This document shows, one piece after another, positions 1 through 64,000 of a stretch of 64,000 nt of DNA (position 1 is its first letter; the number at the start of each line of letters is the position of its first letter). A program made the translations under genes and the position numbers. Below the pieces are notes generated by a model, which saw nothing but the letters and a program-made list of their open reading frames with translations, had not been told where the DNA came from and searched no databases. Source of the DNA: Thioalkalivibrio sp. ALJT (GTDB taxonomy: Bacteria; Pseudomonadota; Gammaproteobacteria; Ectothiorhodospirales; Ectothiorhodospiraceae); contig NZ_KB907126.1 in the NCBI RefSeq assembly GCF_000381825.1, forward strand, positions 107,065 through 171,064, read 5' to 3'.

Positions 1-76
1 TGCAAGCAGGCTCCTACGGGGGCCGTGCGGGCCGGGATGGTTTTGTAGGAGCCGCCCTGGCGGCGAAGCCCCTGCC
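1..76. repeat. REP/BIME-like intergenic repeat, copy 1
   Basis: Two facing hairpin units: an inverted GCAAGCAGGCTCCTAC half at 2-17 and a forward GTAGGAGCC...GGCGAAGCCCC half at about 46-74. The segment is almost identical to 1731-1806, including the spacer between the units. The sequence type resembles the REP elements of pseudomonads, which are mobilised by REP-associated tyrosine transposases; no such transposase lies in the window. It contains no gene. Confidence 0.8.
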
Positions 77-96
77 TGAGGAGAAAGGAGAAATGT

Positions 97-157
97 AAAA
101 AAGGGGGACAGATTTATTTTCCCCTCCCCAAACCCCGGCCTAGCGCCGGGGTTTTTT
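97..157. repeat. about 60-bp direct repeat flanking toxin-antitoxin segment, copy A
   Basis: A poly-A run, the motif GGGGACAGATTTATTTTCCC and a GC-rich hairpin. The same unit recurs in the same orientation at 1533-1592 with only a few differences. The two copies bracket the brnTA and broken PIN-toxin loci. The motif is of a kind often seen near REP-associated or IS200-like transposases, a link made from memory and not testable here. Confidence 0.8.
133..157 (+). terminator. Intrinsic terminator-like hairpin in repeat copy A
   Basis: CCCCGGC (133-139) pairs with GCCGGGG (145-151) and is followed by six T. It is part of the repeat and is duplicated at 1567-1592, so it may be cargo of the repeat and not the terminator of one particular gene. 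Confidence 0.6.
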
Positions 158-377
158 GTCGTCATACGCCCGATTCGCCGACACCAGCGACACAACCGAC
201 TGGCGCCGGGCTCCGCACGCATTCCCAGTCCGCTCCTTCCCCGCAGGGCCACTAGCCATACCCCGGTGTTTTCGCCGTGGCGTGTTATGGCTTGCCAACG
301 ACCGGGATTGCCCGAGGGTCCGCGGCTGACCCAACCCGCCAATTGCATTCACCAGTTCCTGTGCATACAGTAATTCT

Positions 378-656
378 ATGGAGATCGAGTTTGACGCAGA
401 CAAGGACGCTGCGAACCTGACGAAACACGGGGTCTCACTCGGCGATGCCCTCGGGCTCGAATGGGATACGCTCCTCGCCATGGACGACCGACGGAAAAAC
501 TATGGCGAACGTCGAATGCTCGGGTACGCCTTGATGGGCGAACGCTTGTATTGCGTCGTATTCACCGATCGGTCGTCCCTGCGGCGAATCATCAGCCTGC
601 GCAAAGCGAACAACCGGGAGATTGCGCGTTATGTCGAAGTCACTAACGCTACGTAG
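378..656 (+). CDS. brnT: BrnT-family toxin
   Basis: A 92-residue protein matching the BrnT (DUF497) ribonuclease toxins: N-terminal FDADKDAANLTKHGVS, then a GERRMLGYALMGERLYCVV strand region and a C-terminal RIISLRKANNREIARY block, all hallmark segments of the family. BrnT toxins have a RelE-like fold and stop translation by cutting RNA. The next gene, its presumed antitoxin, overlaps the 3' end by 26 nt, the usual BrnTA order. In known systems the BrnT-BrnA complex represses its own promoter; no operator was identified here. The length is typical and all family blocks look intact. Confidence 0.9.
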   Translation: MEIEFDADKDAANLTKHGVSLGDALGLEWDTLLAMDDRRKNYGERRMLGYALMGERLYCVVFTDRSSLRRIISLRKANNREIARYVEVTNAT

Positions 657-936
657 CGGTCGGCGCGTCGTCTTGAACGACGCCGACGAGGAATCGTCCA
701 TTCAGGCCGGAATCGATGCCGATCCAGAGACACGGGAACCTTCCGAAGACGAGACGAAAGCCCTGCGTCGCGTGGGTCGCCCTCCCCTACCTGTGACTAA
801 AGAGCGCATCACGATCCGTCTGTCGCCAGACGTCGTGGAAGCATTCCGCGCCACGGGAAAGGGTTGGCAAACCCGAATGGACTCGGCTTTGAAGGACTGG
901 CTCAAGGACCATAGCCCGACTTCTAATAATCGTTAA
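631..936 (+). CDS. brnA: BrnA-family antitoxin
   Basis: A 101-residue protein. The N-terminal half is acidic and variable (DADEESSIQAGIDADPETRE). The C-terminal half has the ribbon-helix-helix pattern KERITIRLSPDVVEAFRATG followed by GWQTRMDSALKDWL, typical of BrnA (DUF4415), which neutralises BrnT and binds DNA. I chose ATG 631; an in-frame TTG at 622 would add three residues. It overlaps the end of brnT, implying coupled translation. Family assignment is firm; toxin specificity is inferred from context. Confidence 0.88.
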   Translation: MSKSLTLRSGRRVVLNDADEESSIQAGIDADPETREPSEDETKALRRVGRPPLPVTKERITIRLSPDVVEAFRATGKGWQTRMDSALKDWLKDHSPTSNNR

Positions 937-1134
937 TGCTCGGCTCTGCGGCAGTGAGCATCCGGAGGCGGACAGTAACCGCTGGCATCCGCCGGGACAC
1001 CCACTTGCGGATATAAGCCGGATTCGCCGCCGCAAGCCCCGCGTCTGCACCCCCGGCCCCTCGCGCAAACCCATTTCCGCGACAGTTGTAACCAAGGTAT
1101 GATATGACCATTTACATGGTCAGGAGAGTGCGAA

Positions 1135-1377
1135 ATGCCCGAGCCGACGGTTAGCCTGGCGAACGCCAAAGCCCACCTGAGCGAACTGGCGGAACGCGCT
1201 GCGGCAGGGGAATCCATCCTCATCACCAAGCGAGGCAAGGCCGTCGTACGCCTTTCCAGCGCCACGGCACCCAAAAAACCGATTGATGCAAATGCGCTCC
1301 GCGCAGTGACGGATGCCCAGCAACACGGTTCCGATGAGGCCTTCATGCGACGCATCCGCGACGATGCTCGCTACTGA
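1135..1377 (+). CDS. Phd/YefM-type antitoxin
   Basis: An 80-residue protein with the Phd/YefM antitoxin N-terminus: VSLANAKAHLSELAERAAAG followed by ESILITKRGKAVVRL, the DNA-binding and dimerisation half. The C-terminal toxin-wrapping segment is charged and probably disordered. Its stop codon overlaps the ATG of the following PIN-domain reading frame by one base, a standard antitoxin-toxin arrangement. Because that toxin is broken, this antitoxin may now be an orphan. Upstream, about 1100-1130, lies a short AT-richer stretch that could hold the promoter. Confidence 0.85.
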   Translation: MPEPTVSLANAKAHLSELAERAAAGESILITKRGKAVVRLSSATAPKKPIDANALRAVTDAQQHGSDEAFMRRIRDDARY

Positions 1378-1646
1378 TGCGCTATCTGGACACCAGCATC
1401 CTGGTCGCGGCGCTCACTCGCGAGCCCCGTACCGAAGAGATGCAAGATTGGCTGGCGGCACAGGCCCCCGATTCGCTATGCATCAGTGACTGGGTGCTCA
1501 CGGAGTTCTCCGCGGCCTTGTCCATGAAAAAAGAAAAAGGGGACAGATTTATTTTCCCCTCCCCAAGCCCCGGCCTCGTGCCGGGGCTTTTTCGTTCCGG
1601 GCCCGTGGATCACCGAGTCGTGGCCGCACCCCAAATGCCGGCATGA
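1377..1646 (+). pseudogene. VapC-like PIN-domain toxin, disrupted by repeat
   Basis: The first roughly 50 residues are a normal PIN-domain start: RYLDTSILVAALTREPRTEE contains the first metal-binding Asp, and SDWVLTEFSAAL contains the conserved Glu. At about position 1530 the frame runs into the A-rich/GGGGACAGATTTATTTT repeat, and everything downstream to 1646 is repeat-derived. A full PIN toxin is about 130-140 residues and needs a C-terminal acidic pair that is absent. I find no remaining 3' half after the repeat. The toxin is therefore most likely inactive, while its antitoxin gene survives upstream. Confidence 0.82.
1533..1592. repeat. about 60-bp direct repeat, copy B
   Basis: Second copy of the 97-157 element, interrupting the PIN toxin gene. 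It includes a terminator-like hairpin: GCCCCGGC at 1567-1574 and GCCGGGGC at 1580-1587, followed by five T. Both copies point the same way, so recombination between them could delete the intervening toxin-antitoxin segment. Confidence 0.8.
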
Positions 1647-1730
1647 GGCCGGCGGCCTGGCCGTGAAGGACCAGGTGACTCGAAGCCCCCGCCCGTACCG
1701 GACCGATCCGGCGCGGGCAGGAGCTTCGCC

Positions 1731-1857
1731 TGCGAGCAGGCTCCTACGGGGGCCGTGCGGGCTGGGATGGTTTTGTAGGAGCCGCCCTGGCGGCGAAGCC
1801 CCTGCCCGCGGTGGATCTGGCACAAGGCGGGGGCTTCGCCTGCGAGCCGGCTCCCGC
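1731..1857. repeat. REP/BIME-like repeat, copy 2 (compound)
   Basis: Positions 1731-1806 repeat 1-76 almost exactly. From 1775 the sequence also matches the longer BIME at 46097-46180: GTAGGAGCC... followed by the shared spacer GGTGGATCTGGCACA and the closing GCTTCGCCTGC unit. It is thus a mosaic of REP units. It lies in the gene-poor stretch between the broken toxin and the FNR-type regulator. Confidence 0.78.
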
Positions 1858-2185
1858 GGGGGTTCGGGTACAACACAGCGGCGCATGTGACGGGTAGCGG
1901 CGCGCTGCGTGGGGCATCCCCGCCGTGCGTCAGGGTCGGATCGACCGAAGCGGGGCTTTCGCGCGCCGCCCCTGCCCCGTCCCTGGGATGTCCTCCCGGC
2001 CGCTGCGCAGGGGTGAGCCGGGTTCTCCTGCGTTGGGCATCGCCCCGACTACGGGCCTGTGCCCCACCGCCGAGAGCCCGGATCAGCGCTGCTCGGTTTC
2101 CGGGGTGCCCCCTGGCTGGCAGGGGATGAGCGGGAGGTTGCGGGGTGCTTCCCCAACTGCGTTCAAACCGGCTACCCTTTGGGGC
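1858..2185. other. Gene-poor stretch upstream of fnr-type gene
   Basis: About 330 bp of very GC-rich DNA without a supportable gene. Open frames run through it into the regulator, but they lack family similarity. It presumably holds the regulator promoter; I see no clear -35/-10 pair or FNR-box dyad. Confidence 0.5.
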
Positions 2186-2917
2186 ATGACGTTACGATCC
2201 ACACAGGCGTGCCAGCATTGCACCCTGCGCCAGCTCTGCCTTCCGGTCGGGCTGCCCCAGGAGGAGCTCTGGCAGCTCGACGAGATTGTTCAGCAGCGCC
2301 GCCCCCTGCCGAAGGGGACGACGCTTTTTGCCATGGGTGCCCCGTTCGAGGCGCTGTACGCGGTTCGCACCGGCGCGCTGAAGACCGTGCTGGTGTCCAA
2401 CGACGGCACCGAGCAGATCACCGGTTTTGCCCTGGCGGGCGATCTGCTGGGCCTGGATGCGATCCATTCCGGCAAGCACCCGGTCAGTGCCGTTGCACTG
2501 GAATCGACCAGTGTCTGCGCGGTGCCCTACTCGCATGTGGACGAACTGGCCGGCCGCCTGCCCACGTTCCGCCAGCACATGATGAGCGTGATGAGCCAGG
2601 AACTCGCGCACGATGAAGACCTGCATGTGCTGCTCGGCCAGCGCAGCGCGGAACAGCGCCTCGCCACGTTCCTGATCGCGCTGTCGGAACGCCATCGCGC
2701 ACGCGGCCTGGCGCCGCACCATTTCTCCCTGCCCATGTCGCGCGCGGATATCGCCAATCACCTGGGCCTGACCCAGGAGACCATCAGCCGCCTGTTCACG
2801 CAGTTGCGCAATCAGGGCGTGATCAACCTGCATACCCGCGATCTCCAGATCCTGGAACCGGATCGGCTGCGCAACAGTGCCGGTGTCACCATCACCTCTG
2901 CCGCGAGCAGTGCCTGA
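2186..2917 (+). CDS. fnr: FNR/ANR-type oxygen-sensing transcription regulator
   Basis: 243 residues. Near the N-terminus CQHCTLRQLC reproduces the Cys-x2-Cys-x5-Cys cluster ligands of FNR, and a fourth Cys sits in LESTSVCAVPY, the expected position for the [4Fe-4S] cluster. A cyclic-nucleotide-binding-like beta-roll fills the middle. The C-terminal helix-turn-helix DIANHLGLTQETISRLFTQL has the E-x2-S-R recognition pattern that reads TTGAT...ATCAA sites. These features predict an oxygen-responsive activator/repressor of anaerobic and microaerobic genes. The frame is open 87 codons further upstream, but ATG 2186 gives the family length (E. coli FNR is 250). The next gene overlaps its end. Confidence 0.93.
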   Translation: MTLRSTQACQHCTLRQLCLPVGLPQEELWQLDEIVQQRRPLPKGTTLFAMGAPFEALYAVRTGALKTVLVSNDGTEQITGFALAGDLLGLDAIHSGKHPVSAVALESTSVCAVPYSHVDELAGRLPTFRQHMMSVMSQELAHDEDLHVLLGQRSAEQRLATFLIALSERHRARGLAPHHFSLPMSRADIANHLGLTQETISRLFTQLRNQGVINLHTRDLQILEPDRLRNSAGVTITSAASSA

Positions 2918-3395
2918 GGCCACATCGGCCGAGGCAGCGGACTTTGCGGCCTTCCGCGCCTGTGCGGAACGGCTCTGGGACGAGCCGGCGGCGCGCCAGC
3001 ACCTGCTGCGCTGGCAGGATGACTACGGCGTGGACGTGATGCTGGCCCTGTTCGCCCTGTGGTATCCATACCCCCTGACCAGCCGCCAGTGGCACGCGCT
3101 CGCCGCCAGTGCACGCCACTGGCAGGCCACCGTAACCGCTCGCGTGCGCACCCTGCGCCGGGCCCTGCGCACCCCGGAACGCCACGCCCTTTATCGCGCC
3201 CTGCTGGAGCTGGAGCTGCAGGCCGAACATCTGGCCGGACGCCGCCTGCTGCATATGGCCCGCCCGACGGTGATGCCGGCAACACCTGCGAAGGTCGATC
3301 AGACGCGGCGTCTGCAGACACTGTTTCCGCAGTTACCCACCATCGAGATTCGCGCAGGTTTGCGCGATGGTCTGCGCACGGCGGGCCCTACCTGA
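2877..3395 (+). CDS. Conserved hypothetical, TIGR02444 family
   Basis: A 172-residue protein of the uncharacterised TIGR02444/DUF2390 group of proteobacteria, recognised by its start (AAFRACAERLWDEPAARQHL), then LRWQDDYGVDVMLALFALWY and a helical remainder with many Arg and Leu. It is soluble and all-alpha by inspection. GTG 2877 overlaps the fnr-type gene by 41 nt; an in-frame GTG at 2910 would shorten the overlap to 8 nt and is equally plausible. No function is known for the family. Confidence 0.75.
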   Translation: MPVSPSPLPRAVPEATSAEAADFAAFRACAERLWDEPAARQHLLRWQDDYGVDVMLALFALWYPYPLTSRQWHALAASARHWQATVTARVRTLRRALRTPERHALYRALLELELQAEHLAGRRLLHMARPTVMPATPAKVDQTRRLQTLFPQLPTIEIRAGLRDGLRTAGPT

Positions 3396-3465
3396 AGCGG
3401 TACGGCTGCATGGCGGGGGCATTCCGGCTATCCTGCCGGCACACTGACCACACACGGCTGGATTC

Positions 3466-4035
3466 ATGTCGGATGATCTGCGCAGCCAGCTCCTGAAAAC
3501 GGGGCTGGTGGACGAAAAACAGGTTCGCAAGGCCAAGGCGCAAAAGCACAAGGCACGCAAGGGCAACACCCCGAAGAAAAAGGACCGGAAGGCACCCGCC
3601 GAACCCGGGGTGGCCGAGGCCCGCCGCGCGGAACAGGCCGAACGCTCGCGGCAGAAGAATCGCGAGCAGCAGGAACGCGCCGAGCGCCGTGCCCGGCATG
3701 CCCAGATTCGGGAGCTGGTCACCACCCAACTGGCGCCGATCCCCACCGGCGATGCCGCGCTGGACTATCACTTCCAGCAGGGCGGGCAGATCCGTCACAT
3801 CCCGGTTACCGCCGATCTGCAGAAGCGCCTGGCCGACGGCCGCGCCGCCATCGCCGGGCTGGATATACGCCCGGAAAAGGGCTTCCGGGTGATCCCGCGC
3901 GAAACCGCGGACCGCATCCGCGAGCGCGACCCGGACTGGCCTCTGGTCATCCCGGCGGAGACCGAGGCCGACACGGCGCCCGATCCGGACGACCCCTACA
4001 AGGATTACGTTATCCCTGACGACCTCATGTGGTGA
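3466..4035 (+). CDS. DUF2058 protein, YaiL-like
   Basis: 189 residues. The N-terminal SDDLRSQLLKTGLVDEKQVR is the hallmark of DUF2058, represented by E. coli YaiL. A highly basic coiled-coil (about residues 20-85, rich in Lys, Arg and Gln) suggests RNA or nucleoprotein binding. The C-terminal half has the family blocks ALDYHFQQGGQIRHIPVT and KGFRVIPRETADRI and ends PDDLMW. The family is described as nucleoprotein or polynucleotide associated, with no proven reaction. Single gene, ATG start, length typical. Confidence 0.85.
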   Translation: MSDDLRSQLLKTGLVDEKQVRKAKAQKHKARKGNTPKKKDRKAPAEPGVAEARRAEQAERSRQKNREQQERAERRARHAQIRELVTTQLAPIPTGDAALDYHFQQGGQIRHIPVTADLQKRLADGRAAIAGLDIRPEKGFRVIPRETADRIRERDPDWPLVIPAETEADTAPDPDDPYKDYVIPDDLMW

Positions 4036-4255
4036 TCGAACGCCGCACGGGCGTGCGCCACGCGCTGGATCGGGGGGTGGATGGGATAAACACCGGCGCA
4101 CCCGGTCCGGGCGGACGCCCTGCAGGGGGTATTTTGCGGTAGTGGATAAAAGGCCCGGGGCGGGCATGAGTGCCCCGCCGCCGGGCAGAACGTCGCGGCA
4201 GCGGGCGTGGCATTGCGGCGCGGGGCTGCGGTTGGCGGCAGAGGCGAGGCCGGTC

Positions 4256-4483
4256 TCAGTCGGTGGTGCGTTTGACGTCTGCAGCCGGCATACCGCTATG
4301 CTGCGGACGCCGCGCTTCGTCCCCGCCGCTCATGTCCTGCGGCGTAATGCCACCCTGCTCCAGCCCCTGCATGCCTTCCGCGGACTCGTGCGACTCCACA
4401 TTACCGCCGCCGCACCCCAGGGCCAGCAGGCCCACGGCCGTAAGCCCGATTACCATGGGGGCTGCGCGCTGAATCTCTCGCAT
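4256..4483 (-). CDS. Small predicted lipoprotein
   Basis: 75 residues from ATG 4483. A short basic start (MREIQR) leads into a hydrophobic stretch (MVIGLTAVGLLALGC) ending in a lipobox-like LALGC, so processing by signal peptidase II and lipidation at that Cys is predicted. The mature part is about 50 residues, Gly-, Glu- and Met-rich, without a recognised domain. It lies downstream of the carbamate kinase gene on the same strand, 87 bp away. An upstream in-frame start at 4546 would bury the signal and is less likely. Confidence 0.6.
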   Translation of the reverse strand: MREIQRAAPMVIGLTAVGLLALGCGGGNVESHESAEGMQGLEQGGITPQDMSGGDEARRPQHSGMPAADVKRTTD

Positions 4484-4570
4484 CGTACCGGCTCTCGAAT
4501 CGCTGCTGATGGCGACAAGCCTGCAGGCTCCTGCGCTCGCACGCAAGCCGAGGGTACACCCGATGCAGAA

Positions 4571-5467
4571 TCACAGCGGCTGGATGCGCGTCCCCGCCTG
4601 CCCGGCCAGGATGGCCGCGGCGTCCTCCAGCGCGCCAATGCCGGTACGGATACCCGCCTGCGCGGCGCGACGCGCGGCCTCCATCTTGGGGCGCATGGAG
4701 CCGGCCGGATACATCGCGGGGTCCACGGCGGTTACCAGCAGCGCCTTCAGCCGCTGCGCGCCGGGCATCCCCCAATCGAGGTAGACGCCATCGACATCGG
4801 TCAGCAGCAACAGCCAGTCGGCCGCCAGGTGCTCGGCGAGCCGGGCCGCCGTCAGGTCCTTGTCCACCACGGCCTCGACGCCGTGGAAGCGCCCGTCGGC
4901 ACCGCGCATCACGGGCACCCCGCCGCCACCGGCACAGATCGCAACGGCTCCGCTGGCGACCAGGGTCGAGACCGCCTCCATGCCCAGCAGACGCTGCGGC
5001 TCCGGCGAGGCCACGACCCGACGCCAGCCATCACCATCCGGGGCAATGGTCCAGCCCCGTTCGCGCGCCAGCGCGCGGGCACGCGCCTCGTTCCAGGTGG
5101 GGCCAATGAACTTCTCGGGACCGGCAAACGCCGGGTCTTCCGGGTCGATCTCGGTCTGCGTCAGCAGGCTCGCCACGCGGTCATGTCCCAGCGCGTTGTG
5201 CAGCTCGCGCGCCAGGATGTAGCCAATCATGCCGTGGCTCTCGGCGCCGACCACATCCAGTGGCCAGGCGATGCGATCGCACTCCGCCTGGTTCGCCAAC
5301 AGCCCCACCTGGGGCCCATTGCCATGGGTGACCACCACCTCGTGTTCGCGGGCCACGGCTGCGATGGCCGCCGCCGCCCGTTGTGCGTTGCGTTCCTGGG
5401 CCGCGGCCGAGGGCGTCTCGCCACGTTGCAGCAGGGCATTTCCGCCCAGCGCGATCACGATGCGCAT
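4571..5467 (-). CDS. arcC: Carbamate kinase
   Basis: 298 residues of the amino-acid kinase fold. Visible signatures: MRIVIALGGNALLQRGE at the start (phosphate loop), VVVTHGNGPQVGLL, then VAICAGGGGVPVM and VEAVVDKDLTAARLA, which form the carbamate/ATP site, and GSMRPKMEAA near the C-terminus. The enzyme transfers phosphate between carbamoyl phosphate and ADP, making ATP and carbamate. No arginine deiminase or ornithine transcarbamylase is nearby, so its metabolic partner is unclear. ATG 5467 has a good ribosome binding site (GGAGGACC). It is followed by a small lipoprotein gene and preceded by dcd. Confidence 0.93.
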   Translation of the reverse strand: MRIVIALGGNALLQRGETPSAAAQERNAQRAAAAIAAVAREHEVVVTHGNGPQVGLLANQAECDRIAWPLDVVGAESHGMIGYILARELHNALGHDRVASLLTQTEIDPEDPAFAGPEKFIGPTWNEARARALARERGWTIAPDGDGWRRVVASPEPQRLLGMEAVSTLVASGAVAICAGGGGVPVMRGADGRFHGVEAVVDKDLTAARLAEHLAADWLLLLTDVDGVYLDWGMPGAQRLKALLVTAVDPAMYPAGSMRPKMEAARRAAQAGIRTGIGALEDAAAILAGQAGTRIQPL

Positions 5468-5495
5468 GGCGGTCCTCCGAAGGGTGGGATGGGTG

Positions 5496-6062
5496 TCAGG
5501 TGCGTGGCAGGGTGACGCCGCGCTGCCCCTGGTACTTGCCACCACGGTCCTTGTAGGAGGTCTCGCAGATCTCGTCGGACTGCAGGAACAGCATCTGCGC
5601 CACCCCCTCGTTGGCGTAGATCTTGGCCGGCAACGGGGTGGTATTGGAGAACTCCAGGGTCACGTGGCCTTCCCACTCGGGCTCCAGCGGGGTCACGTTC
5701 ACGATGATGCCGCAGCGGGCGTAGGTCGACTTGCCCAGACAGATGGTGAGCACGTCGCGCGGGATGCGGAAGAACTCCACGGTATGCGCCAGCGCGAACG
5801 AATTGGGCGGGATGATGCAGACGTCGGAGTGCACATCCACAAAACTGCCCTCATCGAAACCCTTGGGGTCCACGATGCTGGAGTTGATGTTGGTAAAGAT
5901 CTTGAAGTGCTCCGAACAGCGCACGTCGTAGCCGTAGCTCGACGTGCCGTAGGAGACGATCCTGTGACCCTCGCGCTGTCGGACCTGACCCGGCTCGAAG
6001 GGCTCGATCATGCCCCGGGTCTCGGCCATCTCCCGGATCCAGCGGTCCGACTTGATGCTCAT
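5496..6062 (-). CDS. dcd: dCTP deaminase
   Basis: 188 residues. It deaminates dCTP to dUTP, feeding dTTP synthesis. Family signatures: [11 protein letters not shown] at the start, the nucleotide-binding [31 protein letters not shown], the catalytic [20 protein letters not shown] with its conserved Arg and Glu, and the C-terminal [12 protein letters not shown] lid. Length is the same class as the E. coli enzyme (193). It lies 31 bp downstream of mrp and 28 bp upstream of arcC on the same strand, so all three are probably co-transcribed. Confidence 0.96.
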
Positions 6063-6093
6063 CTGCCCCGTCCCTGGTCGGCTGCGCGCCGGG

Positions 6094-7185
6094 TTAGTTG
6101 TTCTGGATGACGATGTTGGGGAACTTGCTGCTGTAGTCCCGGGACTGCTCCGCCAGTTTGGCGCCGGTGCGGCGCGCGATCTCGCGGTAAATCTCGGCAA
6201 TGCGCCCATCCGGATCGGCGATCACGGTGGGTTCACCGCCATCCGCCTGCTCGCGGATGCGGATGTCCAGCGGCAGGGCGCCAAGCACATCGACACCGTA
6301 TTCCTCGGCCATGTTCTCCGCACCACCCTGGCCGAAGATGAACTCCTCATGGCCGCACTTGGAGCAGATGTGGATGCTCATGTTCTCGATGATGCCCAGC
6401 ACTGGCACTTCCACCTTCTCGAACATGCGCAGGCCCTTGCGCGCGTCCAGCAGCGCGATGTCCTGCGGGGTGGTCACGATCACCGCGCCGGAGACCGGGA
6501 TCTTCTGCGACAGGGTCAGCTGGATGTCGCCGGTGCCCGGCGGCAGGTCAATGATCAGGTAGTCCAGATCCTTCCAGTTGGTCTCGTTCAGCAGCTGTTC
6601 CAGCGCCTGCGTGACCATCGGGCCACGCCAGATCATCGGCGTATCCTCGTCGATCAGGAATCCGATGGACATGGCCTGCACACCGTGGCGTTCCAGCGGT
6701 TCCATGGACTTGCCGTCCTTGGACTCCGGCTTGTCCTTGATGCCCAGCATGCGCGGCTGGCTGGGGCCGTAGATATCGGCATCGAGAATGCCAACCTGCG
6801 CGCCTTCCGCGGCCAGGCCCAGGGCCAGGTTCACTGCAGTAGTCGACTTGCCCACACCGCCCTTGCCGGAAGCGACGGCGATGATGTTCTTGATACCGGC
6901 CAGCGGCTTCAGGCTCTTCTGCACCGCATGGGTGGTGACCTTGGTCCCGATGGTGACCTCCGAGGATTCCAGCCCGGCCACGCCGGCGAGCGCGCCCTGG
7001 ATGGCCGCCCTCAGTTCGTCGTGGTAACCCACGGCGGAATATCCCATCTGGATCTCGATCACCGCCCGGGCACCATCCACCCGGATATCGCGGACTGCGC
7101 CGGCGGCGACCAGGTCCTGTTCGAGGTATTTGTCCTGAACGGTCTTCAGGGCGTTTTCGATCATCTCGCGGGAGAGTTCGGCCAT
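6094..7185 (-). CDS. mrp: Mrp/ApbC-type iron-sulfur carrier ATPase
   Basis: 363 residues. An N-terminal DUF59-like domain (about 1-90) precedes a deviant Walker A P-loop, [35 protein letters not shown] and [11 protein letters not shown] complete the nucleotide site, and a CSKCG pair near residue 280 is the bridging Fe-S cluster motif of Mrp/Nbp35/ApbC carriers. The protein is thought to hold and deliver Fe-S clusters to apoproteins. The reading frame extends 81 codons upstream, but ATG 7185 matches the family N-terminus. It diverges from metG, as mrp and metG do in E. coli. Confidence 0.94.
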
Positions 7186-7669
7186 GGCTATCGTGACGTC
7201 CGGTAGTGGTGATGACCGCGCGATTTTACTGGCCACACAGCGGGACGCCAATGGCACCACGGTCCGCCTGTACTTTCGCCCGTAGCAGCAGCCGGCCGGT
7301 CTGGCGCTCGACAGCACGCGAGAGGGCCTGTGCATGCTCCTGTCAAGCCCTCCGAGGGATGTTTTATGCACAATCGCCGTGCAAGCAGGCGGAAACCCCC
7401 AAGATAGCGTCACAAGCATACACTTCACTGGACATATACTCGATAACCTGCTGTTTTATAGATACTTCGCAAGGTTGGTCGATTTTTAACCAATTTGTCA
7501 CAGACCCTTGTGCAGCAAGGGCTGGCGACAAATGCCACCGGGTTTCCCACAGACTTATCCACAGGTTCTGTGGACAATCCACACAAGCCCCCGAGCCGCC
7601 TCGACAAGGGGCCGGGCAGACCGGACAATAGCGACCCCGCGAACCGGCTCCAGCCCCAAGGCCCCGAAC
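7186..7669. other. AT-rich divergent intergenic region, mrp/metG
   Basis: A 484-bp gap between two divergent genes with no supportable gene. The segment about 7420-7500 is markedly AT-richer than its surroundings and is followed by clustered DnaA-box-like nonamers (separate entry). It should contain promoters for both mrp and metG; no single -35/-10 pair stands out. Confidence 0.6.
7543..7583. promoter_or_regulatory. Cluster of DnaA-box-like sites
   Basis: TTATCCACA at 7555-7563 is a perfect DnaA box. TGTGGACAA at 7569-7577 is a one-mismatch box on the other strand. CAATCCACA (7575-7583) and TTTCCCACA (7543-7551) are weaker, with two mismatches each. An AT-rich stretch lies immediately to the left. 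This could be DnaA control of metG/mrp or an origin-like structure; the genes expected beside a chromosomal origin (dnaA, rpmH, gidA) are absent. Confidence 0.55.
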
Positions 7670-9706
7670 ATGACCGACACCCCGCGCAAGATCCTCGTCA
7701 CCAGCGCCCTGCCCTATGCCAACGGCCCGATCCATCTGGGCCACATGGTCGAGTACATCCAGACCGACATCTGGGTGCGCTTCCAGCGTGCGCGCGGCCA
7801 CGAGGTGATCTACGTCTGCGCGGACGACGCCCACGGCACCCCGATCATGCTGAAGGCCCGCGCCGAGGGCATCGAACCCGAGGAGCTGATCGCGCGGGTA
7901 CGGCAGGAACACGAGGCCGACTTCGGCGAGTTCCTGGTCGGCTTCGACCACTACCACTCGACCCACTCGGACGAAAACCGCGAGCTGGCCGCCCACATCT
8001 ACACCGCGCTGCGCGACGCCGGGCACATCGAGACCCGCACCATCGACCAGGCCTTTGATCCCGAGGCGGGGATGTTCCTGCCGGATCGCTTCATCAAGGG
8101 CACCTGCCCGAAATGCGGCGCCGAGGACCAGTACGGCGACTCCTGCGAGGCCTGCGGCGCGACCTACAGCCCGCTGGACCTGAAAGACGCGGTCTCCGCC
8201 ATCAGCGGTGCCCGTCCGGAATCGCGCCAGTCCGAGCACTACTTCTTCAAACTCGGCGACTTCGAGGCCTTCCTGCGCGAGTGGACCGGCTCCGGCCGCC
8301 TGCAGGATGCCATCCGCAACAAGCTGGACGAGTGGTTCGATGCGGGCCTGACCGACTGGGACATCTCGCGCGACGCCCCCTACTTCGGCTTCGAGATCCC
8401 CGACGCTCCGGGCAAGTACTTCTACGTCTGGCTGGACGCGCCCATCGGCTACATGGCGAGCTTTCGTGCCCATGCCGAGCAGCAGGGCCTGGACTTCGAC
8501 GCCTGGTGGGGCGCGGACTCCGACGCCGAGCTGTATCACTTCATCGGCAAGGACATCGCGTATTTCCATACGCTGTTCTGGCCGGCCATGCTGCACGGCG
8601 CGGGCTTTCGCACGCCCAGCGCGGTGTTCTGCCACGGCTTCCTGACCGTCAACGGGCAAAAGATGTCCAAGTCGCGCGGGACCTTCATCCGCGCCCGCGA
8701 CTACCTGGACCACCTGAACCCGGAATCCCTGCGCTACTACCTCGCCGCCAAGCTGGGCGCCGGGGTGGACGACCTCGACCTCAACCTGGATGACTTCGTC
8801 CAGCGCGTGAACTCGGATCTGGTCGGCAAGCTGGTCAACATCGCCAGCCGCTGCGCCGGCTTCATCACCAAGCGCTCCAACGGCGAACTCGCGGCCGACC
8901 TGCCGCGCCCGGATCTGCACGAGGCCTTCATGGCCGAGGGCGAGGCCATCGCGGCCGCGTTCGAAAACCGCGAATATGCCCAGGCCATGCGCCGCATCAT
9001 GGCACTGGCCGACCAGGCCAACCAGTACATCGACGAGGCCCAGCCCTGGGTGCTGGCGAAGCAGGAGGGACGCGCAGCCGAGGTCCAGGCCATCTCCACC
9101 CAGGGCCTGGACCTGTTCCGCATCCTGATCGTCTACCTCGCCCCGGTGCTGCCGCGCCTGGCGGCCGACGCCGCGGCATTCCTCAAGCTGGACAGCCTGG
9201 CCTGGGACACGCGCGCGCCGCTGGTCGGGGGCTCGATCGAGAAGTTCAAGCCGCTGATGACGCGCATCGAGGGCGAGACCGTGGACAAGCTGCTGGAGGC
9301 ATCGAAGGCCACCCTGGCCGCCACCGCGCAAGCTCCCGCCCCTGCCACCGACCCGGAACCGGCACTGGACCCCATCGCCGAGACCATCGACTTCGACGCC
9401 TTTGCGAAAGTGGACCTGCGCATCGCCCGGATCATCAATGCCGAACATGTGGAAGGTGCCGACAAGCTGCTGAAGCTCACCCTCGATATCGGCGCGGAGA
9501 CGCGCCAGGTGTTTGCCGGCATCAAGTCCGCCTACGCCCCGGAGGACCTGGTCGGCCAGCACACCGTGATGGTGGCCAACCTCGCACCGCGCAAGATGCG
9601 CTTTGGCGTCTCCGAGGGCATGGTCCTGGCCGCCGGGCCCGGCGGCTCGGAGCTGTACATCCTGAACCCGGACGCCGGCGCCAGGCCCGGCATGCGCGTG
9701 AAGTGA
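7670..9706 (+). CDS. metG: Methionyl-tRNA synthetase
   Basis: 678 residues. It charges tRNA-Met with methionine. Class I signatures: [16 protein letters not shown] (HIGH motif), a zinc knuckle [18 protein letters not shown], and [10 protein letters not shown] (KMSKS). The anticodon-binding helical domain follows. After a Pro/Ala-rich linker (about residues 545-570) the C-terminal EMAP/Trbp111-like tRNA-binding domain begins at [14 protein letters not shown]. The length matches the long dimeric gammaproteobacterial form (E. coli 677). ATG 7670 was chosen from the family start ([18 protein letters not shown]). Confidence 0.98.
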
Positions 9707-9809
9707 TGGCGCACCCCTGCCGCGCGATTATTCGCAGCGCCGGATGCGGGTCATGGATTTGCGCCCCATGCTCGCGTAAGCTGCCGCTCTTTTGCTGACC
9801 TCCGGACGC

Positions 9810-10430
9810 ATGGAACAAAGCCCCGAATTCAAAGCGCAGGTCCGCCTGCTGGCCGAGGCCGGACGCGAACTCGCGGACCGCGGCTGGCTGCCCGCGCGCA
9901 CCGGGCATTTCTCCGCAAGGCTGGACGATCAGCACATCGCGATCACGGCCCCGGGTCGCAGCAAGGACCTGCTCGACAGCCACGACTTCATCGTCGTCGA
10001 CCTCGACGGCCATCTGGTCTCCGGCAGCGGCGAACCCGGCCCCGAAACCTTTCTGCACATCATCATGTACCGTCGCGACAGCCGCCTGGGCGCGGTGCTG
10101 CACACGCACAGCGTGCACGGCACGGTGCTGTCGCGAAAGGCGCAGGACTCGCTCCTGCTGCGCGACTACGAGGCCCTGCGCGAACTTCCCGGCTGCCCGC
10201 ACCCGAACCACGGCCTGCAGATCCCGGTATTCGCCAACGAGCCCGACATCAAACAGCTCGCCGCCCGTGTCGATGCGGCCATGGACCACAACCCGGAGCT
10301 GCCCGGATACCTGATCAGCGGTCACGGTCTCTACACCTGGGGCCAGACCGTGGAACTCGCCATGCAACGCACCGAGGCCTTCGAGTTCATGTTCGAATGC
10401 GAGACCCTGGCACGGCAGCTGCAACCATGA
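9810..10430 (+). CDS. mtnB: Methylthioribulose-1-phosphate dehydratase
   Basis: 206 residues of the class II aldolase/adducin fold. GWLPARTGHFSARL corresponds to the MtnB substrate-binding N-terminus. Zinc ligands are visible as HTHSVHG (two His) and SGHGLYTWG (third His), with a conserved Glu in PETFLHIIMY. The enzyme dehydrates 5-methylthioribulose-1-phosphate in the methionine salvage pathway. ATG 9810 is preferred over an in-frame TTG at 9792. It overlaps the next gene by ATGA, so the two are translationally coupled. Confidence 0.9.
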   Translation: MEQSPEFKAQVRLLAEAGRELADRGWLPARTGHFSARLDDQHIAITAPGRSKDLLDSHDFIVVDLDGHLVSGSGEPGPETFLHIIMYRRDSRLGAVLHTHSVHGTVLSRKAQDSLLLRDYEALRELPGCPHPNHGLQIPVFANEPDIKQLAARVDAAMDHNPELPGYLISGHGLYTWGQTVELAMQRTEAFEFMFECETLARQLQP

Positions 10431-11152
10431 GGCCGCCGGCCGAGGCCCCGCTCCCGCCCCAGGCGGTCATCCTGGCCTTCGAAGGCGTCCTCGCCCCGCC
10501 CGGCGTCCTGCGCGATACCCTGGAGCCCCATTCCCTGGAGGCCCTGCCCGGCTTTCTCGAGCGCCACGCGACCTCCCCGGCAGTCCAGCGGACCCTGTCC
10601 GACATCCTCGCCTACTCCGGCCGCGAACTGGACGTGGACGGGATGCTCGCCCAGATCCGCGCCTGGATTCGCGGCGGCCAGGACATCACCCCGGTACGCC
10701 AGCTTCAAGGCATGGTCTGGGCGGACGCGCTGGAGGCCGGCGAGCTGCAGCCGCAGCTGTCCGCAACCACCGCCGCAACCGTCCAGCACCTGCACCGGGC
10801 CGGCGTCGCCCTGTACAGCTTCGGCGCGACACCGGCACCGGTACAGCGTGACTGGCTGCGCCACGGCCCGCACCCGGACGCCGAGCCGTGCCTGTCCGGG
10901 CTGTTCGATACCCGCATTGGCGGCCGCCGGGATGCCGGTAGTTACCGCCGCCTCGCGGAAGAGATCGGGCACGCGCCAGAGACCGTGCTGGTCCTGTCCA
11001 CGCGCACCGACGAACTGGACGCCGCCCGCCAGGCCTGGCTGCTGACCGGGTTCCCGGCGCCCCAGCACCCGGACACGGCCCCACACCCGGTGCGCCCCCT
11101 GAACACGCTTGTCCCGGCAACAACAGCCGACCGCCAGGGACTCATTGATTAA
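10427..11152 (+). CDS. MtnC-like HAD protein with degenerate active site
   Basis: 241 residues, collinear with the enolase-phosphatase MtnC: LQGMVWADALEAGEL, FDTRIGGRRDAGSYRRLAEE and STRTDELDAARQA align with family blocks. All the HAD catalytic positions I can place have changed. Motif I, normally VTDIEGTT with the nucleophilic Asp, reads ILAFEGVL. Motif II YSSGS reads YSFGA. The motif III Lys is Arg (GRRD), and the motif IV LSD reads LST. The frame is intact and coupled to mtnB. I infer a pseudoenzyme, perhaps regulatory or structural, or one with a different chemistry. It is unlikely to be an active acireductone synthase. Confidence 0.78.
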   Translation: MRPPAEAPLPPQAVILAFEGVLAPPGVLRDTLEPHSLEALPGFLERHATSPAVQRTLSDILAYSGRELDVDGMLAQIRAWIRGGQDITPVRQLQGMVWADALEAGELQPQLSATTAATVQHLHRAGVALYSFGATPAPVQRDWLRHGPHPDAEPCLSGLFDTRIGGRRDAGSYRRLAEEIGHAPETVLVLSTRTDELDAARQAWLLTGFPAPQHPDTAPHPVRPLNTLVPATTADRQGLID

Positions 11153-11462
11153 CCTGCACGCCCGCGCCGCGGTCGCGTTGGCGGGCGTTCAATGCACGGT
11201 GACGGCCGTGCCGTCATCCTGAGCAAGCAAACCGCAACGCCGTTTCCACGTCCGCCTGGATACCGACGGCGGATGGAACCACGACCGAACATACGCGGCA
11301 CTCGGTCGCATAAAATCCGGCAGTCCCGCGCAGCAGATGGCCGCGGGAACATCCATACGGGGCATGTCCGCGAAATCCACGGGGTTGAGTCGGCCATATC
11401 GCTCCGGGATACTGTTTTGTTGACTTAAACACTCGGAATTAACTGGAACACCTGGAACCAAC
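11153..11462. other. Intergenic region upstream of rnf operon
   Basis: A 310-bp gap without a supportable gene. The last 60 bp (about 11405-11450) are AT-richer (TTTTGTTGACTTAAACACTC) and probably contain the rnf promoter. I see no clean FNR-type dyad. Confidence 0.5.
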
Positions 11463-12041
11463 GTGGAATACGTTCTGATCCTCATCAGTACGATCCTCGT
11501 GAACAACTTCGTACTGGTGAAGTTTCTGGGCCTGTGCCCGTTCATGGGGGTCTCGCGCAAGGTCGAGACGGCCACCGGCATGGGCCTGGCCACGACCTTC
11601 GTGCTGACGTTGTCTGCGGTCAGTTCCTATGTGATCAACGAATACCTGCTGACCCCGCTGGGGCTCGAGTACCTGCGCACCATCGCCTTCATCCTGGTGA
11701 TCGCGGCCGTGGTGCAGTTCACCGAGCTGGTAGTGCGCAAGACCTCGCCCCTGCTCTACAACGTGCTGGGGATCTTCCTGCCGCTGATCACCACCAACTG
11801 CGCGGTGCTGGGCGTGGCCCTGCTCAACGTTCAGGAAGCGCACAACTTTGTCGAATCGGCCCTGTACGGTTTCGGCGCCGCGGTCGGTTTCTCGCTGGTA
11901 CTGATCCTGTTCTCCGCAATCCGTGAACGCATCGCGGTGGCGGACGTGCCCGTGATGTTCCGCGGCAGCGCCATCGCGATGATCACCGCCGGCCTGATGT
12001 CGCTGGCGTTCATGGGCTTTACCGGGCTGGTGCGGCTGTGA
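11463..12041 (+). CDS. rnfA: Rnf electron transport complex subunit A
   Basis: 192 residues, GTG start, six predicted membrane segments. [20 protein letters not shown] at the start, containing the conserved Cys region, and [20 protein letters not shown], with its TNCA motif, are diagnostic of RnfA/RsxA. In current structures RnfA and RnfE together hold a membrane [2Fe-2S] cluster. First gene of rnfABCDGE; its stop overlaps the GTG of rnfB by four bases. Confidence 0.97.
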
Positions 12042-12634
12042 GCGTCCTCTATGCCATCCTCGCCATCGGGGGCCTGGCGGCGGCCTTCGGTCTGATCCTC
12101 GGCTTCGCGGCGCAGCGCTTTCGGGTCGAGGCCGACCCGGTCGTCGATCAGATCGACGCCCTGCTGCCACAGACGCAGTGCGGTCAGTGTTCCTACCCCG
12201 GCTGCCGCCCATACGCCGAGGCCATCGCCGCCGGAGAAGCGGACATCAACCGCTGTCCTCCTGGCGGTCAGGCCACGGTCCAGGCCCTCGCCGACCTGCT
12301 CGATCGCGAGCCCACCCCGCTGGAGGAAGAGGAGAAGGAAAAGGCCGTCGCCATCATCGACGAAAACCTCTGCATCGGCTGCACCCTGTGCATCCAGGCC
12401 TGCCCGGTGGATGCCATCCTCGGCGCGGCCAAGCAGATGCACACCGTGATCGAGGCGGAATGCACCGGCTGCGAGCTGTGCATCGAACCCTGCCCGGTGG
12501 ACTGCATCGAGATGGTCCCGGTCCGGACCGACATCACTGAATGGCGCTGGTCGGAACCCGACCCCTCGCCGATCGAGCGGCCGATCGCGCGGCCCATCCA
12601 CACCCTCGCAGACGGTTCGCGGGCTCCCGACTGA
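12038..12634 (+). CDS. rnfB: Rnf complex iron-sulfur subunit B
   Basis: 198 residues. An N-terminal membrane anchor (about 1-25) is followed by a cluster domain with [16 protein letters not shown] plus a later Cys (RCPPGG). Two ferredoxin-type [4Fe-4S] motifs follow, [16 protein letters not shown] and [18 protein letters not shown]. RnfB passes electrons between the soluble donor/acceptor side and the membrane subunits. GTG start within a 4-base overlap with rnfA; 33 bp precede rnfC. Confidence 0.97.
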
Positions 12635-12667
12635 GTCGGGGCATCCGTGAACCGTTAGAATACGCTT

Positions 12668-14311
12668 ATGCAGCTGCATCGCTTCCACGGGGGCCTGAAA
12701 CTGCCCGACGAAACCGCAGCCAGCACCGCCGATCCGGTGCTGGTCATGGGCGTGCCGTCGCGGCTCACGGTGCCACTGGGGCAGCATATCGGCGAGGCGG
12801 CGGAACCCTGCGTGCAGGTCGGCGATCGCGTGACCAAGGGCCAGCGTATCGGCCAGTCCAAGGGCTATATCGCCGCCCATGTGCACGCTCCAACCTCCGG
12901 GCAGGTGGTTGCGATCGACCACTATCCGGTTCCGCACCCCTCCGGGCTCAGCGCCCCCTGCGTGGTCATCCAGGCGGACGGCCGCGATGACTGGGGCGAC
13001 ACGCGCATGGAACCGTGGCTGGACTGGGACACCCGCGACCGCCGCCAGCTGCGGCAACGGGTGCGTGACGGCGGGATCGTCGGCCTCGGTGGCGCTGCCT
13101 TCCCGACCGCGGTCAAGCTGAATCCGCGCGCCGGACAACGCATCCATACGCTGATCGTCAACGGTGCCGAGTGCGAGCCCTACATCAGCGCCGACGACAT
13201 GCTGCTGCGCAGCGCCCCGGAGGCCGTGTTCGAGGGCATCCGCATCGTTGCCCACCTGCTGCAGGTGGACCGCGTGCTGTTTGCCGTCGAGGACAACATG
13301 CCGGAGGCCATGCGCATCCTCACCGAGACGCTCCCCGACGAGCTGCGCGACTGGGTCCGGCTTGTCTCGATCCCCGCGATCTACCCCACCGGCGGCGAAC
13401 GCCAGCTGATCAAGGTGCTGACCGGGCAGGAGGTCCCCAGCGGGGGCCTGCCGGCCGACATTGGCGTGGTCTGCCACAATCCGGGCACCTTCCGGGCCAT
13501 CTGCGACGTTGTGATCCAGGGACGGCCTCTGGTCTCGCGCATCGTGACCGTCACCGGACCCGGCGTGCGGCATCCGCGCAACGTGCATGCCCTGATCGGC
13601 ACGCCCTTTGCGGACGTGATCGCAGCTGCCGGCGGCTATGCGGACGACGTGGACCGACTGGTCATGGGCGGCCCGATGATGGGCTTCGCCGTGCACGACG
13701 ACGCCATCCCGGTGATCAAGGCCACCAACTGCCTGCTCGCCACACGCCCGCAGGACACCCCGCCGCCCGGCCCCCTGATGCCCTGCATCCGCTGTGGCGA
13801 GTGCGCGGCCGTCTGCCCGGCCCAGCTGCTGCCGCAGCAGCTCTACTGGCAGGCCAGGGCCAAGGACTTCGACGCGATCCAGGACTACGGGCTGTTCGAC
13901 TGCATCGAGTGCGGCTGCTGTGCGCATGTCTGCCCCAGCAACATTCCCCTGGTGCAGTACTACCGCTACGCGAAGAACGAGATATGGGCGCGCGAAAAAG
14001 AGCGCCAGAAGTCGGATATCGCGCGCGATCGCTACGAGTTCCGCCAGGAACGGATCGAACGCGAGGAGCGCGAGAAGGCCGAACGCCTGGCCAGGAAGAA
14101 GGCCGCCGTCAAAAAGAAGCCCGAGGAAAGCCAGGGCGACAGCGACAAGCAGGCCGCCATCCAGGCCGCGCTGGAGCGCGCCCGCGCGAAGAAGGCCGCC
14201 CGCGCTGCCGAAAAACAGGGGGGCAAGTCCGCGGAGTCCACGCCCTCCGGTGACGCCGACTCGAATCCCGCGTCCGACACGGATGCACCCCGCGACGGAG
14301 ACCCCCGCTGA
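12668..14311 (+). CDS. rnfC: Rnf complex NADH-binding subunit C
   Basis: 547 residues. RnfC carries the NADH/FMN site: GIVGLGGAAFPTAVKLNP and NGAECEPYISADDMLLR are the NuoF-like glycine-rich and binding segments. Two [4Fe-4S] motifs follow, CIRCGECAAVCPAQLLPQQL and CIECGCCAHVCPSNIPLVQY. From about residue 440 the protein becomes a Lys/Arg/Glu/Ala-rich helix-forming tail of about 100 residues, a feature shared with some gammaproteobacterial RnfC proteins. Its stop overlaps the rnfD start by one base. Confidence 0.97.
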   Translation: MQLHRFHGGLKLPDETAASTADPVLVMGVPSRLTVPLGQHIGEAAEPCVQVGDRVTKGQRIGQSKGYIAAHVHAPTSGQVVAIDHYPVPHPSGLSAPCVVIQADGRDDWGDTRMEPWLDWDTRDRRQLRQRVRDGGIVGLGGAAFPTAVKLNPRAGQRIHTLIVNGAECEPYISADDMLLRSAPEAVFEGIRIVAHLLQVDRVLFAVEDNMPEAMRILTETLPDELRDWVRLVSIPAIYPTGGERQLIKVLTGQEVPSGGLPADIGVVCHNPGTFRAICDVVIQGRPLVSRIVTVTGPGVRHPRNVHALIGTPFADVIAAAGGYADDVDRLVMGGPMMGFAVHDDAIPVIKATNCLLATRPQDTPPPGPLMPCIRCGECAAVCPAQLLPQQLYWQARAKDFDAIQDYGLFDCIECGCCAHVCPSNIPLVQYYRYAKNEIWAREKERQKSDIARDRYEFRQERIEREEREKAERLARKKAAVKKKPEESQGDSDKQAAIQAALERARAKKAARAAEKQGGKSAESTPSGDADSNPASDTDAPRDGDPR

Positions 14312-15372
14312 TGCGCTTTCGCACCGAGTCCTCGCCGCACATCATCCCGGCCCACTCCGTGGGCGGGGTGATGCAACAGGTCCTGCTGGCGCTGGTGCCC
14401 GGCACCCTGGCGATGACCTGGTTCTTCGGCTGGGGCGTGCTGGTCAACGTGCTGCTGGGCGTACTGTTCGCGGTAGCCTTCGAGGCGGCCATGGTGGCCG
14501 CGCGCAAGCGGCCGGTAATGGCCACCCTGGCCGACAACTCCGCGCTCGTCACCGGCTGGCTGTTCGCGCTGGCGATCCCGCCGCTGGCACCGTTCTGGGT
14601 CACGCTGATCGGGATCGCCTTTGCGATCATTGTCGCCAAGCACCTGTACGGCGGGCTTGGCTACAACCCGTTCAACCCGGCAATGGTCGGGTACGTGGTC
14701 GTGCTGGTCTCGTTCCCGCGCGAGATGGCGCTGTGGCCGGCCCCCGATACGCTCCCGGAATCCCCGCTGACCCTACTGCAGACCCTGCAGACGGTCCTGA
14801 CCGGCAGCCTCCCGGCCGCCCAGGAGTGGGACAGCGTCACCCGGGCGACCCCGCTGGATGCGATGCGCGAGGGCCTGGTGTCCGGGCGCACGGTGGACGA
14901 AATCACCGCCAGCCCGGTGTTCGGCAGCTTCACCGAGACGGGCTGGGAATGGATCGGCAATTTCTTCCTGCTGGGCGGGCTGTACCTGCTGTTCCGACGT
15001 GTCATTCACTGGCACATCCCGGTCGCGGTGATCCTGGGGGTTGCGATCCCGGCGGGATTTTTCTGGATGCTCGACCCGGGTTCCTACGCCTCGCCGGCCT
15101 TCCATGTGTTCTCCGGTGCGGTAATCATCGGCGCCTTCTTCATCGCGACCGACCCCGTCTCGGCCTCAACCACCCCGCTGGGGCGCATCCTGTACGGCGC
15201 CGGCATCGGTGTCCTGATCTTCGTGATCCGCACCTGGGGCGGCTATCCGGATGCAGTCGCCTTTGCCGTGCTGCTGATGAACATGGTCGCCCCCACCCTG
15301 GACCACCTGACCCGGCCCCGGATCTTCGGACGCACCCGGGGCGGTCCACCGCCGGGGGACGGTCATGCCTGA
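14311..15372 (+). CDS. rnfD: Rnf complex membrane flavoprotein subunit D
   Basis: 353 residues with about nine or ten membrane segments, related to NqrB. It begins MRFRTESSPHIIPAHSVGGV as in the family. VTRATPLDAMREG is the covalent-FMN attachment motif, the flavin being linked to the Thr. The C-terminal GLDHLT-like ending (MVAPTLDHLTRPR) is conserved. It is proposed to form part of the ion path. Overlaps rnfG by eight bases. Confidence 0.96.
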   Translation: MRFRTESSPHIIPAHSVGGVMQQVLLALVPGTLAMTWFFGWGVLVNVLLGVLFAVAFEAAMVAARKRPVMATLADNSALVTGWLFALAIPPLAPFWVTLIGIAFAIIVAKHLYGGLGYNPFNPAMVGYVVVLVSFPREMALWPAPDTLPESPLTLLQTLQTVLTGSLPAAQEWDSVTRATPLDAMREGLVSGRTVDEITASPVFGSFTETGWEWIGNFFLLGGLYLLFRRVIHWHIPVAVILGVAIPAGFFWMLDPGSYASPAFHVFSGAVIIGAFFIATDPVSASTTPLGRILYGAGIGVLIFVIRTWGGYPDAVAFAVLLMNMVAPTLDHLTRPRIFGRTRGGPPPGDGHA

Positions 15373-16051
15373 ACTCAACCCGCGCAACATCCTGATTGCG
15401 ATGCTCCTGCTCGCCGGGTTCGCCGGCGCCGGCGCCGGTCTGGTCGCACTGGTGCAGGAGGGAACCGAGGCCCGCATCGCGGAGAACCGCATGCAGGTCA
15501 ACCGCAACCGCATTGCCGATCTGACTGGCGACCTGGCCTACGCCAACGATCCGGTGCAGGACACCGTGACACTGAGCCACGAACTGCTGGGCGGCCACGA
15601 CCTGCCGGCCTGGTTCGCCCGCGACCGGGATCATGCGGTCATGGGGATCGTGTTTTCCGCAGTGGCCCCGGACGGCTACAGTGGCAGCATCCATCTGTTG
15701 ATCGGCGTCGACCGCGATGGCGAACTGCTGGGCGTGCGCGTCTCCAGCCACCGCGAGACGCCGGGACTGGGCGATGCGATCGAGGCAGAACGATCCGACT
15801 GGATCCATGGCTTCGCCGGTCGCTCCCTCGGCGATCCCCCGCCCGACCAATGGGCCGTGCGCCACGACGGCGGGGTGTTCGACCAGTTCACCGGGGCCAC
15901 CATCACCCCGCGTGCGGTGGTGGGCGCCGTCCGCCGTACGCTGGAATACTTCGACCAACACCGCGACGCACTGCTGTCCGACACACCGGAAGACGAGCCC
16001 TCCCCGGTCGAGCCGGTCGCAGCACCGCACACGGACGAGGAACGCCCATGA
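15365..16051 (+). CDS. rnfG: Rnf complex flavoprotein subunit G
   Basis: 228 residues. One N-terminal membrane helix ([20 protein letters not shown]) anchors a periplasmic FMN-binding domain. The covalent flavin motif SGATxT appears as [15 protein letters not shown], with Thr as the attachment residue. [18 protein letters not shown] is also family-typical. The C-terminal tail is acidic and Pro-rich. Its stop is embedded in an ATGA overlap with rnfE. Confidence 0.95.
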
Positions 16052-16749
16052 ACCCGACCCTGACCGACATCATTCGCGACGGCCTGTGGCACAACAACCC
16101 CGGTCTGGTGCAACTGTTGGGACTGTGCCCGCTGCTGGCGATCTCCGGCACCATGGTCAACGCGATCGGGCTCGGCATCGCGACCACCCTGACCCTGCTG
16201 CTGTCCAATGTCCTGGTCTCGCTGATCCGCAACCACGCGCGCCCGGAGATCCGCATCCCCGTGTACGTCCTGATCATCGCCTCCATCGTGACCGCGATCG
16301 AGCTGGCCATGAATGCCTGGTTCCACGGCCTGTACCTGATCCTCGGCATCTTCATCCCGCTGATCGTCACCAACTGCGCGATCATCGGGCGCGCCGAGGC
16401 CTTCGCCTCGCGCAACTCGGTCCCGCGCGCCGCGCTGGACGGCCTGATGATGGGCCTGGGCTTCACCGGCGTGCTGATCGCGCTGGGCGCCCTGCGCGAA
16501 ATCCTCGGCCAGGGCACGCTGATGGCCAATGCCCACCTGCTGTTCGGCAACTGGGGCCACAACCTCACCCTGCAGTTCTACCCGTCCGAGCACGGGTTCC
16601 TGCTGGCCCTGCTGCCACCGGGCGCCTTCATGGCCATGGGCCTGCTGATCGCCGCGAAGAACTGGATCGACAGCCAGCTGGAACCGGAACCGACCGCCAG
16701 CCGCGACGAGAGCACCAACGAACCCGATACCGCCCCGGACAACGCCTGA
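16048..16749 (+). CDS. rnfE: Rnf electron transport complex subunit E
   Basis: 233 residues with six predicted membrane segments. [20 protein letters not shown] and [20 protein letters not shown] (TNCA motif) identify RnfE/RsxE, the inverted-topology partner of RnfA. It ends with a hydrophilic acidic tail after the last helix. ATG 16048 lies within ATGA of the rnfG stop. It closes the six-gene rnf operon; no rnfH is present. Confidence 0.96.
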
Positions 16750-16857
16750 ACCGGACCGGCCTTGATTCCTGGCCGTCAGCCGGTAAACTTCCGGCGCCAC
16801 GAATCCGTTCCACCGGGGCGACCCGTCCCGGACACTCAAACATTCCAGGAGATTGGC

Positions 16858-17295
16858 ATGGCTGGACATTTCCCGTTTGCTGGCAAGCGCGGCACGCGCT
16901 ACGGCCTCGCCCCGCGCGGCAACATCGCCGCCTTTTTCGAGAACCACGGGTTCAACGACGACCTGCAGGAGAAGTACTACAAGTGGTGGTACGACTGGGC
17001 CAAGGACTTCGTTGAAAAGGACGCCGACCTGTCCTTCACCATGATCACCAGGTTCGACAGCTATCCGATGGGCACCCACGCCCATCACGCCTTCCACCTG
17101 AACGACAAGTACTGGCCGAGCTGCATGGACGAACTGGGTTCGTTCATCCGCGACGTCATCTTCCCCAAGCTGGATGAAAAGGCGATGAAGGACCTTGAGA
17201 AAAAGCACGCCAAGATGATCAAGGACCTGGAGAAGGAAGCCGAATCCAACCCGCGCGACGCCGCGCCGGATGTCGGCCTCTTCCGTCACGTCTGA
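16858..17295 (+). CDS. Unrecognised soluble protein between rnfE and nth
   Basis: 145 residues, family not recognised. Soluble, with no signal or membrane segment. The N-terminal half is rich in aromatics (YYKWWYDWAKDF). A central block, YPMGTHAHHAFHLNDKYWP, carries four His within twelve residues and a nearby Cys (PSCMDELG), a plausible but unproven metal site. The C-terminal part is a Lys/Glu-rich helix. It has an AGGAG ribosome binding site, 108 bp of its own upstream space and a terminator-like hairpin after it, so it is probably expressed on its own. It separates rnfE from nth, which are adjacent in E. coli. Confidence 0.75.
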   Translation: MAGHFPFAGKRGTRYGLAPRGNIAAFFENHGFNDDLQEKYYKWWYDWAKDFVEKDADLSFTMITRFDSYPMGTHAHHAFHLNDKYWPSCMDELGSFIRDVIFPKLDEKAMKDLEKKHAKMIKDLEKEAESNPRDAAPDVGLFRHV

Positions 17296-17316
17296 TTCCG
17301 GCCTGACGAAGACCAT

Positions 17317-17345
17317 CCGGCCCCGCCCCCCGCGGGGCCGGTTTG
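17317..17345 (+). terminator. Terminator-like hairpin
   Basis: CCGGCCCCG (17317-17325) pairs with CGGGGCCGG (17333-17341), followed by a short TTTG. The T-run is weak, so termination strength is uncertain. It sits between the 145-residue gene and nth. Confidence 0.5.
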
Positions 17346-17360
17346 CGTTGGAACCACTGC

Positions 17361-18008
17361 ATGAACGCCGCAAAGCGAGAAGCCATCTTCGAGCGCCTGA
17401 AGGCGGCGAATCCCGAGCCGACCACCGAGCTCGAGTACGACACCCCCTTCGAACTCCTGATCGCGGTCATCCTGTCGGCCCAGGCCACGGATGTCGGCGT
17501 CAACAAGGCCACACGCCGCCTCTACCCCGTCGCCAATACCCCCGAGGCCATCCTCGATCTGGGGCTGGACGGGCTGAAGGAACACATCAAGACCATCGGC
17601 CTGTACAACGCCAAGGCCGAGAACGTAATCAAGACCTGCCGCATCCTGGCCGAACGCCATGGCGGCGAGGTGCCGCGGGATCGCGAATCGCTGGAGGCCC
17701 TGCCGGGTGTGGGCCGCAAGACCGCCAACGTCATCCTCAACACCGCCTTCGGCGTCCCCACCATCGCGGTGGACACCCATATCTTCCGGGTCGCCAACCG
17801 CACCGGGCTGGCCAGGGGAAAGACCGTGCTCGAGGTGGAGAAGCGCCTGATGCGCCTGACCCCGAAGGCCTACTTGCAGGACGCCCATCACTGGCTGATC
17901 CTGCACGGCCGCTATGTCTGCAAGGCCCGCAAACCGGAATGCTGGCGCTGCCCGATCGCGGACCTGTGCGAATACAAGGCCAAGACCCCGCCGCCCGCGG
18001 GCGCCTGA
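17361..18008 (+). CDS. nth: Endonuclease III (DNA glycosylase/AP lyase)
   Basis: 215 residues. It removes oxidised pyrimidines in base excision repair. The helix-hairpin-helix LEALPGVGRKTANVILNTAF contains the catalytic Lys, VDTHIFRVANR contains the catalytic Asp, and the [4Fe-4S] ligands form C-x6-C-x2-C-x5-C (VCKARKPECWRCPIADLCEY). Length is near E. coli Nth (211). ATG 17361 matches the family start (MNAAKREAIFERL); an in-frame ATG six codons earlier is less likely. It follows the rnf region, as in E. coli. Confidence 0.97.
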   Translation: MNAAKREAIFERLKAANPEPTTELEYDTPFELLIAVILSAQATDVGVNKATRRLYPVANTPEAILDLGLDGLKEHIKTIGLYNAKAENVIKTCRILAERHGGEVPRDRESLEALPGVGRKTANVILNTAFGVPTIAVDTHIFRVANRTGLARGKTVLEVEKRLMRLTPKAYLQDAHHWLILHGRYVCKARKPECWRCPIADLCEYKAKTPPPAGA

Positions 18009-18034
18009 CACCCCCAACTCCGAGGACAACCCGC

Positions 18035-18460
18035 ATGTACGGCAACCGTGACCAGATCCGTACCCAGTTCGTCGACGCCTGGCAGAAGGCGCAGGCCGGC
18101 GAGGCCGTCACCGACCTGGAGCAGCAACTGGTGGACGTGATCTCGGAACACCCCGAGTACCACGAATACCTGAAGGACCGCGAGACCGCGCTGACCGGCG
18201 AGTTCCCGCCGGAGCTGGGCACCTCCAATCCGTTCCTGCACATGGCGATGCACCTGAGCCTGCGCGACCAGGCGCGTACCGACCGGCCCGCGGGCATCCG
18301 CGAACTGCACCAGGGCCTGTGCGCCCGGTTTGGCGTGATGGACGCGGAACACCGGATGATGGAATGCCTCGGCCAGACCCTGTGGGAGGCCCAGCGCAGC
18401 AACAGGGCACCGGACGAGAACGCCTACCTCGAGTGCCTCAAGCGCCTGGCGAGCCGGTAG
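18035..18460 (+). CDS. DUF1841 protein
   Basis: 141 residues of the uncharacterised DUF1841 family, recognised by MYGNRDQIRTQFVDAWQKAQ, LEQQLVDVISEHPEYH and NPFLHMAMHLSLRDQARTDR with the family His residues. Helical and soluble by inspection. It lies 26 bp after nth. Its last 23 bases overlap the 3' end of the convergent RND transporter gene on the other strand, so no terminator separates them. Confidence 0.85.
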   Translation: MYGNRDQIRTQFVDAWQKAQAGEAVTDLEQQLVDVISEHPEYHEYLKDRETALTGEFPPELGTSNPFLHMAMHLSLRDQARTDRPAGIRELHQGLCARFGVMDAEHRMMECLGQTLWEAQRSNRAPDENAYLECLKRLASR

Positions 18461-21400
18461 CCGGCGCGGGCTGGCGATCCAGTCCCAACCGATCCAGCAG
18501 CACCAGCATCGCGGGGGTGAACAGCAACGTCAGCGGCGTGGCAATGAACAGCCCCCCGGCGATCGCGGTCGCGAGCTGCACCCAGAAGCCGGTCACCGGC
18601 GCCCCGACGTAGAAATCCCTGCCGGCGAAGTCCACGGTCCAGGCCAGCACCATCGGCATCAGACCGAGGATGGTGGTGATCGCGGTCAGCAGCACCGGCC
18701 GCATGCGTTGGGCCGCCGCGCGCAAGGCCGCCTCCAGGGCATCCAGCCCGCGTCGACGCTGCTCGTTGTAGGTGTCGATCAGCACGATGTTGTTGTTCAC
18801 CACGATCCCGGCCAGCGCCAGTACCCCGATCCCGCTCATCACGATCCCGAATGGCTCGCCGCGCAGCAGCAGGGCCAGCAGCACCCCGGCAGTGGAGAAC
18901 ACGATCGCCGACATCACCAGCAGCGCCTGCGAGAAGCGGTTGAACTGGGTAACCATCATCGCCAGCATCAGGAACAGCGACAGCGCAAAGGCCGCGAGCA
19001 GGAAGCGCGCCGCCTCGGCCTGTTCCTCGGCCTGGCCACGAAACCGCAGCTGCACCTCCGGGTCCAGGTCCATGCCGGCGATGCGCGCCTCCAGCGCCCG
19101 CTGGCGCTCGTCCACCAGGAAACCGCTGGCCGCATCCGCCTCCAGGGTGTAGGCACGGTCGCCGTCGCGGCGCTTGATCAGGCCGGTGGCCGGTACCGGC
19201 ACCAGTTCCGCGAAATGCGCCAGCGGCACCAGCCCGGTCGCGCCCGGCAGATTCAGGGTGGCCAGCTGCTGCAGGTGGCGCTGCTCCGCCGGCAGGCGCA
19301 GGCGGATATCCACCTCCTCGTCGCTGTAGTCCGGGCGGTAACTGCCAAGCTGGATGCCGCGAGTCAGCAGCTGCACACCCTCGCCCAGCAGCGGCACATC
19401 CACGCCAAAGCGCGCCGCCTGTTCGCGGTCGAAGCGCACCTCCAGCTCCACCCCGGGCAGCGGCAGATCGTCGGTCACATCCTCGAAGCCGCCCAGCTCG
19501 TCCATCGCCGTCCGGACCTCGCGGATCACCGGCGCAATGCGGTCGGCCTGGCGACTGGAGGCCTCGACCACGATCGGCCGGCCCTCGCGCGGCCCGCGTT
19601 CCTGGGCGCGAAACTGCAGGCGGATACCCGGCAGGTCGGCGGTACGCTCGCGCAGCTCCTCGATGATCGCGGCCGCCGGCGGGCGCTCGCGCCAGGAGAC
19701 CAGTTCCAGCTGGATCAGCCCGATGACATCCTCGGGGTAATCGCCCTGCAACCGCCCGAGCTGGGTACCGATGGTCCGCGCATAGACATGCTGGATCTGC
19801 GGCACCCCCTGCAGGCGCCCCTCCACCTGGCGCACCAGGGCGTCCGCCTCCCACACCGACAGGTCGCCGCGCGCCTGTACCTGCACCTGCACGAAGTCGG
19901 GCTCCACCTGCGGGAAGAACTCCACCCCGCGCCCCTGCTGGGCATACAGCGCATAGGCGGCGGCGACCAGCGCCAGCGTGCCCGCGAGCGTCCAGACGGG
20001 GCGGCGCACCAGCGGCTTCAGCAGGCGGATATAGGCGCGGGTCAGACCCTGCAGTTCGTCATAGCGGCCCTCCTCGGCCGCGCGCACGTAGCGGCTCTGG
20101 GCCGCGTTGATCGGCCGGTTCTGGCCAATCACCGACCCCAGCGCCGGGATGAACACCAGTGCCATCGCCAGCGAGGCGATCAGGGTCACGATCACCGTAG
20201 CCGGCAGGTAGACGATGAACTCGCCGACCATGCCGGGCCACAGCAGCATCGGCGCGAACACCGCCAGCGTGGTCCCAATCGCGGTGGTGATCGGCCAGGA
20301 CATGCGCTGCGCCGCGGCGCGGAACGCCTCCCGCCGCGGCATGCCCTCGGCCACATAGCGGTCGGCAAGCTCCACCACCACGACCGCACCGTCCACCAGC
20401 ATGCCGACCACCAGGATAAGCCCGAACAGCACCACCACATTGAGCGTGAAGCCCATCAGGTAGATCGCCAGGATGCCGCCGAGGAAGGCCCCGGGGATCG
20501 CCATGCCCACCAAAAGGGCCGCGCGCGCCCCCATCATCGCCAGGATCACCAGCGCCACGATCAGCACCGCGGCGATCACGCTGTTCTCGAGATCGCCCAG
20601 CAGGTCGTCGACATCGCGCGCCATGTCCTGCAGGTAGGTGACCTCGACCGTCTCCGGCCAGTCGGCCCGCGCCGCCTCGATGGTCGCGCGCGCGGCCGCC
20701 ACCACCTCCAGGATGTTGGCCTCCGAGGCCTTGCGGATCTCCAGCGACACCGAGGGCTGGCCGTCGATGCGGGTGAAGCCTTCCGGGTCCAGATAGCTCT
20801 GGCGGACCTCGGCGACATCGCGCACCCGCACCACCGCGTCGCCCTCCACCCGGATCGCGGTATCCAGCACGTCGTCGACATCGTCGATGGTGCCCGGCAC
20901 CCGCAGCGGGATGCGGCCGGCCCCGGTATCCAGCGCCCCCGCCGCGATCAGGCGGTTGTTGCGTTCGATCGCCCGGGTCAGTTCGTCGAACGACAGCTCG
21001 AAGGTCTCCAGCACCAGCGGATCGACCAGCACTTCCATCTGCTCCTCGCGGTCGCCGCCGACATCAGCCTCCAGCACCCCGGGGATCGCCTCCACGCGGT
21101 CGCGCAGGTCGCGCGCCAGACGCACCAGCGTGCGTTCGTCCAGCGCCCCGGACAGGTTCAGCGTGAGCACCGGGAACAGCGACAGATCGACCTCGGAGAC
21201 GCTCGGGTCCTCCGCCCCGGCGGGCAGTTCCGGGCGCACCTGGTCAACCTCCTCGCGCAGATCCGACAGGGCCCGGCGGTTGTCCCAGCCGGGCTCGAAG
21301 TCCAGCCGCACCAGGGCAAAGCCCTCGCCGGCCCAGGACTGCATCTCGTCCACCCCGGGCAGGGTCTGCAGCTCGCGCTCCAGCGGGCGCAGCATCAGGC

Positions 21401-21584
21401 GCTCCGCATCCTCCGGACTGACCCCCGGATACGGCACGGAGACAAAGAATATGGGGATGTCGATCTCGGGGGCCGCCTCCTTGGGCACCACCTGATAGGC
21501 GGTCGCGCCCAGCACCAGGATCAGCAGCAGGAACAGCAGCACCGTCCGGGCGTGCTCCACCGCCCAGGCGATCAGGGCCTTCAC
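18438..21584 (-). CDS. RND-family efflux permease
   Basis: 1048 residues with the RND layout: a first membrane helix at about 12-32, two large periplasmic loops (about 40-330 and 560-860) and eleven further helices. In helix 4 the proton-relay stretch reads VGMLVDGAVVVVELADRY, with one Asp where AcrB has two. Helix 10 holds the ALAGIVVNNNIVLIDTYNEQ block. It probably exports hydrophobic or amphiphilic compounds together with the adaptor encoded just upstream (four-base overlap). No outer-membrane factor gene is adjacent. Substrate cannot be read from sequence. Confidence 0.92.
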   Translation of the reverse strand: MKALIAWAVEHARTVLLFLLLILVLGATAYQVVPKEAAPEIDIPIFFVSVPYPGVSPEDAERLMLRPLERELQTLPGVDEMQSWAGEGFALVRLDFEPGWDNRRALSDLREEVDQVRPELPAGAEDPSVSEVDLSLFPVLTLNLSGALDERTLVRLARDLRDRVEAIPGVLEADVGGDREEQMEVLVDPLVLETFELSFDELTRAIERNNRLIAAGALDTGAGRIPLRVPGTIDDVDDVLDTAIRVEGDAVVRVRDVAEVRQSYLDPEGFTRIDGQPSVSLEIRKASEANILEVVAAARATIEAARADWPETVEVTYLQDMARDVDDLLGDLENSVIAAVLIVALVILAMMGARAALLVGMAIPGAFLGGILAIYLMGFTLNVVVLFGLILVVGMLVDGAVVVVELADRYVAEGMPRREAFRAAAQRMSWPITTAIGTTLAVFAPMLLWPGMVGEFIVYLPATVIVTLIASLAMALVFIPALGSVIGQNRPINAAQSRYVRAAEEGRYDELQGLTRAYIRLLKPLVRRPVWTLAGTLALVAAAYALYAQQGRGVEFFPQVEPDFVQVQVQARGDLSVWEADALVRQVEGRLQGVPQIQHVYARTIGTQLGRLQGDYPEDVIGLIQLELVSWRERPPAAAIIEELRERTADLPGIRLQFRAQERGPREGRPIVVEASSRQADRIAPVIREVRTAMDELGGFEDVTDDLPLPGVELEVRFDREQAARFGVDVPLLGEGVQLLTRGIQLGSYRPDYSDEEVDIRLRLPAEQRHLQQLATLNLPGATGLVPLAHFAELVPVPATGLIKRRDGDRAYTLEADAASGFLVDERQRALEARIAGMDLDPEVQLRFRGQAEEQAEAARFLLAAFALSLFLMLAMMVTQFNRFSQALLVMSAIVFSTAGVLLALLLRGEPFGIVMSGIGVLALAGIVVNNNIVLIDTYNEQRRRGLDALEAALRAAAQRMRPVLLTAITTILGLMPMVLAWTVDFAGRDFYVGAPVTGFWVQLATAIAGGLFIATPLTLLFTPAMLVLLDRLGLDRQPAPATGSPGA

Positions 21585-22708
21585 CGCAGGGCCTCGCCCA
21601 CCGGCTCCGGCTCGGCCGCGCCCGTCGATGCCTCCGTGGGCCGGGGCCGCACGGTCTCGCTCGGGGTCACGAAGCCGTGGCCGATGGTGATCACCCGCGC
21701 GCGCTCCGGCAGCCCGGTCACCCAGACGCCGTCCGTGGCGGCCCGGATCACCTCGACCGCGTGGAAGACCACCCGGTCGTCGTCATCCACCGTCTTCACC
21801 CCGACCCGGCCGCTGTCATCCAGCCCCATCCAGGCCGGCGACAGCTTGTGCGCCGCGACCGTCTCGGTCGGGATCTCGACCCCGGCGCTGATCCCCGAGG
21901 GCAGCGCCGCGCCGGCATTCGGGACCTCGACCTCCACACGGAAGGTCTGGGTGCCGACCTCGGCCACCCGCGAGACGAACCGCACCTCGCCCTCGGCGCG
22001 ACGCCCGTCGAGGAAGCGGATGCGCGCCGCCTGGCCCGGCTCCACGCGCCCGATCTGGTGCTGCGGCACATGCACCACCGCCAGCAGCGGGTCGTTGTCC
22101 ACGATCTCCGCCACCGGATCACCTCGACCCACGAAGTCGCCCCGCTCCGCCAGGCGCTGATTCACTACCCCGTCCACCGGGGCGATAATCCGCGTGTTGC
22201 GGATATCCAGCTCGATCGCCTCAAGCTCTGCCCGGGCGGCCTCGCGCTCGGCCTCGCGGGCCTCCAGCTGGGTGCGCGACACATGGCCCTGATCGTGCAG
22301 CCGCTGGGCGGCCTCGTATTCGCTCTCGGCCCCGCGCAGCCGCGCGATCGCCTGGCGCCGGCGTGCCTCGCGGTCGTCCATGCGCAGCCGCGCCAGCGGC
22401 GCGTCGGCGGCCACGCGTGCCCCGCGGGCCACCTCCCACTCGGCCACCTGGCCGGCGGTCTCGGCGCGCACCAGCACGCGCAGATCCGGCTCCACCCGCC
22501 CCTGCAGCACCAGCAGGCGCTCCACCGGCTCCGCCTCCAGCGCGGTCACGGCCACCGCTATCGGCTGCGGCGCGGCCGCCCGCGGCGCCTCGTCGGACTC
22601 GCGCCCGAGCATCCCCGAGGCGATCCAGAGGATCACCAGCAGCAGGATGCCCAGCGCGAGCAGCACGCGCGCCTGTCCGCGCAGGCGCTGCCACCAGGAA
22701 TCAGCCAT
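21581..22708 (-). CDS. RND periplasmic adaptor (membrane fusion protein)
   Basis: 375 residues. An N-terminal membrane anchor (VLLALGILLLVILWIA) without lipobox is followed by a split lipoyl domain (GRVEPDLRVLVRAETAGQV ... NTRIIAPVDGVV), a Glu/Arg/Ala-rich alpha-hairpin at about 125-175 and a beta-barrel domain. This is the HlyD/AcrA adaptor architecture. It bridges the permease to an outer-membrane channel. It overlaps the permease start by four bases, so the two form an operon. The C-terminal 30 residues are Pro/Glu-rich. Confidence 0.9.
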   Translation of the reverse strand: MADSWWQRLRGQARVLLALGILLLVILWIASGMLGRESDEAPRAAAPQPIAVAVTALEAEPVERLLVLQGRVEPDLRVLVRAETAGQVAEWEVARGARVAADAPLARLRMDDREARRRQAIARLRGAESEYEAAQRLHDQGHVSRTQLEAREAEREAARAELEAIELDIRNTRIIAPVDGVVNQRLAERGDFVGRGDPVAEIVDNDPLLAVVHVPQHQIGRVEPGQAARIRFLDGRRAEGEVRFVSRVAEVGTQTFRVEVEVPNAGAALPSGISAGVEIPTETVAAHKLSPAWMGLDDSGRVGVKTVDDDDRVVFHAVEVIRAATDGVWVTGLPERARVITIGHGFVTPSETVRPRPTEASTGAAEPEPVGEALR

Positions 22709-22738
22709 CGCCCCGTCTCCGCTGTGTGCCGACGGTAC

Positions 22739-23197
22739 TCATCTTGCCCCGCCGAACAGGCGCTGCCACCAGCGCCGGCGGCTGCCGGTCGGCGGCACTG
22801 CCGCCTCCAGATCCACCGGTGGCACCCGCGACAGCACCCAGCCCGGCAGCACGCGCAGGCCCGAAGACCCACAGCTGGCGCCAAGGTTATTCGGGTCAAA
22901 GATCTTCACGAACTCCGGTGCCTCGCGATCATCAACGTAGACGATCCCGCAGTAGTCCTCGTCGTGATCCTGGCGCAGCAGGATGTCGACCTCATCGATG
23001 AAACGCCGGAAAACATCCGCGCCGACCGGCGCCTCGGGCACCTGGTCGCCCACGGCGTAGACATACCAGCCGCTGTCGGCGCGGTCACGCAGCAACGCCC
23101 ACAACCGGTCCAGTTGCTCCCAGTACAGGATGCCGGTGGAACCGGCCTCGAAGCGTTGCAGGAATTCGGATTCGGGTCCTTCTGGCGCAGCATTCAT
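22739..23197 (-). CDS. Hypothetical protein upstream of RND operon
   Basis: 152 residues, family not recognised. Soluble alpha/beta composition with motifs GWYVYAVGDQVPEAP, DILLRQDHDEDYCGIVYVDD and VKIFDPNNLGASCGSSGLRV, and a basic C-terminus (SRRRWWQRLFGGAR). Two Cys occur near the middle. It is 30 bp upstream of the adaptor gene on the same strand and may be co-transcribed. ATG 23197 was chosen; the open frame upstream to 23329 has no support. Confidence 0.6.
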   Translation of the reverse strand: MNAAPEGPESEFLQRFEAGSTGILYWEQLDRLWALLRDRADSGWYVYAVGDQVPEAPVGADVFRRFIDEVDILLRQDHDEDYCGIVYVDDREAPEFVKIFDPNNLGASCGSSGLRVLPGWVLSRVPPVDLEAAVPPTGSRRRWWQRLFGGAR

Positions 23198-23563
23198 ACG
23201 GAGGTCCGTTTGGTCGGGAAAGGGGTTCCAGGCACCTGTCAGATTCTGGATGAGCAACGAGCATCCGCCACTCGCCGGGGCTCGGGACCGGATGCACTCG
23301 GCGAATCCCAGCAAGCGACGTGCGCCCATGAGGCATGGTGCGTTGCGCCACGTTCACGCGGATCGCCCGGAGCCGCCAGGCACCTGAACGGTACATACTC
23401 ACCGCTGCGTCGCGTTTGCCGGCGTTGAATGCGCGGTGACATACCGCCATTCTGCTACAGGTGAGCTGCGACGTCCTGCGCGCGGAATACCCGCAGCGGT
23501 TGCAGGGAACCCCCGGCCCGGTCCAGGCTCTTACAGGAAACGCTCAGCAGAAAAGACAATCCC
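23198..23563. other. Intergenic, no gene seen
   Basis: 366 bp between divergent genes. Short open frames here lack ribosome binding sites and family features. Promoters for both sides are expected, but no convincing boxes were identified. Confidence 0.5.
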
Positions 23564-23995
23564 ATGCGAACCATCTCCCACATCACCTCCCTGCGCGCCG
23601 AACCGGAAGAGGTCTTCGAGCTGTTGAGTCACGTTCCCAACTTTGTCGATCTCTGCGACCACGTCGAACAGATCGAGAGCCTGGACGACGACCGGTATCG
23701 CTGGACCATCCGCGCCGCCGGGATGCGCATGGACTTCGACGTCGAGGTCTGCAGCGCCATCGCGCCGGAACACTTTGCCTGGCGCTCCATTCGCGGGGTG
23801 CAGAACCGGGGGAGCTACCACCTGAGCCCCGAGGGCGAGGGCCGTACACGCGTGGAGTTCGAACTGGAGTACAAGCTGAATCCGATCCTCGATGCGGCGG
23901 TGCGGCGCGCCGCACAGTCCCTGGTCGACCGGGTGTCGGGCCAGCTGATGACCCGGGTGCAGCAGCGCCTGGACGCCGCAGCGGCCAGTTCCTGA
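23564..23995 (+). CDS. SRPBCC/polyketide-cyclase-like protein
   Basis: 143 residues with the START-like SRPBCC fold: RTISHITSLRAEPEEVFELL, then the VPNFVDLCDHVEQIE loop, FAWRSIRGVQNRGSYHL and a long C-terminal helix (AAQSLVDRVSGQLMTRVQQR). Members bind lipids, aromatic compounds or quinones; COQ10-like proteins are the closest flavour by eye. No catalytic residues can be assigned. Single gene; its 3' end faces the YihY-type gene across a hairpin. Confidence 0.75.
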   Translation: MRTISHITSLRAEPEEVFELLSHVPNFVDLCDHVEQIESLDDDRYRWTIRAAGMRMDFDVEVCSAIAPEHFAWRSIRGVQNRGSYHLSPEGEGRTRVEFELEYKLNPILDAAVRRAAQSLVDRVSGQLMTRVQQRLDAAAASS

Positions 23996-24006
23996 CCCTG
24001 CCGTAC

Positions 24007-24022
24007 CCCGCCAGAAGGCGGG
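24007..24022. terminator. Hairpin between convergent genes
   Basis: CCCGCC-AGAA-GGCGGG, a compact stem in the 29-bp gap between convergent genes. It lacks a T-run, so bidirectional termination is only suggested. Confidence 0.4.
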
Positions 24023-24024
24023 TG

Positions 24025-25392
24025 TCAGGCCGTCTCCGCCGCCGCGTTCGCGGCATCCGGGGGCACCAGCAGATCGCGCAGGGTGCGCCCGTTCAGACAC
24101 ATCTCGCGCGCGTGTTCCACCTCCTGCAATGTCGTCTCCACGCTCTGGCTGCCGCGCAGGCGGCGAATGGCGTGGTCGTCGCTGTCCTCGCGCAGTGCGG
24201 CCAGGATCGCATCCACGCGGATCGCATCCAGATCCCGCGCCGGCACCAGGTGGGAGGCCTCGCTCCCGGCGCGTAGCAACAGCCCGGCATCTTCCAGTCG
24301 TCTGGTGACCTCCACCAGCGCATTGCCGGGTATCGCCAGGCTCGCGGCCACCTCGTCCATGGTGGGAGCCGGGCGCCCGTCGTGGAAGCGCTGCCCCACC
24401 TGCTGCATCAGGTGCAGTCCCATGCGCTCCCGCGCCGCACCTGCCAGGTTCAGGCGCAGGCCGCGCACGTTCATGTATTCCGGATGCTGCACGAAAAAGG
24501 TCACGTTGGCGCCGATCAGCAGGATCAGCCACGCAAGATAGATCCAGATCAGCAACATGATCATGATCGCGAAGCTGGAGTAGATCGCCGCATAGCGGGT
24601 GGAACCCGCCACCATGTTGGCGAACACCCAGCCTACGCTCTGCCACAGCACACCCGCCACCACGGCCCCGATCAGCGCCGGAAGGATCTTGACCCGGGTG
24701 TTCGGCACGAACACGTAGATAAACGCGAACGCGGCGATGATCAGGATGTATGGCACCAGCCGCGAGATCTCGGTGATCAGCATGCCGAAGGGTTCGACCC
24801 CGGCAATCGCCTGCATCGCGGCCGAAGACATCACCGTCGCGGTAAGCCCCAGTGCCGAGACCACCAGTACCGGACCGATCAGGATCACGGACAGATAATT
24901 GGAGAAGCGCTGAGCCAGACTGCGGCTGTTCTCCACCCGCCAGATGGTGTTGAACGCCAGCTCGATCTTCTGCACCAGTGCAATCACCGTGTACACCAGG
25001 AACAACAGGCCCACGAAGCCGAGCACGCCCACGCGCATGTTGTCGACAAAGTCGAGCACGTTGTGGGCGATCTCCACCCCCTGCTCGCCCAGCGGCTCGA
25101 GCACCCCCAGCAGGAACGGCTCCACGGCGTTGTGGGCACCGAAGGCCTTCAGCACCGAAAACGACAGCGCCAGCAACGGCACCATGGACAGCAACGTGGT
25201 GTAGACCAGGCTCATCGCCCGCAAGGTCAATTGCCCCTCGGCGGCCTCGCGCACCAGCGCGAAAAGCCCCCGCAGCATGCCCAGCGGGAGCGCCTGCCAG
25301 GCGGGCAGTTGCGAGAGATCGGTGTCGTTGACCCGCTCCAGCAACCAGCGCCGCCGCAGGTCCAGACGTTCGACCAGGCCTAGCCTGGCCAT
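24025..25392 (-). CDS. YihY/UPF0761 membrane protein with C-terminal extension
   Basis: 455 residues. The membrane domain (about 50-310, six helices) has the YihY family blocks LRAMSLVYTTLLSMVPLLAL, IELAFNTIWRVENSRSL and LIWIYLAWLILLIGANVTFF. Once annotated RNase BN, the family is not a proven nuclease. Unlike the short E. coli YihY (about 290 residues), it has about 140 extra C-terminal residues. The segment TMDEVAASLAIPGNALVEVT followed by RRLEDAGLLLRAG resembles a winged-helix domain; that reading is inference. Confidence 0.85.
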   Translation of the reverse strand: MARLGLVERLDLRRRWLLERVNDTDLSQLPAWQALPLGMLRGLFALVREAAEGQLTLRAMSLVYTTLLSMVPLLALSFSVLKAFGAHNAVEPFLLGVLEPLGEQGVEIAHNVLDFVDNMRVGVLGFVGLLFLVYTVIALVQKIELAFNTIWRVENSRSLAQRFSNYLSVILIGPVLVVSALGLTATVMSSAAMQAIAGVEPFGMLITEISRLVPYILIIAAFAFIYVFVPNTRVKILPALIGAVVAGVLWQSVGWVFANMVAGSTRYAAIYSSFAIMIMLLIWIYLAWLILLIGANVTFFVQHPEYMNVRGLRLNLAGAARERMGLHLMQQVGQRFHDGRPAPTMDEVAASLAIPGNALVEVTRRLEDAGLLLRAGSEASHLVPARDLDAIRVDAILAALREDSDDHAIRRLRGSQSVETTLQEVEHAREMCLNGRTLRDLLVPPDAANAAAETA

Positions 25393-25431
25393 GGCGACAT
25401 CCTGGTGCTGTCGTTCTGCCTCACGCTGCCC

Positions 25432-26064
25432 CTACTTCTGCTGCCACTGGCCGCGTGCGTCCTGGTGCCAGTAACCGGACGGCGCCTCTTCCACCCAGAC
25501 GCGGGCAAAGGTCTCGCGGATCTGGCGTTCCCAGTCCGGGCGGTCATTGGCCCGCGCGATCTCCCGATAAAGCGATTCGCGATCCGAGTTCTCTTCGCTG
25601 ACCAGGCGCTGCACCGCGCTGCGATCCCGCAACGGCACCTCGGAAAGATCACGAATCACGACATCCCCGTTGTTGCCAAAGCCGATCGCCCCACTGCGAA
25701 AATGCGGTGCCAGCTGCGACGACCGGTCGCGCATGGAGGCACGGATACGGTTGATCGCCGGGGTCTGGATCTGCAGGTCGGGGCTCTGCGCGGCCGCCGG
25801 CGGAATCAGGCGGTCCAGTACCCAGGCCAGGGCCGGCATCGCGGCCTGGCCGGCATCGGGATCATGCCAGGCGCCGGTCTCGCCCTCCGTTGCGGCCCCG
25901 GAATCCTCCTCGGGGATCGCCTCGGGCACCTGCAGGGCATCCCGTACGATGGCGCGCGCCGCCTCTTCCGCGGCCGCGGTGGGAAAGTAGATATTGATGG
26001 TCACGCAACCCGCGAGCAGCGCCAACACCAGGGCCATGCCCGGAATACTCCAGAAAACCTTCAT
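25432..26064 (-). CDS. YnbE/YdbL-like fused lipoprotein (DUF1318)
   Basis: 210 residues. The signal sequence MKVFWSIPGMALVLALLAGC ends in a lipobox. Directly after the Cys comes VTINIYFPTAAAEEAARAIV, resembling the short lipoprotein YnbE. The C-terminal 100 residues (SSQLAPHFRSGAIGFGNNGD, then NSDRESLYREIARAN and GYWHQDARGQWQQK) match YdbL (DUF1318). In E. coli ydbH, ynbE and ydbL are three genes whose products cooperate in envelope phospholipid transport; here YnbE and YdbL appear joined. It lies downstream of the YdbH-like gene. Confidence 0.82.
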   Translation of the reverse strand: MKVFWSIPGMALVLALLAGCVTINIYFPTAAAEEAARAIVRDALQVPEAIPEEDSGAATEGETGAWHDPDAGQAAMPALAWVLDRLIPPAAAQSPDLQIQTPAINRIRASMRDRSSQLAPHFRSGAIGFGNNGDVVIRDLSEVPLRDRSAVQRLVSEENSDRESLYREIARANDRPDWERQIRETFARVWVEEAPSGYWHQDARGQWQQK

Positions 26065-26152
26065 GCCTGCTATTCCTTGTTCGGACGGGCGATTCCCGTG
26101 CGCCTCCCAATCTACACCATCATGCTGAACCGCAACCAAACGCCGCCCGCGA

Positions 26153-28543
26153 TCACTGCATGACCGGGCCATCGCCGGCCTGGATGTTCGCCAGCCGGTC
26201 GATCAGTTCGGGCCAGTCCACACGCCGGTTGTAACCAATCACCTGGATCTGCGGCAGCCCGCCGCCCTGCACCAGTACAAAACCGCCATCCGGACGATCC
26301 GCGACCCCGGAGGCGGTACACACCTGACCACGCAGTTCGCAGCGAAACCCCAGCCGGCGGTAGGAAAAGTTCTCGAACACGCGCAGGAAGATCGACGACG
26401 CCGCGGCCTGGAGCCCACCACCCAGTTCGGTGATGTTCTCGACCGCCCGCTGGCTGATGCGACGCCGGCCCGGGGCTTCCCGGGGGGTCATCAGTTCCAG
26501 GTTCATGTGGACTGGCGTCCAGTCCACCATGACCAGGTCGTCTACATGGCCCGACAGCCGCCCCTGGATACGCCCGAAGTCGAAGGCCCGCGTCACCAGC
26601 TCCAGATCCAGGCGTTCGATCTGCGTGGACAGTCCCAGTTCCGGGGCATACCCGAACAGGTCGTGGATATAGACATCGCGTAACACGACCTCGCCATCGA
26701 AAACCTGCATCAGCAGCCGGCCATCGACGTTCAGATCCCCCTGTTCCAGGCGCACCCGCGGGATGACTCCGGCAATGCGGCCGGAGAACCGGGGCCAGCC
26801 CAGTACCGCGGTCAACGGCTCCAGATTGATGGCACGAATGCCCCCCTGGAACCGGAGATCGGGCCCGTTATCGGTCTGCTCCAGGCGCAAGGCGCCTACC
26901 CGCAGACCGCCATCGAGGATCGGTACCTCGGTGGGTTCCAGCAATTCCACTCCCAGTGGCAGCATCCGCACCCGGGCCGCAAACGCCTCGAACGGCAGCC
27001 CGTACAGGTGCGCGCGCTGCAGCCCGATCCAGCCGGGATCGCCCGGCCGCTGCGCGGACCAGTCCAGCGCGCCCACCGCCCCTGCAATCCCGAACCGTCC
27101 CCTGCGGTCTTCGGCCACAAGCTCCGACCACTCCACTCGCGCCTGTCGCGGCTCCGACCCCTGCAACGCGAATTCTGCGCGCAGCCGACCCGCCGTATCC
27201 AGCTCGCCCAGCGCAGTGCCCACCAGCAACGGCGACAGCAACGTCTCGTAGACCGCCCCGAGGGCCTCGATGTCGGCCGTAAATGCGCCGTCCAGCCCCT
27301 CCTCCGGGGCAAATGCCAGCGCCTCGCCCTGCAGCGAGGCCGCCGTACCCATGGCCAGCTGCAGGGTCCGGGCCCGCCAGCGCCCGCCCGCGCCATCCAC
27401 GCGCAGCCCGTCCGCGAGCAGTTCCACGGCGGCGTCATCGAAATCGAGCAGCCAGGGATCCGCGAACACGACCCCGGCCGTTAGCGCGGCCTCGATTTCC
27501 CAGCCGCCTGCGTCCCCCGACACTGCCAGGCGCGCGTCCAGATCCTCCCCGGCGCGCAACCCGAAGGCATCGCTGAAGGCCAGTTCCTGCACCTGCAGGC
27601 GCGCCTGCGAATGACCGTCCGGTTGCCAGTCCAGCGCCAGATCGGCCCGCCCCTGCGCGATCTGCACCGGCAACTCCACCGGAATGCGAGGGGAAGCGGC
27701 CAGCGCCGCCAGATCCAGGTCGGCCAGTGCCGTGCGCAACTGTGGACCGCGCTCGGGGTCCAGACGCACGCGGAAATCTCCATGCGCCCCGAACCAGCCG
27801 GGCCAGTCCCCGGCGACCTCGATGACCCCGGAACGACGACCCCAGTGCAGGCGAACGGGTGCGCCCTGCAACTGCAGATCCCCGGCATCCCCCCAGATCC
27901 GCGCCGCGTCACAGCGCACGGTCTCCTGCCCCAGGCGCAGATCGTCGCAAACAGCGCGCACCGCAGTCACCACACCCACCGGCTCCGGCAGCGCGATGCG
28001 GTCGGCCCGCACCTCCACCGAAACGCCGCCCGCAGACCAGCCCACGCGCGTGCTCAGACCACGCGCATCCAGACCGTCGCGCAACAGGGACTCCAGCTGA
28101 AGGTCCAGCGCAAAGCCGCCTGCCCCTCCGTCCCGGGCCTCCGCCGCCAGCGGCCCTGCAGCTGCCAGCACCAGGAGCAGAATCAGGGCCGCGGCCGCCC
28201 ACGGGCGTCGATCACGCCGCTGCGGGACTGCGATCGTTGGCGGGGTGCGGCTGTGGCCCCCAGCGGCCGGGATCACGCCCGCACGCCCGGTCGTGCCGGC
28301 GGACATGCCGACACGCGTGCCGGGCGCCGTGAACGCCCCGGACCCTTGTCGCGCCGGTCCGCCCCGCAGCCCCCCTGCGCGGACGGTTCCGGTCCTGGTC
28401 AGGCCATGGGTAATGAAATGGGTCATGGAATGGGCAATGAAGGCGTGAGCGATGAGGCCACGCCAGTGACCCCACGCGACCCGGACGCCAATGCGGATCG
28501 AGCGCCGGCGGGTTACCTCTTCAGAAGTGGCCCCGGACCTCAT
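26153..28543 (-). CDS. ydbH: YdbH-like AsmA-superfamily intermembrane bridge protein
   Basis: Up to 796 residues. A single membrane helix (AAALILLLVLAAAGPLAAEA) is followed by long repetitive beta-rich sequence, as in the YdbH/TamB/YhdP bridge proteins that carry phospholipids between inner and outer membranes. The C-terminus (GGLPQIQVIGYNRRVDWPEL, then LANIQAGDG) is the YdbH signature. ATG 28543 forms an ATGA overlap with the upstream gene but leaves about 115 residues before the membrane helix; ATG 28306 (717 residues) is the alternative. The partner lipoprotein is encoded 88 bp downstream. Confidence 0.85.
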   Translation of the reverse strand: MRSGATSEEVTRRRSIRIGVRVAWGHWRGLIAHAFIAHSMTHFITHGLTRTGTVRAGGLRGGPARQGSGAFTAPGTRVGMSAGTTGRAGVIPAAGGHSRTPPTIAVPQRRDRRPWAAAALILLLVLAAAGPLAAEARDGGAGGFALDLQLESLLRDGLDARGLSTRVGWSAGGVSVEVRADRIALPEPVGVVTAVRAVCDDLRLGQETVRCDAARIWGDAGDLQLQGAPVRLHWGRRSGVIEVAGDWPGWFGAHGDFRVRLDPERGPQLRTALADLDLAALAASPRIPVELPVQIAQGRADLALDWQPDGHSQARLQVQELAFSDAFGLRAGEDLDARLAVSGDAGGWEIEAALTAGVVFADPWLLDFDDAAVELLADGLRVDGAGGRWRARTLQLAMGTAASLQGEALAFAPEEGLDGAFTADIEALGAVYETLLSPLLVGTALGELDTAGRLRAEFALQGSEPRQARVEWSELVAEDRRGRFGIAGAVGALDWSAQRPGDPGWIGLQRAHLYGLPFEAFAARVRMLPLGVELLEPTEVPILDGGLRVGALRLEQTDNGPDLRFQGGIRAINLEPLTAVLGWPRFSGRIAGVIPRVRLEQGDLNVDGRLLMQVFDGEVVLRDVYIHDLFGYAPELGLSTQIERLDLELVTRAFDFGRIQGRLSGHVDDLVMVDWTPVHMNLELMTPREAPGRRRISQRAVENITELGGGLQAAASSIFLRVFENFSYRRLGFRCELRGQVCTASGVADRPDGGFVLVQGGGLPQIQVIGYNRRVDWPELIDRLANIQAGDGPVMQ

Positions 28544-29334
28544 CCGGAAAGAGCATTCGCCGCCGCCAGGCGGTCACGCAGCGGTTGCAGCAGCCGCGCC
28601 AGCCATTCGCGCAGCGCGAAGCGCGAGGTCTCCAGGGCCTCCAGCCCCGGCAGGAAATCCACGGGTCGCCACGGGTCTCCGGTCGGACCACGGAACCCGG
28701 TGGGGGACGGGTCCGCCGCCAGACCGGCACGCTCGAAGCATGCCAGGGCACGCGGCATGTGCAGGGCGTGGGTCACCACCAGTACGCGCCGGACATCGGC
28801 GTGCTGCAGCCGCTGCCGACTGTGGGTGGCATTTTCGCAGGTATTGCGCGAGGTCCCCTCCAGCCAGCGTACGGATACGTGCAAGTCCGACTGCAGGCTG
28901 GCGGCCATCAATTCGGCCTCGGAGCGGCGCCCGGGCAATGCCCCCGGCCGACCGCCGGATACCAGGATCGGCAGGCCGGTGTCGCGATGCAGCTGCGCGG
29001 CGTGGCGCAGGCGCTCATGGGTGTGTGGATTCAAGGCATCACGGCCGCCATCCTCCGCGCGCCCCGGCCAGCGGCCCCCGCCCAGCACCACGATGGCATC
29101 GGCCCCACCCACTGCGATCACGCCGTCTCGCAGCTCACGCTCGATGCTGTGCGCCAGCGGCTGGGCCACGATATTCAGGCTGGGCAGCACCAGTGCCAGC
29201 AGCCCCAGGGCGAGCAGCGGGCGGCCGCCGCGCCAGTCCGCACGCCACAGGACGATGCCGCTCAGGGTGAGCAGCACTCCCAACCCGGGAGGGAGCAACA
29301 GATATTCGAGCAGCGTCTGCAGGCCGGGGAGCAC
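28540..29334 (-). CDS. ElyC/SanA/YdcF-family (DUF218) membrane protein
   Basis: 264 residues. Two N-terminal hydrophobic segments (about 9-28 and 38-58) precede a DUF218 domain: ADAIVVLGGGRWPGRAEDGG, LPILVSGGRPGALPGRRSEA, SRNTCENATHSRQRL and VLVVTHALHMPRALACFERA. This pattern fits the ElyC type, linked in E. coli to envelope and lipid-carrier homeostasis; the reaction is not established. Its stop codon overlaps the YdbH-like start by four bases, joining the two in an envelope-related operon. Confidence 0.85.
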   Translation of the reverse strand: MLPGLQTLLEYLLLPPGLGVLLTLSGIVLWRADWRGGRPLLALGLLALVLPSLNIVAQPLAHSIERELRDGVIAVGGADAIVVLGGGRWPGRAEDGGRDALNPHTHERLRHAAQLHRDTGLPILVSGGRPGALPGRRSEAELMAASLQSDLHVSVRWLEGTSRNTCENATHSRQRLQHADVRRVLVVTHALHMPRALACFERAGLAADPSPTGFRGPTGDPWRPVDFLPGLEALETSRFALREWLARLLQPLRDRLAAANALSG

Positions 29335-29358
29335 GACGCTATCCGCTGCTGCCCGGTG

Positions 29359-29841
29359 CTACTTCTTGCCCGGTGAGTAGAGGTAATGAGCGTAGGTGGC
29401 CACGTCCTCGGACACACGCCGGATCAGATGATCCAGGCTGATGATCGCAAACTCGAGCAGGTTCACTGCGATGTAGGGGTTCTCTACCCGCAGGCGGTCA
29501 TACATCGAGCGCGACAACCGCAGCAGGCGGGTGTTGTCACTCAGCGCGCGCATGCGCACGCCGCGCGGCACACGGTCGAAAAAGGACATCGATCCGGCCA
29601 GCTCGCCCGTCTGCATGCGTCCGACCTCGATCTCCTGGTTGCCGTCATCGTGGTACAGGGCGGCAGTGCCGCTCACCACGAAGAACAACGCCTCCCCGAC
29701 CTCGCCGATATCCGCGATCACCTGCTTGTGGTGGGTCTCCACCACATCCAGGTATTCGAGCAGGACCTCGACCTCGGCGGGCGTCAGCGATGCGGAGATC
29801 GGATGCTTGGAGAGAAATTCGGTCAGCAGTTCCTTGGACAT
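29359..29841 (-). CDS. Cyclic-nucleotide-binding-domain protein
   Basis: 160 residues. One CRP-like beta-roll domain (about 20-130) with GEVGEALFFVVSGTAALYHD and MQTGELAGSMSFFDRVPRGV, but no DNA-binding helix-turn-helix afterwards. Instead the C-terminus is helical (NLLEFAIISLDHLIRRVSED) and probably mediates dimerisation. The classic cAMP phosphate-binding Arg of the PBC motif falls around RVPRGVRMRA; ligand identity is unknown. It diverges from the gene at 29936 and lies 24 bp upstream of the ElyC-like gene. Confidence 0.8.
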   Translation of the reverse strand: MSKELLTEFLSKHPISASLTPAEVEVLLEYLDVVETHHKQVIADIGEVGEALFFVVSGTAALYHDDGNQEIEVGRMQTGELAGSMSFFDRVPRGVRMRALSDNTRLLRLSRSMYDRLRVENPYIAVNLLEFAIISLDHLIRRVSEDVATYAHYLYSPGKK

Positions 29842-29935
29842 GAAGGGCTTCCTTTTGGCGTTTCCGCGGAAGGTGTTCGAGTAGATTAGAGTATAACGAA
29901 CGCGGCCCCGAACGGGGCCTCACCGGAGGCACGCC

Positions 29936-30394
29936 TTGCTGGATCTTGATGCCCTGCGCCAACACCTGCCACGCCGCCTGCGGAATGGCCGTGCGGTGCT
30001 CTTGTTTGCCGGTCCGAACCCGGCATCAGTGCCCGAGGGTCTGGAACCGATCATGGTCACCGATTTCCTCGCGACGCCACCGCAGCAACGCGTGCCGCTG
30101 GTGCTGCTGCTGGATACCCTGAGCGCCCTGGGCGTCCCCACCGGGCAGCAACTGCTGGGTGGATTGCGCGACCGCTGGGCCGACGAAGTCCTGATCCTGC
30201 ACCGACTGGACGATCACCGCTGGGGTCTGAACGACTTCCTGGCACTCGGGTACCGCCGCGACCCGGACGCCGAGGCGGTCCTCCCGGATCACGCCGTCTA
30301 CCGCACCAGCCTGTACGACTACAAGCTGACACCGGACTGGCTGAACGCGCGTTTCTGGGCCAACCCGGAGATGTGGGACAAGGCCCGCTGGTAG
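29936..30394 (+). CDS. Conserved hypothetical, probably DUF6231
   Basis: 152 residues, TTG start with a good ribosome binding site (GGAGGC, 6 nt upstream). I assign it tentatively to DUF6231, a gammaproteobacterial family, from GGLRDRWADEVLILH, NDFLALGYRR and the C-terminal YDYKLTPDWLNARFWANPEM block. The fold looks Rossmann-like: alternating hydrophobic strands (AVLLFAG, VPLVLLLDTL) without a nucleotide motif. Function unknown. Convergent with the MFS transporter gene. Confidence 0.7.
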   Translation: MLDLDALRQHLPRRLRNGRAVLLFAGPNPASVPEGLEPIMVTDFLATPPQQRVPLVLLLDTLSALGVPTGQQLLGGLRDRWADEVLILHRLDDHRWGLNDFLALGYRRDPDAEAVLPDHAVYRTSLYDYKLTPDWLNARFWANPEMWDKARW

Positions 30395-30429
30395 CCCGGC
30401 CGCCGCCGGCCCGGAGCGGGCACGGACCG

Positions 30430-31746
30430 TCAGTCGTCCGGATTCAGGCGCGGATGGGTCTCCTCGCCCCACCACCAGACCACGGCACCGGATGCCAACA
30501 TGGCGATCGCCACGAACCAGAAGCCCCAGGTCACGCTACCGCCGAGGTGGGCCACAATCCCGAGCCCGAGCGCACCCACGCCATAGCCCAGATCACGCCA
30601 GAAGCGATAGGTCCCGATGGCCGAGCCACGCCAGTTCGGGTGCGCGATGTCCGCCACCGCGGCGCTGAGGTTCGGGTACAGCAGCGCCATCCCGAACCCG
30701 GTCACCGCCGCCGCGAAGGACCACCACAGCACGCCCTCGCCGAGCAGCGTCAGTGCCACCCCGCCGCCACAGATCCACATTCCCCAGATAATCGGCTGGC
30801 GCCGCCCCACGTGATCCGACAGGCGCCCGGTGAGGAACTGCGAACCGCCCCAGACGAAGCCGTAGATCCCGACGACCCAGCCAATCGCCGCCAGACTGAG
30901 CCCCTGCTGATACAGGAACACCGGGTAGAACACCCAGACCAGCGCATCCACGAACTTCTCCACCAGCCCGGCCTGACTGAACGCCGCCATGCGCCGGTCA
31001 CGCCAGGACATCAGGGTGAACACCTGCCAGGTCGTCGGCGTATCGGGGATGTTGGTCGGGTAGCGCGGCACCGGCCCGCTGGCCTGACCGGCCGCATGCC
31101 GGGCACCCTCGGCCTTCGCCCAGTCCAGCGTCTCGCGCACGAACACCGCGGTCATCACGATCGCCACGGCGATCACCACCAGGCCGAAGATCAGCAGGCC
31201 CCAGCGCGGCCCGAACGCGGCCGCCATATAGCCAGTCACGATCCCCGCCACGGCAACCCCGACATACCCGGAGAACTCGTTCATGCCCATGGTGAAGCCG
31301 CGCTCGTCGGCGCGGGTGATATCCATCTTGGCGGTCTGCGTCATCGACCACGCCAGCCCCTGGTTCACGCCCAGCAGTACGGTCGCCGCGACGATCCAGC
31401 TCCAGGACGGTGCGTAGAGGATCAGGAACGGGATCGGGATGGCCGCCGCCCAGCCCAGCATCAGGACCGTCTTGCGCCCCAGCCGCTCGGACAGACGCCC
31501 GGCAACGAAGTTGAGCACCCCCTTCACGACCCCAAAGGCGACCACGAACGCCGTCAGCAGCATGAACGAGCCCTCGGCCACGCCGAACTCGCTCTCCGCC
31601 AGCGCCGGCACGACCGTTCGCATCATCCCGATGGTCAGGCCAACGAAGAACACCTGGATCAGTTGCTGCCCGAATTGTCCCAGGTTCTCCCGAATCCCGT
31701 GCGCCAGATGGGCGTAGGCCTCCGCGGCCTTGTGATGGTCCGTCAC
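30430..31746 (-). CDS. MFS transporter in sulfur-linked operon
   Basis: 438 residues with twelve predicted membrane helices. The MFS loop motif appears as GRLSERLGRKTVLMLG between helices 2 and 3 and GRLSDHVGRRQPIIWG between helices 8 and 9. GTG 31746 overlaps the upstream regulator stop as GTGA and keeps a GAGG site; TTG 31755 is the alternative. Substrate is unknown. Coupling to an ArsR-rhodanese regulator suggests export or uptake of a sulfur compound (inference). The nearest context gene on the other side is the SOR-like gene. Confidence 0.88.
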   Translation of the reverse strand: MTDHHKAAEAYAHLAHGIRENLGQFGQQLIQVFFVGLTIGMMRTVVPALAESEFGVAEGSFMLLTAFVVAFGVVKGVLNFVAGRLSERLGRKTVLMLGWAAAIPIPFLILYAPSWSWIVAATVLLGVNQGLAWSMTQTAKMDITRADERGFTMGMNEFSGYVGVAVAGIVTGYMAAAFGPRWGLLIFGLVVIAVAIVMTAVFVRETLDWAKAEGARHAAGQASGPVPRYPTNIPDTPTTWQVFTLMSWRDRRMAAFSQAGLVEKFVDALVWVFYPVFLYQQGLSLAAIGWVVGIYGFVWGGSQFLTGRLSDHVGRRQPIIWGMWICGGGVALTLLGEGVLWWSFAAAVTGFGMALLYPNLSAAVADIAHPNWRGSAIGTYRFWRDLGYGVGALGLGIVAHLGGSVTWGFWFVAIAMLASGAVVWWWGEETHPRLNPDD

Positions 31747-32441
31747 GCGTGGCAATCCTCGTCATCGTGGGCGGCAGTCGCCAGCGGCAGGCCCTGATAG
31801 CGCCATTCCGCGACCCCATCCTCCAGACGGCTGGCCTGGAACCCGAACTGCTCCAGGATCGCCACGGCGTCACTCGCCATCAGGCAGTACGGTCCCCGGC
31901 AGTACGCCACCACCGGGCGGTCGGCAGGCAACTCGCCCAGGCGATCGCGCAGTTCATCAACCGGGATAGACCGCGCACAAGGGAGATGGGCATGGGCATA
32001 TTCCGTATCCGGCCGAACGTCGAGCACAATCACCTCGCCGCGCCGTGCCTGTTCCAGTAACTGCGGACCCGCCATCGGGGCCAGGTCACCCCCGCCCTCG
32101 GCCAGCTCACGGGTGGCGGCCTGCAGCTCCAGCAGCCGCTCCTCTGCCAATGTTCGCAGCATCACCCAGAAATCGGCGACATGCCGATCGACCAGGCGGT
32201 AGAACATGTACCGACCCTCGCGCCGCGCCTCCACCAACCGCGCCAGGCGCAGCTCCTTCAGGTGGGCACTGGCCAGTTTCACGCTGATCTCCGCGTCGGC
32301 CGCCAGTTGTTCGACACTCTTCTCCCCCTGTACGAGGATCTCGATCAGCTCCAGCCGCTTGGGACTGGCGGCCGCCCGGGCAATGCGGGCCACCTGCTCG
32401 TACAGGAGATCTTTGAGTTCGCGTCCGGACACCACATACAT
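31743..32441 (-). CDS. ArsR-family regulator fused to rhodanese domain
   Basis: 232 residues. Residues 1-110 form an ArsR winged helix (LASAHLKELRLARLVEARRE is the recognition helix and wing), with no Cys in this domain, so it cannot use the two-Cys sensing of SqrR/BigR. Residues about 125-225 are a rhodanese domain with VLDVRPDTEYAHAHLPCA and the active loop AYCRGPYCLMA, whose Cys could accept a persulfide. I infer a sulfane-sulfur-responsive repressor. A dyad overlaps its start codon (32440-32459). It is coupled to the MFS gene and diverges from the SOR-like gene. Confidence 0.9.
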   Translation of the reverse strand: MYVVSGRELKDLLYEQVARIARAAASPKRLELIEILVQGEKSVEQLAADAEISVKLASAHLKELRLARLVEARREGRYMFYRLVDRHVADFWVMLRTLAEERLLELQAATRELAEGGGDLAPMAGPQLLEQARRGEVIVLDVRPDTEYAHAHLPCARSIPVDELRDRLGELPADRPVVAYCRGPYCLMASDAVAILEQFGFQASRLEDGVAEWRYQGLPLATAAHDDEDCHA

Positions 32442-32461
32442 TCCAATATTCTTTGGAATAT
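32440..32461. promoter_or_regulatory. Putative operator dyad of ArsR-rhodanese regulator
   Basis: ATTCCAA (32440-32446) and TTGGAAT (32453-32459) form a perfect 7-bp dyad with a 6-bp spacer. A second perfect dyad, ATATTC-TTTG-GAATAT, spans 32446-32461. The site covers the regulator start codon, and the ATATTC half could double as a -10 region, giving a near-leaderless mRNA. ArsR proteins typically bind such short AT-rich dyads. The assignment is inference. Confidence 0.6.
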
Positions 32462-32694
32462 AAGCTAACCAGGGCGCGCCACCAACGCAAATGCCCGGCT
32501 TGCGTCCGCCTCGTAACCCCTTTCAGCCGTCCGTTGCGCACCCGCGCGGGACCGGACCCTCCGGTTTTTGGGGCATTCTGGCGAACGCAGGAATTCCTGA
32601 GTAATTTACTAGGGAACTTCGATTAGAAGTTGCTTACTAACTGAATGACTATCCCGTGCCCACGGGCACCCTTCCCCTGCAAAAGGAGGACGTC
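32462..32694 (+). promoter_or_regulatory. Promoter and 5' leader of the SOR-like gene
   Basis: An AT-rich block (about 32590-32650) in a GC-rich region. It contains the dyad AACTTC-GATTA-GAAGTT (32615-32631), two TTACTA repeats, a candidate -35 TTGCTT with -10 GACTAT around 32630-32653, and a perfect hairpin GTGCCC-AC-GGGCAC at 32656-32669 just before an AAAAGGAGGA ribosome binding site. This suggests a strong, regulated promoter and a stabilised leader. Confidence 0.55.
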
Positions 32695-33144
32695 ATGAGC
32701 CAGCTGATCAACAACTTCCCGGCCGACGGCGTGGTCACCATCAACCGAGTGATCCTCAAGCCGGAATACAGCATTGACGACCTGCAGGAACGCGTCGCCG
32801 TGCTCTGCGAAAACGTGAAGACCTACCACTCGGACACCGGCTTCGTCGGTGGCTTCGTGTCGCTCAACTCCGGTGCCGTCTCCAACGAGGGCTCGACCAT
32901 CGGTCAGGCCGTGGAAAGCCCGATGAAGGACAAGGAAGCCCTGATCATCACCTTCTGGCGCAGCCTGGAAGAACACGAAGCCTCGCACCGCAGCGAGACC
33001 TTCCAGCCCCTGTTCCAGGACGTGCTTGAGCTGTGCGAAAACGGCAACGAGGAGATCGCCTACGAGATGCTCTGGTCCGGCGCCGCCTATTCCCCGGAAG
33101 AGGCGAAGGCTGCGCGCGAGGCCAAGGAAACGCACGCTGCTTGA
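32695..33144 (+). CDS. Single-domain sulfur oxygenase reductase-like protein
   Basis: 149 residues. It aligns by eye with the N-terminal half of archaeal/bacterial sulfur oxygenase reductase (SOR, about 310 residues). VAVLCENVKTYHSDTGFVGG matches the SOR stretch holding the essential persulfide Cys (here C38). ITFWRSLEEHEASHRS matches the HxxxH iron ligands (H94, H98). NEEIAYEML matches the third ligand Glu (E120). The two accessory SOR Cys are not conserved. The fold should be a dimeric alpha/beta barrel, also used by antibiotic-monooxygenase-like proteins, which is the fallback assignment. Strong ribosome binding site and terminator suggest high expression. It diverges from the ArsR-rhodanese gene. 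Confidence 0.72.
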   Translation: MSQLINNFPADGVVTINRVILKPEYSIDDLQERVAVLCENVKTYHSDTGFVGGFVSLNSGAVSNEGSTIGQAVESPMKDKEALIITFWRSLEEHEASHRSETFQPLFQDVLELCENGNEEIAYEMLWSGAAYSPEEAKAAREAKETHAA

Positions 33145-33190
33145 TCGTCGCGTCTCTCCGGACACCCCTTCGTACGTGAAGCGTGGAATT

Positions 33191-33218
33191 GCCGGGGCCT
33201 GCGGGCCCCGGCTTTTTT
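33191..33218 (+). terminator. Intrinsic terminator of SOR-like gene
   Basis: GCCGGGGCC (33191-33199) and GGCCCCGGC (33204-33212) form a perfect 9-bp stem with a TGCG loop, followed by six T. One of the clearest terminators in the window, placed 46 bp after the SOR-like stop codon. Confidence 0.9.
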
Positions 33219-33290
33219 GTGTCAGCGAAATTACGTCGCAAATCGCGCCGGCCGCAATCTCCACCCCGGGCGAGGGGCTCCGGAGAGAGG

Positions 33291-33692
33291 TCAGTCGCGG
33301 TCGTGCTTGCGCTCTTCGGTCGGGGTGGGGCGTTTTGCCTCCTCCGAGGCAAGGGTGTGGGTCTCGGGATCGTAGCGACCCTTGAGTTCATCCTTGAGGG
33401 TCCCTTCCCACAGCGGGATACCGACGAAATAGCCGGCACGGCCGATCAGGTGCGCAGCCACCGGGGCGGTCAGGATGATGAACGCCACGATCGCCAGCGC
33501 GCGGGCGGTAACCGCACCGTCATCGAAGAACACCGCGACCGCCACCACCATGGTGCCACCACCCAGCGCACCGGCCTTGGTGGTCGCATGCATGCGGGTC
33601 AGCAGGTCGGGCATGCGCAGCGCCCCCAGCGCCGCCAGCAGCATCAGCAGCGAGCCCAGCAGCAGGAGTAAGGCGGTGATCCATTCAATCAT
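33291..33692 (-). CDS. mrpG: Mrp Na+/H+ antiporter subunit G
   Basis: 133 residues with three membrane helices. MPDLLTRMHATTKAGALGGG and APVAAHLIGRAGYFVGIPLW are MnhG/MrpG signatures. A hydrophilic tail of about 35 residues follows, ending in charged residues. ATG 33692 overlaps the mrpF stop. Last gene of the seven-gene mrp operon. Confidence 0.93.
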   Translation of the reverse strand: MIEWITALLLLLGSLLMLLAALGALRMPDLLTRMHATTKAGALGGGTMVVAVAVFFDDGAVTARALAIVAFIILTAPVAAHLIGRAGYFVGIPLWEGTLKDELKGRYDPETHTLASEEAKRPTPTEERKHDRD

Positions 33693-33966
33693 CACTGCGG
33701 TACCCCCCCTTCTCCAGATACCGCGCGAAGCCCACCGCGGCGAGGAACGCGGTGAGCGCCAGCACCACCGCCACGTCGAGGAAATTGGCCATGCCGGTCG
33801 CCACCGCATGCGTGGCGATGAACCCCACGGTCAGTGAGGCGATCAGTTCCAGCGCCACCACCCGGTCGGGCAGGCTCGGCCCCTTGATCAGGCGTATGAA
33901 GATGATCACCAGCGCCAGGCTGAGGATCACGAAGGTCGCGTTCACGGCCCAGTCGAGAATCGGCAT
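33685..33966 (-). CDS. mrpF: Mrp Na+/H+ antiporter subunit F
   Basis: 93 residues with three membrane helices. RLIKGPSLPDRVVALELIAS is the conserved MnhF/MrpF segment containing the family Asp. It overlaps mrpE and mrpG by a few bases, consistent with co-translation of the complex. Confidence 0.94.
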   Translation of the reverse strand: MPILDWAVNATFVILSLALVIIFIRLIKGPSLPDRVVALELIASLTVGFIATHAVATGMANFLDVAVVLALTAFLAAVGFARYLEKGGYRSDD

Positions 33967-34439
33967 CAGTCGATCAACTCCATCACGCGGCTTTCCAGGT
34001 CCTGCAGTTCGCGCCGCAGCTTGTCCTCGTCGTGCAGGTACATCGCATGGATATACAGCACCTTGCGATCGGTGGAGACATCCAGGCTCAGCGTGCCCGG
34101 GGTCACCGAGATCAGATTGGCCAGCACGGTGATCTGCGCATCGGTATGGGCGCGCAGCGGGAAGGCGATCACCCCGGGCTTCATCAGATGCGTGGGCGTC
34201 AGGACGTCCCAGGCCACCACCAGATTGGCCTTGATCAGATCATAGATGAAGAACGCGATGAAGGAGATCACCTTCGGCACCTTCCAGAAGAAGCTGCCGT
34301 GATCCGCCTTGCGGTTGAACGCAACCCACAGGGCCATGTAACTGAACACCAGACCGGAGAGCAGGCTGGTCGCGGTGAAACTGCCCGTCAGCATCATCCA
34401 GGCCAGCGCCAGCAGGAGGTTGAGTGCGAGCAGGTTCAT
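33966..34439 (-). CDS. mrpE: Mrp Na+/H+ antiporter subunit E
   Basis: 157 residues. Two N-terminal helices, then the MnhE block FFIYDLIKANLVVAWDVL and the cytoplasmic NLISVTPGTLSLDVSTDRKV followed by LYIHAMYL. Typical family length. Overlaps mrpD by four bases. Confidence 0.94.
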   Translation of the reverse strand: MNLLALNLLLALAWMMLTGSFTATSLLSGLVFSYMALWVAFNRKADHGSFFWKVPKVISFIAFFIYDLIKANLVVAWDVLTPTHLMKPGVIAFPLRAHTDAQITVLANLISVTPGTLSLDVSTDRKVLYIHAMYLHDEDKLRRELQDLESRVMELID

Positions 34440-35950
34440 CGCGCGTCGTCCCCCAGGATCGCCTCGACATAGGCATCCACGTCCAGCATCTGCTCACCGG
34501 CAGCCATGGCCAGCTGCAGGAACGGCTCGGCCGCCACACCCATCAGCACCGCCAGTGCCGCCAGTGCCGCCACCGGGGCATACAGCAACCACAGGCCGCC
34601 ACGCCCGGGCCACGCCGGCCCGTTGGCCGGAGCCTGCTCGCCGCGGGGGTCAGCCTTCCAGAACGCCTCGGCCCAGATCTTGACCATGGAGTAAAAGGTC
34701 AGCAGGCCGGTGATCAACGCGATCGCCACGATCCAGTAGGCCTCGACCTCCAGGCCCGCGCGCACCAGCATCAGCTTGACCAGGAACCCGGACAGCGGCG
34801 GCAGACCGGCCAGCGACAGCGCCGAGATCAGAAACAGCACTGACAGTCCGGGGTGCGTGCGGTACAGCCCGCCGAGATCCTTCAACTCGTGCGTGCCACG
34901 GGCGAAATAGGAAATCCCGCTGATCAGGAACAGGTTGGTCTTGACGATGCTGTGATGGAGGATGAACAGCAGCGAACCGGCCAGCGCCAGCGGGGTATGC
35001 AGGGCCAGGCCCATGATGATGTAGCCGATCTGGCTGACGCTGTGAAAGGCCAGGATGCGGCGGAACTCGAACTGCGCCGCCGCGCCCAGCACGCCCACCA
35101 GCATGGTGAAGCCGGAACCCCACAACAGGATATTCTGGGTGACCTCCGGGGCCTCGGTAAACATCAGCGTGAAGAAGCGGATCAGCGCGTACACCCCGAC
35201 CTTGGTCAGCAGAGCGGCGAAGATCGCCGAGATCGCCACCGGCGGGGTGTGGTAAGACGCCGGCAGCCAGAAGAACAGCGGGAAGGCCGCGGCCTTGATC
35301 GCGAAGGCGACCATGAACAGCACGCCCACCACGGTCACCAGGCCGGTGTTCTCGGCCTCGCCCATGTAGGCCGCCAGCTCCGCCATGTTCAGCGTACCAA
35401 ACAGGCCGTAGGTCAGACCCACCGCGGCCAGCAGGATCAGCGAAGACACCAGATTGAGAGTGACGTACTTGATCGCCCCCTCCATCTGCGCGCGCTCGCC
35501 GCCCAGGATGAGCAGCGCGAACGAGGCGACCAGCAGCACCTCGATCCACACATACAGGTTGAAGATGTCCCCCGTGAGGAAGGCCCCTGCGACCCCGGCG
35601 AGCAGCAACTGCAGCAGCGGGTGGTAGCCAAAGCGCTCGTGATCCCGGGTCATCGAGACGAGCGAATACAACGCGACGATCAGCCCCATCACGCCGGTCA
35701 GCAGGACCATGGTCGCGCTCAGCAGATCGGCCGCCAGCACGATGCCGAACGGCGCCTGCCAGCCCCCCATGTGCATGGCCAGCACGCCGTCCTTCCATAC
35801 CGCCACCAGCAGCCAGACCCCGGCGGCGGTCAGCGAGAGGCCGCCCACCACGCCGACCACGCGCTGCACCCCGCGCCACTGCCAGAAGGCCAGCGCGAGC
35901 GCCCCGAAAAACAGGGGGATGATGACCGGAAGGGCGACCTCGATCCTCAC
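34436..35950 (-). CDS. mrpD: Mrp Na+/H+ antiporter subunit D
   Basis: 504 residues, about fourteen membrane helices, homologous to complex I NuoM/Nuo[21 protein letters not shown] carries the conserved helix-5 Glu, and [20 protein letters not shown] and [15 protein letters not shown] carry the conserved Lys residues of the proton path. It forms the antiporter core with MrpA. Overlaps mrpC by four bases. Confidence 0.96.
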
Positions 35951-36300
35951 GTGTCCGTATCCTTCATTTCGTCCAGGTCATCCGCGCCCACCACCTCGTA
36001 GGCGCGATGGATCAGCACCACCGCAAAGGCGAGGACGCCAAAGCTGATAACGATCGCGGTGAGGATCAGGGCCTGCGGTAGCGGGTCGGCCACCACGCCG
36101 TCGGGCGTCAGCATGCCCTCGGGGATCAGCGGCGGCGCGCCCCGGGTCAGGCCCGAGGTAGCAAAGATCAGGAGATTGGCGGCGTTGGACAGCAGGATCA
36201 GGCCGATCACCAGCTTGACCAGGCTGCGCCGCAGCATCAGGTAGGTGGCCGTGGCGAACAGTACGCCCACCAGGATCGCGAGCAGGGGTTCCGCAGTCAT
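35947..36300 (-). CDS. mrpC: Mrp Na+/H+ antiporter subunit C
   Basis: 117 residues, three membrane helices, homologous to Nuo[21 protein letters not shown] and [20 protein letters not shown] are the MnhC signatures. ATG 36300 overlaps the mrpB stop by four bases. The acidic C-terminal tail ([11 protein letters not shown]) is hydrophilic. Confidence 0.95.
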
Positions 36301-36722
36301 TCTTCCGCCTCCGCCAGGGCCAGGACGATGGTCAGCACGGTGCCGATCACCACGAGGTACACGCCGATGTCGAACACCAGCGGGGTGGAGAGCTTGAGCT
36401 CGCCGAACAGCGGGACCTCCACGTCCCACCACAGCGAGGTCAGATAGGCACGCCCCTGCAGCAGCGCCGGTACGCCCGACAGGGTCGCCAGCAGCAGACC
36501 AATGCCCAGCATGTTGCGCGGGTCGATGCGCAGGATGGCGCGCGCCTTGTAGACATCGAAGGCGAACATGTACAGCGCGAAGGCCATCGCCGCCACCAGA
36601 CCGGCGATGAATCCGCCGCCCGGCTCGTCATGGCCGCGCAGCAGCAGGAACACCGAGAACAGCAGCAGCAGTGGCAGCAGCAGCCGCGTCCCCGTCTGCA
36701 GGATGAGCGAGCCAGCCATCAT
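36297..36722 (-). CDS. mrpB: Mrp Na+/H+ antiporter subunit B
   Basis: 141 residues with four membrane helices. [20 protein letters not shown] is the diagnostic MnhB motif. It overlaps the mrpA stop by four bases. A separate mrpB marks this as a group 1 type operon, without an mrpA-mrpB fusion. Confidence 0.95.
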
Positions 36723-39022
36723 GACTTGCGGTCCTCCGCGCGGAACTTGATCATTGCGTACACGCCCACCGCCGCCAGCGCGAGCACGAACAGCTCGCCC
36801 AAGGTATCCAGAGCGCGGAAGTCGACCAGGATCACGTTGACGATGTTGCGCCCGTAAGCCGACGGCTCCGACTCGGCGATGTGGTATTCGGAGATCGCCG
36901 GGAAGTACTGCACGCCCAGGGTGGCCATCAGCACCGCGGTCATCGTCACGCCCACCGCCAGCGAGGCGATCACGTCACGCACCCGCGTGAGCGGATTGGA
37001 GAATTTCAGGAAGCCCGGCAGGCGGAACAGCACCAGCACCAGCAGGATCACGGTCAGGGTCTCGACCAGGACCTGGGTGATCCCCAGATCCGGCGCGCTG
37101 AAAAACACGTAGATCAGGGCCATGCCGAAGCCCACGATGCCCAGCGAGGCCACCGCGGCCAGCCGCGAATTCGTGGTGGCCACGAACATCGCCGCCAGGG
37201 CCACCAGGGCGACGATCACCCACTCGTGGATCAGGATGTCGTCGAAGCGCACCGAGACCTCGAAGCCGCCCAGCACCGCGAAGGTCCCGACCACCAGGGC
37301 CACGGTGGTCAGCATGGTCACCATCACGTAGGTGCGCAGGTAGCCGTTCTGCAGGACCCGGGTCTGGAACGCCGAGAACCACACCAGTCCGTCCATGAAG
37401 CGTTCGTAACCGCGCTCCGGCGCGATGCGTCCGACCGGCACCATGATGCGCCCGATGCCGGCACGCACCGAATCCCAGAAGCGATAGATCACCAGACCCG
37501 CGGCCAGGCTCAGCAGCGACATGCCCAGCGGCAGATTGATGCCGTGCCACAGCTTGAGCTCCATGCCGGTATCGGCCCCGTGGATGGACATCGCGGTGGC
37601 CGCCACCAGCGGCTGCGCCAGCGCCGGGAACAGACCGAGGACAAGACCCAGCACCGACAACACCGCCGGCCCTGCGAGCATCGCGCCCGGCGATTCATGC
37701 GGCGTGCGCTTGTATTCCCGACGCGCACCGAAGAATGGCCGCAGCCCGACGATCGCGGCCACCGCCACCACCAGGATGGCCGAGGCCAGCGCCAGCAGCG
37801 GCAGGACCACGGCCAGCGCGTCCGGCGCGCCCAGGGCCGCCTCCAGCATCAGTTCCTTGCCGACGAAGCCGAACAGCGGCGGCAGCCCGGCCAGCGACAG
37901 CGCGGCGATCACCGAGAACGCCGCGGTCAGTGGCATCGCGTGGCGCAACCCGCCCATGTTCGGGACTTCCTTCTCGCCGGTGCCGTGGTCGATGGAACCG
38001 GCGAGCATGAACAGCGCGCCCTTGTACAGCGAATGCGCCAGCAGGAAGGTCGCGCCGGCCATCGCGGCATACGGTGTGCCGATCCCGATCAGCATGGTCA
38101 ACGTGCCCAGCGCCATCACCGTGGAATAGGCCAGCAGCTTCTTGATCTCGGTGCTCTGGATGGCCATCCAGGCGCCGGTGAACATGGTCACCGCCCCAAA
38201 CAGGCCGAGCGTCCAGGTCCACAGTTCGGTGCCACCCAGCTCCGGGTTCAGGCGCGCCATCAGATAAACGCCCGCCTTGACCATGGTGGCCGAGTGGAGG
38301 TAGGCCGAGACCGGCGTGGGCGCGGCCATCGCGTTGGGCAACCAGAAATGGAACGGGAACTGGGCCGACTTGGTGAAGGTGCCCAGCAGGATCAGGATCA
38401 CCAGCGGCAGATACAGCGCATGCTCGTGCAGCGAGTCCTCTCCGGCCAGGATCTCCGAGAGCTCCCAGGACCCGGAGGCCACGCCCAGCAGCACCAGACC
38501 GGCGAGCAGGGCCAGACCGCCGCCCACCGTCACGATCAGGCCCTGCAGCGCGGCCTTGCGCGCCTTCAACTGCTCATGGTTGAAGCCGATCAGCAGGTAG
38601 GAGGTGATGCTGGTCAGCTCCCAGAAGATGAACATCAGGATGATGTTGTCGGCCAGCACCAGCCCCAGCATGGAGCCCATGAACGACAGGATCAGGACGT
38701 AGAAGCGCCCGAGGTCGCGGTGCGCCTCGAGGTAGCGCCCGGCGTAGCTGACCACGAACACGCCGATGCCCGCGATCAGCAGCGCGAACATCAGCGACAG
38801 GCCGTCGATCAGGAAGGAGAACTGGACATCCAGCCCGGGCATCCACTGCCAGGCCAGGCGCACGCTCTCGCCCCCCGCGACGGCGGGCAGGAAACTCGCG
38901 AAATAGACAAACAGCGCCGCCGGGAGCAGGGCCAGCACCCAGCCGCTGGCACGGCCGGTCAGACGGTGGACCACGGGGGCAACCGCTGCCACCAGAAATA
39001 TTGACAGAATCGCGTAGAGCAT
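36719..39022 (-). CDS. mrpA: Mrp Na+/H+ antiporter subunit A
   Basis: 767 residues, about twenty membrane helices, related to NuoL with an extra C-terminal membrane domain. [20 protein letters not shown] carries the helix-5 Glu, [20 protein letters not shown] and [14 protein letters not shown] carry conserved Lys residues, and the C-terminal part (from about 600) matches the DUF4040/MnhB-like region with [20 protein letters not shown]. It exchanges Na+ for H+ and supports pH homeostasis at high pH and salt. First gene of the operon. Confidence 0.96.
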
Positions 39023-39210
39023 CCGGCCAGTTCAGTCCTTTCAGTTCCGGGCTACGGGCGCAACGGCAAAGTCACGCAAAGGGCGCTTTTCCGTCGCAGC
39101 GGGGCCGAACACCAACCACCCCAGGCGACCGAGCGACGAAGCCTACCGGCTGGGCCAGGGCCGCGCAAGAAGCCCGGTTTCCCCCGAACAACCCGCAGCC
39201 CGGGCCCGAC

Positions 39211-39900
39211 TCAAACCCAGTCGCTGCGGCGCCGGCGCGAGGGGATTCGAGTCAGGATAATCCCGAGGATGACGGAACCCACCGTGACCAGGGCACCGGT
39301 CATGAACCAGCGGCGCTGGTTGTCGGCCTGCATCACCTCGACCTGGCGCCGAAACTCGTCAGCGGCATCGCGTGCCTCGACCAGGTCGCGTTCCAGCCGA
39401 CGATTTTCACGCTGAATCTCCTGCGGGCGTGCGGCAATGTCCCGCAATTCCTCCAGTTCCGTATTCATGTCCGCAAGCTGCGCCTGCAGCTCGTCGCGCT
39501 CAGTGGTGAGGGCGTTACGCCGGTCCAGAAGCTCCGCGATCCGACCCTCCTGGTCATCCGCACCGGAGCGAATCTCGGCCAGCTCGGCCTCAACCTCGGC
39601 CAGACGCTCGCGCGCATGCGGTTCGTCCTGCAGGTAACGCGTCAGGATCCAGGCGTCATTGCCGCTCGCCAGCCGTATCCGGCTCCAGCCATCACCGGAC
39701 CGCTCCAGCACCGTAACCGCCTGCCCGCCGCGCACGGAGCTGACGATGCGGTTCTGGTTCGAGGGCCCTGCGCGCACGCCCACCTCGAGCTCCTCGCTGA
39801 CATAGCGGGTCTGCTGCGCAGCCGCACCGCTCCAGGCCAGCATCAGCACTCCACTCAGAACCAGCGCCATCGCGCGTGGCGACCACCCATTCATTGTCAT
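39211..39900 (-). CDS. SH3-domain membrane protein, TIGR04211 type (YgiM-like)
   Basis: 229 residues. A signal peptide (MALVLSGVLMLAWSGAAAQQ) is followed by a bacterial SH3 domain (LEVGVRAGPSNQNRIVSSV ... WILTRYLQDEPHARER). A long Glu/Arg/Leu-rich coiled coil follows at about 90-195, then a C-terminal membrane helix (WFMTGALVTVGSVILGIILT) and a basic end. That order is the TIGR04211/YgiM layout, an envelope protein of unknown exact role. ATG 39900 was chosen for the signal peptide. Confidence 0.85.
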   Translation of the reverse strand: MTMNGWSPRAMALVLSGVLMLAWSGAAAQQTRYVSEELEVGVRAGPSNQNRIVSSVRGGQAVTVLERSGDGWSRIRLASGNDAWILTRYLQDEPHARERLAEVEAELAEIRSGADDQEGRIAELLDRRNALTTERDELQAQLADMNTELEELRDIAARPQEIQRENRRLERDLVEARDAADEFRRQVEVMQADNQRRWFMTGALVTVGSVILGIILTRIPSRRRRSDWV

Positions 39901-39998
39901 ATCGACAGCTGTCTCCTGCTGAGTCAGGGATTTCCCGTACTGCATTCTACATAAGGCGAGAGCCAACGCACGCCGCACTGAATTCACCGGAGGGCCGC

Positions 39999-40100
39999 CG
40001 GGTTTGAGCGATCGTCGCGAGCGTTGGGCAGGAGAACGAGCCTTTTTCCGGTCTCTCAAGGCGGATCATGAGGCCATGTAACGAGAGAGAGCGGAAAAAG
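39999..40100 (+). repeat. Intergenic repeat with 25-bp core and hairpin, copy 1
   Basis: The core at 39999-40023 begins CGGGTTTGAGCGATCGTCGC. It is followed by arms that pair: CCTTTTTCCGGTCTCTC (40041-40057) and GAGAGAGCGGAAAAAG (40085-40100), nearly complementary over 16 bp. Related copies lie at 41650-41698 (reversed) and 62173-62278. It lies between two genes on the minus strand and contains no gene. The family is unnamed to my knowledge. Confidence 0.65.
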
Positions 40101-40148
40101 ACCACTGTCCAGCACGCGCCGCAGATCCGTCTCGAATCCGACAGGCCC

Positions 40149-41501
40149 CTACAGGAAGCGCTCTCGCAGCGCGCGCGACGGCAGCGTCAACAGATCAAAT
40201 GCGGCCGGGACCAGCCGGCGCACCTGCGCGGCCACTACCGCCGACAGGTACAGAATCCCGACCATGAGCGACAGCACCAATGTCAGCAGGCCACCGAACA
40301 TGACCCGCGTCGACTGCAGGACGCCCACCAGCCACACGGGGGCCAGCGCTACCAGCAGCGGAATCAACAGCCCCAGCACCGCCCCCACTGATTGCTCGAA
40401 CAGACTCAGGGTAACCGGCGGTCCATCCGCGCCCGCCAGCAGCGTATCCATCAGTTCCTGACGATACGTCACCCACTCGAGATGGAACCCACCCACGGCC
40501 GAGACCAGCGCCAGTAGCGCGAGCGTCCCCCCCGCCAGCATGACAAGCACCCGCCGCAGCCCCTCGCTGCCGTCCAGCAACGCATGCGGCAGGAGCCGCG
40601 ACACGCCTCGCGCCTCCGCCAGCAGCCAGCCCGCCACCGCAGCCCCCCCCAGCAGGGTCGCCACCACCAAGTCCGGAAACGCGACGCCGTTCTCCCCGGG
40701 GAGCGCCGGAAACTGCGTCGCCAGGGCCGGTTCGAACAAACGCTGGTAGACCACCACCGCCACCCCGGCCAGCACCAGTCCGGCCACACCCAGCAGCCAC
40801 TGGCTGGCTGCCTGCAGATACGCCGGTAACTGGCGTTTCGCCAGGGGGGTATCGCGCTCGTATCGCGACAGCTCGCGGTCCAGGCGTTCGCCCTGACGCT
40901 CCAGTTCCACCAGACGTTGATGGGCCTGCTCCAGACGCCCGATCAACAGGTGCAGTGGCGCCTCCAGACGCCGCCGGGCCGACAGCAACCCGCGCGCGAC
41001 CTGACGCTGTTCCTCCATGCCCAACCGTGCAATACGCAGGATCGTCTCCTGCATGTCCTGCGCCAGGCGCTGACCCTGCGGCGTATCCGCCACCGGCGCA
41101 TTGGCCAGGGCCTCCAGCCGCGTCACCCAACCGGGCTCCGCCACCAACCGCGCCTCGTCACGCACATACGCATCTGCCAACTCCCGCAGGGTTTCGTGCA
41201 CCTGCTGGCGCAGGTCCGGGATCGTGGCCAGGTCATGCCCCACCATCCGGGCATAGCGCCGTTCCAGCGCCTGCACCGCCACCTGAACGCGTTCCGCCTC
41301 CAGCCGCGCCAGGTGCGCCTGATGCCAATGATGGGTCGCATCCCGAAGATGCTGGACCTGGCGGCGCAACGCACACACCAGACGCGTCACCCCGCCGGTC
41401 AGACCCACCAGCAGCCGCCGCACCGGACCGCGCGCGAAATCCAGCAACACGATCGCGACGGCAATGCCCAGTACCCACAGCAACACCGTGATGGCCACCA
41501 T
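40149..41501 (-). CDS. Unrecognised coiled-coil membrane protein
   Basis: 450 residues, family not recognised. One N-terminal helix (VAITVLLWVLGIAVAIVLLD) leads into a largely helical, Arg/Gln/Glu-rich cytoplasmic region to about residue 225. A probable coiled coil (RRRLEAPLHLLIGRLEQAHQ) comes near the end of that region. Six or so further membrane helices follow at about 235-430, with a periplasmic or loop segment FEPALATQFPALPGENGVAF. ATG 41501 follows a G-rich ribosome binding site; the frame is open to 41693. A mechanosensitive-channel-like or envelope role is only a guess. Single gene. Confidence 0.65.
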   Translation of the reverse strand: MVAITVLLWVLGIAVAIVLLDFARGPVRRLLVGLTGGVTRLVCALRRQVQHLRDATHHWHQAHLARLEAERVQVAVQALERRYARMVGHDLATIPDLRQQVHETLRELADAYVRDEARLVAEPGWVTRLEALANAPVADTPQGQRLAQDMQETILRIARLGMEEQRQVARGLLSARRRLEAPLHLLIGRLEQAHQRLVELERQGERLDRELSRYERDTPLAKRQLPAYLQAASQWLLGVAGLVLAGVAVVVYQRLFEPALATQFPALPGENGVAFPDLVVATLLGGAAVAGWLLAEARGVSRLLPHALLDGSEGLRRVLVMLAGGTLALLALVSAVGGFHLEWVTYRQELMDTLLAGADGPPVTLSLFEQSVGAVLGLLIPLLVALAPVWLVGVLQSTRVMFGGLLTLVLSLMVGILYLSAVVAAQVRRLVPAAFDLLTLPSRALRERFL

Positions 41502-41649
41502 AACCCCCCCGTTTGATTGTTCTTGTGCAGGCCACGCCGGGCACCCATCCGGCATGGTCCGAGCCCGCCCTCGCAAGCCTGCAGCGCGCCCCGTCCTCCA
41601 GGAGCCTGCCGGATTTGGAACGCCTCGACTGCGCGCGCGGGACAGCAGG

Positions 41650-41698
41650 CCTTTTTTTCGCTCTCCTGCCCTGCGCTCGCGACGATTGCCCAAACCCG
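41650..41698 (-). repeat. Intergenic repeat with 25-bp core, copy 2 (reversed)
   Basis: On the minus strand the core (41698-41674) reads CGGGTTTGGGCAATCGTCGC and continues GAGCG, then GGCAGGAGAGCGAAAAAAAG, closely paralleling copy 1. It occupies the 315-bp gap 41502-41816, in which I find no gene. Confidence 0.65.
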
Positions 41699-41816
41699 AC
41701 AGGCTCCTGGTGCCCTCGATTATGGCGGATTGATCCGACGCATGCGCACCCGCCGAGAGCCCTCAAGTTTGTGCGCCCCGAGCCGATACCCGACTTAAAT
41801 CCCCGGAGACCCCGCG

Positions 41817-42131
41817 ATGCTCAACCTCGATCTTCTGCCCGTCGCAGCGTCGGCCCGCGCCGAACCCCCGTCCTGGCTGGATGCCGGCTTCACGGCCGGC
41901 TGGATCCCGGCCTTTCGTGACCGCAAAACCGGCGAGGTGCACGCAAGCCACCTGGAAAACGGCCGCCTTGCCTGTACCCACATACTCGACACCATACCGC
42001 CGCACTGGGTCGCCGAACGCGACCCCCAGGGCCGTCCCGGCGCCCTGATCAGTGACATCCAGGCCGGCTATCTGCGCGGTGACCGTTTCTTCACCCTGGC
42101 CGAACTGCTGCGCTACCCCGCGGACGCCTGA
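41817..42131 (+). CDS. Small hypothetical protein
   Basis: 104 residues, family not recognised. Soluble, Pro- and Arg-rich, with aromatic residues spread through GWIPAFRDRKTGEVHASHLE, ACTHILDTIPPHWV and GYLRGDRFFTLAELLRYP. ATG 41817; codon use resembles neighbouring genes. It sits 90 bp upstream of fabA on the same strand, but nothing in it suggests a fatty-acid role. Confidence 0.6.
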   Translation: MLNLDLLPVAASARAEPPSWLDAGFTAGWIPAFRDRKTGEVHASHLENGRLACTHILDTIPPHWVAERDPQGRPGALISDIQAGYLRGDRFFTLAELLRYPADA

Positions 42132-42221
42132 CTGTCTCCGGCGCCGCCGTCACACCTGCGGCAATTGCTTTTACGCGCGGGTTTCGGTCCAATACCAGCC
42201 TCTTCCCCAAGCGGCTTCCTC

Positions 42222-42734
42222 ATGCAGAAGAACCAGTACGATCGCGACGAACTCCTGGCCTGTGGCTACGGCGACATGTTCGGGCCGGGCAACGCCCAGC
42301 TGCCCGTACCCAATATGCTGATGATGGACCGGATCACCCTGATCAACGGCGACGGCGGTCCGCACGGCAAGGGCGAGATGGTGGCCGAGCTCGACATCGA
42401 CCCCGACCTCTGGTTCTTCGCCTGCCACTTCCCGGGCGATCCGGTCATGCCGGGCTGCCTCGGACTCGACGCGATGTGGCAGCTGGTCGGTTTCTATCTT
42501 GCATGGCTGGGCAACCCCGGCCGCGGCCGCGCCCTGGGTGTGGGCGAGGTCAAGTTCACCGGCCAGGTACTGCCCACCGCGAAGAAGGTCACCTATCGCA
42601 TCGACATGAAGCGGGTGATCGCGCGCAAGCTGGTGCTGGGCATCGGCGACGGGATTGTCGAGGTCGACGGGCGGCCGATCTATGAGGCCAATGACCTGCG
42701 AGTCGGGTTGTTTACCTCCACCGAAAACTTCTAG
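42222..42734 (+). CDS. fabA: 3-hydroxydecanoyl-ACP dehydratase/isomerase
   Basis: 170 residues. It dehydrates beta-hydroxyacyl-ACP and isomerises trans-2- to cis-3-decenoyl-ACP, the branch point to unsaturated fatty acids. The active-site stretch [20 protein letters not shown] holds the catalytic His and, further on, the Asp; [17 protein letters not shown] is also typical. Length is the same class as E. coli FabA (172). The usual partner fabB is not adjacent here. ATG 42222 was preferred over an upstream in-frame start at 42165. Confidence 0.96.
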
Positions 42735-42918
42735 CCCCACCCCCTTCCGAACACTCTGACTCGGGCGCCGCCCTTCCTCCGTACGCGGGTGGTGCCTCGC
42801 CCGCCCCGCCCGCCTGCCTCGTGGTGGCTGGACAAAGGGCACTAACACCCCGATGCCCAATCAGGGCCATGGTGGGACGAGGCAACAGGAACGGTCCACT
42901 TGCGGCAGGGAGGCCAGA

Positions 42919-44520
42919 TCATCCGTCCGCTTTGGATGACGCGCCGAACGCATCGTGCAGCCAGCCTCGCAGGGCGTCAAACCCGTCTTCGGCAGACTCC
43001 GAAGGCGGCTGCATCCCCGGCACAAAGCCGCGCGCAAGAAACGGCTCCAGCAACTCCGGATCGCCGGAGATCACATGCACCGGCACCGCCCAACTCGCCT
43101 CCTGACCGGTAATCAACGCCGCCGGCTGGTGATCCCCCAACATCAGAAATAAGGTCCGATCATCCACATGCTCGGCCGCATAGGCCCCGGTCACCTCCAG
43201 CGAATAACGCACGGACTGCGCATAGAAATCGCGCACTCGATCGAAGTCCCGCCACAGCACCTCCGGGGTCGGCCCCTGCCCGGCCCATTGGTCAAAGACT
43301 GCACCATCGCCGATCGCCCCCCAGTCCTCCAGCACCGGCAGGACCGGCGTCCACGGCGCATGCGAACTGATCAGCGCCAGCATCGCAAACACCGGCTCGC
43401 TTGCAGGTGCCCGGATCGCCCGCTCGAAGAACGCCCAGGTGTACTGATCCGGCATGGTCACCCAGAAAAAGGGCGGGCCCGCGTAGTCGAATTCGTGCCG
43501 GTCCACGATCCGATCCCAGCGAAACCAGCGCCCCTCCGGCCAGTCGAGCTGGATCGCCGGCGCCAGCATCGTCGTTGCATGGCCGGTTGCCTGAAAATCC
43601 TGAACCAGGGTGTCGCGGGTGCGCGTCTGCAGCTCGTCATAGTGCCCGGCATAGCGCACCTGCAGGCCCGTCAACAGCGAGGCCTGCGCCAGCCAGGATT
43701 GCCCCCCTGCGATCGGGGCCTCCAGCACGCCGGTCACGACATGCAGATCCGCCGCCTCCAGTTGCGCACCAATGGACTCCAGACTCGGCACGATCACCGG
43801 CGCATGGCGCGAGTCAAAGACGGCGGATACGCCATAGGACTCGACCAGCCCGAGGATCACGTCGACCCCCGCAAGGCCCGGGAGAGGGGTCGCCGTCGTC
43901 TCGTCCCGGGGCGTCTCCAGACGGGCACGAAAACGCTGGTTCTCGGCGCGAGCCTCGCGGGCGGCAACAAGCTGCTCCTGGAGCATCCCCGCCCCCGGCG
44001 CCGCCGTTCCCGGGGGCAGTGCGCCGCGCGCGGCGGCGAGCGTACCGACCATACCGAGCACGAACGCCCCGCCCGCGATGACTCGCGGAAGACGCGCGTG
44101 TCCCGCCGGCACCGCCAGGGCGCCGAGCCCGCGCCCGGCGCCCCAGATCACCGTCACCAGCAGCACGGCCAGCGCGCTACCCAGCAGCGCGGTCGCCAGC
44201 GCCCCGAGATTGCCCGTCACCAGCCGATAAACGGCATCCAGCAGCACCCAGTCCTGCGCCACGTTCAGTGGCCGCGACAGGCTGGCGCGGGTCAGAGCGT
44301 CGAACAACGCCAGCACCACCAGGACCAGGAGCCCCGAAGCCGCGAACCAGGCCAGGCCGCGCGCCAGCCGACCCGCCGGCAGCAGCGCGAACAGGCCCGC
44401 CAGCAACAAGGCCTCCCAGGCCAGGCCGTACGGCGCAATCCCCGCATACTGCGGCACCGCCAGGCTCAGCAGGACCGCATTCAGCAACACCAGCGTGAGC
44501 AACCAGCGCGTCATCGACAT
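42919..44520 (-). CDS. Membrane-anchored sulfatase-fold (alkaline phosphatase-like) protein
   Basis: 533 residues. Four or five N-terminal membrane helices (about 1-170) precede a periplasmic sulfatase-like domain. LGLVESYGVSAVFDSR is the first metal/nucleophile region, QSWLAQASLLTGLQVRYAG resembles the loop used by lipoteichoic-acid-synthase-like and phosphoethanolamine transferases, and LFLMLGDHQPAAL carries the conserved Asp-His metal pair. I infer transfer or hydrolysis of a phospho- or sulfo-group at the envelope; substrate unknown. It follows the cytochrome b561 gene by 7 bp. Confidence 0.75.
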   Translation of the reverse strand: MSMTRWLLTLVLLNAVLLSLAVPQYAGIAPYGLAWEALLLAGLFALLPAGRLARGLAWFAASGLLVLVVLALFDALTRASLSRPLNVAQDWVLLDAVYRLVTGNLGALATALLGSALAVLLVTVIWGAGRGLGALAVPAGHARLPRVIAGGAFVLGMVGTLAAARGALPPGTAAPGAGMLQEQLVAAREARAENQRFRARLETPRDETTATPLPGLAGVDVILGLVESYGVSAVFDSRHAPVIVPSLESIGAQLEAADLHVVTGVLEAPIAGGQSWLAQASLLTGLQVRYAGHYDELQTRTRDTLVQDFQATGHATTMLAPAIQLDWPEGRWFRWDRIVDRHEFDYAGPPFFWVTMPDQYTWAFFERAIRAPASEPVFAMLALISSHAPWTPVLPVLEDWGAIGDGAVFDQWAGQGPTPEVLWRDFDRVRDFYAQSVRYSLEVTGAYAAEHVDDRTLFLMLGDHQPAALITGQEASWAVPVHVISGDPELLEPFLARGFVPGMQPPSESAEDGFDALRGWLHDAFGASSKADG

Positions 44521-44527
44521 ACCGGGA

Positions 44528-45127
44528 TCAGAGGCGGGTACGCCCGAAGGTCATGCGCTGCATCACCCCGTCCCGGCGTACGCGCCAGTGCACCAGCGCC
44601 GCCGCCACATGGCCAACGATCAGGACCAGGGTCACCCGGCCCAGAATCTGATGCCAGGCGAACAGCGTCTCCGACAATACCGCGTCCTCCGGAAACAGCC
44701 CCGGCAGGATCAGAGGTCCCAGTTGCACCGCGTAGCCCCCCGCCGCAGTCGCCCACCACCCGATCACCGGCATCAGGATCAGCAGGCCATACAACAGCCC
44801 GTGCACAACCTCGGAACCGATCCGCTGCCAGCGCGCCAGCGCCACCCCATACGCCGGCTTGCCACGCCGCAGCCTGAGTCCGATACGCATCACCATCAGG
44901 ATCAGGATCAGCACCCCGAAAGTCTTGTGCCAGGTAAAGAGGCTGTTCGTCACTGCCTCGCCAAAACGCGCCTGCAGGCCCTCGAAGCCAAACCAGCCGA
45001 TCGTCCCGCCCAGCCCCAGTGCAACCAGCACCAGCACCGCCACCAGCCAGTGCAATACCCGCTGCGCGCGGCTGTAGCGCGGCCAGACGACTGCGCCCCC
45101 GTGCACCGCATCTCCTTCCTTTTGCAT
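44528..45127 (-). CDS. Cytochrome b561
   Basis: 199 residues, four membrane helices, with the His pairs that bind two hemes: RAQRVLHWLVAVL, TNSLFTWHKTFGVL, IGSEVVHGLLYGLL and SETLFAWHQILGRV. It is the short bacterial CybB-type protein that passes electrons between quinol and periplasmic partners. ATG 45127; a much longer open frame upstream has no family support. It shares an operon with the sulfatase-fold gene, an unusual pairing. Confidence 0.9.
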   Translation of the reverse strand: MQKEGDAVHGGAVVWPRYSRAQRVLHWLVAVLVLVALGLGGTIGWFGFEGLQARFGEAVTNSLFTWHKTFGVLILILMVMRIGLRLRRGKPAYGVALARWQRIGSEVVHGLLYGLLILMPVIGWWATAAGGYAVQLGPLILPGLFPEDAVLSETLFAWHQILGRVTLVLIVGHVAAALVHWRVRRDGVMQRMTFGRTRL

Positions 45128-45262
45128 GACGAACGCCTCCGCACCCCGTCTGGATGACTCCGGATGACACCCTAGCAGGCCACTGCCACCACCGGGCACG
45201 AGTACCCCCAGTCGCGTCGGCCCAATACCGACCACAGCGGTGACCGCGCTACCCTTGCCCGC

Positions 45263-46024
45263 ATGAACCCTTCCGCCGCCAGCAAGCAACACAGGCTCCG
45301 GCCTCTGGAACCGGACCGCATCCGCTGCCTGACGTTCGATCTTGACGACACCCTGTGGCCGGTGATGCCGGTGATCCGGCACGCCGAGGCGCGTTTCTAT
45401 GCCTGGCTGCGCAAGCAGGCCCCTGCCGTCTGCGAGCGGTTTGATCCCGATGCACTGATCCAGTCACGCACGGACTTCATGCGCGCAGCCCCCGACCACG
45501 AACGCCACGACCTGACCGGCCTGCGCAAACGCTGGCTGCGAGAACTGGCCACCACCTGCGACTGCTGCCCCGACCATCTCTCAGGCGAGGGCTTCCGGGT
45601 GTTCTGGGAGGCGCGAAACGAGGTCACGCCCTATCCCGAGGCCCCCGGAGTGCTCGCGGTCCTCGCCCGCCACTTCCGTCTGGGCGCGATCAGCAACGGC
45701 AATGCCGACGTGTTCCGCACCCCGCTGGGCGCACACTTCGACTTCGCCATCGCCGCAGGTGAGGCCGGCGCAGCCAAGCCCGATCCGCGCATCTTCCAGC
45801 AAGCCCGCGCACAGGCCGGGGTCGAACCCGACGCGATCCTGCACATCGGCGACGACAGCAGCGCCGACGTCCTCGGCGCCCTGCAGGCCGGCTTTCACGC
45901 CGCCTGGTTCAACCCGAACGCCATGCCCTGGGGACATGGCCACCCTCGCCCCTGCCTCACCCTGGGCCGCCTCGGCCAGCTCCCGCAACGGCTCAATATC
46001 GATTCCCGGGGAAACACCGCCTGA
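45263..46024 (+). CDS. HAD-superfamily phosphatase, YigB-like
   Basis: 253 residues. HAD motif I LTFDLDDTLWPVMPVI has both catalytic Asp, motif II is AISNGNA, motif III the Lys in AGAAKPDPRIF, and motif IV HIGDDSSADV. The order and the cap region resemble E. coli YigB, a phosphatase acting in riboflavin synthesis and on FMN. All catalytic residues are present, in contrast to the MtnC-like protein elsewhere in the window. ATG 45263; single gene. Confidence 0.85.
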   Translation: MNPSAASKQHRLRPLEPDRIRCLTFDLDDTLWPVMPVIRHAEARFYAWLRKQAPAVCERFDPDALIQSRTDFMRAAPDHERHDLTGLRKRWLRELATTCDCCPDHLSGEGFRVFWEARNEVTPYPEAPGVLAVLARHFRLGAISNGNADVFRTPLGAHFDFAIAAGEAGAAKPDPRIFQQARAQAGVEPDAILHIGDDSSADVLGALQAGFHAAWFNPNAMPWGHGHPRPCLTLGRLGQLPQRLNIDSRGNTA

Positions 46025-46430
46025 CGCACACGCGCCGCCTCGGCCCGGAGCACCAAGCGGTTTCCGGGATGACAACCCGTACGCTTCCCCCAGCCCGTAG
46101 GAGCCTGCTTGCAGGCGAAGCCCCTACCGGCGGTGGATCTGGCACAGGTGATGGTTGTTCGCCTGCAAGCAGGCTCCTACAAGCTGACGGGAGCCGGCGT
46201 GGCTATTTGCGCGCAAGGCGATGCTCGTCCTGGCTTCGCGGCCATGCCGGTGGCGTGCGAAGAACGTCCCCTTACCGTCCCGAATACACGGTCATCCCGG
46301 CCACAACGCAGCGGAGAGCCAGGATCACCGCCATCGGGCCAACCCGAGCCTCCGCCTCCCCAACGCATGAGACCCCGGATAACCGCTACCCGGTTTCCGG
46401 GATGGCACGTCCGGGGCTCGACGAGGGTCG
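46025..46430. other. Intergenic region with BIME
   Basis: About 400 bp between convergent genes (YigB-like and recD). Apart from the BIME at 46097-46180 I see no gene or clear terminator; short open frames here cross the repeat. Confidence 0.6.
46097..46180. repeat. REP/BIME element, copy 3
   Basis: Starts GTAGGAGCCTGCTTGCAGGC and ends with the inverted unit GCCTGCAAGCAGGCTCCTAC. The spacer GGTGGATCTGGCACAGGTGA separates the two REP units and is conserved with 1775-1857 and, in the opposite orientation, 56708-56789. Confidence 0.85.
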
Positions 46431-48527
46431 CTACAGCGGATCGTCCAGCCAGCGGCGCAGGCCACCGCTGCGGCGGATCTGGCGCTGGCTGGCGCTGGTC
46501 AGGGTGCCCGCGCGCGGCTCCAGCAGGCTGAACCAGCGCCGGGCGCGGGTGATTGCGGTATAGGCGAGTTCGCGGGTCAGGATCGGGCTGTCCGCCTCCG
46601 GCAGGACCAGCGCGACGTGCTCGAACTCCGAGCCCTGCGCCTTGTGCACGGTCAATGCGAAGGCGGTCTCGACGGCCTCCAGGCGGTTGGGCAGCACCCA
46701 GCGCACCCGCTCCCCCGCGGTGAGGAAGGCGACCCGCAGCAGCGGGGCCTCCGCCACGTCCGCAGGCGGCTCCGGTTCGCCCCGCGCCAGCCACGCCGGC
46801 ACTGCCAGGGCAATGCCGATATCACCGTTGATCAACCCCAGCGCATAGTCGTTGCGGGTCACAATCACCGGACGCCCCTCGAACCACGGGCCCCGCGCCC
46901 CGCTGCCGCCACCCCGAGGGCCATCCACCGCCAGCAGGCCCCGCGCCTGCAGCGCGGCAGTCACCCGGCGATTCAGCGTCTCCAGGCCCCACGGGCCACG
47001 ACGTACCGCGCACAGCAACTGGAAGCGCGCGTGCGCTGCCAGCACATCACGTGCCCAGTCCTCCCAGGCGGCGCGCGCGGCCGGCGGCGCCGGGCGGGCC
47101 CCATCCAGACGCTGCAGATAGCCCGCATAGCCCACCGCGTCGCCCTCCGGCACGTCCGTACGCCCATCCACCGCGAGCCTCGCCAGGGCCGGGTCCTCGG
47201 GCCCGGCAAGGCTTATCTGCGACACGGCCGCATCGACCTCCAGCCGCTGGGGTGCGGCACCGCTGTTGACCGCGGCGGCCAGGCGGCCGATCCCGCTATC
47301 GGCACCAAAGCGGTGGCTCTCGCGCAGCATCACGATGTGCTGGTCCAGCACCTGCCCGCCGGCATCCTGCATGGCCCCCGGCACGCCGATGCCGGTAACG
47401 GCCTGCAGCCATTGCGCGGTCGCGGGCGTGTAATGCCCGCCACCGGCGCGGTGACACAGCTCACCCAGCACCGCGCCGGCCTCCACCGAGGCCAGCTGGT
47501 CGCGATCGCCGAGCAGGATCAGCCGCGCCGTGCGCGGCACCGCCGCGACCAGACTGGCCATCAGCTCGAGGTCGATCATCGAGGCCTCGTCCACCACCAG
47601 CACATCCAGCGCCAGCGGATTGCGCGCCCCATGGCGAAAGTGCCGGGTATCCGGCCGCGCCCCCAGCAGGCGATGCACGGTGACGACCTCGGCCGGCAAC
47701 TGCCGGCGCAGCGCCGCCCCGTCCGGCAGCGTCTCCAGCCCCAGGCGATCCAGGGCCCCGCTGACCGAGGCATTCAGCCTGGCCGCGGCCTTTCCGGTCG
47801 GCGCCGCCAACCGGATGCGCAGCGGGTCCTCCACGCCCTGCAGCCCCTGCAATAGCGCCAGCAGCCGCAGCACGGTGGTCGTCTTGCCGGTCCCCGGCCC
47901 GCCGGTGATCACGCTGAAGCCGGAACCGGCCGCCAGCACACAGGCCAGGCGCTGCCAGTCGGGCGTTGCGGCGTCTCCCGGAGGTCCGAACAGCCAGTCC
48001 AGCCATGCCCGTGCCGCCCCCGGGTCCAGCGCCGTCTGCCAGGTCTCGCGGTCCGCGAGCCGCAGACGGATCGCCTGACCGATCCGGCGCTCCGCCTCCC
48101 AGTAGCGGCGCAGGTAGATCTGCTCCCCGGTACAGACCAGCGGCGTGCGCCCCACCGCCTCGGGACCGACCAGTGCACTGGCATGCAGGGCCTGCACCGC
48201 GGTGTCAGGCGTGACCCCCTGCAGCACCTGCGACGGCCGCGGTGGCGGACGCGCCCCCGTCTCTCCCTCCGGCGGCAGGGCCAGGGTGTCATCGGGGGCC
48301 TGGAACAGGGGCCCCAGTTCCAGGCAGACATGCCCGCGCCCGACCTGATGGCTGGCCAGGGCCGCCAGCAGCAGCGCCAGAGGCGCGGCATCCGGGGCCT
48401 GTTCGTGCAGGAAGCGCACCAGCGCCCGGTCCACGCCCCGCAACCACCCGGCGGCCTCCCAGTCGCCCAGCAGCACCAGCAGTGCCTCCACCGATCCCAG
48501 CGCGGGGCTGCGCACCGCCGCATTCAT
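46431..48527 (-). CDS. recD: Exodeoxyribonuclease V subunit alpha (RecD)
   Basis: 698 residues. The fast 5'-3' helicase of RecBCD. Walker A SVITGGPGTGKTTTVLRLL, Walker B VLVVDEASMIDLEL, and the C-terminal superfamily 1 motif FALTVHKAQGSEFEHVALVL with AYTAITRARRWF are all present. Somewhat longer than E. coli RecD (608). It overlaps the recB stop by four bases and completes a recC-recB-recD operon without the ptrA gene of enterobacteria. Confidence 0.96.
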   Translation of the reverse strand: MNAAVRSPALGSVEALLVLLGDWEAAGWLRGVDRALVRFLHEQAPDAAPLALLLAALASHQVGRGHVCLELGPLFQAPDDTLALPPEGETGARPPPRPSQVLQGVTPDTAVQALHASALVGPEAVGRTPLVCTGEQIYLRRYWEAERRIGQAIRLRLADRETWQTALDPGAARAWLDWLFGPPGDAATPDWQRLACVLAAGSGFSVITGGPGTGKTTTVLRLLALLQGLQGVEDPLRIRLAAPTGKAAARLNASVSGALDRLGLETLPDGAALRRQLPAEVVTVHRLLGARPDTRHFRHGARNPLALDVLVVDEASMIDLELMASLVAAVPRTARLILLGDRDQLASVEAGAVLGELCHRAGGGHYTPATAQWLQAVTGIGVPGAMQDAGGQVLDQHIVMLRESHRFGADSGIGRLAAAVNSGAAPQRLEVDAAVSQISLAGPEDPALARLAVDGRTDVPEGDAVGYAGYLQRLDGARPAPPAARAAWEDWARDVLAAHARFQLLCAVRRGPWGLETLNRRVTAALQARGLLAVDGPRGGGSGARGPWFEGRPVIVTRNDYALGLINGDIGIALAVPAWLARGEPEPPADVAEAPLLRVAFLTAGERVRWVLPNRLEAVETAFALTVHKAQGSEFEHVALVLPEADSPILTRELAYTAITRARRWFSLLEPRAGTLTSASQRQIRRSGGLRRWLDDPL

Positions 48528-51500
48528 GCCGTCCCCTCCCGCACCGGACCCTCTTCGGCAAGACCGCCATGGGTCCGGCCGCTACGGGTCGGTCCGCCAT
48601 GACTCATCCAGCGATCCAGCTGTTCGATCAGCGACCGCGGCGGACAGTGGTGGAACACGCCATGTCCCGGGGCATCCACGCCGCGCAGGAACAGGTACAC
48701 GCCACCGCCCATGTGACGGTCGTAGTCGTAATCCGGCAGCCGCGCCTGCAATTGGCGATGCAGCGCCAGGGTGTAGAGCACCAGCTGCAGGTCATAGCGG
48801 TGCTCGAGTACCGCCGCGCGCAGCCGCTCCGCGCTGTAGGCCGTACCCGAGGTCCCCAGCCAGTTGGACTTGTAGTCCGCCACGTAATAGCGCCCCTCGT
48901 GCTCGAACACCAGATCGACAAAGCCTTTCAGCATGCCGTTCAGGGTCACATCCCCCAGCGCAGGCCGCGCGGCACCCGGCAGGACCCCGGCGCACACGGC
49001 TTGGTCCAGATCCGCCGCTTTCAGGTGCCGCGCCGGGTACAGAAACTCCAGTTCCGCCTGATAGCCGGCCAGACTGCCCAGAGTGAAGTGTCCGCCATCC
49101 TCCAGCGGGAACCCGGCCGTCAGCAGCTGCCCCATCCAGTCGCTGACAACCGCCGACCACTCCCCCCAGCCGCGCCGTTCGCAGCGGGCCGCCACCTCGC
49201 GCGCCAGGCGCTCGGGATGGGCCACCTGCGCCGCCAGGCCCTGCTGCGCGGCCCACTCCAGCAGTCCATGCAGGAAGGTACCGGGGCCCGGCCCGCGCGG
49301 AAACGCATGCAGGCCATGGGCCACGCCCGGCGCCCCCGGCTCCGGCGCAGCCTGCCCGGTATCCGCCACCCCCTCGCGCAGCACGTCCTCGCGTGCCGTA
49401 CCCGGGGCGGCCGGCACCACACCGTCGTCATGGGCCGCGATGGCGCTGTAACTGGCCACCCACCAGTGCTCGAAGTCACGTGCCGGCGGCTCCCGCGCCG
49501 GCCCCGTGGCGACTGCGTCGCCCATCGCGCGCACACAGGTGGCATTGACCGCAGGCAACGAGCCGACCCGAACCGCCGGCTCGGCGCCCGCCGCGGCCTG
49601 CAGGGCCGCCTCCACCCCCCCCTCCTCTACCCCGTCCGGGCCCGCCAGCAGGTAACCGGCCGCCGTCTGCTGGAACTGGTTGCGCTTGCCGTTCCCGGAG
49701 ACGACCGGCGCAATCCCCAGCCAGCAGGCGTAACGCGCCCGCGTCATGCCGACATACAGCAGCCGCAGGTCCTCCGCCAGCCGCTCGCGCTCGGCACGTT
49801 CATGGACCGCTTCATCCATCTGGAACACCCAGCGCGCCCCGCCCTGCGGCGGATGATCGCGCCAGGGTACGTCCTTTTTCTTGTCCGTCAGCCGGAAGCT
49901 GCAGGCAAACGGCAGGAACACCAGCGGGTACTCCAGGCCCTTGGACTTGTGCAGCGTCACCACCTTCACCAGATCCTCGTCGCTCTCCAGACGCAGGATC
50001 TGTTCCTCGCCGGTCTCACCGTCGTCGGCCCGGTGTTCCAGCAGATGCCGGATCAGGGCCTGCTCGCCATCCAGCTCCGCAGCCGCCTGCTGCAACAGCT
50101 CGCTCAGATGCAGCAGGTTGGTCAGCGCACGCTCGCCCTCGGCCGTGGCACGCAACCGGCGCGGCACCTCGAAGTCGTGCAGCAGTCGCCGCAGCATCGG
50201 CAATACCCCGCGCGACTGCCACAGGCGCCGGTAGTCGCGGAACTGCTCCACCCGCTTCTCCCAGGCCAGCTCGTCCACCGTCAGGCGGTGCAGCTCAGCC
50301 AGTGACTGTCCCAGCGTCGCGGTCGCCAGCGCCGCACGCAGCAGGCGTTCGCTGGTCGGCTCGGCACAGGCCCGCAACCAGCGCAGCAGATCCCCGGCCT
50401 CGGCGGTGACATACACCGACTCGCGATCCGACAGATAGACACTGCGTACCCCCCGCTGACGCAGTTCGGTACGGATCGCGTCGGCCTCGGCGCGGCCACG
50501 CACCAGTACCGCCATGTCGCGCGGGCGCAGCGGGGTCAGTGTCTGGTCCTTGCGAAAGCCGCAGGTCGCAGCCGCGCCGGCATTCAGCAGCTCCACCATG
50601 TAGCTGGCACAGGCCTGCGCCATGCGTTCGCGGTAGTGCCCCTTGGGCACCGGTTTGCCCGGGTCGTCGCACCACAGGGTCACGGCCGGCAGTGCCTGGC
50701 CGGCCTGCTCCAGAACCTCGTCGCGGCCATGGGCGCTCACCGCCACGAACGGCAGCGGGTTGTCGTCCCCGTCGCGGAACAGGAAGGCGCCATCCGCCCA
50801 GCCCTCCGCGTGCCGGAACAGCCGGTTCACGCCATCCACCAGGGCCCTGGTGGAGCGGAAATTGCGCTCCAGCGTGTAGTGGCGCCCGGCAGTGGCCGCG
50901 CGTGCCATCAGGTAGGTGTGGATATCGGCACCGCGAAAGCGATAGATCGACTGTTTCGGGTCGCCGATCAGCAGCACGCCGCGATCCCGCGGATTCGCGT
51001 CAATGCCGTAGACGCGCTGGAAGATCCGGTACTGCACCGGATCGGTGTCCTGGAACTCGTCCACCAGCGCGACCGGGAACTGGACACGCAAGGTCGCGGC
51101 CAGTTCCTCGCCGCCCGGCCCGTCGAGGGCATCGCGCAGCCGCGTCAGCAGGTCGTTGAAGCCCATCTGAGCGCGCCGCCACTGGGCCTGACGAAAGCCC
51201 GCGTCCACCTGGCGCGCCGCCGCCTGCAACAGGCGCTCGCGGTCATCCACACAGACCTCGGCGTGATCGTCCAACGCCACAAAGGCCGGGTGCAGATCCT
51301 CGGGCAGCGCCTGGCCATCCTTCAGCCGGTCGCGCATACCGGCCGCGCTCAAACGCTCCAGCACGGACTCCTTCCCGACACCCGCCGGCCGCAGGGCACC
51401 CGGGTCCTCGGCCCATTCGTGCATCACATTCAGCAACTTGTCCGGACTGGCATACTTGCGCCCGTTCAGCACGGTCCCGCGCAGGGCCTCGAACTGCTCG

Positions 51501-52258
51501 CGGATTGCCACGAAGTCCTCACGCCAGGGGCGTTTCATCGCCTCCAGTCGCGCCAGCTTGCGCCCCAGGGCGGCCTCCAGGCCTTCCGGGGTCTCAAGCT
51601 CCGCATCCGCCGCAGCTGCGGGCAGATGCCCGACCAGCGGCCGGATCTTCTGCAACAGGGTCTCCGGATCCGGCCCGAAGGCATTGCGCACCAGGACCAG
51701 CTGCGCCGGCGGCTGCGGATAGACGAAGCGGCGCCAGAAGTCGCGGGTCGCCTCGGCCAGCAGCTCCTGCTGATCGCTCGCCAGGTCCTGGGTGAACAGG
51801 CTCCCGCTGTCGAAGGCGTGCTCGCGCAGCATGCGGTAGCACCAGCCGTGGATGGTGGAGACGGCGGCCTCGTCCATCCATTCCGCCGCCAGCTCCAGCC
51901 GACGCGCGGCAGCCGCGCGTTCCGCCTCATGGTATTCACCCCGCAGCTGCGTATGGATGTCCTGCACCCCCGGGACCGTGTCCGGGTCCTGCGCGCGGAA
52001 CACCCGCGCCGCAGTCGCCAGGGCCTCGCGGATACGGCTGCGCAGCTCCTGGGTCGCGGCATCGGTGAAGGTCATCACCAGGATCTGCGGCGGCATCAGC
52101 GCCCCGGCCCCCTCGGGCAATTCGCCGTGTCCCAGCACCAGGCGCAGATAAAGCGCGGCGATGGTGTAGGTCTTGCCAGTCCCGGCACTGGCCTCGATCA
52201 GGCGGCTGCCGTGCAGGGGAAGCCCCAGCAGGTCCAGCTCTTGGGCCCGGCTCGTCAT
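48524..52258 (-). CDS. recB: Exodeoxyribonuclease V subunit beta (RecB)
   Basis: 1244 residues. N-terminal UvrD-type helicase: IEASAGTGKTYTIAALYLRL (Walker A), FPVALVDEFQDTDPVQYRIF (Walker B) and VVTLHKSKGLEYPLVFLPFA. The C-terminal nuclease domain has the Asp-x-Lys catalytic motif in RYYVADYKSNWLG. RecB unwinds and degrades DNA ends until Chi and loads RecA. Overlaps recC and recD by four bases each. ATG 52258 gives the family N-terminus. Confidence 0.96.
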   Translation of the reverse strand: MTSRAQELDLLGLPLHGSRLIEASAGTGKTYTIAALYLRLVLGHGELPEGAGALMPPQILVMTFTDAATQELRSRIREALATAARVFRAQDPDTVPGVQDIHTQLRGEYHEAERAAAARRLELAAEWMDEAAVSTIHGWCYRMLREHAFDSGSLFTQDLASDQQELLAEATRDFWRRFVYPQPPAQLVLVRNAFGPDPETLLQKIRPLVGHLPAAAADAELETPEGLEAALGRKLARLEAMKRPWREDFVAIREQFEALRGTVLNGRKYASPDKLLNVMHEWAEDPGALRPAGVGKESVLERLSAAGMRDRLKDGQALPEDLHPAFVALDDHAEVCVDDRERLLQAAARQVDAGFRQAQWRRAQMGFNDLLTRLRDALDGPGGEELAATLRVQFPVALVDEFQDTDPVQYRIFQRVYGIDANPRDRGVLLIGDPKQSIYRFRGADIHTYLMARAATAGRHYTLERNFRSTRALVDGVNRLFRHAEGWADGAFLFRDGDDNPLPFVAVSAHGRDEVLEQAGQALPAVTLWCDDPGKPVPKGHYRERMAQACASYMVELLNAGAAATCGFRKDQTLTPLRPRDMAVLVRGRAEADAIRTELRQRGVRSVYLSDRESVYVTAEAGDLLRWLRACAEPTSERLLRAALATATLGQSLAELHRLTVDELAWEKRVEQFRDYRRLWQSRGVLPMLRRLLHDFEVPRRLRATAEGERALTNLLHLSELLQQAAAELDGEQALIRHLLEHRADDGETGEEQILRLESDEDLVKVVTLHKSKGLEYPLVFLPFACSFRLTDKKKDVPWRDHPPQGGARWVFQMDEAVHERAERERLAEDLRLLYVGMTRARYACWLGIAPVVSGNGKRNQFQQTAAGYLLAGPDGVEEGGVEAALQAAAGAEPAVRVGSLPAVNATCVRAMGDAVATGPAREPPARDFEHWWVASYSAIAAHDDGVVPAAPGTAREDVLREGVADTGQAAPEPGAPGVAHGLHAFPRGPGPGTFLHGLLEWAAQQGLAAQVAHPERLAREVAARCERRGWGEWSAVVSDWMGQLLTAGFPLEDGGHFTLGSLAGYQAELEFLYPARHLKAADLDQAVCAGVLPGAARPALGDVTLNGMLKGFVDLVFEHEGRYYVADYKSNWLGTSGTAYSAERLRAAVLEHRYDLQLVLYTLALHRQLQARLPDYDYDRHMGGGVYLFLRGVDAPGHGVFHHCPPRSLIEQLDRWMSHGGPTRSGRTHGGLAEEGPVREGTA

Positions 52259-55200
52259 GCCGCATCCTCCGTTCGGTTCAGCACCACGAACAGCGGCCGG
52301 TACAGGCGGTCGCACCAGAGCCCAAAATCGGGATCGTCCAGCAGGGTCTCCGGGTCCGGCCAGGCCCGGGCCAGCGCCGGGCTGCGCGACCACTCACCGG
52401 CCTTGAAATCGCTCCCGCGCAGGGCCCGCAGCGCAGCCTCCCGCGGGTCCTTGTCGGTGGCCTCGGCCACGAGCCAGGCAAAGCCGGCGCCGCAGGCCAG
52501 CGGCAGCGGCCGTTCCTGGCCCGCCACCCAGGCCTCCAGCAGGGTCGCCAGGAGCTCCTCGGCCAGGCCGGCCTCCAGGCCCGGCAGTTGCAGCCGCGTA
52601 TCCAGCGCGACCAGCTCGGAGCCGACACCACCCTCGCCCGCATTGGCCAGCAGATGCAGTACCCAGGGCGCCATCAACTTGCCGAATCGCCAGGACTTGC
52701 CGTCGGCGATGCGGCTGGCGCTGTAGTCAAGGCAAATCCGTGCGTGCCCGTTCCCGCGCAGCGCGGGCGGCACGGCCTCCAGGCTCCAGTGCGCGCACTC
52801 CAGCCGCAGGGGGCGCCCCACGGGCAGCATGTCCGGATATTCGGCCTGGCGCGCCGCGATCCGGTCCAGCAGCCGCGCAGCCTCGTCCACCATCGCACCC
52901 CGTTCCAGCTCGCCGGCCGCCCCCAGTGGCAAGCGGCCGGCACGCTGCAGGCGTGCCGACTCCGTCTCCAGGACCCCCGGCCAGGCGGACGCATCGTCTG
53001 CGGTTTGCAAAGCGGTCGCGACCAGGTGCTGGCGCACCTGCCACTGCTCCAGCCCGGCCAGCCCGAACGGCTCCAGGTCATCGCTGGGGGCCTCTTCTTC
53101 GTCGAAGAACACCCCCAGCCGGTGTCGGAAGAAGGCCTCCACCGGGAAACGCAGAAACCGCGCCAGGGTCTCGGGGGCCACCGCGCAGGGCTCGCGCTCC
53201 GCCTCCAGCAGCGGCACCGGGGCGCCCGCGGCTTCAATCGGTACGGGCGCTTCCGGCGCCGGGGCATGCACCGCCTCCCACTCGCGCGCGAAGGTGTAAT
53301 GCCGCGCAACGTCGGAACCTGGCGGGAAGTTCAGCGGCGAAAACGGCTGCAGCGGATGTTCGAGGGTCAGGTGGCGCACCAGCGCCTGCCCCGGATCGGC
53401 CGCCCCGGCATCAGGCCCGGTGTCGGATCCGGCATCGGTCCCCGCCGCGGCCGCACCATCGGCGACGGATGCCGCCAGAGTCCAGCCGGCGGCCAGGTGG
53501 TCGCGCAGCTGACCCACCAGCACCGACGGCGGCCGCGGCTCGTTGTCACGTACATGCCGGCCCACCCAGCTCACATGCAACTGGCGCCGCGCCGAGAGCA
53601 GGGCCTCCAGGAACAGGTAACGGTCGTCCTCGCGCCGCGAGCGATCGCCCGGGCGGTAGTCCTGCGCCATCAGGTCGAAGTCCACCGGTGTCGGGCTGCG
53701 CGGGTAGTCACCGTCGTTCATGCCCAGCAGGCACACCACCTGGAACGGGATCGCCCGCATCGGCATCAGGGTGCAGAAGTTCACCGAACCGGCAAGAAAA
53801 CGCTGCCCCACGCCGGAATCGTCCTGACTGGCCAGCCACTGCTCGCGCACCACCGCCAGCGGCAACGGCTCCTCCAGTGCGGCCGCGGCGCAATCCTCGC
53901 GCCACTGCTCCAGCGCATCGCGCAGCTTCTCCACCGTCTCCAGCTCGGCATCGGTGTCCGGGTCAAAGAAATCCGCCAGCAGGCCGGCCAGACGGCTGGC
54001 CCAATCCCCCGGCGCATGGGGCTCGCGCAGCCATGCCCAGGCCGTCTCCAGCGCTGTAATCAGGGACTCCAGCGGGCCCAACAACGCCGCATCGATCCCG
54101 CCAATCTCGTCAAATGGTTCGATATCCTGCCAGGGGCCCTGGTCCCCCAGCGCATAGCCCAGCAGCATGCGCCGCAGGCCAAAGCGCCAGGTGTTCTGGT
54201 CCAGCCCCTCGGGCAGGCCCAGCCCGGCGCGCTGTGCGGCCGCCAGCCCCCAGCGCACGCCCGCGCCCTCGGCCCAGCGGTGCAGCCGCACCAGGTCCTC
54301 CTCGGCGATCCCGAAGCGCCGGCGCAGTGCCGGGACATCCAGCAGATCCAGCAGTTCGCCGACGCCCATGCGGCTCTCCGGCAACCCCAGCAACTGCTCC
54401 AGTGCGATCAGCACCGGGTCGCGCCCGCGCGAGCCCTGATCGGACAGGGTGTAGGGGATGTAGCGCGGGTCGTGGCGGTCCGGCTGACCGAATACCGCCT
54501 CGATATGCGGGGCGTACTGGTCGATATCCGGGACCATCACGATCACGTCGCGCGGGCGCAGCGCCGGATCGCGCTGGAAGTGGTCCAGCAGGCGGTCGTG
54601 CAGCAGCTCCACCTCGCGCAGCGGGCTATGGGCGACATGGAACTGCAGGGAACGGTCGCCCCGCCCGACCGGTGGCCAGGCCTCACGGGTCTCGGCCAAC
54701 GGGCGCAGGGCGCGGATGTCATCCTGTAGCTGGTGCAGCAGACAGTCCCCGGGGCCGCGTTCCCCGTGCTCTTCGAACACGTCGACCCGCTCCCGCGGCC
54801 AGTCCACTGCGCCCAGCACGCGATCGTAGCGCGCCGGATCGTCGTGCTCATCCAGCAGGCCGATGTAGTCACGGCCCTGCTTGCCCCAGGCCGCCAGGAG
54901 CGGATGGGCATGGTTATGCTGGTCCGCCGCATCCAGGGCCTCGGGCATCCCCTCCTTGCGAGCCTGGCGCCGGCGCTGCGCCCGCAGCAGGTCCTTGTCG
55001 GCGACGATGTCGGCCCAGTAGTACTGACAGGGGTTGTGCACGCACACCAGCACCTGACAGAAGCGCGCCAGCCCTTCCAGTGCCTCCAGGATCTGCCCTG
55101 GCAGGGACGAAATGCCGAACACGATGATCCGCCGCGGCAACCCGGCCGGGCGCGCCTCCAGCGTGCGCACCGCCTCCCGATAGCGCGCATGCACCGCGGC

Positions 55201-55842
55201 GCGACTGCCCCCCTCATGCGCCGGCCCGATATCGGCCTGCAGCAGACGCCACAGCTCCGCCTGCCAGCGCTGCCCCGGCGCCAGGACGCGCGTCTGCCCG
55301 CGGGCGTCGCGCAGGATGTCCTGCCCGGCCGCCCAGTCCATCAACCAGTCGGCCCGGTATACCTGGTACTGGTCAAACAGGTCGGCCAGGCGTTCGGCCA
55401 ACTGGAAACGCTTGCGCAGGTCACCACCCTGTCCGGGGTCATCGTCCTGCAGGAAGCGGTGCAACGGGGCAAACGCCTCGCCCTGCAGGCATTCCGGCAA
55501 CAGCCGCATCAGGCGCCAGGTCAACGGGCGCTTGGCGTAGGGCGACTCCAGCGGCACTGCTTCCGCCCCCAGTACCGCGCGATAGGCCGACCACACAAAG
55601 CGCGACGGCAACTGCATATCCAGCGCTGCCGCGATCCCGCAACCCGGCGGTGTCGCATCCTGCGGCGCGGCCAGCGCCAGACGCAGCCACTGCGCCATGC
55701 CATTGCTCTGCACCAGGATCGTCTCGTTCTCCAGCGGTGCCAGCGGGGCCCGGCGAATCCATTCCACCGCGAGGCTGCGCAACGACTCCAGATGGTTCCC
55801 GTGCAGCACCACCATCCCCGGCTGCAATTGCTCCGATTCCAC
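52255..55842 (-). CDS. recC: Exodeoxyribonuclease V subunit gamma (RecC)
   Basis: Up to 1195 residues. Defective-helicase subunit that splits the strands and recognises Chi. ENETILVQSNGMAQWLRLAL near the N-terminus and IIVFGISSLPGQILEALEGL are family blocks, and PFQVVCLLGMNDGDYPR is characteristic. The frame begins at GTG 55842; ATG 55815 (MVVLHGNHLESLRSLAV) lines up better with E. coli RecC and may be the true start. First gene of the operon. Confidence 0.95.
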   Translation of the reverse strand: MESEQLQPGMVVLHGNHLESLRSLAVEWIRRAPLAPLENETILVQSNGMAQWLRLALAAPQDATPPGCGIAAALDMQLPSRFVWSAYRAVLGAEAVPLESPYAKRPLTWRLMRLLPECLQGEAFAPLHRFLQDDDPGQGGDLRKRFQLAERLADLFDQYQVYRADWLMDWAAGQDILRDARGQTRVLAPGQRWQAELWRLLQADIGPAHEGGSRAAVHARYREAVRTLEARPAGLPRRIIVFGISSLPGQILEALEGLARFCQVLVCVHNPCQYYWADIVADKDLLRAQRRRQARKEGMPEALDAADQHNHAHPLLAAWGKQGRDYIGLLDEHDDPARYDRVLGAVDWPRERVDVFEEHGERGPGDCLLHQLQDDIRALRPLAETREAWPPVGRGDRSLQFHVAHSPLREVELLHDRLLDHFQRDPALRPRDVIVMVPDIDQYAPHIEAVFGQPDRHDPRYIPYTLSDQGSRGRDPVLIALEQLLGLPESRMGVGELLDLLDVPALRRRFGIAEEDLVRLHRWAEGAGVRWGLAAAQRAGLGLPEGLDQNTWRFGLRRMLLGYALGDQGPWQDIEPFDEIGGIDAALLGPLESLITALETAWAWLREPHAPGDWASRLAGLLADFFDPDTDAELETVEKLRDALEQWREDCAAAALEEPLPLAVVREQWLASQDDSGVGQRFLAGSVNFCTLMPMRAIPFQVVCLLGMNDGDYPRSPTPVDFDLMAQDYRPGDRSRREDDRYLFLEALLSARRQLHVSWVGRHVRDNEPRPPSVLVGQLRDHLAAGWTLAASVADGAAAAGTDAGSDTGPDAGAADPGQALVRHLTLEHPLQPFSPLNFPPGSDVARHYTFAREWEAVHAPAPEAPVPIEAAGAPVPLLEAEREPCAVAPETLARFLRFPVEAFFRHRLGVFFDEEEAPSDDLEPFGLAGLEQWQVRQHLVATALQTADDASAWPGVLETESARLQRAGRLPLGAAGELERGAMVDEAARLLDRIAARQAEYPDMLPVGRPLRLECAHWSLEAVPPALRGNGHARICLDYSASRIADGKSWRFGKLMAPWVLHLLANAGEGGVGSELVALDTRLQLPGLEAGLAEELLATLLEAWVAGQERPLPLACGAGFAWLVAEATDKDPREAALRALRGSDFKAGEWSRSPALARAWPDPETLLDDPDFGLWCDRLYRPLFVVLNRTEDAA

Positions 55843-56200
55843 CCTTCCCCCAAGTCCCGCGAAAACCGATCCCTACCCTACCACCCCGCGGCGCGACACC
55901 CACCGCACCGACACCTGTTCCGACACGCCGCTTCCTTGCGCAGAAGCCTGACCAACGTGGGTGACCGTCAAAGGTAACGTCTGGCCAGGAACCTCACGGC
56001 CCCCAGCGTGGTCGTCAGTGCGAGATGCAGCGTGAATTTCCCCTTCTTCCAGGAGCGGGAATGCATCGTTATCACCGGCTTCTCCGGTAACGTGAATCCC
56101 GCGGGTTGGCATTGGCGAACGGGCACACCCGCCGAACAAACATCCAATCCATTCGGGCAACACCTGCGTCCCCCACGTCGCAACCGACAAGGAGATCGAC
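55843..56200. other. Intergenic region upstream of recC
   Basis: 358 bp between recC and a divergent small gene. A minus-strand open frame (55873-56304) crosses it but is antisense to the small gene and lacks any family feature. Promoters for both directions are expected here. Confidence 0.5.
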
Positions 56201-56425
56201 ATGGAAGCCACACTGAAGGAAGGAACGGTCACCCTGAAGATCGACAAGAAGACCGCCAAGGCCATCGCCGACAACATCACCGAACTCAACGGCGAAATCA
56301 GCAATGGCGCGCGGGCCCTCGGCTCCGTGCTGCAAGAAGGCGTCTACGAACTGGAAAACGAATTCCGCCAGCCCCCGCACGCCTTCGACGAAAACGCCCC
56401 CAGGCAGCCCTCCATCGAGGACTGA
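56201..56425 (+). CDS. Small hypothetical protein, first of a pair
   Basis: 74 residues, family not recognised, with a strong AAGGAGA ribosome binding site. The first half (TVTLKIDKKTAKAIADNITE) is Lys-rich and looks like a strand-helix unit; the C-terminus is acidic and Pro-rich. Soluble. The good ribosome binding site and coding character support a real gene. It precedes a second small gene of similar size by 56 bp. Confidence 0.6.
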   Translation: MEATLKEGTVTLKIDKKTAKAIADNITELNGEISNGARALGSVLQEGVYELENEFRQPPHAFDENAPRQPSIED

Positions 56426-56481
56426 CCCCGCAACGCCGCACCCCGGCACATAACCCCAACGGCGAACACAAGGAGCACAAC

Positions 56482-56688
56482 ATGCACCTGGAAAAAGCGG
56501 AAAACGGCGAACTCGTCATCACCATGCCCGAGGCCGAGGCCGCCGACGCCCTGGCCACTCTCAAAAAGCGCGCCGCCGATCTCGACGAATGCGAGGACCT
56601 CACCGAGGCCCTGGAAAGCGCCGGCGTCCAGCCCCCGGAGACCCCCGACCACATCCGCCACGAATACATGCCACCCGCCGATTACTAA
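56482..56688 (+). CDS. Small hypothetical protein, second of a pair
   Basis: 68 residues, very acidic, family not recognised, with an AAGGAGC ribosome binding site. MHLEKAENGELVITMPEAEA begins with a strand pattern; the centre is helical (ATLKKRAADLDECEDLTEAL); the end is Pro- and His-containing. It may act with the preceding small protein. A BIME follows 20 bp after its stop. Confidence 0.6.
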   Translation: MHLEKAENGELVITMPEAEAADALATLKKRAADLDECEDLTEALESAGVQPPETPDHIRHEYMPPADY

Positions 56689-56707
56689 CCCCAGCCCCCG
56701 CGGCCCC

Positions 56708-56789
56708 GTAGGAGCCTGCTCGCAGGCGAACCATCACCTGTGCCACATCCAACCGCCGGCAGGGGCTTCGCCTGCAAGCAGGCTCCTAC
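56708..56789. repeat. REP/BIME element, copy 4 (inverted)
   Basis: Reverse-complement arrangement of the 46097-46180 element: it starts GTAGGAGCCTGCTCGCAGGC and ends GCAAGCAGGCTCCTAC, with the same conserved spacer read from the other strand. It separates the small gene pair from the glycosyltransferase operon end. Confidence 0.85.
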
Positions 56790-56852
56790 GGGGTTGGGTC
56801 ACTGTGTGTGCCAGGCTGAACGTTGGCGGGACCGGGCTGTTTCGCGAGGGGG

Positions 56853-57617
56853 TCATAGACACCGGGCTCGTTCCCATATTTTTGCGGGGACTTTGCTCCA
56901 CAAGCTGAACGGGCCCGCCTTGAAACCGTTTCGCCGCAACGCGTCGCAGCACTCCCTACGCGCGCGCAGGAAGCTCCGCACGCCCTGGGAACTAATCCCG
57001 CCCGGTTCCATCTCGACCGTCACCTGGGGGACGTAGACAAACGATGCACGATGCAACAAGTACGCTCGCAGCATCATGTCGAAATCCGATGCAATCGTGT
57101 ATTCAAGCGAATACGGCCCCCATCGCAACAACGAATTACGCCGCACCAGCCAGGTCGGATGGGGTGGCATCCAGCCCTTCTTCAACGCGGCCGGCGTCCA
57201 TCGCTGCGCTCCGTAGATGCGCGAAACCCGAGCGCCATCCTCCAGCCCGCGGTAGACGAGATCGGAAAAAGCGGTGTCGGCACCCGCTTGTTCAATCGCC
57301 TGCACCAGCGTACGCAGGGCATCCGGCGCGGCAAAACGGTCGCCTGCATTCAGGTGCATCAACAACGGGCCTCGCGCCAGCGAGACCCCCTTGTTCATCG
57401 CGTCGTAGATCCCCCGGTCAGGCTCCGATACCAGATGGGTGATCTGGCCCTGGGCTTGCTGGAGCACATCCAGGGTGCCGTCCTCCGATGCCCCGTCGAT
57501 GACAATGTGTTCAATCGCGGGGTAATCCTGCTGGCGCAGGGATTCGAGCGTGACGCACATGCCCTGGGCATGGTTTCGCACCACCGTCACGATGGAAACA
57601 AGGGGATCAGCGCTCAT
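56853..57617 (-). CDS. Family 2 glycosyltransferase
   Basis: 254 residues, GT-A fold. LVSIVTVVRNHAQGMCVTLE is the nucleotide-binding start, EHIVIDGASEDGT holds the first Asp of the sugar-nucleotide site, and DRGIYDAMNKGVSLARGPLL with LMHLNAGDRF holds the second region. It resembles WcaA/WcaE-type transferases of polysaccharide loci. Its ATG overlaps the preceding stop as ATGA. Last gene of the four-gene glycan operon. Donor and acceptor cannot be read from sequence. Confidence 0.88.
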   Translation of the reverse strand: MSADPLVSIVTVVRNHAQGMCVTLESLRQQDYPAIEHIVIDGASEDGTLDVLQQAQGQITHLVSEPDRGIYDAMNKGVSLARGPLLMHLNAGDRFAAPDALRTLVQAIEQAGADTAFSDLVYRGLEDGARVSRIYGAQRWTPAALKKGWMPPHPTWLVRRNSLLRWGPYSLEYTIASDFDMMLRAYLLHRASFVYVPQVTVEMEPGGISSQGVRSFLRARRECCDALRRNGFKAGPFSLWSKVPAKIWERARCL

Positions 57618-58837
57618 TTACGGGAATGCCATCGCCACCGAAAGACTCGGCCGGTGATCGCCCTGACGACCACATTCAGCCCCCACACAAGCACAAGATC
57701 CGCCCGTGGCTCGCCCACGGCCTGACGAAACAGGCGCGCCTGCAACCGGCGATACTCCCACCAGCCGACAGGGCGTCGCCGCCGCCCCCGCATAATCTCA
57801 CCTGTTGCACCGGACTCACGCAGCACATTCAACTCCACGGGCCTTACATCCAGCGGCCATCGCTGTTCCACATCATCCAGAGCGAGTTGTGACAGCACCG
57901 GACCCTGCACACGCCCCTCCGCAGATTTGCTTCCCTGTAAATCAATCGTCACCTCCTCCGGCCACGCGCCCCCTGTCATGGCGTGCAGCGACCGGGGCTC
58001 CATCTGCCCCCAGATGTCGTATCGCAGAGCCTCTCGACATGCGCTATGCATCCGGTCTTCGCTTTCAGCCCCCATCAGCGTGAGCGGCACATCAAAGCGG
58101 CGAGATGCCATGCGCACATGCGTCCCAGCATCTCCGTGGTTCGACGAGCGGGAACGGTACGGGTACAGCACATACCGCCCGGAATCGACCAGATAGGCCG
58201 CAAAAAGGCGTTTCCAGGAGCTGGCAGGCCAGTCGCGCATGACCGCCGGCAATTCCCCCGCCGCTCCCGCAACGTTCGATCCGTCCTCAAGCCAGGCGCG
58301 AAACGCCCGCCACTGGGCGGCTGTCCAGGCCTGCCCCCAGGAACACGGTACCTGCATCAGAAAGGCCGGAAACCCCGTATCCACCGGCTCGAACGGGAGC
58401 CCGTTCACCTCATTGATGTGCGGCGCATACAAAGCCACCTGAGCGATATCGGATACGGCACCCGACACCCGGAGCGCCTGCAGCGCATACCGCATGAAGC
58501 CGCGGGCCACCACCAGGTCATCCTCGAGCATGACCACCGCCCCGAAATCCTGGCTCAGATCACCGCAAGCCAGCACATGCTCGCGCAAACCCAGCCGATT
58601 GCTCTGAATCCTCACATCCTTCGGGCCAGAACGCCATACAAAGGCACGGGCTCGCTCGATCACCCCCGGGCTTCCGCCACCATCAATGCTGATCACCAGC
58701 GGGGTACCCTCGGGACAGTCCGTATCGGCCAGAGACCGCAGCAGCCGGTCCAGACTGCGCACCCGTCGATGGGCCAGCACCACAATGGCCGGATTCAGTG
58801 CCGCTTCCCTCCCCGCGGTGGGCTCGTTCTCGTTCAC
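57614..58837 (-). CDS. Glycosyltransferase-like protein (GT-A fold)
   Basis: 407 residues. NPAIVVLAHRRVRSLDRLLR and GTPLVISIDGGGSPG give a GT-A nucleotide-binding start, and FGAVVMLEDDLVVARGFMRY provides the metal-binding acidic motif EDD, as in GNT-I/POMGnT-type transferases. VPCSWGQAWTAAQWRAF is likewise typical of that group. The C-terminal third (from about 320) is not recognised. GTG 58837 lies in a GTGA overlap with the upstream gene's stop, which decides the start over a longer open frame. Part of the flippase/glycosyltransferase operon. Confidence 0.78.
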   Translation of the reverse strand: MNENEPTAGREAALNPAIVVLAHRRVRSLDRLLRSLADTDCPEGTPLVISIDGGGSPGVIERARAFVWRSGPKDVRIQSNRLGLREHVLACGDLSQDFGAVVMLEDDLVVARGFMRYALQALRVSGAVSDIAQVALYAPHINEVNGLPFEPVDTGFPAFLMQVPCSWGQAWTAAQWRAFRAWLEDGSNVAGAAGELPAVMRDWPASSWKRLFAAYLVDSGRYVLYPYRSRSSNHGDAGTHVRMASRRFDVPLTLMGAESEDRMHSACREALRYDIWGQMEPRSLHAMTGGAWPEEVTIDLQGSKSAEGRVQGPVLSQLALDDVEQRWPLDVRPVELNVLRESGATGEIMRGRRRRPVGWWEYRRLQARLFRQAVGEPRADLVLVWGLNVVVRAITGRVFRWRWHSRK

Positions 58838-59586
58838 AAACGTTTTCCCCTGGCAAACGCCCGATGCGCCAGCGCGGCCACCATGCCGGACGCCCCGAAG
58901 TAGCGCCACACTGCACGGTACTTGTCCAGCCTTTTGCGCAGGGAAACACGGCCCGACATGCCGCCCCCCTCAAAACAGGCGACCGGAAAGTCAACCGCCT
59001 CGAACCGCACACCCTGGTGAAACAGTCGTGCCACCAGCTCGTAATCCGCGTACACCGGGAAGCGCTCATCGTAGGAGAGCTGCTTTTGCAGCAGGCGACG
59101 ATTGAACACCATCGACTGATGGCACCCGAAGATCACTCCGCGTCTGAGCGCTCCTGCGACATCCTGTGGACGATAGAGCCTGTCCTTGATGCGGACGGCC
59201 CCATAGACCACGCCAGCCTGCCCGCGCGCCCGGAGCTGCAAGCGTTCGAGCACATCCGGCGCCGCAAAGGTATCCCCCGCATTCATGAAGACCACCCAGT
59301 CCCCGTTCACGGCGGCGAGGCCCCGGTTCATGCCGTCGAAAGGCCCGTCATCGGGCTGAGACGACCACTGCGTCTCGGGAAACGCCTTCAGAACATCCAG
59401 CGTGGCATCCGTCGAACCGCCATCCACAACGACAGATTCCAGCCGCACCCCCTCCTGTGACCAGACCGACGCCAGGGTCCGCTGCAAACCGTCTGCGTGG
59501 TTGCGCACCACCGAAATAACGGACACGAGCGGCCGATCACTGCCGGCATCGTGGGCGCCCGATCCCTCTGCCGCCCCCATCCTCAC
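58834..59586 (-). CDS. Family 2 glycosyltransferase
   Basis: 250 residues, GT-A fold. LVSVISVVRNHADGLQRTLA, LESVVVDGGSTDATLDVLKA and VVFMNAGDTFAAPDVLER are the GT2 signatures, and FGCHQSMVFNRRLL is the acceptor-side His-Gln region of WcaA-like enzymes. It is similar in layout to the enzyme at 56853-57617, probably a paralogue. GTG 59586 overlaps the ABC transporter stop as GTGA; ATG 59580 is the alternative. Confidence 0.88.
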   Translation of the reverse strand: MRMGAAEGSGAHDAGSDRPLVSVISVVRNHADGLQRTLASVWSQEGVRLESVVVDGGSTDATLDVLKAFPETQWSSQPDDGPFDGMNRGLAAVNGDWVVFMNAGDTFAAPDVLERLQLRARGQAGVVYGAVRIKDRLYRPQDVAGALRRGVIFGCHQSMVFNRRLLQKQLSYDERFPVYADYELVARLFHQGVRFEAVDFPVACFEGGGMSGRVSLRKRLDKYRAVWRYFGASGMVAALAHRAFARGKRL

Positions 59587-61397
59587 CCACCCTGCCGGAC
59601 AAGTGCCGCGAATCGGGGCTCACGTTCCTCCAACTCGGCGAAACTGCCCTCGGCCACCACGGCGCCCTGATCCAGCAACAGGATGCGGTCGCACTCGCGC
59701 ACCGTACTCAGGCGATGTGCCACCATCAGCACCGTCTTCGGCCCGGCCAGTGCATAAATGGATTCCATCACCGCCGCTTCGGTCACCGTATCCAGCGCAC
59801 TGGTCGCCTCATCAAAAATCAGGATGGGCGGATCGTGATACAGGGCCCGGGCAATCCCCAGGCGCTGGCGCTGGCCGCCGGAAAGCCGCACACCACGCTC
59901 ACCCACGCGGCTATCGAACCCCTGTGGCAACTCGTTGCGAACAAACCCCTCGATCTGAGCCATGCGGGCGGCCTTCACCACCCGCTCCATGTCGATCCGA
60001 TCCGGCTCCACACCAAACGCAATGTTTTCCGCAACAGACCCATCGGACAGGAAGATCTCCTGCGGCACATAACCAATGGCCGCCTGCCAGTCGCGCAGCG
60101 TCTGTTCGGAGGAATAGACTGAAACGCCATCCACCCGAATCGCACCCGCCTGTGGCCGCAACAAACCCAGGATCACGTCCACCAGCGTGGTCTTGCCGGC
60201 CCCGCTTCCCCCGACAATGCCGATCGACTCCCCGGTATGGAGGATCGCGTTGACTCCTTCCAGGGCAGCCCGACTGGTCCCCGGATAACGGTACGTCAGT
60301 CCCTGCATCTCGATGACCGCCTGCGGACGCAACGGCGTCTGCGAACGCTGAATGATCTCGGCACCTGAGCTGCGCAGGACCAGATCATCGTGCAGTGCGT
60401 CAATCAGCGCAGAACTGAACCGTAACTGCGAAAACCCGGCGTAGACCCGCTGCGCCGCCGGCAGGATGCGATACCCCGCAAACGCATACAGTCCGAGAAT
60501 CGGCAGGAGTTCGTTCACCGGCCGCGCCGACGCGCCCCCATGCAGGACCATCAATGCCAGGGTGAGCGCAATCACCCCGCCAAAAGCGATGGCCTCGACG
60601 GCGAACTTCGGGATCTCGCCCAGGGTGTTCAGGAACGCCTGATGACTCGATTGTCGCATCGACGGACCCCGAAAACGCTTCAGGTACGCCTCTTCATACC
60701 CCAGCAGCTTGATCTCCTTGATCCCCGCCAACGCCTCGGCGGCCGCGACGAAACGCTCTCCGTTGGCCCTGGCACGATCCTGCCCCGCGTGCTGAAGCGC
60801 GCGGCGGGCGAAAACATAGATCAGGGCATACAAACCACCCATCAGCCCCACCACCACCACTGCCAGCAGCGGATCCACCACCACCAGCAGCACGACCATC
60901 GCCAGCACAACCATCCCGTATGCCACGATCTGCATACCGGGCCGGAACACATAGTGGGCAATCTGATCCACCTCGGAGAGGATCGTCTTTGACAGGTCCC
61001 CCGAGTGACGGTCCAGAAAGAACGGATAAGGCTGGCGCAGATAGGTATCCAGCAAACGCTCGCTCATCGCATGCCGGCGCATCTCCACAAACCGATTCAT
61101 CGCATACACGGTCAACGAACGAAAAAGCGTGGACACCAGCACCAGCGCAAACGCACCCCCCCCCAGAAACAGCAAAAAGGCATCGACCGACACAAAGCCC
61201 ATGCCGTCGAACACAGCCCGCAGCAAGGGCTGCGTATGCACCAGATCGGGATCACCCAGAACCGCGAGAAACGGGAGGATGGAAGCAACCCCCAGCGTCT
61301 CCAGCGCGGCCATGCCGACCACCATGATCAGCACCAGGGCGCCCCGGCGTCGTTCGCGCGCACTGAAGAGCTCCAGGGTCTTGCGAAAAGTCGACAT
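59583..61397 (-). CDS. ABC transporter, PglK/MsbA-type flippase
   Basis: 604 residues. Six membrane helices in residues 1-320 are fused to an ATPase domain: Walker A GIVGGSGAGKTTLVDVILGL, signature RLSGGQRQRLGIARAL, Walker B PPILIFDEATSALD and switch VLMVAHRLSTVRECD. The membrane domain (ETLGVASILPFLAVLGDP and YRILPAAQRVYAGFSQL) resembles PglK, which flips lipid-linked oligosaccharides. There is no C39 peptidase domain, so a peptide-exporter role is less likely. Start ATG 61397, or GTG 61403. It heads the glycosyltransferase operon and diverges from the peptide genes at 61768. Confidence 0.9.
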   Translation of the reverse strand: MSTFRKTLELFSARERRRGALVLIMVVGMAALETLGVASILPFLAVLGDPDLVHTQPLLRAVFDGMGFVSVDAFLLFLGGGAFALVLVSTLFRSLTVYAMNRFVEMRRHAMSERLLDTYLRQPYPFFLDRHSGDLSKTILSEVDQIAHYVFRPGMQIVAYGMVVLAMVVLLVVVDPLLAVVVVGLMGGLYALIYVFARRALQHAGQDRARANGERFVAAAEALAGIKEIKLLGYEEAYLKRFRGPSMRQSSHQAFLNTLGEIPKFAVEAIAFGGVIALTLALMVLHGGASARPVNELLPILGLYAFAGYRILPAAQRVYAGFSQLRFSSALIDALHDDLVLRSSGAEIIQRSQTPLRPQAVIEMQGLTYRYPGTSRAALEGVNAILHTGESIGIVGGSGAGKTTLVDVILGLLRPQAGAIRVDGVSVYSSEQTLRDWQAAIGYVPQEIFLSDGSVAENIAFGVEPDRIDMERVVKAARMAQIEGFVRNELPQGFDSRVGERGVRLSGGQRQRLGIARALYHDPPILIFDEATSALDTVTEAAVMESIYALAGPKTVLMVAHRLSTVRECDRILLLDQGAVVAEGSFAELEEREPRFAALVRQGG

Positions 61398-61403
61398 CCA
61401 CAC

Positions 61404-61767
61404 ATCTCGTTACCGTCCAGGCCACATGGTATCGACGCACACCCGGCAAGTCTCCAGCGGCACCAGGACGGGGCACTCGGGTTCAGGCGTCCCCCCCGCC
61501 GCACCCCCGATCGCCACGACGAACCAACGCGCCGGATCGCTCCGGCCCGGCTTGCCATGGCCGTGATCGGCCGGTGCCGGACAGCAGCGGGTCCGTACCC
61601 CTCTCACCCATCACACAAACGCACACCCGCGGTGATATCGCCGTCCCCTGCCGCGCCACCTGTGCCCCCCTCCCGCCACAAACCCAACGCTTGCATCCCG
61701 CCGGTCACATGTTCTAGAAAAGGTATGGCACATACTGCCGATCGATAACCCCAAGGAGACGCGAACC
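61404..61767. promoter_or_regulatory. Divergent promoter region of flippase and peptide genes
   Basis: About 364 bp without a gene. Near the peptide genes it becomes AT-richer and contains the palindrome TTCTAGAA (61712-61719) and the dyad GTATG-GCA-CATAC (61723-61735). These are followed by an AAGGAGA ribosome binding site 8 nt before ATG 61768. They are candidates for operator and promoter of the peptide operon; no regulator gene is in view. Confidence 0.5.
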
Positions 61768-61938
61768 ATGAAAACGACTGAGAAAAAAGCTTCCGTCCAG
61801 CTCGACACCCGCCAATTGCTGGGATTCCGCCTCGCCCACACCGATGCAACCACCTCCGCCGTTGGCGCCAAAATCGGCGAAGGCAAACCCTTAACCGTCT
61901 CTGCGCCGGGCGCCAAGATCGGCGAATTGAAAGATTGA
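61768..61938 (+). CDS. Putative RiPP precursor peptide 1 with two GAKIG motifs
   Basis: 56 residues. Leader-like part: MKTTEKKASVQLDTRQLLGF then RLAHTDA. Core-like part: SAVGAKIGEGKP and SAPGAKIGELKD, two copies of S-A-(V/P)-G-A-K-I-G. A strongly conserved N-terminal half and short repeated C-terminal units are the usual build of ribosomally made, post-translationally modified peptides. AAGGAGA ribosome binding site. The next gene is a close paralogue. I do not recognise a named precursor family. Modification enzymes appear to follow at 62534 and 63514. Confidence 0.78.
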   Translation: MKTTEKKASVQLDTRQLLGFRLAHTDATTSAVGAKIGEGKPLTVSAPGAKIGELKD

Positions 61939-61940
61939 AC

Positions 61941-61955
61941 GCCTTCTCCGAAGGC
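61941..61955 (+). promoter_or_regulatory. Hairpin between the two peptide genes
   Basis: GCCTTC-TCC-GAAGGC, directly after the first peptide stop and before the ribosome binding site of the second. No T-run follows. It may stabilise the upstream mRNA or adjust the ratio of the two peptides. Confidence 0.4.
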
Positions 61956-61990
61956 AGACTGCCATCAGACCCCGCAGGAGACTTGATCCC

Positions 61991-62164
61991 ATGAAAACGA
62001 CCGATAGAAATGCCACCGTCCAACTGGATACCCGCCAATTGCTGGGATTCCGCCTCGCCCACGCGAATGCCCCCACCTCCGCCGTTGGCGCCAAAATCGG
62101 CGATGTCAAACCGGAAGTAATAACCTCCGCTCCGGGGGCGAAGATCGGTATGGGAAAAACATAG
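61991..62164 (+). CDS. Putative RiPP precursor peptide 2 with two GAKIG motifs
   Basis: 57 residues, paralogue of the preceding peptide. VQLDTRQLLGFRLAH is identical in both. The C-terminal part reads SAVGAKIGDVKP and SAPGAKIGMGKT. Differences concentrate in the start (TDRNAT versus TEKKAS), in the linkers and at the extreme C-terminus, so the GAKIG units and the leader appear to be under selection. Ribosome binding site AGGAGA about 9 nt upstream of ATG 61991. Tandem duplication of whole precursor genes is common in RiPP loci. Confidence 0.78.
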   Translation: MKTTDRNATVQLDTRQLLGFRLAHANAPTSAVGAKIGDVKPEVITSAPGAKIGMGKT

Positions 62165-62172
62165 GAACCCGT

Positions 62173-62278
62173 CGGGTTTGAACGATCGTCGCAAGCGTGG
62201 ATCAGGAGACCCAGGCATTTTCCTCAGCCTCCGAAGGCAATTGGTCGTGTTGATGCACCAGGAGGGAGAGCGGAAACA
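62173..62278 (+). repeat. Intergenic repeat with 25-bp core, copy 3
   Basis: The core at 62173-62197 begins CGGGTTTGAACGATCGTCGC, matching 39999-40023 and the reversed 41674-41698. GGGAGAGCGGAAAC near 62265-62278 parallels the second arm of copy 1, but the hairpin is weaker here. It begins nine bases after the second peptide stop. Confidence 0.6.
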
Positions 62279-62415
62279 GAACTGCTCTTCTGATCTCGCG
62301 CGGGCGACTCACCCCCGATCCGACACTCTCCTGGATCCGTATTTTCCTTGCTGGAACCGTGCAGCAATTAATACGATCCAGGCGGACTAAAAGGGCTGAG
62401 CCATTCTCAACCGAC

Positions 62416-62497
62416 GCCCCGGGACGTCACGCCCCCCTCTGTTAAATCGGGGGCAGCCGTTCTTCCCGGGGCCTGCCTCACGTCCCGTTAGCGGGGC
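62416..62497 (+). promoter_or_regulatory. Structured RNA leader upstream of HExxH gene
   Basis: Nested pairings: GCCCC (62416-62420) with GGGGC (62493-62497), and GGGACGT (62421-62427) with ACGTCCC (62480-62486). Inside, GCCCCC (62431-62436) pairs with GGGGGC (62449-62454). An alternative pairing, GGCAG (62452-62456) with CTGCC (62473-62477), excludes the inner stem. Two mutually exclusive inner stems in a closed outer stem suggest attenuation or a protein- or ligand-binding leader. Family not recognised. Confidence 0.5.
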
Positions 62498-62533
62498 CAA
62501 TACCAGCCAAAGCGACCTCCCACGGAGCCACCT

Positions 62534-63517
62534 GTGTCGATTCCTACCGACTTCGCACCCGATCGCCAACGCGCCCGGGCACTGGATCAGCGCATGCACG
62601 CCGAACTTGGCCGCAGCGTGCGGCTGGTGGTGGATGCATGCCGGGATCGATTAGCACTGGATTACGACGCGCTCGACACGCTCTGCTCCACGCTCGAGGC
62701 AGGCGTCACTCATCCGCCAACCACATTTGCGTTCTACTACGACGCGGTGACGGCCTTGCTGGAGGAAGACGAAGCTCGCGCGGCCCGTTTCCTCGATGCG
62801 CTCGCGCAACAACAGCCGCTTTCCTCCACCCAGGAAGTTGGAGCCCTGGACAACGGTTCGCGGGGGCAATGTTACCGCGAGCGCATGACTGCCGAGATGA
62901 GTACCGGCCTGAGTCTGCACACCCCGGACCCGGACACCACCCGCAACTTTATCGACTGTTACCGGGCCGCGATGGACCTCCTCCGGCAGACCGCACGCCC
63001 ACTGGCCGACGAAATCCAGTCGATCGTGCATGACGTGATCGCCGTAACGGGCGGCCCGGATGATGAAGGCGAATTCCACGGAGGCTCCCATTACCAGCTC
63101 TGGGGCGCGCTATTTCTGAATGCCCAGCTGCACAACACCCGCATCGCAATGGCCGAAGTGCTGGCGCATGAAAGCGCCCACAGTCTGTTGTTCGGCTTCT
63201 GTACCCATGAGCCGCTCACGCTCAACGAAGACTCGGAACACTACCCCTCCCCCTTGCGCTCCGATCTGCGCCCCATGGATGGTATCTATCACGCGACCTT
63301 CGTTTCGGCTCGCATGCACTGGGCCATGAACCAGCTCCTGCAGTCACCGCTTATATCCGAACAGGAACGTGATCAGGCACAGGCCGCCGTGGCGCGAGAC
63401 CGGGAGCATTTCGAGGCCGGATATTTCGTGGTGGCCCAGCATGGAAAACTCACGACACTGGGCGACAGCTTGATGAAGAATGCCCGGCACTACATGGACG
63501 TTGTTGCCCATCCATGA
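62534..63517 (+). CDS. HExxH peptide beta-hydroxylase-like protein
   Basis: 327 residues. VLAHESAHSLLFGF carries HExxH, and about 30 residues later SPLRSDLRPMDGIYHATFVS matches the second conserved block (ysPlRxDpRPxxGxxHgxF) of the HExxH-containing peptide-modification family (TIGR04267-like). Some members were shown to be 2-oxoglutarate-dependent peptide beta-hydroxylases, not proteases. The N-terminal half is helical without recognised domain. GTG 62534 follows a GGAG site. Its stop overlaps the next start as ATGA. Proposed substrate: the two GAKIG peptides upstream (inference). Confidence 0.8.
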   Translation: MSIPTDFAPDRQRARALDQRMHAELGRSVRLVVDACRDRLALDYDALDTLCSTLEAGVTHPPTTFAFYYDAVTALLEEDEARAARFLDALAQQQPLSSTQEVGALDNGSRGQCYRERMTAEMSTGLSLHTPDPDTTRNFIDCYRAAMDLLRQTARPLADEIQSIVHDVIAVTGGPDDEGEFHGGSHYQLWGALFLNAQLHNTRIAMAEVLAHESAHSLLFGFCTHEPLTLNEDSEHYPSPLRSDLRPMDGIYHATFVSARMHWAMNQLLQSPLISEQERDQAQAAVARDREHFEAGYFVVAQHGKLTTLGDSLMKNARHYMDVVAHP

Positions 63518-64000
63518 TCATTCTGTTTACCACGCGCACGCACAACACCACGCATCGCATCCTTGAAAAACATCCCGGCATTGATTTTCGCTGGATGTCG
63601 TACGAACGGCTTCTGCGCACCCGGAGCCTGCGACGCGCCACCTATATCTTTTCCGACCTTGACCGGTTGCATTTCTGGGATCTGGAGTGCATCGCCAACA
63701 TCTACCGGGTCCTGCGTGAACAAGGTGCACGGGTACTCAACGACCCCGCCCTGCACCGTTCCCGCTATCAGTTCCTCCGGCACCTGAATGCAAAAGGCAT
63801 CAACGACTTCAACGTCTGGATGGCCGACGAAACCCCGCCGCTCAGTGCCTATCCGGTATTCCTGCGCACCGACTCCGCCCATCGCGGACCGCTCACCGAA
63901 CTGATACAGGACCCGGACGCCCTCGAAACCGCCATCGAACAGCAGCTGCGTCGGGGTACACCAAGACGCGAACTGTTGATCGTCCAGTACGCCGCCGAAC
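63514..64000 (+). CDS. ATP-grasp-like protein, partial (runs off window)
   Basis: The first 162 residues of a gene continuing beyond the window, coupled to the HExxH gene by an ATGA overlap. MIILFTTRTHNTTHRILEKH begins a Rossmann-like pre-ATP-grasp region. GARVLNDPALHRSRYQFLRH followed by LNAKGINDF resembles the RimK/glutathione-synthase segment before the ATP-binding lobe. YPVFLRTDSAHRGPLTELIQ and ELLIVQYAAE fit the start of the ATP-grasp core. ATP-grasp ligases make amide or ester links in several RiPP classes. Assignment is provisional because the catalytic end is missing. Confidence 0.65.
   Translation, partial: MIILFTTRTHNTTHRILEKHPGIDFRWMSYERLLRTRSLRRATYIFSDLDRLHFWDLECIANIYRVLREQGARVLNDPALHRSRYQFLRHLNAKGINDFNVWMADETPPLSAYPVFLRTDSAHRGPLTELIQDPDALETAIEQQLRRGTPRRELLIVQYAAE

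Follow-up and report, generated by a model that had tools for sequence, protein, structure and literature searches.

A candidate RiPP cassette pairing an αKG-HExxH enzyme and an ATP-grasp ligase with G-x-K-x-G repeat peptides

Do the genes at the right-hand end of the window, the whole 64,000-nucleotide stretch of Thioalkalivibrio sp. ALJT DNA analysed here, make up a pathway for a ribosomal peptide product? An earlier note, made from the letters alone, had proposed a new RiPP pathway with a combination of tandem short peptide genes, an HExxH protein, and an ATP-grasp-like enzyme. All three parts are present as described there, and the cassette is conserved across genomes, with the same gene set found in dozens of different bacteria.

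Precursor peptides and their repeated core

The first of the two short genes (positions 61768..61938, plus strand) encodes a predicted precursor of 56 amino acids and the second (61991..62164, plus strand) one of 57, with 52 bases between them and an AGGAG-like stretch 5' of each. The two peptides have a common N-terminal half, which ends in VQLDTRQLLGFRLAH and includes the same putative leader, LDTRQLLGFRL, and each matches the leader profile (E 5.1e-6 and 2.4e-6, respectively). Two GAKIG units follow in each peptide, at 61864-61878 and 61909-61923 in the first gene and at 62087-62101 and 62135-62149 in the second, so that the tandem genes, their conserved N-terminal half, and the duplicated unit are all located where they had been claimed. 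Comparison of the first 37 codons of both genes shows 4, 1, and 9 differing sites at codon positions 1, 2, and 3, respectively, which is the pattern of coding sequence. A DNA search of the Thioalkalivibrio genome with GGNGCNAARATHGGN gave six matches, four of them the units of the peptide genes and two within long unrelated reading frames; the reversed control pattern gave none in the same genome. These matches, the codon-position differences, and the conservation described below led us to reject chance GAKIG repeats. The two window peptides are the only leader peptides in their genome. Between 61400 and 62600, a scan for promoters found none, and terminator-like matches numbered three on the minus strand versus 1.4 expected.

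Among the relatives of these precursors, the conserved leader motif is LDxxKLLGF and the conserved core unit is G-x-K-x-G. GAKIG, which had first been taken for the core, is indeed present in both window peptides but is only one form of this unit. The 49 precursors analysed, drawn from 44 loci, contain G.K.G 108 times, compared with a mean of 7.1 and a maximum of 15 in shuffled cores (500 shuffles per core), and G[AS]K[IV]G 39 times compared with 0.2. The frequency of lysines four residues apart is 38-39% in the cores, versus 14% overall. At least one Asp or Glu is present in 44 of the 49 cores and none in the other 5; by eye, the acidic residues hold no fixed place beside the repeated lysine. 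The C-terminal residues of the precursors vary, with no conserved acidic residue among them. The 49 precursors were chosen by hand and trimmed to start before the leader; the set leaves out atypical candidates (L048, L059, L073, and L085), paralogues in L029, L034, L087, and L134, and the orphan L159, and it retains the near-copies L064/L072, L068/L070, L083/L087, and L143/L144. Eight further precursors matched no NCBIfam model, and neither did another ligase.

The peptide genes are tied to the HExxH gene. A search of genomes for the leader near HExxH genes had been suggested in the earlier note, which named HExxH homologues without adjacent peptides as the observation that would speak against the pathway. 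In 42 of the 58 HExxH loci, we found a leader- or repeat-matching short gene no more than 900 bases from the HExxH gene, and in all 42 the two genes share a strand. Beside both enzymes there are 50 matching frames in 113 kb, compared with 4 in 522 kb elsewhere in the same loci, an approximately 58-fold higher density that is a generous estimate because the same loci contributed to the search pattern. This bias does not affect the strand rule. (L142, a copy of L052, was counted among the 58 loci and left out of the near/far control, which comprised 57.) The remaining 16 loci show no matching peptide, some of them lying at contig ends or having the peptide hidden by over-long start calls. Judged by sequence, the loci have what marks a RiPP pathway: a short precursor with a conserved N-terminal part, a variable repeated core, and adjoining putative modifying enzymes.

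The HExxH enzyme and the ATP-grasp ligase

The HExxH gene (62534..63517, plus strand, with a GTG start) begins 369 bases after the second peptide gene and encodes a predicted αKG-HExxH-type peptide hydroxylase of 327 residues. The protein matches TIGR04267 (E 6.1e-38, 130.6 bits; curated cut-off 40), and no second TIGR04267 gene was found in its genome. The HExxH motif is HESAH at residues 212-216, and the block SPLRxDxRPxDGIYHA is also present. Further, H212, E213, H216, and H253 are invariant in all 39 rows of the alignment. A structure model built from 39 relatives (pLDDT 96.6) is matched by Foldseek to 8s5f (ChlH) with E 1.7e-10, and among the 50 of 378 matches listed only 8s5f chains and 22ob have E values below 0.001. 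The HExxH motif and the SPxRxDxRP block of the window enzyme align with ChlH. The family match and the ChlH-like fold agree with the earlier placing of this protein in a peptide-modifying group, and the expected His/Glu site is borne out by the modelled fold and by the invariance of HExxH in the 39 relatives. H253 is a candidate for the third metal ligand, although SjiH carries Gln there. According to the available text of PMC13060819, known αKG-HExxH members β-hydroxylate Asp, His, Phe, Gln, and Pro; one such enzyme additionally cleaves the peptide backbone, as described in the accessible part of PMC12636437.

The ligase gene starts at 63514, overlapping the HExxH gene by 4 bases, and runs on the plus strand to the window edge (63514..64000, the first 162 of 323 residues). 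Its end corresponds to position 64485, beyond the window, and the gene is complete on the contig (323 amino acids; L007:5579-6550), which fits the claim of an ATP-grasp-like gene coupled to the HExxH gene and cut by the edge. The protein matches no Pfam or NCBIfam model, RimK and LysX/ArgX models included, and its sequence weakly matches D-Ala-D-Ala ligase (E 0.0033). Its structure model (pLDDT 92.9) has an ATP-grasp fold, and the closest folds among the 50 of 691 Foldseek matches listed are ArgX/LysX, RimK, and D-Ala-D-Ala ligase (Ddl), with TM ~0.5. In the ligase alignment, E250-x-N252 (the ExN metal-binding motif), R236, D238, and K195 are invariant in 51 of 51 rows. The fold and the invariant residues predict a divergent ATP-grasp amide ligase and do not by themselves tell its substrates.

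Distribution of the cassette

A genome_contigs scan with five ligase queries gave 99 relatives, of which the best 80 were kept as loci, and 45 of these 80 have an HExxH gene (>200 bits) in the same locus. The carriers of both genes are Proteobacteria, one Verrucomicrobium, and one Acidobacterium. Mapped onto a 91-row ligase tree, the presence of HExxH takes 8 changes, versus 29.9 for shuffled labels, with 0 of 500 shuffles as low; on the window's side of the tree, 40 of 45 rows have HExxH, the branch itself being weakly supported (94/85). The ligase is divergently placed in 39 of the 52 HExxH loci that carry it, and the ligase count among the 58 HExxH loci is biased upward, as loci L021-L100 came from the ligase query. 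Scans centred on HExxH gave 6 loci in 5 of 274 genomes of the class, with the ligase alongside in 5 of the 6, and 9 loci in 9 of 398 genomes of the phylum, with the ligase in 4 and the peptide in 6 of the 9; both sets include the window's own genome. A genome_contigs scan with the HExxH protein alone returned 20 candidate stretches, none of which was confirmed. Judged by plasmid collections, which returned four HExxH records (<60% coverage) and two ligase records, we rejected plasmid or phage cargo as an account of the cassette.

Within the window's family, HExxH was found in 4 of 47 genomes, the leader (E <0.001) in the same 4, and the ligase in 5, namely, the 4 HExxH carriers and G688. The leader profile includes the leaders of G000, G669, and G696, which match by construction, so the informative part is its absence from the 43 HExxH-free genomes: 42 had no match at all, and one had a match at E 0.38. 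In G669, an additional, orphan peptide is encoded about 850 kb away from the enzymes, adjoining a group-1 glycosyltransferase. Ligase relatives are also found where HExxH or peptide is missing, frequently next to glycosyltransferases.

A protease, exporter, or radical SAM gene had been hoped for in the surroundings, and here the expectation failed: none is a conserved neighbour among the 25 commonest families listed per set. In this census (213 of 237 neighbours scanned) there was no third conserved gene and no recurrent radical SAM gene among those families, and no protease or transporter family among them was present in more than 3 of 106 or 107 neighbours.

Six HExxH loci are without the ligase, and neighbours were inspected in the five other than L149. 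In L017 and L145, related (30-34% identical) cyanophycin-synthetase-like ATP-grasp genes stand beside the peptide and HExxH genes; the first half of the L145 protein matches cyanophycin synthetase (E 1.8e-60), and the L017 gene is broken into two parts lying in different frames. An AMP-binding/carrier/thioesterase protein adjoins the HExxH gene in L146, as does an AMP-binding protein in L147, and in L148 the next gene encodes an EamA transporter. The search pattern found no peptide in L147, L148, or L149. Four of the six ligase-free loci thus keep another carboxylate-activating enzyme, which we take as the strongest hint that the pathway includes the formation of an amide or ester. Such replacement points to one required chemical step, testable with three genes.

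Proposed modification and its alternatives

Given the conservation, co-occurrence, and strand linkage of these genes, and the families and folds of their products, we consider it probable that they form a self-contained RiPP-type cassette, in which the HExxH enzyme hydroxylates the G-x-K-x-G core and the ATP-grasp enzyme forms an amide on the same peptide. The short genes would encode precursors in which the N-terminal LDxxKLLGF serves as a leader recognised by both enzymes, whereas the C-terminal half, with one to several G-x-K-x-G units, would be the modified core. The Fe(II)/2-oxoglutarate HExxH hydroxylase would act at several core positions, most likely at the β-carbon of the repeated lysine, because β-hydroxylation is the reported activity of the family. 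The co-translated ATP-grasp enzyme would use ATP to form an acyl phosphate and from it an amide on the precursor, either by acylating the lysine ε-amines with an outside carboxylic acid or by adding an amine to the peptide C terminus in the style of RimK and LysX/ArgX. We favour the outside acid because the lysines are repeated and because the AMP-binding/carrier enzyme of L146 looks made for acid delivery. The non-conserved C-terminal residues do not favour C-terminal ligation, although the action of RimK and LysX/ArgX, the closest folds, on peptide carboxylates does not favour lysine acylation. Leader removal and export may be left to the general machinery of the cell.

The ATP-grasp fold of the ligase would also suit a graspetide-like pathway, in which the enzyme closes lactam or lactone rings between side chains of the core (lysine to Asp or Glu), with the HExxH enzyme decorating the ring. 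Most cores do offer an acidic residue (44 of 49), and such enzymes process precursors with several cores, according to the available part of PMC5934393. However, five cores have neither Asp nor Glu, and where acidic residues are present they lack a fixed place beside a strictly repeated lysine; moreover, no Pfam or NCBIfam model matches the ligase, and no graspetide ligase is among its closest folds (50 of 691 Foldseek matches listed). We regard this reading as unlikely, and an ordinary graspetide was rejected, since the 49 cores contain no conserved pairs of an acid with a Ser, Thr, or Lys side chain. As HExxH is the zincin motif, the HExxH protein could alternatively be a protease that cleaves the short peptides to remove the leader, rather than a hydroxylase. 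The related PflC has peptidase activity without leader, as the accessible text of PMC12636437 describes, but family and fold are those of the αKG-HExxH hydroxylases, whose main reported activity is hydroxylation (available portions of PMC12636437 and PMC13060819). A protease therefore seems highly improbable, and the TIGR04267 match and αKG-HExxH fold led us to reject it as first choice.

The surrounding genes raise another alternative, the joining of the peptide to a surface polysaccharide or to its lipid-linked unit, with the ligase activating a sugar-acid-like carboxylate and the lysine amines accepting it. The window cassette is flanked on one side by a PglK-like ABC flippase with glycosyltransferases and on the other by a sugar transferase; in three loci from separate branches of the ligase tree (L022, L031, and L039), the HExxH and ligase genes have a Wzx-like flippase gene between them. 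Further, a ligase relative directly follows a flippase on a Paracoccus plasmid, and glycosyltransferases lie beside HExxH-free ligases in 5 of 10 neighbours scanned. Glycan genes (PglK matches being excluded as too unspecific) were found in 13 of 55 loci with HExxH and in 14 of 40 ligase loci without it, compared with 2 of 40 random stretches, but the query proteins were taken from the compared loci and the random stretches from 8 genomes only. With the query-supplying loci dropped, the counts against the same 2 of 40 are 9 of 51 for HExxH loci (P 0.10) and 9 of 35 for HExxH-free ligase loci (P 0.02). The link of the cassette to surface-polysaccharide genes is suggestive only: 42 of the 55 HExxH loci have no glycan gene, and the role of the flippase could instead be export of the peptide in free form. 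We think such joining quite unlikely. It is similarly a long shot that a dedicated ATP-grasp ligase couples a hydroxylated lysine-repeat peptide, through the lysines, to a carboxylate on a surface glycan or on the lipid-linked precursor of one; if true, the product would be a gene-encoded peptide-polysaccharide conjugate with the GxKxG repeats as attachment points.

Precedents exist for RiPPs, αKG-HExxH enzymes, and ATP-grasp peptide ligases; what would be new in the preferred reading, a hydroxylated and amide-bearing RiPP, is their pairing with the LDxxKLLGF leader and the G-x-K-x-G core. ArgX/LysX, RimK, and cyanophycin synthetase are ATP-grasp ligases working on proteins or peptides. The first two share their fold with the ligase, and a cyanophycin-synthetase-like ATP-grasp enzyme takes its place in two loci, but the ligase matches no sequence model of these enzymes and the precursors here have no conserved C-terminal acidic residue. 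Morishita et al. in 2024 reportedly described ChlBH and SjiH as radical SAM plus αKG-HExxH proteins. These proteins (PDB 8s5f and 22ob) resemble the window enzyme in the fold and sequence of the HExxH domain but pair it with radical SAM, whereas the window enzyme stands alone, judged by the 25 commonest neighbour families listed. Graspetides, including microviridins, likewise combine a short precursor with an ATP-grasp ligase, but the cores here have no conserved acid-hydroxyl or acid-lysine pattern; the terms "HExxH" and "hydroxylase" are absent from the available text of a graspetide survey (PMC8939145).

The pfl/pos pathway of Pseudomonas (PflC/PosC) is similar in joining an αKG-HExxH enzyme to a ribosomal peptide with repeated target residues, several Gln being hydroxylated. 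It differs in its partners (MNIO-nitroreductase, GNAT, and transporters) and in its nitrile hydratase-type leader, and the term "ATP-grasp" does not appear in the accessible part of the paper (PMC12636437), in contrast to the ATP-grasp enzyme and LDxxKLLGF leader found here. The nitrilobacillin pes pathway also directs an αKG-HExxH enzyme and a carboxylate-activating, ATP-using enzyme to one precursor, but the latter is an asparagine-synthetase-like nitrile synthetase and an MNIO takes part, as given in the portion of PMC13060819 available. In the open-access literature we found no description of an αKG-HExxH and ATP-grasp pairing with this leader and core, and a text search for GAKIG returned nothing relevant by title. 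The cassette may represent a widespread RiPP family distinguished by its leader (LDxxKLLGF), by a core rule of its own (G-x-K-x-G), and by an αKG-HExxH and ATP-grasp pair; the simple repeated core would suit peptide engineering. Within the open-access literature searched, the terms "ATP-grasp" and "HExxH" occur together only in PMC13039773, PMC5512222, and PMC9262961; in the first of these, HEXXH belongs to a leader protease.

Surroundings of the window cassette

Just upstream of the cassette, on the minus strand, lie three glycosyltransferase-like genes and a PglK-like ABC transporter gene (window 56853-61403); the one glycosyltransferase-like gene that was scanned matches Glycos_transf_2. 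Within the cassette, RNA from the gap between the second precursor peptide gene and the HExxH gene (window 62165-62533) folds better than its shuffles (z -2.89; 0 of 100 equally good) and could act as a processing or attenuation element.

Precursors outside the standard cassette

An orphan precursor peptide gene in G669, a genome of the window's family, encodes both the leader and a LGAKIGSKLGKKP core (L159:1312-1626). A group-1 glycosyltransferase gene is adjacent to it, and the HExxH and ligase genes are distant. Tandem precursors, several per contig and with the common leader LNWGKLLGF, occur on the verrucomicrobial contigs L029 and L034. No HExxH was found in the L029 contig, and in L034 just a fragment at the contig end scored as such.

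Ligase relatives and other activating enzymes

At locus L058, which has no HExxH, a gene whose RamC/LanC-type product resembles class III lanthipeptide synthetases (L058:5328-7913) immediately precedes a relative of the cassette's ligase (L058:7959-8969), suggesting that this ATP-grasp group may act for further RiPPs as well. L017 and L146 are among the HExxH loci that carry another carboxylate-activating enzyme in place of the ligase. The cyanophycin-synthetase-like ATP-grasp gene of L017 (L017:5592-7414) is split into two pieces in different frames, and may therefore be broken or else reflect a sequencing error. At L146, a single protein with AMP-binding, carrier, and thioesterase domains is encoded by a gene (L146:2767-5292) overlapping the HExxH gene, whose peptide contains LFSKRG repeats.
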